A model generated the notes under the pieces. The model saw nothing but the letters and a program-made list of their open reading frames with translations. It did not search any database and was not told where the DNA came from. This document shows positions 1 through 35,795 of a DNA stretch of 35,795 bases, in pieces; positions within the stretch are counted from its first letter, which is position 1; each line of letters begins with the position of its first letter. This DNA comes from Planctomycetota bacterium (GTDB lineage: Bacteria > Planctomycetota > UBA1135 > UBA2386), in assembly GCA_016873195.1 (NCBI GenBank), contig VGXW01000011.1:1-35795 (forward strand). Reading direction: 5' to 3'. Position numbers and translations under genes: made by a program.

Positions 1-982
1 TTTTCACCGGCTCCATGTGGCAGCCCTGGCAGGTGAAGTAGCGCACCGAACCGTCCGCGTAGTTGCCGCCCTGGCCCGCGAGCTGCGCCTGCTCGTAGGC
101 GCGCTTCACGGCGCCGCGCTGGAGGTCGGCGGGCAGGCTCGCGTAGTTCGACACCCGCGTGGTCGGGAAGGCGCTCGCCTTGTGCTCGCTGTAGGTGCGC
201 TCGACGATGCCGTACTGGAACGGGAAGTTGAGGAACGCGGCCTTGGTGGTGACCGGCGTGTTGGGCACGCCGCTGTAGGTGCCGGGCGCGAGCGGCGCCT
301 GCGCGCCGTTGCCGGCCGCGAGATCGCCGACGACGGGATTGCTGACGTCGTGGCACGAACCGCAGAAGTCCGACGAGCGGTGGAACTGCGATTGCGCGGT
401 CTGGTGCGGCGCTGCAGTGCTCGCGTAGGGCCCGTAGCGCACGTTGTCGCCCGCGAGCACCAGCATGCCGCTGCCGTAGTAGCCGACGGGCGGCGTGCCG
501 CCGTTGTGCGCGAGGTAGGGCGCTGACTGCTGGCCCGCGTGCTCCTGCGTGTTCGGGTTCACCATGTTGTGGCAGATCGCGCACTCGACGCCGTTCTTGT
601 CGGTCGAGCCGTTCAAACCCGAGCCGTCGCTCGGCACGGCGCGCCCCTCGTGCCAGCCGCGCGGCGTGTGGCAGCGCAGGCAGAACTGGCCCGCACCCGG
701 GAAGTCGTCCTCCGCGATCGCCATCGTCGCCCAGAACACGGGGTCGCGGCCCGCCTGCGCCATCATGCCGCCCATCCAGTTCTCGACCGGTTCGACGGCC
801 TGGTCGTAGTAGCCGTGGCAGCCGTCGCAGAAGTTCAGGCCGCCGAGCAGCGAAGCCTGGCCCGGCTGCGTGCCCGGCAGCTGCAGGTCGGTCAGGGGCG
901 CCAGCACGGGGGCGAGGTTGGCGGCGAGGAGGACCAGCGAGGCGGTGCCCCAGAGGGTCACGGGGGAGAGCGGGAGGCGCAT
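1..982 (-). CDS. Multihaem cytochrome c, secreted/periplasmic, 3' end cut by window edge
   Basis: An open frame runs from an ATG at 982 to the left edge with no stop (327 codons visible), so the C-terminus is missing. It contains five CxxCH haem c-binding motifs: CDGCH (residues 52-56), CLRCH (101-105), CAICH (134-138), CGSCH (207-211) and CQGCH (318-322). Residues 9-28 are hydrophobic (WGTASLVLLAANL), a signal peptide or membrane anchor. Codon third positions are almost all G or C. By family knowledge such proteins carry electrons outside the cytoplasmic membrane; the redox partner cannot be told. A TATCCT -10-like hexamer lies at 1031-1026. It lies downstream of the S46 peptidase on the same strand but is separated from it by 170 bp with a strong hairpin, so it is probably a separate transcript. 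The haem motifs make the family secure; the exact subfamily is unknown. Confidence 0.9.
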   Translation of the reverse strand, partial: MRLPLSPVTLWGTASLVLLAANLAPVLAPLTDLQLPGTQPGQASLLGGLNFCDGCHGYYDQAVEPVENWMGGMMAQAGRDPVFWATMAIAEDDFPGAGQFCLRCHTPRGWHEGRAVPSDGSGLNGSTDKNGVECAICHNMVNPNTQEHAGQQSAPYLAHNGGTPPVGYYGSGMLVLAGDNVRYGPYASTAAPHQTAQSQFHRSSDFCGSCHDVSNPVVGDLAAGNGAQAPLAPGTYSGVPNTPVTTKAAFLNFPFQYGIVERTYSEHKASAFPTTRVSNYASLPADLQRGAVKRAYEQAQLAGQGGNYADGSVRYFTCQGCHMEPVK

Positions 983-1120
983 GGGATCGGGTGCCGGTGC
1001 GGGGGGGCAGGGCGAAGGGTCACCAAGGATAGTCGCCCACGCGGGCGCCTGCGCGGTGGCCCAACGGCCCGGTCGGTTTCCCGCCGTGGCAATGCGTCTT
1101 CCGATGCGGCGTATCCGCGC

Positions 1121-1141
1121 CCGCCGGGCCGGGCCCGGCGG
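1121..1141 (-). terminator. GC-rich hairpin downstream of S46 peptidase
   Basis: A perfect 9-bp stem (CCGCCGGGC / GCCCGGCGG) with a 3-nt loop starts 12 nt after the peptidase stop codon. There is no T-run after it, so it is not a classical intrinsic terminator, but its position fits transcript-end formation. Chance hairpins are common in DNA this rich in GC. Confidence 0.4.
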
Positions 1142-1152
1142 CGCCCACCGTC

Positions 1153-3252
1153 TCACTTGCCGAGCAGTTCGTCGGCGACGCGGCCCATGTCGTAGACCTT
1201 GCGCAGGGCCTCCATGATCGCGTCGGTGTGCACGCTGACGGCGCGCGCCTTCTTCTGCGTGTAGTAGAAGTCGTTCGGCAGCGACTCGATGTTGCCGTCG
1301 AAGATCAGGCCGACGACCTGCAGGTCCTTGTCGACGACGCAGGAACCGGAGTTGCCGCCGACGATGTCGTTGGTGCTCGCGAAGCAGACCTTCTTCGCCA
1401 TGTCGATGCGGTCCTTCGCCTCGACCCACGGCTTCGCCAGGTCGAACGGGTGCACGCCGCCGAACTCGTGGGAGCGCCCGTAGAGGCCGTAGAACGAAGT
1501 CGCCCACGGTGCGAGCGTGCCGTTGTACTCGTAGCCGAGCACGCGGCCGTCCGAGAAGCGCAGCGTCATCGTCGCGTCGGGGCTCACGTTGTTGCCGTAG
1601 ACCTCGTGCTGCGCGCGGCCGATCAGCGTGCCCTGCAGACCGATCGCCGCGTCGAGCGCCTTCTGCTGCTTCTCGGTCTCCTGCATCAGCGGCCACAGCA
1701 CGCGGCCGACGGCGATGCCGACGTCGTCGCTGTTCGCGAACTGCTCGGCCCCGTCCGCGGCGTCGAGCATCTGCTTCACGAGCCGGCCCTTGGTCAACAT
1801 GCTCTTCCCGACGGCCGCCAGCGAGTCCTGCCAGACCACCGGCCCGTCGGTCGGCACGGCGGCGGCGACGCGGGCGACGTAGGGGTCCTTCAGCGAGAGC
1901 CACTTCGCCGCGCGCTCGAAGTGGTCGAGCAGCAGCGCCTCGGTGATCGGATTGCCGCGCATCTGCATGCCGAGCGCCTCCTCGCGCGCCTTCTGGCGTT
2001 CCTCCTCGGTCAGCGTGCCGTCGAACGCCTTCGCCATCGCGACCGCGCGCTCGATCACGGGGGAGTAGCTCGGCGCGTAGAACGCGATCTTCGGCTGCAG
2101 TTCGCGCTTCCGCGCCGCGAGCGCGGCGAGCTCGTCCCAGACCTTGCCGTAGGCCGCGTCGAGTGCGGGGTTCGCCTTCACCGCGGCCTGGAACAGCTTC
2201 TCGTGCTGCTTCTTGAGGTCCGTCAGCTCGGCCGTGCGCAGCCCGTCGAGCATGCCGCCGATCGCCTTCTGGCTGTTCTCCCAGCTCAGCACCGTCGTCA
2301 GGATGCCGGCGTTCCGATCCGCGTAGGGTTTGACGATCGCGATGCCGTTGCGCAGCTGCTCGAGGATCAGCGGATACTCGACGTCGCGCTGGCACTCGAG
2401 CTGGGCGACGGTCATGAGCCGGTTCGTGTTGCCGGGATTGCCGGGCACGAACACCAGTTCGTTCTCCTTGACGCCCTCTCGGCGCCAGCGCAGGTAGTTG
2501 GCGCTGGTGTCGGCCGGCTTGTCGTCCGCGTAGGCGCGCACGAACGAGAAGTCGATGCTCCAGCGCGGGAACGTGAAGTTGTCGGGGTCGCCGCCGAAGT
2601 GCGCGGCCATCAGGTTGACCGCGAGCACGAGCCGGATGTCGTCGTAGACGCGGTAGCGGTAGAGCTGGAACGACGCGCCCTGGTAGAGCGTGACGACCTG
2701 GTGCAGGCAGTCCGGGTGCGCCGCGTCGGCCTCGGTCTTGATCTTCTCGATGTTCGCCTCGCGCTTCTTCGCCACGGTCTCGCTGTCGTCGGTCGCGGCG
2801 ATGCCGTCGCCGACCTTCGCCGTGACGTCTTCCTGCGCGATCAGCTGCTGCACCGTCAGGTCGGGGATCTTGACCTCGTCCTCGAGCTGCGTCGCGGCGA
2901 AGCCGTCCTTGACCCAGTCGTTCTCGCCCTGGATCTGCGCGACCTGTTCGCGCACGCAGTGGTGGTTGGTCATGATCAGCCCGCGCGGCGACACGAACGA
3001 CGCCGAGCACCACGGGTTCTCGCGCTCGCCGATCCGCAGCGCGCCCAGGCGCAGCGAGTCGAGCCACTGCTGGTCCGGCTTGAAGCCGTACTCCTTCTCG
3101 AGGTAGGCGAGCGGCGGGTTCTCGAAGGTCCACATCTTGCCGAGCGCCAGGTGGTCCTGGGGCGCGGCCTGCGCGAGGGCGGGCAGGGTGAGGGTGCCGG
3201 TGAGGAGGAGGGGAAGGAACGTCGCTCGGATCGTGCGGATCGTGCGGATCAT
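1153..3252 (-). CDS. S46 family dipeptidyl-peptidase (secreted)
   Basis: Predicted secreted exopeptidase of family S46 (DPP7/DPP11 type), which removes dipeptides from peptide N-termini and is known in bacteria that feed on peptides. From the ATG at 3252 it is 699 aa, the usual family length. An upstream in-frame start at 3279 exists, but 3252 places the signal peptide (MIRTIRTIRATFLPLLL, ending near ALAQA) at the N-terminus. Catalytic features seen are TNHHC (His 97-98), the conserved GGDPDN segment (220-225) that by family comparison holds the Asp, and GGNSGSC with Ser 635. Substrate preference (hydrophobic or acidic P1) cannot be read reliably. A TAGAGT hexamer at 3283-3278 is a plausible -10 element. 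The first codons lie in a 9-bp tandem repeat. A strong hairpin follows the stop codon. Confidence 0.93.
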   Translation of the reverse strand: MIRTIRTIRATFLPLLLTGTLTLPALAQAAPQDHLALGKMWTFENPPLAYLEKEYGFKPDQQWLDSLRLGALRIGERENPWCSASFVSPRGLIMTNHHCVREQVAQIQGENDWVKDGFAATQLEDEVKIPDLTVQQLIAQEDVTAKVGDGIAATDDSETVAKKREANIEKIKTEADAAHPDCLHQVVTLYQGASFQLYRYRVYDDIRLVLAVNLMAAHFGGDPDNFTFPRWSIDFSFVRAYADDKPADTSANYLRWRREGVKENELVFVPGNPGNTNRLMTVAQLECQRDVEYPLILEQLRNGIAIVKPYADRNAGILTTVLSWENSQKAIGGMLDGLRTAELTDLKKQHEKLFQAAVKANPALDAAYGKVWDELAALAARKRELQPKIAFYAPSYSPVIERAVAMAKAFDGTLTEEERQKAREEALGMQMRGNPITEALLLDHFERAAKWLSLKDPYVARVAAAVPTDGPVVWQDSLAAVGKSMLTKGRLVKQMLDAADGAEQFANSDDVGIAVGRVLWPLMQETEKQQKALDAAIGLQGTLIGRAQHEVYGNNVSPDATMTLRFSDGRVLGYEYNGTLAPWATSFYGLYGRSHEFGGVHPFDLAKPWVEAKDRIDMAKKVCFASTNDIVGGNSGSCVVDKDLQVVGLIFDGNIESLPNDFYYTQKKARAVSVHTDAIMEALRKVYDMGRVADELLGK

Positions 3253-3253
3253 G
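3227..3253. repeat. 9-bp tandem repeat (3 copies) at the S46 start codon
   Basis: Three copies of CGGATCGTG/CGGATCATG in a row. On the minus strand they span the start codon and encode the IRTIRTIR run of the signal peptide's basic N-region. Copy-number change would lengthen the N-region in frame by three residues. Confidence 0.8.
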
Positions 3254-3349
3254 GGTTGGCCGTGAAGCGGGCGGAGCACTCTACGGAGCCGGGCGGGGAG
3301 CGGACAGTTCGGGGTGGGGAATGCCCGGGGGGGGCGGCACGCGATCGAT

Positions 3350-3507
3350 CGACCAGGACCGCACTCGAGGCAGGAGATCCTCGCGCACCTCGGCCTGCCG
3401 ACCGAACCACCGCCGCTCGCCAGCGCAAGGCCTCCGCCAGGCCAGCGCGCGCGGAGTTCGTCGGCCAGCCGGTGGGCTACGACTTCCTGCGGTCTACTGG
3501 TACCTGA
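3350..3507 (+). pseudogene. IS91-like transposase C-terminal remnant
   Basis: In one frame the + strand encodes ILAHLGLPTEPPPLASARPPP (about 3390-3455), which matches from memory the characteristic C-terminal tail of IS91-type transposases (…LGLPTEPPP.APAR.PP). A continuation EFVGQPVGYDFLRSTGT up to a TGA at 3507 sits one frame away, so a one-base loss around 3430-3455 may have broken the frame. Nothing recognisable as the catalytic part is found upstream, so only the 3' end survives. No inverted repeats or target duplications were found. Confidence 0.45.
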
Positions 3508-3640
3508 TGAGGTTCGTGGGCGCGTCGCCGTTCGGGCACTCGGCGTGCGGGTTCGTGTTGCTCGTCAGCGCGGTGCTCGCCTCGCCGAACGGCGAGGGCG
3601 TCGTCGGGCAGACGCCGCGAGAGGTGCTGTGGCTGTGAGG
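3494..3640 (-). pseudogene. Possible C-terminal fragment of a secreted protein
   Basis: Minus-strand codons ending at a TAG (3496-3494) read SPFGEASTALTSNTNPHAE then CPNGDAPTNLIRYQ, with G or C at nearly every third position. The composition (Asn, Thr, Cys, Pro) resembles the secreted proteins of this genome. No start codon or upstream domain is visible, and the opposite strand also has an open frame here (MRFVGASPFG… from 3507), with the same third-position register, so codon bias cannot decide between strands. The 470-bp stretch 3253-3724 otherwise holds only the transposase remnant. Confidence 0.25.
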
Positions 3641-3724
3641 CGGCGGGCCGGGACCGGGCCGCGCCGTCGAGGTCTTCGTCCGGCGCGGGCGATCCCGGTT
3701 GTCGCAGGTGCTGCGGCGAGTCCC

Positions 3725-5274
3725 TCAGGGGCACGCCGTGTGGGAGACGTTGATCAGGAAGCTACCGGTCGCGCCGTTGTAGCCGCCGACGCGGATGCGC
3801 AGCGTCGTCGCGCCCGACGTCGTGACGACCACGCGTGAACGCAACGAGCTCAACGAGCAGCCTGACCAGTCGTCGTTGCAGCCAGCGGAAACCAGCGCCG
3901 AACAGCTGCCGGTGAACACCTGCATCACGGTATCGAAGTTGGTGCCGGAAACGCAGGTCGAGAAGGTCACCGTCTTCGCGCACGGCACCGCGTACGTGAA
4001 CCACAGGTCCTTGCCGCCGCTGCCGCACGGCCAGGATGGCGACGACGTCGTCGCGTTCGCGTTCGAGTAGGTGCCGTTGTTGCCGAGCACCAAAGCGATG
4101 GCGCCGGAACATCCGTCGTTGCCCACCGACCCGCCCGAGCTCATCGTCGCGATCGCCGATTGCAAGCCGCTGTGCGTGATCGCGGTGCCCGAATTGCCGC
4201 CGCCGGTGCCCGTGCAGCCGCCGTGCGTGTGGATCGCGACCGCCTGCAGCGTCGAGTTGTGCTGGATCACCGAACCCGAATTGCCGCCGCAGGTGTCGAT
4301 GCCGTAGTTGAGGGCCGAGCCCGAGACGCTGTTGAGCGGACCGGTGTGGGTCTGCTGGGTCTGGTTGCGCGTGCCCGTGCCCGCCGTGGACGAGCAACTG
4401 CAGCTGTTTTTGGTCGCGTTGTCGGTGTTGGTGCCGTCGACGCCGAAGCCGTAGTTGCGCAGCGTCGTGCCGTTCGCCGGGATCGAACTCGCGAGCGTGA
4501 ACGCCGCGGCCTGCTCCTGCCACGTCGTCCTTCCGGTCGTCGAGTTCGCGAAGCACTTGAAGACCCAGTAGTCGTTGCCGACGCCGCCGTTCACGTACAT
4601 CGAACTCGCCGAGTCGATCGCGAACTGCTTGGCCGCCGGCGGCTGCACGAGCGAGCAGTTCGAGCCCGACGACGGCACCGCGAACTGCAGCACCTGGCCC
4701 GAGGCGAAACAGTGCCCGGCCGAGAGGTGCAGCTTGTCGGTCGACGACCCGCCGGCGGCGTTGCCGATGATCCAGCCGGTGCAGCCGATCGTGTTGATGC
4801 GGCCGACGGCGGCGTGCGACGACGGCGTGCGGTTGTCGGTCGTTCCACAGATCGAATCGCCGCTCGGCAGATCCGGGGCGGGATCGCCCGCCATCACGCG
4901 CGAGATCTCGACGACGTTCTTGGTCGTCTTCGCGCCGGCGACGAGCTCGACGAGCACTGCGCTGCCGTTGAAGTAGGCCACTGCTCGAGGTGCTCTCTGT
5001 GCAGCGTCTGGTAGTCGCCGTCGGCAAGCGACACGATGCGCAGGTAGCTGCCGTCGCCGAGCACCGCGGTGTCGAACACGAGGCGGATCCACGGCACGTC
5101 GTCGGACGTCGCGACGAACTCCCGCCAGACCACGTCCTCGAGCGGATAGAGGTTGTCGCGCGGACCGCTGGCAACGCGCACGTACTCCCAATGACCAGAC
5201 GGCGGCGCGGTCTGGGCAGTCACGGTGGCGGCGCAGACGAGGAAGAACCCCGACAACGAGCTGTGCAATCGCAT
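3725..5274 (-). CDS. Secreted trypsin-like serine protease (interrupted by one frameshift)
   Basis: The gene starts at ATG 5274, with a signal peptide (MRLHSSLSGFFLVCAATVTA). The N-terminal part reads to …REHLEQW (residue 99) and the rest continues in another frame from YFNGSAVLVEL. One G added at 4976-4979 (TGGCC to TGGGCC) restores …EQWAYFNGSAV… and a 516-aa protein. Chymotrypsin-fold residues are then His 188 (LSAGHC), Asp 235 (NDYW) and Ser 333 (GGNSGS). Residues 380-516 form a Cys-rich beta-domain ending FLINVSHTACP, resembling the pre-peptidase or C-terminal domains of planctomycete secreted proteins. A ribosome binding site (AGGAG, 5284-5280) lies 5 nt before the ATG and a TACCCT hexamer lies at 5296-5291. 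The break may be real or an assembly error; the rest of the frame is intact and well biased. Confidence 0.85.
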
Positions 5275-5279
5275 GGCGA

Positions 5280-5284
5280 CTCCT
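5280..5284 (-). promoter_or_regulatory. Ribosome binding site of the trypsin-like protease
   Basis: AGGAG with a 5-nt spacer before the ATG at 5274. It fixes the start codon and shows that Shine-Dalgarno initiation is used alongside the apparently leaderless starts elsewhere in the window. Confidence 0.65.
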
Positions 5285-5465
5285 GAGACGAGGGTAGAAA
5301 CGCCGTGGAGCCCGAGCGTGCAAGCTCGCGGCCCACACGGATCGAGCGCCGATTCTGCCGCATCGCCGAGCCCGAGGCAACCCGCCGGCCGGTGCGCGTG
5401 CCCCGGCCACCCCCGGTCGACCTCGCCTCCCCACCTCGACCACAGTGGCGGCCCCTGTGCGCCGC

Positions 5466-6228
5466 ATGTCCCCTCTCGCTGCCATCGCCGCGGCCGTGCT
5501 CTGTGCGGCAATCCTGCCCGCTCCTGGCGGCCAGTACCGCGGCCCTTCGATGCCGCCGCCGCCCAGCGCGCCGCCCGCCCCCCGCCCCCGGCCGGCAATC
5601 CGAGGCCGCCGAGCACCGGCATGCCAAGGCCCCCGACCTTCGTGCCGGGGGCGGTGCCGCTGACGGGCGGCATCTCCGAGAGCGACGAAACGAACTGGGA
5701 GCAGAAGATCACCTGCCAGGGGACGAACGGCATCGAGGGCGACAACGTCTCGACGGTTTTCGTGTCGCGCGGGAGCGTGTCGACGCTGCGAGTGACGAAC
5801 GATTCACGCGTCACGCACATGAGGCTCACGGCTGGCTCGAGCAGCCAGGACCCGGCCACGATCCTGGCGATAGCAGGCACATCGCCGCGTCTGGAGTGCG
5901 ACACCATGTGGGGCCCAGGGCGCATCCCGTTGCGATCACGACCGACGCCGGGGCCTTCCACGCATTGCTCGCCGGCTTCGGCCGGTCGTTCATGGACCTG
6001 TCGGCGCTGCTGCCGGTGGAGATGGTCTTGCTCATGGAACCGGCGCTCTCGTTCACGGCAGCGACGGGCATGGTCGGGCCCACCGGGGTTGGCGTGGTGC
6101 CGGTCACCATCCCGGACAACCCGGCGGTCTGGGGCGGCACCATCTCGTTGCAGACGATGGTGCTCCGTGCGGGCGCGCAGCGACCCTTCGTGATCGGGAA
6201 CGTCCGGGACGCGGCATTCGTGCCGTGA
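5466..6228 (+). CDS. Small secreted protein with planctomycete C-terminal domain (two frame breaks)
   Basis: No single frame covers this gene, but three consecutive frames join into one plausible protein of about 254 aa. Frame 1 from ATG 5466 gives a signal peptide (MSPLAAIAAAVLCAAILPA) and a Pro-rich stretch. Frame 2 (about 5590-5910) gives …STGMPRPPTFVPGAVPLTGG… and …STLRVTND…. Frame 3 (about 5915-6228) gives …HPVAITTDAGAFHALLAGF… and ends …TIPDNPAVWGGTISLQTMV… to a TGA. The last part resembles the C-terminal beta-domain seen in many secreted planctomycete proteins. Both breaks are repaired by one added base, in the C-run at 5576-5590 and near GTGGGGCCC at about 5912-5920. It may be a pseudogene or an intact gene with miscalled homopolymers. 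Function unknown. Confidence 0.5.
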
Positions 6229-6339
6229 ACGACCTCCGACGCGGTTCGCGAGGGACGTGGGCGTGGCTTCGCCGGTGAGGATGCCGCCGGCGCTGCTCGC
6301 GGCGGCAACCGCGCGGCTACACTCGCGCGCCGCCCCACC

Positions 6340-7839
6340 GTGAGGTTGCCCGTGAACGTCCGCGCCGCCGCGCTGTCCGCGTTCGCCGTGCTCGCCGCCG
6401 CCAGCACCGCCGCCGCCCAGGACGGCATCACCGCGCTCGACCTCGCCCGCCTCCGGGAGCTCTACCGCCTGACCGACACCGTCGGCGAACTGCTGTGGCC
6501 CGGCTTCGATGCGCGCAAGCTGCCGATCGCCGTGAACCACGAGGACCGGCAGGAGCTGCTGGTCGGCCACCCGCGCCCGCCTGCACCCTTCGCGCCGCAC
6601 GGCGACGTCGACGGCGTGCCGATGTTCCTGCGCGAGGGCTGCACGCGCTACGGACCGCGCGGCGGCGGCTGGGCCGTGGACCTCGGCGGCCAGAAGACCG
6701 CCTACGTGGGCACCCAACGCGGCGCGGGGCCTACGGAGGACTGGCTGTCGCTGCTGCTGCACGAGTGCTTCCACGTCTACCAGGGCCGCTTCCAGCCGGA
6801 CGCCGCCCGCGGCGGTCCCTGGCAGGAACCGCCCGAGGACGATCCCGCCTACAACGCGCGCATCGGCCTCGAGAGCCACGTGCTGCACGCGGCCTTGCTG
6901 GCGGCGGACGCCGCCGGCGTGCAGGAACTCGCGGCCACCTTCGTCGCGGTGCGTCACGCGCGGCTGCAGGGGCGCAGCGATGGACTGCGCCGCTGCGAGG
7001 CCGCCAGTGAATACAACGAAGGCACCGCGACCTACGTGCAGGCGCGGTTGTTCCTGCTGCTGCACGAGCAGCTGTCGCTGGAACCGGAGGCGGGACCGGA
7101 TCCCGGCTACCACGGCTTCCCCGACGCCGAGAAGCGCTACCGCGAACTCGTCGCGCGCGTGCTGCCGCCGCCCGGCCAGCCGATCACGTTCTTCCACGCG
7201 CAGTACCAGAACGGCATGGCGCAGTGCCTGGTGCTCGACCGCGTGCGGCCGGGCTGGAAGCAGGAACTGCGTGCGCCGGGCACGTCGCAGTTCCAGCTGC
7301 TGGAGCGGCAGTTCCCGATGGCCGCGCAGCGCGAGGCAGAACTGCTGGCCGCGGCCGAACGGCGCTTCTGCTACGCGGACTTGCTGCAGGCGCAGCAGCG
7401 GATCGTCGCGGAGCGCGTGGCGCTGGTGCGCGGCTACGTCGAGCGGCCCGGGCGCCGCTATCGCGTCTTCCACCGCGACCTGCCCGGCCGCTTCGACTGG
7501 AAGCCGCAGGGCCCGGTCTACCACGTGCCGCCGGCGGTGCTGCCCGACGCCGACCGGGCCACGGTCTGGGCCGGCGGCATCGAGGCGTTCGAGAAGCCGG
7601 GATTGACGTTCCGGTCGCAGAAGGTCCCGGTGCTGTTCCGCCACGACTACCTCGAGTGGATCGACCCCGAACCCACGAGCGACGACAGCGACCTGAAGAT
7701 CGAGGCGAAGGCGAACGACGGCGAGGTCTACACCGACCTCGTGCTGACGACCGACGGCTTCGTGCTGCGGGCGGCGCGCGCGCGCGTGGTGCGCGGCAAG
7801 GACCTCGTCGCGATCCACCCGCTGCCGGCGGGCGGTTGA
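6340..7839 (+). CDS. Secreted HExxH (gluzincin-like) metallopeptidase of unknown family
   Basis: Predicted exported zinc peptidase, 499 aa. A signal peptide is clear ([17 protein letters not shown]). Start codons GTG 6340 and GTG 6352 are both possible; the latter gives a more typical MNVRAAAL start. The motif [11 protein letters not shown] (HECFH, residues 141-145) is a zinc-binding HExxH, and YNEGTATYV (Glu 227) lies about 80 residues later where a gluzincin third ligand (NExxA) is expected. The rest (…[12 protein letters not shown]…, a C-terminal beta-rich part after residue 400) was not recognised. A TACACT hexamer at 6318-6323 may be its -10 element. No partner gene is apparent; the gene stands alone between a frameshifted secreted protein and the AAA-ATPase. 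The peptidase role is inferred from the two motifs only. Confidence 0.75.
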
Positions 7840-7954
7840 GGCGGTCGCTGTTGGTTGGCACGGTCGTCGACCGGCTACGCGTGGTCCGAATGGCGCGGGC
7901 TCCTTCTGCCGGCTCGCTGCTGACACCGGAAAGCCCCGGGGTCAAGATCCGGGC

Positions 7955-9193
7955 ATGAAGAGCTCCACGCGGTCCGGGTCGGCGGCACCACCTCGCATCG
8001 AGACGCTGCGGGTCTGGAACTACCGCGCGCTCCACCACCTGGACTTCGAGAACATCACGCCGCTCACCGTGCTGCTGGGGCCCAACGGAAGCGGCAAGTC
8101 GACCGTCTTCGACGTGTTCGCGTTCCTGTCGGAGTGCTTCTCCGTGGGCCTGCGCAAGGCCTGGGACAAGCGGGGCCGGTTCCGGGAACTGCGCAGCCGT
8201 GCCGCCGAAGGGCCCGTCGAGTTCGAACTGCAGTACCGCGAACAGCCGGGCCAGCCCCTGATCACGTACCACCTCGCCATCGACGAGAATCCACGGGGTC
8301 CGTTCGTGGCCAGCGAGTGGTTGCGCTGGAAACGCAAGCCGAAGGGCGCACCGTTCTTCTTCCTGAAGTTCGAGTGTGGCTCCGGCACCGTCGTCAGCGG
8401 CGACGAACCCGACGAGCAGGACGAGCGCATCGAGGAGACCCTGGATTCGCCAGAGCTCCTTGCGGTCAGCACGCTCGGCCAGTTCGCCAAACACCCGCGC
8501 GTCGGTGCCCTGCGGCGGTTTGTCACGGGTTGGCACCTGTCCTACCTGACGGCCGACAACACGCGCACGACGCCCGAAGCTGGTCCCCAGGAACGGCTGT
8601 CGCAGACGGGCGACAATCTGCCGAACGTCGTGCAGTACCTGAAGGAGCAGCACCCGCAGCGGCTCGAGGGGATCCTCGCAATCCTCGCTCGCCGCGTGCC
8701 GAGACTCGAACGAGTCGATGCCGAACCGATGCAGGACGGCCGGCTCCTGCTGCGCATCAAGGACGCGCCGTTCGCGACGCCGGTGCTGGCGAAGTATGCA
8801 TCCGACGGCACGCTGAAGATGCTCGCATACCTGACGCTGCTGCACGACCCCTCGCCGCCGCAACTGGTGGGCATCGAGGAGCCGGAGAACCAACTGCACC
8901 CGCGACTCGTGCCGGAACTCACCGAAGAAGCCCAGACCGCCTCGGCACGCACGCAGCTGATGATCACGACGCATTCGCCGTTCGTGCTCGACGGCCTCCG
9001 CGCGGAACAGGTGCGCGTGCTCTACCGCGACGAGCAGGGGTACTCGCAGAGCCTGCGCGTCGCCGACATGCCGCGGGCCAGCGCCATGCACGCACAGGGC
9101 AGCAAACTGGGCCGTCTGTGGATGGAGGGCTTCTTCGAGGCCGGCGATCCGCTGGCGCGGCACGGCTCGCCTGCCCGGGTGAAGAAGCCGTGA
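7955..9193 (+). CDS. AAA-family (ABC/SMC-like, AAA_21) ATPase of a DUF4276 module
   Basis: A 412-aa ABC/SMC-like ATPase of the AAA_21/OLD-related group. It has Walker A GPNGSGKS (42-49), an SDGT signature-like segment (about 279), Walker B followed by the catalytic acids in [12 protein letters not shown] (Glu 308-309), and the switch TTHSP (His 340). Proteins of this kind act on DNA or regulate a partner nuclease. Its stop codon overlaps the reconstructed GTG start of the downstream DUF4276 gene by 4 bp (GTGA at 9190-9193), so the two are translationally coupled. The 115 bp upstream show no clear ribosome binding site. By analogy with ATPase + TOPRIM two-gene systems such as PARIS, a defence role is likely but unproven. 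It is a different branch from the second ATPase in the window. Confidence 0.88.
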
Positions 9194-9800
9194 GCGCCGC
9201 CGTCGAGCACCTGAGTTCCTCGTCGAGGAGCTGTCCATGGAGGCAGCGTTGCGCCAGCTCGTACCCGCCATCCGTTCCGACCTGTCGTTCGACATCCACC
9301 CGTACCAGGGCAAGGACGACTTGCTGGAGCGGCTGCCGCGGGTCCTGAAGGGATACGCCGCGTGGTTGCCGGCGAACAGCAGGGTGGTCGTCGTGGTCGA
9401 CCGCGACGACGATGATTGCGTGGCACTGAAGCGCTCGATCGACGCGATGGCACGGCGAGCCGGGCTCGCGCCCAAGGTCCGCGGCGGATCCCGCTTCCAG
9501 GTGATGACGCGGATCGCGGTCGAGGAACTCGAAGCCTGGTTGCTCGGGGATATCGCCGCACTCGTGGCCGCCTACCCAGGCGTTCCGCAGACGCTGGGCA
9601 GCAAGCGCAGGTTTCGGCACGTTGACGAGATCGCGGGCGGGACCTGGGAGGCGCTGGAGCAGGTGCTGCAGCAAGCGGGCTACTTCGCGGAGGGCATGCC
9701 CAAGATCCACGTGGCTCGCGAGGTCGCCATGCGCATGGAACCCGCACGGAACCGCTCGCCGAGTTTCAGGACGTTCCGCGACGGCCTGATGGCGCTTTGA
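9190..9800 (+). CDS. DUF4276 (TOPRIM-like) protein, partner of the ATPase; 5' frameshift
   Basis: DUF4276-family protein. The longest frame starts at ATG 9237 (187 aa), but it lacks the conserved N-terminal acidic strand. Upstream, the same frame reads EFLVEELS immediately before that ATG, and a GTG at 9190 reads SAAVEHL in the neighbouring frame. One G added at 9213 (CTGAG to CTGGAG) joins them into [20 protein letters not shown]…, a normal family start of about 203 aa. Putative metal-binding features are the FLVEE acid, [10 protein letters not shown] (residues 55-60 from ATG 9237) and EELEAW. TOPRIM likeness is inferred from this E…DxD arrangement. It is coupled to the ATPase by the GTGA overlap. 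If the frameshift is real, the protein is truncated and probably inactive; if it is an assembly error, the module is intact. Confidence 0.8.
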
Positions 9801-9823
9801 GCGCCGAGCCGTTCGGTGTGCCC

Positions 9824-9837
9824 CCGGCTTCGGCCGG
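9824..9837. terminator. UUCG-tetraloop hairpin between convergent genes
   Basis: CCGGC-TTCG-GCCGG, a 5-bp stem closing the very stable C(UUCG)G tetraloop. It lies 23 nt after the DUF4276 stop and 36 nt after the kinase stop on the other strand, so it could end both transcripts. No T-tract follows it. Confidence 0.45.
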
Positions 9838-9873
9838 CAGCTCGCCTGCGACCGCGTGGAATTCGCGAAGGCC

Positions 9874-12800
9874 TCACCTCCACCGCGGCCACGGTCGCGC
9901 CAGCACCCGCTGCGCCCAGTCGCGCAGTTCGGCCTCACGCGCCGCATCGACCGGACCCTTCGCGCGCGCGCGCCGCAGCATCGGTTCGAGAATGCCCGCG
10001 ACGTGCCGCTCCCGGTACTCGAGGTCCACGGCCACCGGCCCCGCCGTCGTGAAGCACGCGAGCGTGGTGCCGTCGTCGCTGAACTGCACCTGCGCGACCG
10101 GCGCCGGCAAGCGCGCCGGCTGATGGCAGGCCTCGCCCGAGTCGAGGTCCCAGAACGTGATGCCGCCCGACCCCGCCGAACTCACGAGCAGGTCCGGGTC
10201 CGTCGGCAGGAAGCCGAGGCTCCACACCGTGCCCGAGTGCGCCTGCAGCAGCCGCTGCCCCTGCCGCCCCGGCCGCGTGTCGACGACCGCGATCGAACCG
10301 CTCCAGTTGCCGACCGCCACGCGCTGCGCGCGTTCGTCGACCGCGAGCGACGCCAGCGTCGACGTCGTTCCCTCCGGCTGCGGCAGCTCGAACGGCACGT
10401 CGCGGAACGAACCGTCGCGCCGGTCGTACACGCGCACGGCGCGGCAGCCGCGCCAGCCGACCGCGAGGTGCGCGCCGTCGCCCGCGAAGCAGAGCCGGAT
10501 GATCCTGCTGTCCGCGATCGTGAACTCGGCACGCACCGCGCCGTCCGCCGCCGAGTGCACGCGCACGCAATCGTTGCCGACCACCACGGCGATCTCGGTG
10601 CCGTCGGGCGAGAAGCAGGCGCTCTCGTTGAACGGCACTTCGCCGGGGCCGTCGAGGCGGTAGCGCACCTTGCCGGTCGCGAAGTCGGCGACCTGCACGC
10701 CTTGTTTGCCGCGCCCGATCACGGCGACGAGGCCGGCATTGCGATCGGTGGCGAGCCAGCCACCGCCGATGCCCGGCACGCGGCCGTTCTCGCCGCCCGT
10801 CGCGAGGTCGAAGCGCACGGCGTCGCGGCCGACGAGCGTGACCGCGGCCCTGCCGTCGCGCGCGAGCGCGATCGTGGCGCGTCCCGAGGGCAGCCAGCGC
10901 AGGTCGCGCTGGCCGATGTCGATCAGGTCGAGGGCCGCGGCGCCTTGTTTCGACACGATGCGCCGCGCGACCGGGTCGAGGTCGAGGCGCCAGCAGCCCA
11001 CCAGCGCGAGCGGCGCGTCGGCGGGCGGCTCGCCGGCGAAGCGGTCGATGCGCCACCAGCCGCCGGCGATCACCGAACCGTCGGCGTCGTGGACCAGCGC
11101 CCGGTAGGTGCCGTTGCGCGACGGGATCGTGCGGCGGACCTCGCCGGAGGCCGCGTCGACGACCGTGATCGCGCGGCTGCCGACCCACAGGTCCCGGCCG
11201 CCGGGGCCGAACGAGAGGTCCATGATCTGGTCGGCGCCGATGCGCCGTTCCCAGAGCTTCTCGCCGGCGAGGGAGAACGTGCAAAGACGGCCCGACTCGG
11301 CGCCGACCGCGACGCGCGCGCCGTCGCCGTCGATCGCGATCGCGGTCGCGCGCTGGCCGAGCGCGGCCAGCTGCCGCGGCGCGGCGTCGGGTGCGGACCA
11401 CCACAGCACTTCGCCGGCGGCATCGGCCGAGACGAACGACCTTTGATCGGGACCGCACTCGAGCTGCTCCACGGCGCCGCGGTGCGCGCGCACCGTCGGC
11501 GCGGCTTCGCCGGTCGTCAGGTTCCACCATGTGACGCCGCCGTCGCGGTCGCCGGCGACCGCCCAGGGCTGGGTGGCCGACGCGATCACCGACACGAAGT
11601 GGCAACCGTCGCGGGCCAGGCGCTGCCGGGCCGCCAGGGTCTCGGGATCGAGCACGTGCAGCGCGCCGTCCTCGCCGGCCAGCAGCACCGCGCCCGTGGC
11701 GCGCGAGAACACCGTCGCGAGGTGGCCCGGGATCGGCTGCGTCGCGAGCACGGGATTGCGTTCGGCGAGTTCCAGCAGCGACCAGCGCGTCGCGCGCGGC
11801 TTGCGGCCGCCGAGGTGGTGGGCCCACAACATCTCGCCGGCGCTCGCGGCGTCCTCGGAACGCAGCAACAGCCGCGCGTTGCGGAACCGGCTGCGGTCGA
11901 GCTCGGCCTCCAGGCGGTCCGCGCTGGCGTGGGCTTCGACGTGCGCGGCCTCGGCGGTGAGCCACAGGTGTCCGGCGACGAGCACGCCGGCGGCGAGCGC
12001 GAGCACGAGGCCCAGCGAGCAGGCGGCCAGGGCCCGGTTGCGCGCGATCCACTTGCGCAGCTCGGCGAAACGGCCCGTCGCATAGGCGGAGACGACGCGC
12101 AGTTCGAGGAACGCGCGCAGGTCGTCGCCGAGGGCCTGCATGCTCGGGTAGCGGGCCGCGGGATCGCGGGCCATCGCGCGTTCGCAGATCGCACGCAGTT
12201 CGGCCGGCGTGTCGTCGGGCAGCGGCGCCGGCGGGCCCTTGCCCAGCGCGACGAGCACTTCGTCCGCGGTGCGGATCGCCGCCGTGCGGTAGGGCACGGC
12301 GCCCGCGAGCAGGTGGTAGAGGATCGCGCCCAGCGCGTAGACGTCGGCGGCGGCGGTCGCGGCGGCAGCGGCGCCGGTCGCCAGTTCGGGGGCCATGTAG
12401 GCCGGCGTGCCGACCACGTCGCCCGAACGCGTCAGCAGCGGCGACGCGTCGTCCTCGCCGGCGATCTGCGCGCGCAGGCTGTCGACGCCGGCCGGGGCCG
12501 GCGCCGCTTCGTCGCCGTTGCCGAGCACGCGCGCGAGGCCCCAGTCCATCACGTAGGTGGCGCCGAACCGGCAGACCATCACGTTGCCGGGTTTGAGGTC
12601 GCGGTGCACGACGCCCTTGTGGTGCGCGTAGGCCATCGTCTCGCAGACGCGCAGCAGCACGTGCAGCACGCGCGTGCGCGACCAGCCGTCGGCCTCGGTG
12701 CGCGCGAGCTCGAGCACTTCGCCGAGGTCGCGCCCCTCGACGAGGCGCATGGCGAAGAACGGCTGGCCCGCCTCGTCGAGGCCGAGTTCGTGGATCGGCA

Positions 12801-13254
12801 CGATGCCCGGGTGGTCGAGTTGCGCCGAGATCTGCGCCTCCTCGACGAAGCGCCGCCGGCTGCGCCCGTCGCCGGCGGGCGCCCGCTGCACCTTGAGCGC
12901 CACGTCGCGGCGCAGTTCGCAGTCCCACGCGCGCAGGACCTTGCCCATGGCGCCGCGCGCGATCTCGGGGCCGACCGCGTAGCGCGACCAGCGGTCGGCG
13001 CGGGTGCCCAGGCGCTGCAGCAGCTCGGCGAGTGCCGCCGAGTCGTCGGCCGCGGCTTCGCCGGCGGGCGCCTGCGACAGCGACGCGAACGCGACGGTCA
13101 TCGCCTGCCAGCGCGCGTGGATGCGCCGCAGCGTGGGCTCGTGCCCGGGGTGCTCGCCGACCCAGCTCGCGAAGTCGGCTGGCCCGCCGGCCTCGACGCG
13201 TTCGAGGAACTCGGCGAACAGGTCCTCGGCAGTGGGCGGTGGTGGCGTGGACAC
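9874..13254 (-). CDS. Membrane Ser/Thr protein kinase with WD40-type beta-propeller C-terminus
   Basis: A Hanks-type kinase of 1126 aa from GTG 13254; a longer GTG start at 13314 is possible but would nearly abut the divergent sigma gene. The kinase domain (about 92-390) has the Gly loop RGAMGKV, Lys 121 (VALK), HRDLKPGN (217-224), DWG in place of DFG (237-239) and GTPAYMAPE. One transmembrane segment (about 409-432, SLGLVLALAAGVLVAGHLW) separates it from a large C-terminal half of WD40/YVTN-like repeats (for example VSSAGSGGITFWDLDSGE). The usual topology puts the kinase in the cytoplasm and the propeller outside, although planctomycete propellers of this kind may face either way. It is divergent from the ECF sigma gene, a pairing common in planctomycetes, which suggests the kinase controls that sigma factor. 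DWG is a frequent variant and does not imply inactivity. Confidence 0.93.
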   Translation of the reverse strand: MSTPPPPTAEDLFAEFLERVEAGGPADFASWVGEHPGHEPTLRRIHARWQAMTVAFASLSQAPAGEAAADDSAALAELLQRLGTRADRWSRYAVGPEIARGAMGKVLRAWDCELRRDVALKVQRAPAGDGRSRRRFVEEAQISAQLDHPGIVPIHELGLDEAGQPFFAMRLVEGRDLGEVLELARTEADGWSRTRVLHVLLRVCETMAYAHHKGVVHRDLKPGNVMVCRFGATYVMDWGLARVLGNGDEAAPAPAGVDSLRAQIAGEDDASPLLTRSGDVVGTPAYMAPELATGAAAAATAAADVYALGAILYHLLAGAVPYRTAAIRTADEVLVALGKGPPAPLPDDTPAELRAICERAMARDPAARYPSMQALGDDLRAFLELRVVSAYATGRFAELRKWIARNRALAACSLGLVLALAAGVLVAGHLWLTAEAAHVEAHASADRLEAELDRSRFRNARLLLRSEDAASAGEMLWAHHLGGRKPRATRWSLLELAERNPVLATQPIPGHLATVFSRATGAVLLAGEDGALHVLDPETLAARQRLARDGCHFVSVIASATQPWAVAGDRDGGVTWWNLTTGEAAPTVRAHRGAVEQLECGPDQRSFVSADAAGEVLWWSAPDAAPRQLAALGQRATAIAIDGDGARVAVGAESGRLCTFSLAGEKLWERRIGADQIMDLSFGPGGRDLWVGSRAITVVDAASGEVRRTIPSRNGTYRALVHDADGSVIAGGWWRIDRFAGEPPADAPLALVGCWRLDLDPVARRIVSKQGAAALDLIDIGQRDLRWLPSGRATIALARDGRAAVTLVGRDAVRFDLATGGENGRVPGIGGGWLATDRNAGLVAVIGRGKQGVQVADFATGKVRYRLDGPGEVPFNESACFSPDGTEIAVVVGNDCVRVHSAADGAVRAEFTIADSRIIRLCFAGDGAHLAVGWRGCRAVRVYDRRDGSFRDVPFELPQPEGTTSTLASLAVDERAQRVAVGNWSGSIAVVDTRPGRQGQRLLQAHSGTVWSLGFLPTDPDLLVSSAGSGGITFWDLDSGEACHQPARLPAPVAQVQFSDDGTTLACFTTAGPVAVDLEYRERHVAGILEPMLRRARAKGPVDAAREAELRDWAQRVLARPWPRWR

Positions 13255-13316
13255 GGCGGCTGGACCTGGAGTCGGGGCGGGGACAGTATTACCCGGGTCC
13301 GCGGATCTCTGCACCG
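13255..13316. promoter_or_regulatory. Divergent promoter region of kinase and ECF sigma factor
   Basis: Sixty-two bp separate the two opposite start codons. It contains the only AT-rich core here, AGTATTAC (about 13285-13292). On the minus strand it reads TACTGT (a TANNNT hexamer) about 28 nt before the kinase GTG; on the plus strand GTATTAC lies about 25 nt before the sigma ATG. CCCGGG follows. Both genes may share this core. Confidence 0.35.
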
Positions 13317-13874
13317 ATGCCCGATCCCGTGCCCGACGACGTCGACGTTCTCGTCACGCGCCACCTGCCGGCGCTGCGCGCGTTCGTGCGCCTGCGCATG
13401 GGCCGCGAACTGCGCGTGCGCGAGGACAGCTGCGACATCGTGCAGTCGGTCGCGCGCGAAGTGCTGGCGCACGCCGACCGCTTCCAGCACGGCGGCGAGG
13501 CGGGGTTCCGCGAGTGGCTGTTCACGACCGCGCACCGGAAGATCGTGAACCGGCTCGAACACTGGCGCGCCGACAAACGCTCGGACCGCCGCGAGGCCGG
13601 CGACGTATTGCCCGAGGAACTCGCGGCGTTCGGCGCTTCGCCGAGCCGGCACGCGTCGGTGCGCGAGGAACTCGCGGCGATCGAGGCGGCGTTCGACACG
13701 CTGACGCAGGAACAGCGCGAGGTGGTCACGATGTCGCGGTTGCTGGGCCTGCCGCACGGCGCGATCGCCGCGCGGCTCGGCAAGTCCGAAGTGGCGGTGC
13801 GCAAGATCCTGTCGCGCGGGCTGGCCCGGCTCGCCGCGTCCCTCGCCGGCGACGGCGGGGACGCGGCTGGCTGA
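13317..13874 (+). CDS. ECF-type RNA polymerase sigma factor
   Basis: A 185-aa sigma-70 family protein with only regions 2 and 4, starting at ATG 13317 (MPDPVPDDVDVLVTRHLPAL). Region 2 includes the stretch CDIVQSVAREVL and FREWLFTTAHRKIVNRLEHW (-10 recognition). Region 4 contains LTQEQREVVTMSRLLGLPHG and a helix-turn-helix (AIAARLGKSEVAVRKILSRG) for -35 binding. No anti-sigma gene is adjacent; instead the divergent neighbour is a membrane Ser/Thr kinase, as in planctomycete ECF groups thought to be controlled by phosphorylation. Its stop is 16 bp from that of the convergent secreted beta-lactamase-fold protein. Confidence 0.93.
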   Translation: MPDPVPDDVDVLVTRHLPALRAFVRLRMGRELRVREDSCDIVQSVAREVLAHADRFQHGGEAGFREWLFTTAHRKIVNRLEHWRADKRSDRREAGDVLPEELAAFGASPSRHASVREELAAIEAAFDTLTQEQREVVTMSRLLGLPHGAIAARLGKSEVAVRKILSRGLARLAASLAGDGGDAAG

Positions 13875-13890
13875 TCCGCCCGCGCCGCCG

Positions 13891-15996
13891 TCAGAAGCCG
13901 ACGATCGAGCGGTAGGAGTTGCTCGTGCGGAAGTTCGACGGTCCGAACGTGTAACACTGCGTCAGGTACTCGACGCCGACGAGGCTCGGGTTGCTCGGCA
14001 GCGAGACGGAGAAGTCCGCCTGCCCGGTCGCCCCGGCGACGGTGACTTCGTTGATCACGATGTCGTTCGTCGCGACGCAGCCGGCGGCGCTGCCGTAGGG
14101 CACCAGCGACGCGGGCAGCGGCACGCCCGCCCACGAGGTGCTCGAGAAGCCGATGCCGAGCACCGCGAGCGAGTTCGCGAAGCCCGAGTTGCCGCGGTAG
14201 GTCACGCTCGTGCCGATCCGCGGCAGGCCGGTGACGGTCTGCGCGTAGGGCGTCGGCGTGCCGCAGCCCGCGCCGAACGAGATCACGCCGGCGAGGCTGT
14301 TGGTCCACGACTGCAGGGCCTGGCGGATCGTCGGCCGCAGCATCTCGGGGATCGCGTCGGTGTAGATCGCCGTGCCCGCCTCGGCGTCGTTGTCGGCGTC
14401 GTTGACGAAGGCGCCGAAGCTGTACTCGCGCGGCGTGATCACGTCGTTGGTGATGAACGGCAGCGAGATCCAGCCGTACTCGGCGCGATGGTAGTACAGC
14501 GGCCCGCCGCTGCTGAGGCTGTAGTTGCCGCCCTTGTGCGCCAACTGCGTGAAGTTGCGGAAGCTCGTGACCGCGGTGATGGGCAGATTCAGCGCGGCAG
14601 CCTCGACGGCGATGACGTTGGCGACCGACAGGTCGAACACGCTGTCGAGCATCAGCGTGTAGTAGGTGTCGCGGAAACTGCCGAGGTAGCCGTTGGCGAC
14701 GGCCTCGTGCAAGGTGTGCAGGTCGCGCAGCGTGATGCGGTTGGGATTGGCGATCGCGTCGGCGGCGCAGCCGATCCGGTGGTTGAGGCTCGTGCCCGTC
14801 ATGCCGAGCGCCGCCGCGGTGTTGTTGATGTTGTTGACGCCGAAGTAGGCGGCCACGGCCTGGGTGCGCGCGTTGTCGGAGTCCTCCATCATCATCCGCA
14901 GCACGTTCTGCAGGGACTGATTGACGCCGCCGCTGTCGATCGGGCACGAGGCGTTGGTCGGCGAGTAGTTCGTGTAGACGTTGATCAGCGTGCTCAGCGT
15001 CGTGGCGCCGAGCAGGACGCGCCGCATCGCGTGCGTGTGGTGCAGCGTCTTCATCGTGCTGGCGGGCTCGAACTGCGTCTCGCCGTTCAGCGACACCAGG
15101 TTGCCGCCGTCGATCCGCTCCATGAACGCGCCGACGTTGCCGTTGGTGCGGGCGCGCATGGCCGAGCCGATGTCGGTGGTCAGCGCGTTGCTGTTGTTGA
15201 TGCCGACGATCGCGTAGCGGCGCACGCTGTTCTGGACGTACGACTCGATATCGATCAAGCGCATCCCGTTGCGGCCGACGTGCCAGGTCACGTCGGCGAG
15301 CGAGAGACCGTAGTACCACCAGAACGCCGCGGGGGTGGGGTTCCGCAGCATGATGCAGTTGAAGTTGCCGTTGTCGCGCCGGTCGAGGTGGTAGAGCTGC
15401 GCGTTGTTGGTGGACAGGTTGTTCGAGATCGTCGCCGGGGTGACGTTCAGGTAGTACCACCACGACCGGGCATCGGCGCCCGTGTTGCGGATCATCACGC
15501 AGTCGTAGTAGGTGCTGCCGTTCCACTCGTAGCTGTCGATGTCGACCAGGCGGGCGTTGTTCGTGGTGAGATTGGTGGCGACCTGGGACGAGCTGAGTCC
15601 GTAGTACCACCAGAACGGTTTGTTGTTGGACCCGGTGTTGTCCTCCATGACGCAGGCGAACCGCAGGTTGCCGTTGCCGTCGTCGTAGGCCTCGAGGTCG
15701 ATCAGCCGCGCGCTGTTCGCGGTCAGGTTGCTGGAGACCTGCGCCGCGGTCAGGCCGTAGTACCACCACCAGCCGCTCTGGTAGGAGCCGGTGTTCTGCA
15801 CGAACGTGGCGTCGAAGCTGGTCGGCGTGCGGACCTCGAGGTCGACCAGGCGATAGCCCTGGCCGGCGATCGAGCTCAACGTCGCGGCGCTGACGCCGCC
15901 GTAGTAGTAGTGGCCGGTCGGGGTGGAGAGTTCGCGGACGTCCTGGGCCGGCAGGGCCGCGGCGAGTCCGAGCAGGATGGGGAGGAGGCTGCGCAT
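13891..15996 (-). CDS. Secreted beta-lactamase-fold serine hydrolase with five tandem repeats (polyglycine-hydrolase-like)
   Basis: A 701-aa exported protein: signal peptide (MRSLLPILLGLAAALPAQ), five repeats of about 48 residues (about 34-268) each with a WWYYGL-type turn and a (R)LIDLEAY-type strand, then a class A beta-lactamase-like domain with SxxK (Ser 313, Lys 316 in ASTMK), SDN (373-375) and KGG (488-490). A C-terminal beta-domain (about 585-701, starting GAGCGTPTPYAQTV) is shared with other planctomycete secreted proteins. The repeats resemble the BTRD1 family, and the same repeat + beta-lactamase order is known from fungal polyglycine hydrolases, which cut glycine linkers in plant chitinases. 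Hydrolysis of a peptide or cell-wall substrate is therefore inferred, not antibiotic resistance. The TATCAT hexamer ends 7 nt before the ATG, suggesting a leaderless mRNA. Confidence 0.88.
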   Translation of the reverse strand: MRSLLPILLGLAAALPAQDVRELSTPTGHYYYGGVSAATLSSIAGQGYRLVDLEVRTPTSFDATFVQNTGSYQSGWWWYYGLTAAQVSSNLTANSARLIDLEAYDDGNGNLRFACVMEDNTGSNNKPFWWYYGLSSSQVATNLTTNNARLVDIDSYEWNGSTYYDCVMIRNTGADARSWWYYLNVTPATISNNLSTNNAQLYHLDRRDNGNFNCIMLRNPTPAAFWWYYGLSLADVTWHVGRNGMRLIDIESYVQNSVRRYAIVGINNSNALTTDIGSAMRARTNGNVGAFMERIDGGNLVSLNGETQFEPASTMKTLHHTHAMRRVLLGATTLSTLINVYTNYSPTNASCPIDSGGVNQSLQNVLRMMMEDSDNARTQAVAAYFGVNNINNTAAALGMTGTSLNHRIGCAADAIANPNRITLRDLHTLHEAVANGYLGSFRDTYYTLMLDSVFDLSVANVIAVEAAALNLPITAVTSFRNFTQLAHKGGNYSLSSGGPLYYHRAEYGWISLPFITNDVITPREYSFGAFVNDADNDAEAGTAIYTDAIPEMLRPTIRQALQSWTNSLAGVISFGAGCGTPTPYAQTVTGLPRIGTSVTYRGNSGFANSLAVLGIGFSSTSWAGVPLPASLVPYGSAAGCVATNDIVINEVTVAGATGQADFSVSLPSNPSLVGVEYLTQCYTFGPSNFRTSNSYRSIVGF
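15193..15897 (-). repeat. Five coding repeats (BTRD1-like)
   Basis: About 48 codons per unit. The signature WWYYGL is visible as recurring GTAGTACCACCA on the plus strand at spacings of about 145-155 bp. The copies have diverged at the DNA level, so this is an old protein repeat, not a recent DNA expansion. Confidence 0.8.
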
Positions 15997-16003
15997 GGGG
16001 AGG

Positions 16004-16009
16004 ATGATA
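16004..16009 (-). promoter_or_regulatory. -10 element (TATCAT), leaderless start
   Basis: TATCAT with 7 nt to the ATG at 15996. The predicted transcription start then falls on or next to the start codon. No Shine-Dalgarno sequence is present. Confidence 0.6.
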
Positions 16010-16134
16010 CGGGCAACGGGAACGGGCGGCCGGCACGCGCCGGCCCGGCGGCTCGGGGCCGCAAGGGGAGCGATCAGGAGCGCGCGGCGAACGTGACAGG
16101 TGGTTTCGCCGGCGGTCGGTGTCCCCGCCAGGGC

Positions 16135-16151
16135 CGGCGGCCCGGCCGCCG
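16135..16151 (-). terminator. GC-rich hairpin after the RNA methyltransferase
   Basis: CGGCGGC-CCG-GCCGCCG, a perfect 7-bp stem, starts 13 nt beyond the stop codon at 16165. No T-tract follows. Position and spacing match the hairpin after the S46 peptidase. Confidence 0.4.
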
Positions 16152-16164
16152 TGGCCCGGCCCCG

Positions 16165-17379
16165 TCACGTTCGTTCCAGCATCGCCAGCAGCTCCACGTG
16201 CTCGGTGTGCGGGAACAGGTCGCACAGCCGCACGCCCGCGACCCGGTAGCCGTTCGCGCACAACTCCCCGAGGTCGCGCTCGAGCGCGTCGACCGCGCAC
16301 GCGACATACAGCACGCGCGCCGGCCGGGCGGCGAACACGCGCGCGACGCCGGCCGGCTGCAGCCCCGAGCGCGGCGGGTCGACCACCAGCAGGTCGATCG
16401 TCTCGGGCAGCCTGGCCCCGGCGAACGCCTCGCGCCGCACGCGCACGTTCGCGAACCCGTTACGGCTGGCATTGTGCTCCGCGTCGCGGCACGCCGCCTC
16501 ACCGTCCTCGACGATCGTCACGCTCGCGGCGCCCGCCTGCGCGAACCGCAGGCCGAAGCAGCCGACCCCGCCGTAGCCGTCGACGACGTGTGCGCCGCGC
16601 ACGTCGCCGCAGAGCGCCAGTGCTGGCGCGTAGAGCAGTTCGTGCGCGCGCGCGTGCACCTGGTAGAAGCTGCCGGCGCTGATCTTGAACTCGAGCCCGT
16701 CGCGGCGGTCGACCACGTAGTCGCGGCCGCGCAGCGGCAGGTGCCGGTCGCCGAGCAGGAACGGATCGTCGCGGTCGCTGATGGCGTGCACGACGCCGAC
16801 CAGGCGCCGCGCGGGCCGCCCCGGCGGCAGTGCCGCCGCCGCCTGCTGCAGCGCCGCCGCCAGGGCCTGCCCTTCGGCGAACGCGCCGGGCCGCGTGACC
16901 ACGCCCGCGAGCACTTCGCCCGATCCGGCCGCGAGCCGCGCCCAGATCGCCTTCACGTGCCCGTGGTTCCGGCGCGGCTCGAACGGTTGCAGGCGCAGTT
17001 CGCGCAGCACCTGCTCGGCGGCGCGGCCGAAGCCGGTCAGCCAACGGTCCTGCGTGCGGCATTCCTCGATGCGCACGAGCTCGTGGCTGCGGAACGCGTA
17101 GATGCCGACGATCGGCAGGCCGTCGCGGTCCCTGCGCACGGGATAGAGCAGCCGCGTGCGGTAGTGCAGCGGCGGCCGGTCCGGCACGGCGCACTCGATC
17201 GGTCGGCCGCCGAGGAACGGCGCGAGTTGGCGCGTGCACGCCTCGACCTTGTCGTGCAGCTGCCAGGCGATCGGCTGGTCGAGCAGCGAGCACCCGCCGC
17301 ACTGGCCGAAGTGGCGGCACTGCGGCGTTTCGTCGGCGCGGGGGCGGGGTCGGCTCGGTCGGCGGGTCTGGCGCGGCAC
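16165..17379 (-). CDS. TrmA/RlmD-family 23S rRNA (uracil-5-)-methyltransferase
   Basis: Predicted SAM-dependent m5U methyltransferase, 404 aa from GTG 17379. The Fe-S cluster motif C-x5-C-x2-C (Cys 21, 27, 30) plus a distal Cys 107 (EECR) marks the RumA/RlmD/RlmCD group. YRTRLLYPV matches the family's YR…FPV motif. The SAM-binding motif is DGYGGVGCFGL, where the usual second Gly-rich Cys (YCGxG) is replaced. VVDPPRSGL is motif IV; Cys 361 (VACAVDALERDL) and Glu 396 (HTEHVE) are the expected nucleophile and base. GTG 17379 is chosen because TAGGAT ends exactly 7 nt upstream; an in-frame TTG at 17418 is less likely. It has no TRAM domain in front, which fits RlmC/D-like short forms. The exact uridine modified is unknown. 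Confidence 0.88.
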   Translation of the reverse strand: MPRQTRRPSRPRPRADETPQCRHFGQCGGCSLLDQPIAWQLHDKVEACTRQLAPFLGGRPIECAVPDRPPLHYRTRLLYPVRRDRDGLPIVGIYAFRSHELVRIEECRTQDRWLTGFGRAAEQVLRELRLQPFEPRRNHGHVKAIWARLAAGSGEVLAGVVTRPGAFAEGQALAAALQQAAAALPPGRPARRLVGVVHAISDRDDPFLLGDRHLPLRGRDYVVDRRDGLEFKISAGSFYQVHARAHELLYAPALALCGDVRGAHVVDGYGGVGCFGLRFAQAGAASVTIVEDGEAACRDAEHNASRNGFANVRVRREAFAGARLPETIDLLVVDPPRSGLQPAGVARVFAARPARVLYVACAVDALERDLGELCANGYRVAGVRLCDLFPHTEHVELLAMLERT

Positions 17380-17386
17380 GGTGCGG

Positions 17387-17392
17387 ATCCTA
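17387..17392 (-). promoter_or_regulatory. -10 element (TAGGAT), leaderless start
   Basis: TAGGAT, 7 nt before GTG 17379. It decides the start codon of the rRNA methyltransferase. Confidence 0.55.
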
Positions 17393-17543
17393 CGGCGGCG
17401 GTGCCGGCGGGCCGCCAACGCTCTGGCGGTGTCGCGGCTGCTCGCGCGCGTCTCCCACCGGCCCGGCCGCGCAATCGCGATCCCGCGCGGGCACTCGCCC
17501 GGGCCTTGTCGGCCCCGTTGCCCGATCGCGATACCCCGCCGCC

Positions 17544-17819
17544 ATGAAGACGCTGACGATCGTTCTCGCCGCCGGTGTGGTCACGGCGCTCATCACCTAC
17601 GCGTTGATCAGCGTGTTCGAACTGGTGGGCATCATGATGGGCGGCACCTTGACCATGCAGATCGGCACGTTCATCGGCGTGCTCGCCTGCATGGGCTTCG
17701 GGTCGGCGGCGCTGGCGTTGCTTTGGCGATGGTGCGTCGCGCGCGAGGACCGGGCCCGCTTCCAGAAGCTCGAACAGCGCGTGCAGGCCCTCGAGAACGG
17801 CGGCGCCACGCGCGGTTGA
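17544..17819 (+). CDS. Small two-helix membrane protein with C-terminal coiled coil
   Basis: A 91-aa protein not recognised by family. Two transmembrane segments (residues 5-30, LTIVLAAGVVTALITYALI, and 39-61, QIGTFIGVLACMGFGSAALAL) are followed by a charged, coiled-coil-like tail (REDRARFQKLEQRVQALE). Start ATG 17544; the frame shows strong third-position bias. It is divergent from the methyltransferase and 187 bp upstream of tyrS, so joint transcription with tyrS is possible. Function unknown. Confidence 0.7.
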   Translation: MKTLTIVLAAGVVTALITYALISVFELVGIMMGGTLTMQIGTFIGVLACMGFGSAALALLWRWCVAREDRARFQKLEQRVQALENGGATRG

Positions 17820-18006
17820 CCGCGACGGTTCGCGCGCAGTGCAGGCGCCACCCACCCCGCCGGCCGCGCGCACTGCCCATCGCCCGCACGCTTCGCTACC
17901 ATCCTCCGCCCGGCCGCGCGCTCGCGGACACCCGCTCGGCGGCCGGAGCCACCACGTGGCGTTCCGGCGAGGCGCACCTCGCCCCCGCCGCCGCCGGACC
18001 GATCCC

Positions 18007-19305
18007 ATGACCGACTTCCTCGCCGACCTCGAAGGCCGCGGCCTCGTGCACCAGGTCTCGCAGCCGTCCCACGAAGGCTGGCCGACGCTGGCACAGCGCC
18101 TCGCGCAGGGCCCGCTGACCGCCTACATCGGTTTCGACCCGACGGCGGCGAGCCTGCACGTCGGCAGCCTCTTGCCGGTCACCAACCTCGTGCGCCTGCA
18201 GCGCGCCGGCCACCGGCCGATCGCGATCGTCGGCGGCGGCACCGGCCTGATCGGCGACCCGAGCGGCAAGGCGACCGAGCGCGCGATGCTGACGAGGGAC
18301 CAGCTCGAGGCGAACGTCGCCGGCATGCGCGCACAGCTCGAGCGCTTCGTCGACTTCGCGGGGGAACGCGGTGCACTGCTGGTGAACAACGCCGACTGGC
18401 TGTGCGAACTGCGCCTCGTCGACTTCCTGCGCGACATCGGCAAGCTGTTCTCGGTCAACCAGATGGTCGTGCGCGACTCCGTCAAGCAGCGCCTCGAAGG
18501 CCGCGAGCACGGCATCAGCTACACGGAGTTCAGCTACTCGCTGCTGCAGGGTTACGACTTCCTCGTGCTGCACGACCGCTTCGGCTGCGAGCTGCAGATG
18601 GGCGGCAGCGACCAGTGGGGCAACATCACCGACGGCATCGACCTGATCCGGCGGCTGCGCGGCAAACCCGCCTACGGGCTCACGTCGCCGCTGGTGACGA
18701 AGAGCGACGGCAGCAAGTTCGGCAAGTCGGAGCAGGGCAACGTGTGGCTCGACGCGGGCCTCACGCGGCCGTTCTCGTTCCACCAGTTCTGGCTGAACCA
18801 GAGCGACGCCGACGCGGTGCGCTACCTCGGCTACTTCACGTTCCTGCCGGTCGAGGAGCTCGCGGCGATCGCGGCAGAGATGCAGGCGGCACCGCAGCAG
18901 CGCGCGGCGCAGAAGCGGCTCGCCGACGAGGTGACGCGATTCGTGCACGGCGAAGCGGCGCTCGCCTCGGCGCGGCGCGCGGGCGCCGTGTTGTTCGAGG
19001 GCGGCGACCTGCGCGCGCTGTCGGCGGACGAGCTCGCGGACGCGTTCGCCGAGGCGCCGCGCACGAAGCTCGGCGCGGCGACGCTGGGCACGCCCGACGC
19101 GTCGCTCGCGGCGGTGCTGGCGCTGACGAAGCTCGAACCGTCGCGCGGTCGCGCGCGCACGGCGATCGAGAGCGGCGCGGTCAGCGTCAACGGCGTGGTC
19201 GAGAAGGACCCGGCGCGCGTGCTGACGGCGGCGGACCGGCTGACGGGCGGGTTCGTGGTGCTGCGGCGCGGCAAGAAGAGCTACCACGTCGTGGAGACGG
19301 AGTAG
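18007..19305 (+). CDS. tyrS: Tyrosyl-tRNA synthetase
   Basis: Charges tRNA-Tyr with tyrosine. The 432-aa protein starts at ATG 18007 and has the class I signatures HVGS (51-54, HIGH box) and KFGKS (236-240, KMSKS box), the tyrosine-pocket segment GGSDQWGNI (198-206), and a C-terminal S4-like RNA-binding domain (about 365-430, SRGRARTAIESGAVSVNG). Length and order are those of the standard bacterial TyrRS. The 187 bp upstream contain TACCAT at about 17899, too far for a leaderless start, so this mRNA probably has a leader; no T-box was recognised. Confidence 0.97.
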   Translation: MTDFLADLEGRGLVHQVSQPSHEGWPTLAQRLAQGPLTAYIGFDPTAASLHVGSLLPVTNLVRLQRAGHRPIAIVGGGTGLIGDPSGKATERAMLTRDQLEANVAGMRAQLERFVDFAGERGALLVNNADWLCELRLVDFLRDIGKLFSVNQMVVRDSVKQRLEGREHGISYTEFSYSLLQGYDFLVLHDRFGCELQMGGSDQWGNITDGIDLIRRLRGKPAYGLTSPLVTKSDGSKFGKSEQGNVWLDAGLTRPFSFHQFWLNQSDADAVRYLGYFTFLPVEELAAIAAEMQAAPQQRAAQKRLADEVTRFVHGEAALASARRAGAVLFEGGDLRALSADELADAFAEAPRTKLGAATLGTPDASLAAVLALTKLEPSRGRARTAIESGAVSVNGVVEKDPARVLTAADRLTGGFVVLRRGKKSYHVVETE

Positions 19306-19329
19306 CGGCCGGGCGCTGGCGCGCGCTAC
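19302..19329. terminator. Inverted repeat spanning both stop codons of convergent tyrS and pip
   Basis: GTAGCG (19302-19307) pairs with CGCTAC (19324-19329), with a GC-rich interior that can fold further. The tyrS TAG and the pip TAG (minus strand) lie inside the two arms, leaving only 20 bp between genes. It could serve as a bidirectional terminator. Confidence 0.4.
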
Positions 19330-20288
19330 CGCCGCGGATCGCCGGTCTTCGCCACGCGGTCCATCGCGGCCACCAGTTCGCGCGCGAGGCCCGGCTCGTG
19401 CGCACTGTGCCCCGCGTCGTCGACGACCACGTAGTCGGCCTCGGGCCACGCCCGGTGCAGGTCGTCGGCGCCGCGCAGCGGGCTGATCAGGTCGTAGCGG
19501 CCGTGCACGAGCAGCGCGGGCAGATGGCGCACGCGGTGCAGCAGGCGCAGCAGCAGGTCCTCGGGCAGGAAGCGCTCGTTGCGCAGGTAGTGCACCTGCA
19601 GCCGCGCCTGCGCCCAGCTCGCCGCTTCGGCGGTCATCTGCGCCAGCATCTCCGGGTGCGGCAGCAGCGTGCCGGTGCTCGCCGCGTAGGTCGTCCACGC
19701 CACCGCCGCCGCGCGCGCCGCCGCGCCGTCGTCGCCGTGCAGCAGTTCGTGGTAGGCGGACAGCAGATCGCCGCGCCGTGCCTCCGGCACGTGCTCCGCG
19801 AAAGCGCGCCAGACCTCCGGCGCCAGCGCGCGCAGTCCGTAGACGAACCAGTCGATCTCGAAGGCCCGCAACAGCCAGATGCCGCGCAGGCACAGCGACA
19901 GCACGCGCTCGGGATGGCGTTCGGCGTAGTAGAGGCCGAGCGTGCTGCCCCACGAGCCGCCGAACAGGTGCCAGCGCGCGATGCCGAGCCGTTCGCGCAC
20001 GCGCTCGAAGTCCTCGACGAGCAGGTCGATCGTGTTCTCGCGCACCTCGCCGCCCGGCGTGCTGCGGCCCGCACCGCGCTGGTCGACGAACACCACGCGG
20101 AATTCGCGCGGGTCGAAGAACCGCCGGCTCGCCGGCGAACAGCCGGCCCCGGGGCCGCCGTGCACGAACAACACCGGGATGCCGCGCGGATCGCCGCACT
20201 GCGCGACGTGCAGCGTGTGCAGCGGCGAGACCGGCAGGCGCTCCTGGTGGAACGGTTCGCAGGGCGGATAGAGGCCGGGAGGCGGCAT
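19326..20288 (-). CDS. pip: Prolyl aminopeptidase (alpha/beta hydrolase, S33)
   Basis: Cytosolic enzyme releasing N-terminal proline from peptides. The 320-aa protein has the family N-terminus LYPPCEPFHQERLPVSPLHT, oxyanion loop HGGPGAG (43-49), nucleophile elbow GGSWGS (Ser 112), Asp 266 (HGRYDLIS) and His 294 (DAGHSAHEP). Length matches bacterial proline iminopeptidases (about 310-320 aa). Start ATG 20288 is supported by TAGCCT ending 6 nt upstream. It is divergent from the SGNH hydrolase with only 23 bp between starts, and convergent with tyrS. Confidence 0.95.
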   Translation of the reverse strand: MPPPGLYPPCEPFHQERLPVSPLHTLHVAQCGDPRGIPVLFVHGGPGAGCSPASRRFFDPREFRVVFVDQRGAGRSTPGGEVRENTIDLLVEDFERVRERLGIARWHLFGGSWGSTLGLYYAERHPERVLSLCLRGIWLLRAFEIDWFVYGLRALAPEVWRAFAEHVPEARRGDLLSAYHELLHGDDGAAARAAAVAWTTYAASTGTLLPHPEMLAQMTAEAASWAQARLQVHYLRNERFLPEDLLLRLLHRVRHLPALLVHGRYDLISPLRGADDLHRAWPEADYVVVDDAGHSAHEPGLARELVAAMDRVAKTGDPRR

Positions 20289-20294
20289 GCCGAG

Positions 20295-20300
20295 AGGCTA
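20295..20300 (-). promoter_or_regulatory. -10 element (TAGCCT) of pip, leaderless
   Basis: TAGCCT on the minus strand, 6 nt from the ATG at 20288. It shares two bases (TA) with the opposite -10 element of the SGNH hydrolase. Confidence 0.55.
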
Positions 20301-20304
20301 CCAT
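20299..20304 (+). promoter_or_regulatory. -10 element (TACCAT) of the SGNH hydrolase, leaderless
   Basis: TACCAT on the plus strand, 7 nt from ATG 20312, overlapping the pip -10 element head to head. Confidence 0.6.
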
Positions 20305-20311
20305 CGCCGGC

Positions 20312-21421
20312 ATGGTGTCCCTCTCGCGCCGTTCGTTCCTCGCCGCTGGCGCCGCCGCCGTCGCCGCGCCCGCCGTTCTCGCCGCCGCCCCGCGGCCGCG
20401 CGCCGACCTCGCCTGGACCGACGTGGTCGATTGGCCGATCGAGGGCCGCGCCTTCGCCGACCGCAAGGCGCCCTACGACCGCCTGCCCGCGCGCGCCGAG
20501 GCCACCGTGCGCAAGGAGGTCTGGGACCTGTCGCGCGACAGCGCGGGCATGGTCGTGCGCCTGTCGACGGCGAGCCCCGAACTGCACGTGCGCTACCGGC
20601 TCACGCGGTCGCGCCTCGCGATGGCGCACATGCCCGCGACCGGCGTCAGCGGCGTCGACCTCTACGGCCACGGTGGCGGGCGCTGGCGCTGGATCGAGGT
20701 GACGCGGCCCGCCGCGCAGGACGTGACGGCGAAGCTGTTCGGCCCGCGGCCGGCCGGCGAAGCGCGCCCGTTCCTGCTCTACCTGCCGCTCCACAACGGC
20801 GTCGAGAAGCTCGAACTCGGCGTGCCCGCGGGCGAGACCGTGGCCCCGGCACCGCCGCGCGCGGCCGGCCGCAAGCCCCTGGTCTGCTACGGCACGTCGA
20901 TCCTGCACGGCGCGTGCGCGTCGCGGCCGGGCATGGCGTGGGCCGCGATCCTGGGCCGCGCGCTCGACCGCGAGATCGTGAACCTCGGCTTCTCGGGCAA
21001 CGGCCGCATGGAACTGGAGGTCGGCCAGTTCCTCGTCGAACTCGACCCGGCCGCATTCGTGATCGACTGCCTGCCGAACATGACGCCCGAACAGGTCGCC
21101 GAACGCACCGCACCGCTCGTGAACCTGCTGCGCGGCAAGCGGCCGGCGACGCCGATCCTGCTCGTCGAGGACCGCACGTTCGGCAACGCGTGGTTCGACG
21201 AGAAGCGGCTGGCGGAGCACGAGCGGCGCCGGCAGGCGCTGCGCGATGCGTTCGCGGGCCTGCAGCGCGACGGCGTCGCGGGCCTGCATCTGCTCGGCGG
21301 GGCGCCGCTGCTCGGCGACGACGACGAAGGCACGACCGACGGCTCGCACCCGAACGACCTCGGCATGATGCGCCAGGCGCAGTGCGTGGCCGCGGCGTTG
21401 CGGCCGATCCTCGGCGGGTGA
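20312..21421 (+). CDS. Secreted SGNH/GDSL-type esterase with GxDLY N-terminal domain
   Basis: Predicted exported esterase or carbohydrate deacetylase, 369 aa. A Tat-type signal is present (SRRSFLAAGAAAVAAPAVLA). The N-terminal beta-domain ends in GVSGVDLYG (GxDLY motif, about 112-119). The SGNH domain follows with nucleophile Ser 196 (YGTSIL), Gly in NLGFSGNG (224-231), Asn 256 (CLPNM) and the D343-x-x-H346 pair (DGSHPN). The two-domain order is that of the GxDLY/Lipase_GDSL_3 pairing. Start ATG 20312 is supported by TACCAT 7 nt upstream. It leads a likely operon with two DinB genes (17 bp to the next start). Confidence 0.9.
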   Translation: MVSLSRRSFLAAGAAAVAAPAVLAAAPRPRADLAWTDVVDWPIEGRAFADRKAPYDRLPARAEATVRKEVWDLSRDSAGMVVRLSTASPELHVRYRLTRSRLAMAHMPATGVSGVDLYGHGGGRWRWIEVTRPAAQDVTAKLFGPRPAGEARPFLLYLPLHNGVEKLELGVPAGETVAPAPPRAAGRKPLVCYGTSILHGACASRPGMAWAAILGRALDREIVNLGFSGNGRMELEVGQFLVELDPAAFVIDCLPNMTPEQVAERTAPLVNLLRGKRPATPILLVEDRTFGNAWFDEKRLAEHERRRQALRDAFAGLQRDGVAGLHLLGGAPLLGDDDEGTTDGSHPNDLGMMRQAQCVAAALRPILGG

Positions 21422-21428
21422 ACGGCAC

Positions 21429-21433
21429 GGAGG
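21429..21433 (+). promoter_or_regulatory. Ribosome binding site of the first DinB gene
   Basis: GGAGG with 5 nt to ATG 21439, in the 17-bp gap after the SGNH gene; expected for an internal operon gene. Confidence 0.6.
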
Positions 21434-21438
21434 CGCCC

Positions 21439-21969
21439 ATGCACTACGATTCCACCGAGGCGACGGCGCTGCTGCAGCGCACGCCGGCCCAGCTCGACGC
21501 CTGGCTGCGCGGCCTGCCCGACGCCTGGCTGCGCTGCGACGAGGGGCCCGGCACCTGGAGCCCCTATGTGGTCGTCGGGCACCTGGTCGCCGGCGAACGG
21601 ACCGACTGGCTGCCGCGCGTGCGCCACCTGCTGCAGCACGGCGAGTCGGTGCCGTTCCCGCCGTTCGACCGCGAGGCGCAGTTCGCGCGGCCCGCGGTGC
21701 CGATCGGCACCCTGCTCGACGAGTTCACGGCACTGCGCGGACAGAGCCTCGCGGGGCTCGCCGCGCTGCAGCTGTCGCCGGCCGACCTCGCTCGCCGCGG
21801 CCGGCATCCTGCGCTCGGCCCCGTGACGCTCGGCCAGCACCTCGCGACGTGGGTCGCGCACGACCTCACGCACACGGCGCAGATCGCGCGGGCGATGGCG
21901 CGCCGCTACCGCGACGACGTCGGCCCGTGGTCCGCCTACCTGCGCATCGTGCGCGAAGGTCCGGCCTGA
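21439..21969 (+). CDS. DinB-family protein (first copy)
   Basis: A 176-aa DinB/YfiT-like four-helix bundle protein. The family's metal-binding His triad fits His 48 (VVGHLV), His 141 and His 145 (WVAHDLTHTAQIA). Members are thiol-dependent metalloenzymes (for example bacillithiol or mycothiol S-transferase-like); the reaction here is unknown. GGAGG precedes the ATG. It sits between the SGNH hydrolase and a second, divergent DinB gene. Confidence 0.85.
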   Translation: MHYDSTEATALLQRTPAQLDAWLRGLPDAWLRCDEGPGTWSPYVVVGHLVAGERTDWLPRVRHLLQHGESVPFPPFDREAQFARPAVPIGTLLDEFTALRGQSLAGLAALQLSPADLARRGRHPALGPVTLGQHLATWVAHDLTHTAQIARAMARRYRDDVGPWSAYLRIVREGPA

Positions 21970-22016
21970 CGCGCTGGCCCCTTGCAGCACGGGCCGCGGC
22001 GCCGTTCGCTTTCCTC

Positions 22017-22535
22017 ATGCCGCTGCGCCCTTCCGCGGACGAGTTCTCCCCGCACCACCAGGCCTACATCGACCGCGTGCCGCTCGGCGACGTGCTCGTG
22101 CACCTGCACACGCAGGGCCGCAGCACCTTGCGGCTGCTGCACGCGCTGTCCGAATCGCGGGCCGGTTACCGCTACGCCGAGGGCAAGTGGACCGTGAAGC
22201 AGGTCGTGCAGCACGTGATCGACGGCGAACGGCTGTTCGGCTACCGCGCGCTGTGCTTCGCGCGCGGCGAAGCGGGCGCGCTGCCGGGTTTCGACGAGAA
22301 CCTCTACGCGGCGAACGACGGCTCCGCCGGGCGCACGGTCGCGAGCCTCGGCGCCGAGTATGCCGCGGTGCGCGCGGCCACCTGCGCGCTCTACGAGGGC
22401 TTCGACGGCCCGGCCTGGGGGCGGCGCGGCATCGCCAACGGCAAGCCGATCACCGTGCGCGCGCTGCCGTGGGTCACCGCCGGCCACGAACTGCACCACC
22501 TCGCGGTGCTGCACGAACGCTACGGGATCGGCTGA
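22017..22535 (+). CDS. DinB-family protein (second copy)
   Basis: A 172-aa DinB-superfamily protein, clearly different in sequence from the gene before it. His 66 (VVQHVIDGERLFGYR), His 157 and His 161 (AGHELHHLAVL) form the expected metal-binding set; the EGKWTVKQV segment and the AGHELHH end are typical of the damage-inducible DinB_2 type. It starts 47 bp after the first DinB gene and ends 2 bp before the GTG of the cation exporter, so all are likely cotranscribed. Confidence 0.88.
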   Translation: MPLRPSADEFSPHHQAYIDRVPLGDVLVHLHTQGRSTLRLLHALSESRAGYRYAEGKWTVKQVVQHVIDGERLFGYRALCFARGEAGALPGFDENLYAANDGSAGRTVASLGAEYAAVRAATCALYEGFDGPAWGRRGIANGKPITVRALPWVTAGHELHHLAVLHERYGIG

Positions 22536-22537
22536 CG

Positions 22538-23470
22538 GTGGTGCACGAGCACTGTTTCCTCGGCGCGCGGCACGGGGAGAACCAGCGCCGCACCTGGACC
22601 GTCATCGCCGTGACCGCGGCGATGATGGTCGCGGAGATCGTCTGCGGCACGCTGTTCGGCTCGATGGCGCTGCTCGCCGACGGCTGGCACATGGCGACGC
22701 ACGCCGGCGCGCTGTCGATCTCGGCGCTCGCCTACGCCTTCGCCCTGCGGCGCACGCGCGACCGGCGGTTCTCGTTCGGCACCGGCAAGGTCGGGGATCT
22801 CGCGGGGTTCGCGAGCGCGGTGGTGCTCGCGGTCGTCGCCTTGTGGATCGGCGTCGAGTCGGGGCTGCGGTTGCTGAGCCCGGTGGCGATCTCGTTCGAC
22901 GAGGCGATCTGGGTCGCGGGGCTCGGGCTGTGCGTCAACGTCGTGTGCGCGCTGGTGCTGGGCGGCGGGCACGGGCACGAGCACGCCGATGGGTACGGCG
23001 AAGGCGAGGTGGCGGGGGAGGAATGCGGCGAGTCCGGCCACACGCACCTGCACCGCGACCACAACCTGCGCTCGGCGTATCTGCACGTGCTCGCCGACGC
23101 GGTCACCTCGGTCGCGGCGATCCTGGGCCTGCTGGCGGGCAAGTTCCTGGGTTGGGCCTGGTTCGACCCGGTCGTCGGAGTGCTGGGCGCGGTGATGATC
23201 GCGCTGTGGTCGATCGGGCTCCTGCGCGACACCGCGGCGGTGTTGCTCGACATGGTGCCCGGCGGCGAGGTCGAGGCGGCGGTGCGCGAACGGCTCGAGC
23301 GCGACGGCGATCGGGTCGGCGACCTGCACGTCTGGCGCGTGGGGCCGGGGCATCTCGCGGTGGTGGTGGAGGTCGTGACGGCGTCGGCGCGGCCGGCGGC
23401 GGAGTATCGGCAGCGGCTCGCTGGCATCCGGCACCTGTCGCACGTGACGGTCGAGGTCACGCGGCGGTAG
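22538..23470 (+). CDS. dmeF: Cation diffusion facilitator, DmeF-type (Co/Ni/Zn export)
   Basis: Inner-membrane divalent-cation/proton antiporter, 310 aa. GTG 22538 or 22541 are equivalent starts; both give VHEHCFLGARHG, the His-rich N-terminus of DmeF proteins. The motifs are ALLADGWHMATHA (about 45-56) in TM2 and HVLADAVTSV (His 183, Asp 187) in TM5, with a long His/Glu-rich metal-sensing loop (GGGHGHEHA…HTHLHRDHN, about 142-176) between TM4 and TM5. About six TM segments precede a cytosolic CDF C-terminal domain (DLHVWRVGPGHLAVVVEV). The symbol is by family resemblance; metal specificity is inferred. It is convergent with the DUF4276 gene 13 bp away. Confidence 0.87.
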   Translation: MVHEHCFLGARHGENQRRTWTVIAVTAAMMVAEIVCGTLFGSMALLADGWHMATHAGALSISALAYAFALRRTRDRRFSFGTGKVGDLAGFASAVVLAVVALWIGVESGLRLLSPVAISFDEAIWVAGLGLCVNVVCALVLGGGHGHEHADGYGEGEVAGEECGESGHTHLHRDHNLRSAYLHVLADAVTSVAAILGLLAGKFLGWAWFDPVVGVLGAVMIALWSIGLLRDTAAVLLDMVPGGEVEAAVRERLERDGDRVGDLHVWRVGPGHLAVVVEVVTASARPAAEYRQRLAGIRHLSHVTVEVTRR

Positions 23471-23483
23471 GGGGGCGCTGCGA

Positions 23484-24071
23484 TCAGGGGGCAGGGCCTG
23501 GAGCACCGCGCAAGAGACGCCCGACTTCGCGCAGGAGCTTGTCGAAGGACGGACACCCGCGAGCTGCGTCGAGGTCGAAGAGAGCCGCGAACGACGGTTG
23601 GTCCAGCGTCTCGCTGTAGCGGCGCGCCATGCGGGCAGCGAGCCAGCCCTTGGCGCCCCGCACTGCTTCCGGGTCGGCCGGGGCGATGGTACTGTCGTCG
23701 AGCTTGCCGGCAGCGGCCAGCGAGGCGGCAGCAGCGAGGTACCACGACTCGAACTCCGTTCGCGCCACGACGACGGCAACGGGCCGGTCCGCCCTGGCTG
23801 CGATGGCACAGGCGAGCAGACGCGGTCCGAGGATCGCAGGACAGTCTGCATCGGCATCGAGCACGACCAGGATCGGATCGCCGGGTGCCGACGATCGCGC
23901 CGCCAGTTCGACGGCTCGCCGCAGGCCATCCTCCCGCACGAGTTGGCTGCGCGGCACACGGATGGGGAGCCTTACGGCGGCCGTCACGCCCGCGAGAGCA
24001 GCGATGCGCCGCAACAGCACAGGGACGGCTTCCACTTCGCCGTGACCCTCGACGATCGGGACGATCCTCAT
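23484..24071 (-). CDS. DUF4276 (TOPRIM-like) protein of the second ATPase module
   Basis: A 195-aa DUF4276 protein of the classic VEGHGE type: MRIVPIVEGHGEVEAVPVLL at the start, DADADC (72-77) as the acidic second motif and ARTEFESWYLA further on. The E…DxDxD arrangement resembles a TOPRIM nuclease core, an inference. Its ATG (24071-24069) overlaps the ATPase stop (TGA 24070-24068), giving ATGA coupling. It is only distantly similar to the first DUF4276 in the window; shared features are the N-terminal acid, the D-rich motif and the E-x-E-x-W motif. Confidence 0.87.
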   Translation of the reverse strand: MRIVPIVEGHGEVEAVPVLLRRIAALAGVTAAVRLPIRVPRSQLVREDGLRRAVELAARSSAPGDPILVVLDADADCPAILGPRLLACAIAARADRPVAVVVARTEFESWYLAAAASLAAAGKLDDSTIAPADPEAVRGAKGWLAARMARRYSETLDQPSFAALFDLDAARGCPSFDKLLREVGRLLRGAPGPAP

Positions 24072-25258
24072 GTCTCCTGCCGCCCGAACAGCAGCAGTTG
24101 CCGCGGGCAAGCTGCCTCGGCGTCCGGCTCGAGACGGTTCATGCGCAGCAGTTCGCCGGCGGTGTAGAGGCGGTCGCGCAGGACCTCGCGCCCCGCCTGG
24201 TTCAGCCGCCCCAGGTGCGTCTCGTTCCCGTCGGCGACGACGGCGAGGATCGCTTCGTCGGGCACGTCCTTGTCGTCGAGCAGATCCGCGCTGTGGCTGG
24301 TCGTCACGACCTGCATGCGCGTGGCGGCATCGCGAAGCGCGTCGAGCAACACGCCAGCCGCCGCCGGATGCAGCGCGGTCTCCGGTTCCTCGATGCCGAC
24401 CAGCGGGATCGGTGCGCCGTTGCCCGTCTGGTGCAGCGCGAGCAGGATGCCGAGCGCGCGGACCGTGCCATCCGACATGTTCTGGGCGAGGAATCGCCAG
24501 GCGTCCCTGGCGCCGTGCACCTGCTGGCGGAACCCCACGGTTTCCCGTGGCCCGAGCGCCACGTGTTCGACGCCGACCACGCCCGGAGCCACCTTGGCGA
24601 GGTAGTCGACGAGCCGCTGCTTCTGGGCCGGCACCCCCTCCAGCCGCGCGACCACGCTCGCCACGTTGCTGCCGTCGCGCTTCAGCAGATGACCCGCGTC
24701 GGGCGGCTGCAGCTCGCGCATCGCGTTGGGGTTCAGGTTGTAGAAGCCCATACGCGAGAGTGCCTCGTAGACCGGCCGGAGCGGCGCATGGCCCGAGGCA
24801 ATGCTCAGGAAGAGACGATCGGAACTGGCCGCCGGAGCCGGCCCCAGCCGCGGCGAGAACGTGGTGACGACGCCATCCTCGACGACGAACTCGACACCTG
24901 CCTGTGCGGCGAAACACTCTTCGCGCTTCACCGTCCAGGTGCCGTTGGCCCCGGCGCCGATCTCGAACGCGTAGTGCCCGGCGAGCCTTGCCGCGCCGAA
25001 GTCCAACCGGATGCCGAAGTGGGTGGGGTGGCCGCTGGAGCGGCGGCGGACCTCGCCGATGCCGCCGCGGTCGCGGCTGGCATGGTGGAGCGACTGGTTC
25101 AGGGCGTCCGCGACGAAGCGCAGCGCGTCGAGGAAGTTGCTCTTGCCCGAGCCGTTCGGTCCGACGAGGAACGTCAGCGGCCCGAGCACCACGTCGCAGC
25201 CGCCGATGCTGCGGTAGTTCTTCAGCCGGACCCGCTGCAGGAACGCCGTCGAGGCCAT
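24068..25258 (-). CDS. AAA-family (RecF/AAA_21-like) ATPase of the second DUF4276 module
   Basis: A 396-aa ABC/SMC-type ATPase: LKNYRSIGGCDVVLGPLTFL leads into Walker A GPNGSGKS (33-40), an SDGTVRAL signature segment (about 264), VGIEEPETALHP (Glu 290-291) and TTSHS (His 322). No TOPRIM domain is fused; the DUF4276 gene downstream supplies it. The architecture resembles split OLD-like and PARIS-like systems, in which an ATPase senses invasion and restrains or presents a nuclease; function is not established here. ATG 25258 is supported by TAACCT ending 8 nt upstream, a leaderless signature. The gene follows the export operon by 80 bp on the same strand. Confidence 0.88.
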   Translation of the reverse strand: MASTAFLQRVRLKNYRSIGGCDVVLGPLTFLVGPNGSGKSNFLDALRFVADALNQSLHHASRDRGGIGEVRRRSSGHPTHFGIRLDFGAARLAGHYAFEIGAGANGTWTVKREECFAAQAGVEFVVEDGVVTTFSPRLGPAPAASSDRLFLSIASGHAPLRPVYEALSRMGFYNLNPNAMRELQPPDAGHLLKRDGSNVASVVARLEGVPAQKQRLVDYLAKVAPGVVGVEHVALGPRETVGFRQQVHGARDAWRFLAQNMSDGTVRALGILLALHQTGNGAPIPLVGIEEPETALHPAAAGVLLDALRDAATRMQVVTTSHSADLLDDKDVPDEAILAVVADGNETHLGRLNQAGREVLRDRLYTAGELLRMNRLEPDAEAACPRQLLLFGRQET

Positions 25259-25266
25259 TGCAGCAG

Positions 25267-25272
25267 AGGTTA
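25267..25272 (-). promoter_or_regulatory. -10 element (TAACCT) of the second ATPase module
   Basis: TAACCT, 8 nt before ATG 25258. It implies the ATPase/DUF4276 pair has its own promoter in the 80-bp gap after the export operon. Confidence 0.5.
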
Positions 25273-25338
25273 CACGCGGTTGCTGGAGGACTTCCACTGC
25301 GGGCGGGTGGCGGATGCGCCACGGGATCCGCAGATCCC

Positions 25339-26316
25339 CTACCGCCGCGGAAACCGCACCAACACGCGCTGCCCCGAGTACACCGCCCCCGTCGCGCGCA
25401 GTTCGCAGATCGCCTGCAGCGTGCGCGTGTCGACCCGCGCCGCGCCGTCCGGATCGAACAAACGCTTGGGACCGAACGACGGCAGGACCGTCTTCACCGT
25501 GACCTCGCCGAGCCGCTCCGACGTGCCGAACACCGTGAACGTGCCGACCAGGCCCTCTGCGACCGCGCCCGCCTCGGTCTCGCCGACCTCGATGCGCACG
25601 CGCAGCCGGCTCGTGTCGGCCAGACGCAGGAGCGGCGTCGGCCAGCTTCCGCCGACGTAGTCGCCGACCCGCCGATACAGGTGCAGCACCGTGCCCGCGG
25701 TCTCGGCCCGCACGAAGCGCAGCTCGAGGTTCGTGCGCGCGACCTCCAACTCCGCCTTGGCGACGGCGACCTCCTCGGGCAGCGGCCCGCGGCGCAGCGC
25801 GGCCGCCTCGGCCCCGAGCCCGGCGATGCGCGCGGTCAGCGCGTCGACGCGGCCCTGCTTCATCTCGACGTCGCCTTCCGACAGAGACGTGCTCTCGCGC
25901 AGTTCCTTGGCCCGCGCGAGGTCGCTCTTCGCGAACACCAGCTCCGCCTCCAGCGCCTTCTGCTGGTGTTCGACCGCGGCGATCTCCTCCTTGCCGTTGC
26001 CGGCCTCGACCCGCAGAAGGCGCGCTTCGGCGAGCAGCACGGCGGCCTCCTGCTGCCGCACGTCGAGCGTCGCCAGCAGGGCCCCCTTCCCGATCCGTTC
26101 GCCTTCCTGCACGTGGATCGCCGTGATCGTGCCGGGCAGCTGGGCGCTGACCTCGACCTCGCCGTCCTCGGGCTCGATGCGGCCGGTGCAGACGAGATCG
26201 CCGGCACCGGGCTCGGCAGGGGCGGGTGTGGCCGGCCCGCCGCACGCGGCGAACAGGGCGAACGGAGCGACCAGCGCGAGCAGCGCGAACGGAGCAAAAC
26301 GAGCGGGACTAGGCAT
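25339..26316 (-). CDS. HlyD/DevB-like membrane-fusion lipoprotein of an ABC exporter
   Basis: Periplasmic adaptor, 325 aa. A lipobox LFAACG places the lipidated Cys at 25. The biotinyl-lipoyl half motif (VEVSAQLPGTITAIHVQEGERIGKG) precedes a long helical hairpin (about 90-190, EAELVFAKSDLARAKELRES) and a beta-barrel (RLRVRIEVGE…). This is the usual order for DevB/MacA-type adaptors. Its ATG overlaps the ATPase stop by 8 bp. It would link the inner-membrane ABC pair to an outer-membrane channel, which is not encoded here. Confidence 0.88.
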   Translation of the reverse strand: MPSPARFAPFALLALVAPFALFAACGGPATPAPAEPGAGDLVCTGRIEPEDGEVEVSAQLPGTITAIHVQEGERIGKGALLATLDVRQQEAAVLLAEARLLRVEAGNGKEEIAAVEHQQKALEAELVFAKSDLARAKELRESTSLSEGDVEMKQGRVDALTARIAGLGAEAAALRRGPLPEEVAVAKAELEVARTNLELRFVRAETAGTVLHLYRRVGDYVGGSWPTPLLRLADTSRLRVRIEVGETEAGAVAEGLVGTFTVFGTSERLGEVTVKTVLPSFGPKRLFDPDGAARVDTRTLQAICELRATGAVYSGQRVLVRFPRR

Positions 26317-26989
26317 CGATCTTCCCCTGGCTCAAGCGGCAGAGGCGGTTGGCGATCGGGTGCAGGCGCACGTCGTGCGTGGCGACGAGCACGGCGACCT
26401 GCCAGCTGCGCGCGATCTCGGCGAGCAGCGCGGTGATCGCTTCGGTGGCGTGGCTGTCGAGCTGCGAGGTCGGCTCGTCCGCGAGCAGCAGGTCGGGCCG
26501 GCCGACCAGGGCGCGGGCGAACGCGGTGCGCTGCTTCTCGCCGCCCGAGATGTCGCGCGGGAGTTTGCGGGCCTTGCTGGCGATGCCGAGGCGGTCGAGC
26601 ACTTCGGCGACGCGCGCCCGGTCGACGGGCTGCCGCTTGAGACGCAGGCCGAGTGCCACGTTGTCCTCGACGGTCAGCGCGTCGAGCAGGTGGAAGTGCT
26701 GGAAGACGAAACCGAGGTGCCGCTGGCGCGCGGCGGTGCGGTCGGCCTCGGACGCGCTGCTGATGTCGGTGTCGCACAGGCGCACGGTGCCGGCATCGGC
26801 GTGCAGCAGCCCGCCCGCGATCTGCAGCAGCGTCGTCTTGCCCGAGCCCGAGGGGCCCTGCAGCACGACGATCTCGCTCTGCTGCACCGTCAGGTCGAGC
26901 CCGTCGAGCACGCGCAGCGTGCCGGACGGCTCGGCGAAGCTTTTCTCGATGCCGCACAGGTGCAGCGGCGGGGCCGGGACGGCATTCAC
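26309..26989 (-). CDS. ABC transporter ATP-binding protein (DevA/LolD/MacB-like)
   Basis: A 226-aa nucleotide-binding subunit: Walker A GPSGSGKT (45-52), Q-loop Gln 97 (FVFQHFH), signature DISGGEKQR (147-154), Walker B LLLADEP (167-173) and switch His 205 (ATHD). The sequence is of the DevA/LolD/MacB-N class serving FtsX-fold permeases. GTG 26989 overlaps the permease TGA (GTGA), so translation is coupled; the next gene (adaptor) overlaps by 8 bp. Confidence 0.92.
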   Translation of the reverse strand: MNAVPAPPLHLCGIEKSFAEPSGTLRVLDGLDLTVQQSEIVVLQGPSGSGKTTLLQIAGGLLHADAGTVRLCDTDISSASEADRTAARQRHLGFVFQHFHLLDALTVEDNVALGLRLKRQPVDRARVAEVLDRLGIASKARKLPRDISGGEKQRTAFARALVGRPDLLLADEPTSQLDSHATEAITALLAEIARSWQVAVLVATHDVRLHPIANRLCRLSQGKIDA

Positions 26990-28122
26990 GTGCGGAATGC
27001 CTCCGCCGGCGCCGTGCGCGCGACCTTGACCAGCGACGGCACGCACGCGAACGCGCACGCCAGCGCCATCAGGCCGATGCCGCCCGCCACCACGGGCGGC
27101 GGCAGCACGACCGAGATCGGCGTGTCGGCGAAGGCGAGCACCGCGGCGTAGAGGCCCGCGCCCGCGAGCGCGGTCGCCGAGGCAAACACCACGGCGAGCT
27201 GCACCCACAAGAGCACGCCTACGTCCGCCGTCGACGCGCCGAGCGCCTTCATCGCCGCGAACACCGACAGCTTCTGCGAGGTCAGCAGGAAGAAGGTCAG
27301 GAACACCGTCATGAAGCCGACCACGCTCGACAAGGTCATCGACAGGAACAGCATCGGCTCGATGCCGGTGCGGTCGGCCCAGTAGTCCTGCGTGAGGTCG
27401 TGGAAGGCCGCCGCCTCGTGCACCTGCAGCTCGGGCAGGCGTTCGCGCAGCGCCGCGGCGACCGCGGCCGGGTCGGCGCCCGGCGCGCACTTCACCGCGA
27501 GGTAGTGGATCGCGTTCGCCGGCAGGCGCAGGTGGCGGCGCGCGTTGTCGACGTCGGTGACGACGAGGTAGGCCGCATTGAACAGGTGCCGGTTCTTCAG
27601 CCAGCCGACCGGCCGCGCGCTGCGGCCGCCGACCTCGGCGCCGAACTCATCGAGCCGCGCGACGCCGAGGCTCCTCGTGTCCTTCCAGTCGATCAGCACG
27701 CCGCCGTCGGCGCGCATGCGGGAGGACAGGTCCGGCACGTCGTCGCCGAACGCCGCGCGCACGCCGGCATCGGGGTCGAAGCCGAGCACCTGCACGCTCT
27801 CCATGCCGCCCGCGCCGGGGATGCGCCAGCGCGTGAACGCGGCGACGACGCGCGTCGTGGCGCGCACGCCCGGCGTCGACAGCGCCGTCGTCCACGCGAG
27901 GTCGTCGAACGGCGCGGCGAAGTCGAAGGTGAGCAGCGGGCGCGACGAGACCCAGAGGTCGGCGTCGAACGAGTCGGGCACGATCGTGATGTCGCGGCGG
28001 AAGCCGAAGTAGAAGCCCGACAGCAGGAGCATCAGGAACAGCGAGATCGCCGTGCCGAGCACCGCGCCGGCGTACTTCGGGCGCTCGTGCGCCAGGATCG
28101 CGAGTCCGGTGCGGATCAGCAT
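26986..28122 (-). CDS. FtsX-fold ABC permease (DevC-like)
   Basis: A 378-aa inner-membrane subunit: TM1 near the N-terminus (about 19-40, AVLGTAISLFLMLLLSGF), a large extracytoplasmic domain (about 45-260) and three C-terminal TM helices (about 265-375) with the FtsX-like segment AAMKALGASTADVGVLL. This is the DevC/MacB-type layout. It is the first gene of permease-ATPase-adaptor, whose order and overlaps fit a DevBCA-like tripartite exporter of a lipid or glycolipid, by analogy with cyanobacterial DevBCA. Start ATG 28122; no leaderless hexamer or clear ribosome binding site was seen. Confidence 0.9.
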   Translation of the reverse strand: MLIRTGLAILAHERPKYAGAVLGTAISLFLMLLLSGFYFGFRRDITIVPDSFDADLWVSSRPLLTFDFAAPFDDLAWTTALSTPGVRATTRVVAAFTRWRIPGAGGMESVQVLGFDPDAGVRAAFGDDVPDLSSRMRADGGVLIDWKDTRSLGVARLDEFGAEVGGRSARPVGWLKNRHLFNAAYLVVTDVDNARRHLRLPANAIHYLAVKCAPGADPAAVAAALRERLPELQVHEAAAFHDLTQDYWADRTGIEPMLFLSMTLSSVVGFMTVFLTFFLLTSQKLSVFAAMKALGASTADVGVLLWVQLAVVFASATALAGAGLYAAVLAFADTPISVVLPPPVVAGGIGLMALACAFACVPSLVKVARTAPAEAFRT

Positions 28123-28185
28123 CGTGCGGGGAGGGAGCCGCGGAAGCGTGCAGGCTCACGGCGGCGCGGTCTACGGGGCAATCGG

Positions 28186-28199
28186 CCCGCCGGCGCGGG
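28186..28199 (-). terminator. Hairpin after the DUF2892 gene
   Basis: CCCGC-CGGC-GCGGG, a 5-bp stem abutting the DUF2892 stop codon (28200-28202). It would separate that gene from the exporter operon 77 bp away. Weak evidence. Confidence 0.3.
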
Positions 28200-28415
28200 T
28201 CAAGCGCCGGCGCGCTTCATGCCCGTCTGCTGCAGGATCCAGATCATCGGGCACCAGTCGGTGAACGCCGACTGCAGCAGGTTGAGGCCGACGAAGGCCG
28301 TGAACCAGAGCCAGTTCACGTGCCCGAGGTCGATGCCGTTCACGGAGTGGGCCAGGACGAGCGAGAGCAGCACCACGGTGCCTGCGATGCCGCGGAGTGC
28401 GCGTTCGATGCACAT
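28200..28415 (-). CDS. DUF2892 (YgaP-like transmembrane) small protein
   Basis: A 71-aa membrane protein. It has two helices, about 8-23 (LRGIAGTVVLLSLVLA) and 32-46 (WLWFTAFVGLNLLQS), followed by FTDWCPMIWILQQTGM. The LQSAFTDWCP ending is the recognisable signature of the DUF2892 family, found fused to rhodanese in YgaP or alone. ATG 28415 is chosen because the family starts right at this helix; the in-frame upstream extension is Arg/Pro-rich and unlikely. A rhodanese neighbour is absent. Confidence 0.85.
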   Translation of the reverse strand: MCIERALRGIAGTVVLLSLVLAHSVNGIDLGHVNWLWFTAFVGLNLLQSAFTDWCPMIWILQQTGMKRAGA

Positions 28416-28499
28416 GCCCGGTAGGTGACCGCGGCGGCGGACGCCGGGGAAGGGGCGCACGCGGGGTGGCGGGCGCATGCGGGCACCTTGGTACGCCGA

Positions 28500-28505
28500 T
28501 AGACT
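28500..28505 (+). promoter_or_regulatory. -10 element (TAGACT) of the MNT gene, leaderless
   Basis: TAGACT, 7 nt before ATG 28513. Confidence 0.55.
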
Positions 28506-28512
28506 TGGGTGC

Positions 28513-28803
28513 ATGCGCGCCGCGGACGTCCGTGAGAAGTTGTCTCGTCGTCTGGACGAGTTGCAAGACCTCGGCGTGGGATCGCTCTACGTGTTCGGTT
28601 CGGTCGCACGCGGTGAGGCGCGGCCGGACAGCGACATCGACTTCCTTGTGGAGTTCGCGCGGCCGACGGGCTTGCTCGGCCTCACGCGCCTGCGGTTGTG
28701 GCTCGAGCAGGTCTTCCAGCGGCCCGTCGACCTCGGCACGAAGGACGGTCTGCGCCCCAGCATCCGGCAGCACGCACTCGCGGAGGCGGTCCGTGTCGCA
28801 TAG
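28513..28803 (+). CDS. MNT-family minimal nucleotidyltransferase (orphan antitoxin)
   Basis: A 96-aa MNT protein with GS (29-30), RGEARPDSDIDF (Asp 41, Asp 43) and a third acidic position at Asp 73 (VDLGTK), the complete nucleotidyltransferase core. In HEPN/MNT toxin-antitoxin pairs MNT proteins adenylylate and silence the HEPN RNase. Here the HEPN gene follows for only nine codons (28793-28822) and then stops, so this copy is an orphan. Start ATG 28513 is supported by TAGACT 7 nt upstream. Confidence 0.88.
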   Translation: MRAADVREKLSRRLDELQDLGVGSLYVFGSVARGEARPDSDIDFLVEFARPTGLLGLTRLRLWLEQVFQRPVDLGTKDGLRPSIRQHALAEAVRVA

Positions 28804-28822
28804 GGACTGGCGCCTGCGGTAG
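28793..28822 (+). pseudogene. Remnant of a HEPN (DUF86) toxin gene
   Basis: A GTG at 28793, overlapping the MNT 3' end, starts MSHRDWRLR and then meets TAG at 28820. MS-RDWRLRLxDI is the typical N-terminus of DUF86 HEPN proteins that follow MNT genes. Nothing HEPN-like remains after the stop; the cca leader follows at once. Too short for certainty, but the position and sequence agree. Confidence 0.6.
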
Positions 28823-28845
28823 CTTGTGGGCCCGTCCCCCACGCG

Positions 28846-30207
28846 ATGCCTTCCCTGCTCGACCAGATCCCCGACGACGTGCGCTTCCTGCTGCGGCGCC
28901 TGCGCGAGCAGGGCAAGCGCGGCTGGATCGTCGGCGGCTGCGTGCGCGACCTGCTGCGCGATCAGGTGCCGAAGGACTGGGACGTCGCCACCGACGCGCG
29001 CCCTGGCGAGATGAAGGGCATGTTCGCGCGCGTCGTCGAGACCGGCATCCGCCACGGCACGGTCACCGTGCTCGTCGACGGCCGCCCCTACGAGGTCACC
29101 ACGCTGCGCGGCGAAGGCGCCTACAGCGACGGCCGGCGGCCCGACGAGGTGCACTTCGTCGACGACATCCGGCAGGACCTCGCGCGGCGCGACTTCACCT
29201 GCAACGCGATCGCGATCGACAGCGACGGGAACCTGATCGACCCGTTCGGCGGCCGGCAGGACCTCGCCGCGGGCATCGTGCGCGCGGTCGGCGAGCCGAT
29301 CGAGCGGTTCGCCGAGGACGGCCTGCGCGTGCTGCGCGCGGCGCGCTTCGCGGCGGTGCTCGGCGCGCGCATCGACCCGGCGACCGAACAGGCGATGGGC
29401 GACGCGCGGGCGCACGCGACGTTCCGCAAGGTCAGCGCCGAACGGATCCGCGAGGAGTGGTGGAAGAGCATGCGGGCCCGAAGGCCCAGCGTCGCCTTCG
29501 AGGCGATGCTGCGCACGGGCATCCTCGCGCTGATCGCGCCGGAGCTGGTGGAGTCGGTCGGCTGCGCGCAGAACCGCTTCCACGCCTACGACGTCTGGGG
29601 CCACGCGATGGCGTGCCTGGACGCGTGCGAGCCGGAGCCGCTGCTGCGCCTCGCCGCGCTGCTGCACGACGTCGGCAAGCCGCGCACGCGCGAGCTGTCG
29701 GCGAAGACCGGCGACTACACGTTCTACGACCACGAGGCGGTCGGCGCGCAGATGGCGGATCCGCTGCTGGAACGGCTGCGCTTCGGCAACGACGAACGCG
29801 CGCGCATCGTCGCGCTCGTGCGCCACCACCTGATCTGCTACGCGAGCGACTGGACGGACAGCGCGGTGCGGCGCTGGCTGCGCCGCGTGGGCCCCGAGCA
29901 GCTGCCGGATCTGCTGCGGCTCGCGCGAGCGGATGCGCGCGGCAAGGGACTGCCGCCCGACGAGGACCTCGCGCGGTTGGACGAACTCGAAGCCCGCGCG
30001 GGCCGGCTGGTCGCGGCCGGGGCGGCGCTGTCGGTGCGCGACCTCGCGATCGGCGGCCGCGAACTGATCGACGAACTCGGCATGCAGCCGGGTCCGGCGA
30101 TGGGGCGCGTGCTGGCGCAGCTGCTCGAGCAGGTGCTCGACGACCCGGGGCGCAACGAACGCGCGGTGCTGCTCGCGGCGGCGCGGGCGATCGTGGCGGG
30201 GCGGTAG
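28846..30207 (+). CDS. cca: CCA tRNA nucleotidyltransferase / poly(A) polymerase family with HD domain
   Basis: Adds or repairs the 3' CCA end of tRNA (or RNA tails, in the poly(A) polymerase branch of the same family). The 453-aa class II nucleotidyltransferase has GGCVRDLL (30-37), catalytic DWDVAT (Asp 44, Asp 46), RRDFTCNAIA and the GLRVLRAARF helix, then an HD domain with LLHDVGKPR (near 270) and HHLICY. The end (LGMQPGPAMGRVLAQLLEQVL) is the C-terminal signature of bacterial CCA-adding enzymes. A TAGCTT hexamer at 28820-28825 could be its -10 element; it includes the TAG that ends the HEPN remnant. CCA versus A-adding activity cannot be told by eye. The symbol is by family. Confidence 0.93.
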   Translation: MPSLLDQIPDDVRFLLRRLREQGKRGWIVGGCVRDLLRDQVPKDWDVATDARPGEMKGMFARVVETGIRHGTVTVLVDGRPYEVTTLRGEGAYSDGRRPDEVHFVDDIRQDLARRDFTCNAIAIDSDGNLIDPFGGRQDLAAGIVRAVGEPIERFAEDGLRVLRAARFAAVLGARIDPATEQAMGDARAHATFRKVSAERIREEWWKSMRARRPSVAFEAMLRTGILALIAPELVESVGCAQNRFHAYDVWGHAMACLDACEPEPLLRLAALLHDVGKPRTRELSAKTGDYTFYDHEAVGAQMADPLLERLRFGNDERARIVALVRHHLICYASDWTDSAVRRWLRRVGPEQLPDLLRLARADARGKGLPPDEDLARLDELEARAGRLVAAGAALSVRDLAIGGRELIDELGMQPGPAMGRVLAQLLEQVLDDPGRNERAVLLAAARAIVAGR

Positions 30208-30261
30208 GTGGCCCGGCGGAGGGGACTTGCCTTGGTCCGGGATCCGGTCGACGCTGTCGAC

Positions 30262-30498
30262 GTGGACACGTTCGACATGCACGAGGTCAAGACCCAGCTC
30301 GCCCGGATCCTCGAGAAGGTGCAGGCCGGAGCAGAGGTGACCATCGCGAAGGCCGGCGAACCGATCGCCAGGATCGTGCCGATCCGTCCGGCGCGGCTGC
30401 GGACCCCGGACACGAAGAAGGGGCTACTGTGGGTGGCGGAGGACTTCGATGCGCCGCTGCCGCACGGACTGTTCGACGCGTTCGCGGATCGCCGATGA
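30262..30498 (+). CDS. Phd/YefM-family antitoxin, no toxin partner
   Basis: A 78-aa Phd/YefM-type antitoxin: FDMHEVKTQLARILEKVQAG, then EVTIAKAGEPIARIVPI (DNA-binding fold) and a tail EDFDAPLPHGLFDAF that would block a Doc or PIN toxin. GTG 30262 gives the usual Phd start; a GTG at 30208, abutting the cca stop, is also in frame and would add 18 residues unlike the family. No PIN, RelE or Doc frame follows in 30499-30610, so the toxin has been lost or lies elsewhere. Being in line with cca, it is probably cotranscribed. Confidence 0.85.
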   Translation: MDTFDMHEVKTQLARILEKVQAGAEVTIAKAGEPIARIVPIRPARLRTPDTKKGLLWVAEDFDAPLPHGLFDAFADRR

Positions 30499-30586
30499 TG
30501 ATCCGGATCGAGCCGCACGGGCCGAGTCGTTGCGCCGCGTCGCTGCCTCCGGCATCGAGTGCCTGCCGGCGTGAACGGCAGCACCT

Positions 30587-30601
30587 CGGCGGCTCCCGCC
30601 G
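30587..30601 (-). terminator. Hairpin after the SHOCT-containing secreted protein
   Basis: CGGCGG-CTC-CCGCCG, a 6-bp stem 9 nt beyond the stop at 30611. No T-tract follows. The stretch 30499-30610 otherwise holds no gene. Confidence 0.35.
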
Positions 30602-30610
30602 CCGCGCGCG

Positions 30611-32266
30611 TCACTGCCGCTGCCAGACCTGGCCGGTGTTGCCCGTGATCAGACGCAGCTCGGTGCCGCGTTCGGTCCTGCGCAGCTCGTACCGGTAGTC
30701 CTCCCAGGTCTTGTCGCTCCAGATCATGAACAGGCCGCCGTCGGCCGCGTTCCACGTGCCCTGGCTCTGCTTCTCGCTCTTGTCCTCGATCGCCACGCCC
30801 GCGCCCATCGCGATCATGTGGTGGCGGTCGATCCGCTTCCAGCTGCCGTCGGCGGCGAAGGTCAGCGTGCTCGACGTGTCCGAAACCAGACGCGCGCGCG
30901 ACCACGAGGTCTCGTACGGCGAGTCGTTGCGCAGCGAGGTCGTGGCGAGCAGCGACCACGTGCCGACCAGCGCCGGATCCTTCTTGCCCTCGCCGAAACC
31001 GAACGACGCGAAGATCTGCCGCAGCGTCGCTTCGCGCTTGTCGAGGTCCTTCGGGAAGCCGATCGCGAGCAGGGCGATGCCGTAGTTCTTGATGATGCAC
31101 GCGTAGCCGCGCGCGACGACCTCGGGCTGGCCCTCCATCTGGCCGCGCCACTCGTAGCGCGCTCCCTTGCCGCGCGCCATGGCCACCGCGGTCGGCGCGC
31201 CCTGCCGCCGCAGCACCGGTGCGATGCTCTGCAGTTGCTGGTCGAGGTACTGCCCGACGCGCGGGTCGTCGGGGGACTTCAGGTCCTCGTCCTCGATGGC
31301 GTCGCCGATCAGCAGGTAGATCTCGTGCGGCGCCTCGGCGGTGCCGCTCGGATCCGGCGGCATCAACTGCAGACACTCCTCTTGCGGCAACACCTTCCAG
31401 CCCTGCGGATGCCAGAGCTGGAAGCCGATCGGGTGCTGGTAGAGCGCGCCCTTCGCGGCGGGCCGTTCGGGCGGCGGTGCCGGCGCGTCCTGTGGCGCCG
31501 CGGCCGGGGCATCGGGTGCGGCCGGCTTCCTGGCGTCGAGCAGATCGGCGCGCTTCCTCGCGTACTCGGCCTCGGTGATCACGCCGGCCGCGCGCGCGGC
31601 CTCGAGGGCCTGCAGCTTCTTCGGCAGTTCGGGGTCGGGTGTGGTCTTCGCGCTGCGCTTGCTCTCGAGCGCCTTCTTCTTGGTCGCATACTCCTGTTCG
31701 TCGACGACCCCCGCGGCGCGCGCGGCCTCGAGGGCCGCGAGCTGGCGGTCGACGTCGCCGGCCGGTGGTCTCTGCTGCTCACCGCCGAGCCGGAGGCTCT
31801 GCACCGCCGCACGCACGTGATCGCGATGCTGCGCGAACAAGTGGGCCGGCGCGGTGGCCGTCAGGGTCAACAGGGTCTCGGGCAACAGCACGAAGGTCGA
31901 CTCGAGTCGCAGCTCGTTCAGGCCGGCGCTCAGGTCGAAGCTGCTGCGGCGCGCCGCGGTTTCGCCGATCTGCAGATCCTCGTCGCCAGCGGGCTTGACG
32001 GTGAGACCCTGGCGCTTGCGCAGCAGTTCGCCGAACGCGGCGCTGGCCGCGGCCAGCGTGGTCGGCTCGGCCAGAGCGGTCGGCGCGACGCCGAGCGAGA
32101 CGCGGCCGCCCGGATCGCGGAACACGACGTTGCCGTCGGGGCTCGCCTGCGTGCTCCAACCGGCGGGCGGCTGCAGCGAGAACCTGCCCAGCGGATCCGC
32201 GTAGCGACCGTCCTGGGCGGCGAGGCAGGCAGCGAAGAGCGCGACGGAACTGGCCCAGCGCAACAT
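30611..32266 (-). CDS. Secreted protein with two SHOCT-like motifs, function unknown
   Basis: A 551-aa exported protein. The signal peptide (MLRWASSVALFAACLA) is followed by a PsbP/DcrB-like stretch (YADPLGRFSLQPPAGW, about 22-160). The middle (about 174-250) carries two copies of LE/QALEAARAAGV…EYA(T/R)K(K/R), which match the SHOCT domain. After a Pro/Ala linker (about 250-275) the C-terminal half repeats the same kind of beta-fold (IGFQLWHPQGWKVL…) and ends in a lipocalin-like region (LVGTWSLLATT…TLTFAADGSW). AGGAG lies 5 nt before the ATG. The two SHOCT motifs inside a secreted protein are unusual, as SHOCT normally ends membrane proteins. No neighbour explains its role. Confidence 0.75.
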   Translation of the reverse strand: MLRWASSVALFAACLAAQDGRYADPLGRFSLQPPAGWSTQASPDGNVVFRDPGGRVSLGVAPTALAEPTTLAAASAAFGELLRKRQGLTVKPAGDEDLQIGETAARRSSFDLSAGLNELRLESTFVLLPETLLTLTATAPAHLFAQHRDHVRAAVQSLRLGGEQQRPPAGDVDRQLAALEAARAAGVVDEQEYATKKKALESKRSAKTTPDPELPKKLQALEAARAAGVITEAEYARKRADLLDARKPAAPDAPAAAPQDAPAPPPERPAAKGALYQHPIGFQLWHPQGWKVLPQEECLQLMPPDPSGTAEAPHEIYLLIGDAIEDEDLKSPDDPRVGQYLDQQLQSIAPVLRRQGAPTAVAMARGKGARYEWRGQMEGQPEVVARGYACIIKNYGIALLAIGFPKDLDKREATLRQIFASFGFGEGKKDPALVGTWSLLATTSLRNDSPYETSWSRARLVSDTSSTLTFAADGSWKRIDRHHMIAMGAGVAIEDKSEKQSQGTWNAADGGLFMIWSDKTWEDYRYELRRTERGTELRLITGNTGQVWQRQ

Positions 32267-32271
32267 GGCGG

Positions 32272-32276
32272 CTCCT
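32272..32276 (-). promoter_or_regulatory. Ribosome binding site of the SHOCT protein
   Basis: AGGAG with a 5-nt spacer before ATG 32266, identical in sequence and spacing to that of the trypsin-like protease. It fixes the start against the longer in-frame ORF. Confidence 0.65.
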
Positions 32277-32469
32277 GGAACGAGGACGATGGGTGCCGGC
32301 GCCTGTGGACCGCGCTCGCGATGCCGGGCAGGCACCGATGGAAGGCGTGCAGAGTAGCTGTTGCGGAGACAGAGGCCCATGCCCGGCGCGGATCTGCAGG
32401 CGCGCTGCCGCAGTCTGCCGTTGGCGCCTCGGCGGTGTGACGATCACCGGAACCGACGGCCGCCGCGCC

Positions 32470-33615
32470 TCACTGCAGCGCTGCCTTCACGAGTTCGAGC
32501 AGCTTCCTGTGCGACTCCTCGCCGCCGCCGACCACCTTGCCCAGCAGCTTGCCGTCGCGGCCGATCACGCACATCGTCGGGATGCCGCTGACGCCGAACT
32601 TCTCGCGCCCCAGCGTCTGGTCGACCGGGAACACGATCGGGTAGTTGATGCCGAACAACGCGACGAGCGGCGGATAGAGCGCGACCTCCTGCTCGTGGTC
32701 GAGGTCCACGACGTTCTTGCCGCCGTGCGGGGCCGTTGCACCCTCGCCCGAGAAGTCCATGCCGCAGCCGTAGTAGCGCGTGACGCCGACCACCTGCAGG
32801 CCCTCGCCGTGCTGCTTCTGCAGCTCGATCATGGCGGGCACCGCGGCGCGGCACGGCCCGCACCACGAGGCGAAGAAGTCGAGCACGACGACCCTGCCCT
32901 TGCAGCTCGCGAGGTCGAAGCCGTTCGGTCCGTTGACGACGCGCTCGACGGCGAACGGCTCGACGACCTGGCCGACCTGCAGCACCTTGCCCTGGTCGGG
33001 AGGCGGCTCGGCGGGCACCGGCCGGATCGGCAGCGCGGGCACCGCCGGGGCCGCCCCCTCCGCGTAGAGGCTGCGCAGGAACGCGTCCTTCTGCGCGACC
33101 GGCAGGTCGGAGGCGAACACGCCCTTCGCCAGCGCCACGCGCAGCGCCGCCGGCTCGGGCGCGCGCGCCGCGAGCGTCTTCGCCAGACGCTCGAGCATCG
33201 CCGTGTCGCGGTAGAGGCGCGTCATGCCCTCGCCCCAGCGCGCGAGTTTGTGCATGTCCGGCTTCTCGGCGCGCGCTTCCTGCGCGGCGGCGTTGAGGAA
33301 CACGCGGCCCACCATCGTGCGGTGCTCCTCGTTCGCGACCTCGTGGCCCGCGGCGACGAACCGGTCGAGCACAGCCACCGCGCCGGGATAGTCGCGGTCG
33401 AGGTAGAGCTGCAGTGCGCGCGCGTAGCCGAAGGCGCCGAGGTCCTTGCCCTCGTGCGCCTGCAGCCACTTCGCGAGCCGGTCCTTCTGCTCCTGCTGGA
33501 TCGTCGTGCCGGCGGGCCGGTCGAACACGTGGTTCAGTTCTTCCTGGGCCTGTGGGTCGACCTGGGCGGGGAGCAGAGTGCAGAGCAGCAGTGCCGTGGC
33601 GAGCAGTTTGCACAT
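32470..33615 (-). CDS. TlpA/ResA-like secreted thioredoxin
   Basis: A 381-aa exported thiol-disulfide protein. It has a signal peptide (MCKLLATALLLCTLLPAQ), an alpha-helical region of about 180 residues without recognised motif, a Pro-rich linker (about 195-210), then a thioredoxin fold with WCGPC (251-255) and cis-Pro in SGIPTM. The extra Cys (YYGCGM) after the active site and an inserted loop (MDFSGEGATAPHGG) are notable. It probably reduces or oxidises thiols in the periplasm. The ATG at 33615 comes 2 nt after the last of three 23-bp repeats, with no normal ribosome binding site. Confidence 0.9.
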   Translation of the reverse strand: MCKLLATALLLCTLLPAQVDPQAQEELNHVFDRPAGTTIQQEQKDRLAKWLQAHEGKDLGAFGYARALQLYLDRDYPGAVAVLDRFVAAGHEVANEEHRTMVGRVFLNAAAQEARAEKPDMHKLARWGEGMTRLYRDTAMLERLAKTLAARAPEPAALRVALAKGVFASDLPVAQKDAFLRSLYAEGAAPAVPALPIRPVPAEPPPDQGKVLQVGQVVEPFAVERVVNGPNGFDLASCKGRVVVLDFFASWCGPCRAAVPAMIELQKQHGEGLQVVGVTRYYGCGMDFSGEGATAPHGGKNVVDLDHEQEVALYPPLVALFGINYPIVFPVDQTLGREKFGVSGIPTMCVIGRDGKLLGKVVGGGEESHRKLLELVKAALQ

Positions 33616-33617
33616 TG

Positions 33618-33685
33618 GGTCACTCGGGAAGCGTGAGGGAGGTCACTCGGGAAGCGTGAGGGAGATCTCTCGGGAAGCGTGAGGA
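33618..33685 (-). repeat. Three 23-bp direct repeats in the 5' leader of the thioredoxin gene
   Basis: Two identical copies (33618-33640 and 33641-33663; core CTCGGGAAGCGTGAGGGA) and a third with small differences (33664-33685) lie in tandem, ending 2 bp before the start codon. On the mRNA strand each of the first two reads UCAC…GUGA, able to form a 4-bp hairpin. No AGGAGG-type site is present. It may be a protein-binding site array, a folded leader or a recent duplication. Confidence 0.8.
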
Positions 33686-33743
33686 GCCGGTCGGCGTCGG
33701 TGGACGCCCTCCGGCAGAACAACGAACAGGGCCGCCGCACGGG

Positions 33744-35315
33744 TCACTTCGGCAGCGCGCGCAGCCGGACCGTGCGGATCGCCGCGCGCCGTTCGGGCAA
33801 CACGAAGCGCAGGTCCGCGCCGCCGTTCTGGCGGTTGCAGAAGCGCGCGCGGCGCAGCACGTAGGTCTCGACGAGCCAGTCGCCGTCCCGCCGCTGCGCC
33901 GTTGCCCGGCACGAGGTGTAGCTGCCGCCGAACACGCCGCGCGGGTCGTGCGAGTCGTACTCGACCGACAGCGGGAAGTCGCCGTCGCGCGCCACTTCCA
34001 GTTCGTAGTCGGCGTCGACGTCGAAGGCGAAGTGGTCGCTGACCTGCAGGTAGAGGTAGCTGCCCAGGCCCTGCCTCGGCCGGCCGGGGCTCAGGTGCGG
34101 TTTCGTGTCGTCGATCGGGCCGTCCTCGACCGCGACCGGGCGCAGGCCGAGCGCTCGCCCCGGCTGCTCGGCGTGGTCCAGGAACACCTCGCTGCGGCCC
34201 TTCGCCTGCTCGCCCCAGCCGAGGTCGGGCTGTGGCCGCGGCTCCGCCCAGCGCAGCGGGATCGGCGCGCCGGGATCCAGACCCGCGCGCAACTGCGCCA
34301 CCCAGCCGCGCGTCGCGTCGACGTACTGGCTGCCCAGTTCGCGCGACGGGCAGATCTCGGTGCCTTCGTGCATCTCGTTCCAGGTCTCGATCAGCACGAG
34401 CTCCGGCCGGCTGCGGATCGCGCGCTGCCACGAATGCGCGTAGAAGGCGCCGTTCTCGCGTTCGCGCACCGGCGTGCGGCGCCCCGGCACCGCGCGGTCG
34501 TCGTAGCCGGGACCGATCTGCGCCACGCCGGGATGCAGCTGGGCTCCCCACAGGGCCGCGCCCCAGCTCGTCGTCAGGTCCTGGCCGACATCGCCCCACG
34601 AGGCGTCGGCGACCAGGAACACCATCTCGCCGGGAAAACGCTGCGCGAAGGTGCGGCGCAGGCGCGCGCCGAGATCGCGGTCCCAGCCGGCCGCGAACGC
34701 GCTGACGTAGAGCACGACGAGTGCCTTGCCGCGGTGTTGCGCCCAGTGCCGCACCGGGATCGCGGCGAAGAAGTCGCCCACGGTCGTGCAGAACAGCTCG
34801 CGCCCCGCCTCGGTGCGCAGGTCGGCCTTGCCGCCCGCTGGCTCGGCGCCGCGCACGTCGTTCGCAAGCGTGCTCGTGTCGTAGAACAGGCCGAGCTTCG
34901 GCGCTGGCGTGTTCGCGGCCGCGAGGCGCTCGAGCGCTTCGACCATCGGCGGCAGACCCAGCCGCGAGAACGCGAGGTTCGGCCGCTCGTAGGCGCCGGG
35001 CGCGCCCCAGTAGACGGGCAGTGCCGCGTCGATGCCGCACGACGCCATCGCGGCGAAGTTCTGCTCGTGCCAGTCGGTCGAGCGGTAGCTGACCTTCTGC
35101 GGATCGGCGAAGTGGTTGCAGTGGCCCTCGGGGCCCGGCGCGCCGGGTTCGTCGAAGTGTTCGGTCGGCCAGTGGTACCAGTAGAAGTAGTGCGTCGCGA
35201 CGGTGACCTGGGGCTGGGCCGCCGGCGCCGGGGCCAGGGGGATCTGCGCGAGCGCGCAGGCCGTCGCGAGCAGGAACGCGAGCAGGAACGCGGGCAGGGA
35301 GCGCGGGGACGGCAT
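33744..35315 (-). CDS. Secreted GH99-like (DUF5010) glycoside-hydrolase-type protein
   Basis: A 523-aa exported protein, ATG 35315, with a signal peptide (SLPAFLLAFLLATACALA). It has a TIM-barrel-type catalytic part with THYFYWYHWPTEHF, the GIDAALPVYWG strand, LVLIETWNEMHEGTEI (candidate acid residues) and a C-terminal beta-domain (about 395-523). These are features of the GH99-like/DUF5010 family, known for endo-acting enzymes on mannose-linked glycans; activity here is not proven. A TATCGT hexamer (35339-35334) lies 18 nt before the start codon. Confidence 0.75.
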   Translation of the reverse strand: MPSPRSLPAFLLAFLLATACALAQIPLAPAPAAQPQVTVATHYFYWYHWPTEHFDEPGAPGPEGHCNHFADPQKVSYRSTDWHEQNFAAMASCGIDAALPVYWGAPGAYERPNLAFSRLGLPPMVEALERLAAANTPAPKLGLFYDTSTLANDVRGAEPAGGKADLRTEAGRELFCTTVGDFFAAIPVRHWAQHRGKALVVLYVSAFAAGWDRDLGARLRRTFAQRFPGEMVFLVADASWGDVGQDLTTSWGAALWGAQLHPGVAQIGPGYDDRAVPGRRTPVRERENGAFYAHSWQRAIRSRPELVLIETWNEMHEGTEICPSRELGSQYVDATRGWVAQLRAGLDPGAPIPLRWAEPRPQPDLGWGEQAKGRSEVFLDHAEQPGRALGLRPVAVEDGPIDDTKPHLSPGRPRQGLGSYLYLQVSDHFAFDVDADYELEVARDGDFPLSVEYDSHDPRGVFGGSYTSCRATAQRRDGDWLVETYVLRRARFCNRQNGGADLRFVLPERRAAIRTVRLRALPK

Positions 35316-35408
35316 GCAGACCTCGTTGGCGGGACGATAGCCGCGGCGCTTCGTCGTGCACTTCGGTCGGGCCGATGGCCGAGTCGCGGCGCAGCGGCGA
35401 GGGCCGGC

Positions 35409-35795
35409 TCAGGCCTCGGGCAGCAGGTCGCCGAGCGAAGCCGAGGTGAGCAGCCGCACGGCGAGTTCGTCGAGTTGTTCGGGCGAAGCGGAGCGGACCC
35501 GCGCCGTGGCGGATGCTGGGACCGCACCGAACTTGGCTGCGAGCAGGCGCAGCAGCAGTTCGGCCTTGCCCTCGGCCTTGCCTTCGGCCTTGCCTTCGGC
35601 CTTGCCTTCGGCCTTGCCTTCGGCCTTGCCTTCAGCCTTTCCTTCGGCCTTGCCCTCGGCCTTGCCCTCGGCCTTTCCTTCAGCCTTTCCTTCGGCCTTG
35701 CCCTCGGCCTTGCCTTCGGCCCTGCCTTGGGCCCGGAGTCGTTGTGCAGTGGAGATCATGGGATGGTCACGGTCCTTCTGGAGTATACGGGCCCC
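35409..35795 (-). CDS. Rpn/DUF4351-type protein C-terminus with 13 AEGK repeats (5' end beyond window)
   Basis: The frame stays open from the right edge (GARILQKDRDHP) through an internal ATG at 35759 to the TGA. The visible part is MISTAQRLRAQGR, thirteen copies of AEGK, then LLLRLLAAKFGAVPASATAR and a short helical end. A repeat-rich charged linker followed by LLxLRFGxLP is the usual C-terminus of Rpn (recombination-promoting nuclease, PD-(D/E)XK) or DUF4351 proteins. The nuclease domain would lie beyond the edge. Alternatively, a 116-aa protein starts at 35759. Confidence 0.6.
   Translation of the reverse strand, partial: GARILQKDRDHPMISTAQRLRAQGRAEGKAEGKAEGKAEGKAEGKAEGKAEGKAEGKAEGKAEGKAEGKAEGKAEGKAELLLRLLAAKFGAVPASATARVRSASPEQLDELAVRLLTSASLGDLLPEA
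35565..35720 (-). repeat. 13 x 12-bp tandem repeat encoding AEGK
   Basis: Thirteen units of 12 bp, all encoding AEGK, varying only at synonymous positions (GCC/GCT, GAG/GAA, GGC, AAG/AAA). The synonymous changes show that selection keeps the repeat as a charged helix or coiled-coil linker. Confidence 0.9.

Follow-up and report, generated by a model that had tools for sequence, protein, structure and literature searches.

How two genes that start back to back on opposite strands can both be transcribed and translated from a spacer of 23 bp, and whether their expression excludes one another, is the question raised by pip and an SGNH/GDSL hydrolase gene in the window (the whole 35,795-nt stretch of planctomycete DNA that was analysed). 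The spacer is bounded by two start codons: the ATG of pip, on the minus strand (20288-20286), and that of SGNH, on the plus strand (20312-20314). In window coordinates the features are as follows.

19326-20288, minus strand: pip, prolyl aminopeptidase (S33 alpha/beta hydrolase), 320 aa; TIGR01249 with 331 bits (cut-off 259.75), PF00561
20312-21421, plus strand: SGNH/GDSL hydrolase with GxDLY N-terminal domain, 369 aa; PF14606 with 211 bits, PF14607 with 137 bits
20289-20311, no strand: intergenic spacer, putative bidirectional promoter, 23 bp, GCCGAGAGGCTACCATCGCCGGC, read directly from the sequence
20299-20304, plus strand: TACCAT, putative SGNH -10 element, which begins at -13 relative to the SGNH start codon
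20300-20295, minus strand: TAGCCT, putative pip -10 element, which begins at -12 relative to the pip start codon
20295-20304, no strand: symmetric core ANNNTANNNT (AGGCTACCAT), with the TA common to both hexamers at T20299-A20300
20311-20312, plus strand: predicted SGNH mRNA start, at the A of ATG or one base earlier, 6-7 nt past the hexamer
20288, minus strand: predicted pip mRNA start, at the A of ATG, 6 nt past the hexamer

The SGNH protein carries a Tat-like signal, SRRSFLAAG (motif read by eye), and its nearest named relatives are mostly from Planctomycetota MAGs. Two DinB_2 genes followed by a Cation_efflux gene lie 3' of the SGNH gene on the same strand (window 21418-23470). The first DinB_2 gene probably starts at the ATG at 21439, with GGAGG just 5' of it; this likely operon-internal gene uses a Shine-Dalgarno sequence, whereas the leading SGNH gene has none. 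A regulator gene was sought among pip, SGNH and the genes downstream of SGNH, and none was found.

The initial annotation had read the spacer as a 23-bp divergent promoter with overlapping -10 elements, TAGCCT and TACCAT, sharing a TA, and this putative assignment finds good support in the positions, the genome-wide statistics and the conservation described below. Both hexamers have the form TANNNT; its occurrence at -12/-13 on both strands of a random 23-mer of the same composition has a probability of ~5.5e-4, and the pattern was counted once in the 5.5 Mb of this genome. In a 1.21-Mb sample of the genome 137 divergent pairs were called; the shortest spacing above 23 bp was 56 bp, far beyond it, and two pairs called at 11 and 19 bp seem to be miscalls. 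The predicted divergent start sites lie 23-24 bp apart on opposed -10 elements with common bases, which is the geometry of the 23-bp class of bidirectional promoters: a shared TA gives 23 bp if both starts fall 7 bases past the -10 element. No -35 element was recognisable on either side, where CGGGAG and GAGGGA occupy the expected places, and a generic sigma-70 scan of 18000-22500 returned 0 promoters. The scan requires a -35 element, and its blank result was for this reason not counted as absence; since it gave no promoter, the hexamers alone would be weak evidence.

The initial annotation missed the leaderless geometry of the locus, the strongest argument that the hexamers are genuine. TANNNT about 12 bp 5' of the start codon is a mark of leaderless genes (Zheng et al., 2011, PMC3160421; for Deinococcus-Thermus, PMC12340547); one planctomycete genome was earlier classed as possibly leaderless and/or S1-dependent (PMC5397173). 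We sampled 1.21 Mb of the genome in stretches (960 called genes, 73% GC), using a simple in-house codon-score caller in which the upstream motif plays no part in the choice of start. A TANNNT beginning at -12/-13 was present in 38 of the 524 genes leading a transcription unit, compared with 2-7 of the same genes in equal control windows between -18 and -29 and a single one at -10/-11. Operon-internal genes carried it in 3 of 221 cases (Fisher p 6e-4 vs leading genes), and Shine-Dalgarno-like 4-mers showed the opposite trend (123/524 leading genes, 23%, vs 126/221 operon-internal genes, 57%); the leaderless-type motif is thus strongest in genes that open transcription units. As ~7% of leading genes have TANNNT at exactly -12/-13, leaderless initiation, judged by this motif, is common in the genome and not universal. 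When the genes were aligned on the -10 element, the middle bases tended to C/G, C and A, with which TACCAT and TAGCCT are both consistent, and a weak TTG tendency appeared at -35.

The offsets of pip (-12) and SGNH (-13) are those of the genome-wide peak. No Shine-Dalgarno sequence was found at working distance for pip, and for SGNH the only candidate is the GAGG of a GAGAGG whose end lies 13 bp from the ATG. Elsewhere in the window, leaderless-type TANNNT motifs precede three minus-strand genes, at -13 (13891-15996), -13 (16165-17379) and -14 (24068-25258). The same genome also holds a 64-bp divergent spacer (G000:C45:10603-10666) with TANNNT at -12 on both sides and separate, non-overlapping -10 elements. 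In a 400-kb stretch of another genome, G081, the peak at -12 was weaker and 23-bp pairs were absent; this stretch does not strengthen the case.

Conservation of the pair was followed in 34 genomes of the family. In one of another genus (G010, contig C455) pip and SGNH are again divergent with 23 bp between them (spacer in SGNH orientation CGCGAGAGAGTATCATCCTGACC), and the hexamers are TATCAT at -13 for SGNH and TACTCT at -12 for pip. Protein identity to the G010 counterparts is 77% for SGNH and 69% for pip; the spacer is identical at 13 of 23 positions, which is near the identity at four-fold sites (59-64%), with all four defining bases and both offsets kept. The pairing occurs in only 2 of the 34 family genomes, and when we looked for conservation of a functional link joining the two genes, the pair at 23 bp was found, besides this genome, in G010 alone; in a further genome (G026) SGNH is followed by a pip relative on the opposite strand. 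Orthologues of each gene were compared separately. TANNNT at -12 to -15 was found before the SGNH orthologues L010-L015, L017 and L210 of the family, plus L043, and at -12 before the pip orthologues L183, L190-L193 and L195; the pip orthologues L181, L182, L184, L186 and L187 lack it at -12/-13. Since unpaired orthologues of both genes keep the motif, each gene seems to have been leaderless before or without pairing.

The pattern CAT-N6-ANNNTANNNT-N7-ATG was then searched in 154 genomes of the order. It gave 135 sites vs 33 for the reversed control (manual tally), but T..TA..A, a further control that keeps the same starts, had >100 raw hits, and raw counts were consequently set aside for a test of ORF context; many of the order-wide matches lie inside genes and are chance matches, and the difference lies in the context. 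In the first 30 loci listed per search, which are not a random sample, coding-like ORFs of at least 80 aa flanked the site on both sides in 15/30 cases at the 6/7 spacing and 10/30 at the 6/6 spacing, vs 0/30 for T..TA..A and 5/30 for a core shifted to 4/9, a control that retained some real-looking pairs. The 6/7 spacing was separated from the shifted core (p 0.013), whereas the 6/6 spacing alone was not (p 0.23). These p-values are somewhat too small because the loci are neither random nor all independent: a single pair accounts for L221-L223 (three genomes), another for L217/L218 and a third for L225/L226 (two genomes each), so that the 15 hits at 6/7 correspond to ~11 distinct gene pairs. 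Pfam domains were recognised on both sides at L221 (two GFO/IDH/MocA oxidoreductases), L226 (CutA1 and proline dehydrogenase), L308 (EVE and tryptophan dioxygenase) and L293 (short-chain dehydrogenase and MOSC). A second batch of 40 hand-picked loci served for examples only and was excluded from the rates.

Five orthologous pairs, of which L292/L294 and L293/L300 come from the hand-picked batch, were used for a footprint comparison. The six free core positions were identical in 26/30 cases (87%) vs 32/65 (49%) for the 13 positions outside the core (p 6e-4); without the pip/SGNH pair of the window the figures were 23/24 and 26/52. For the window pair itself the core excess is absent (3/6 core vs 6/13 outside), and its evidence consists of the retained length and the defining bases. 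Two observations concern other loci. Two gene pairs, unrelated and in different families (L217, L218, L292, L294), have AGGGTATCCT as the core of their shared-TA spacers, perhaps because it is a strong core that is favoured or because a regulator binds there. At L290 and L306 a glycosyltransferase-9-like gene is divergent from a similar partner, and the 23-bp shared-TA spacer is kept with the 6- and 7-base arms exchanged between the two genes. Taken together, the spacer statistics, the genome-wide peak offsets, the retention in G010 and the recurrence in the order indicate that the hexamers are probably beyond chance.

A start-site distance of 23 bp at bidirectional promoters was reportedly described in 2021 by Warman and colleagues in Nature Microbiology. 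Common start-site distances at such promoters in E. coli are 10, 18 and 23 bp (Warman et al., 2026, PMC12825309), and the spacer resembles the 23-bp class in its opposed -10 elements sharing bases and its predicted starts 23-24 bp apart. It differs from the five E. coli pairs of that study, for which -35 hexamers were scored on both sides, in having no visible -35 element, and in that the predicted starts coincide with both start codons, so that the entire intergenic region would be promoter. The locus shares motif, offset and lack of a usable Shine-Dalgarno sequence with the leaderless genes of PMC3160421 and PMC12340547, and the searched parts of these two papers make no mention of divergent promoters. 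With the EcoRV restriction-modification promoters (PMC5333194) it has in common two divergent genes with overlapping polymerase sites; EcoRV is under the control of its C protein, whereas at pip/SGNH neither a regulator gene nor a regulator site was found. Among the titles, abstracts and term counts covered, which span part of the literature, no publication joined leaderless genes and bidirectional promoters.

These comparisons bear on the further claims of the initial annotation. Simultaneous binding of two polymerases is precluded by the overlap of the -10 elements. The further claim of mutually exclusive expression, with pip and SGNH expression as alternative states of a simple switch, is not supported, and we consider it very unlikely, the least probable of the alternatives. 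The two-base overlap does exclude simultaneous polymerases, and at E. coli bidirectional promoters transcription one way interfered with the other, though only under strong activation; basal transcription of all five was nevertheless too low for polymerase competition (PMC12825309). Against a switch there are also the spacer itself, with no -35, activator or repressor site visible, the lack of evident antagonism between the pip and SGNH products, and a pairing confined to two family genomes. Occlusion alone, moreover, provides no memory of state and nothing to hold either one.

Two other explanations question the hexamers themselves. That both are chance matches, with transcription coming from upstream and conventional leaders, is very unlikely: the missing -35 on either strand, the blank sigma-70 scan and the degenerate promoter consensus of high-GC DNA speak for it, but both hexamers at -12/-13 have a probability of ~5.5e-4, fall exactly on the genome-wide peak and are retained in a second genus, and a conventional leader would overlap the coding region of the opposite gene and has no well-placed Shine-Dalgarno sequence. 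Unlikely, too, is that a single hexamer works, more probably that of SGNH, the other being chance or weak and pip being driven from within the SGNH gene. Most family SGNH orthologues, including those without an adjacent pip, keep TANNNT at -12 to -15, and five pip orthologues lack it at -12/-13. The pip motif at -12 is however retained in G010 and present in several other pip orthologues, and symmetric double hexamers are flanked by coding-like genes far above the controls.

Given the geometry, the genome-wide positional enrichment, the conservation in a second genus and the recurrence in the order, all read from the DNA sequence, we favour with good confidence the reading of the spacer as a bidirectional promoter of minimal size in the 23-bp class, predicted to give two leaderless (or 1-nt-leader) mRNAs and low-level expression of both genes side by side. 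The symmetric core would provide one TANNNT -10 element per strand with the TA step in common, each 12-13 bp from a start codon, so that both mRNAs would be leaderless or carry a 1-nt leader and would be translated without a Shine-Dalgarno sequence. RNA polymerase would melt the common TA facing one gene or the other, never both at the same moment. Because there is no -35 element, low occupancy is expected, which makes side-by-side expression likelier than a switch; interference between the directions would arise only under strong activation of one. Promoter activity and strength, start sites, leaderless translation and the weakness of interference are predictions of this model. Some points weigh against it: -35 elements are absent on both sides although genes with such a -10 element show a weak TTG tendency genome-wide, the GAGAGG before SGNH could be argued to be a distant Shine-Dalgarno sequence, and the bases conserved in G010 partly reflect shared descent.

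The spacer would bring bidirectional promoters and leaderless mRNAs, each known already, together in a single minimal element, which is found again between unrelated genes elsewhere in this order, itself little studied. With no leader, long spacer or visible -35 element, it would offer a compact natural system for tests of polymerase competition, and the sequence-only rule may aid in finding leaderless genes and correcting start codons in planctomycete genomes. We give about even chances to the broader proposal that doubly leaderless bidirectional promoters are a standing device of genome compaction in this order of Planctomycetota, in which a 10-bp symmetric core sets both transcription and translation starts and the spacing is selected as one unit. 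If true, two unrelated genes would be held in divergent arrangement 22-23 bp apart, which is close to the minimum that leaderless initiation permits.
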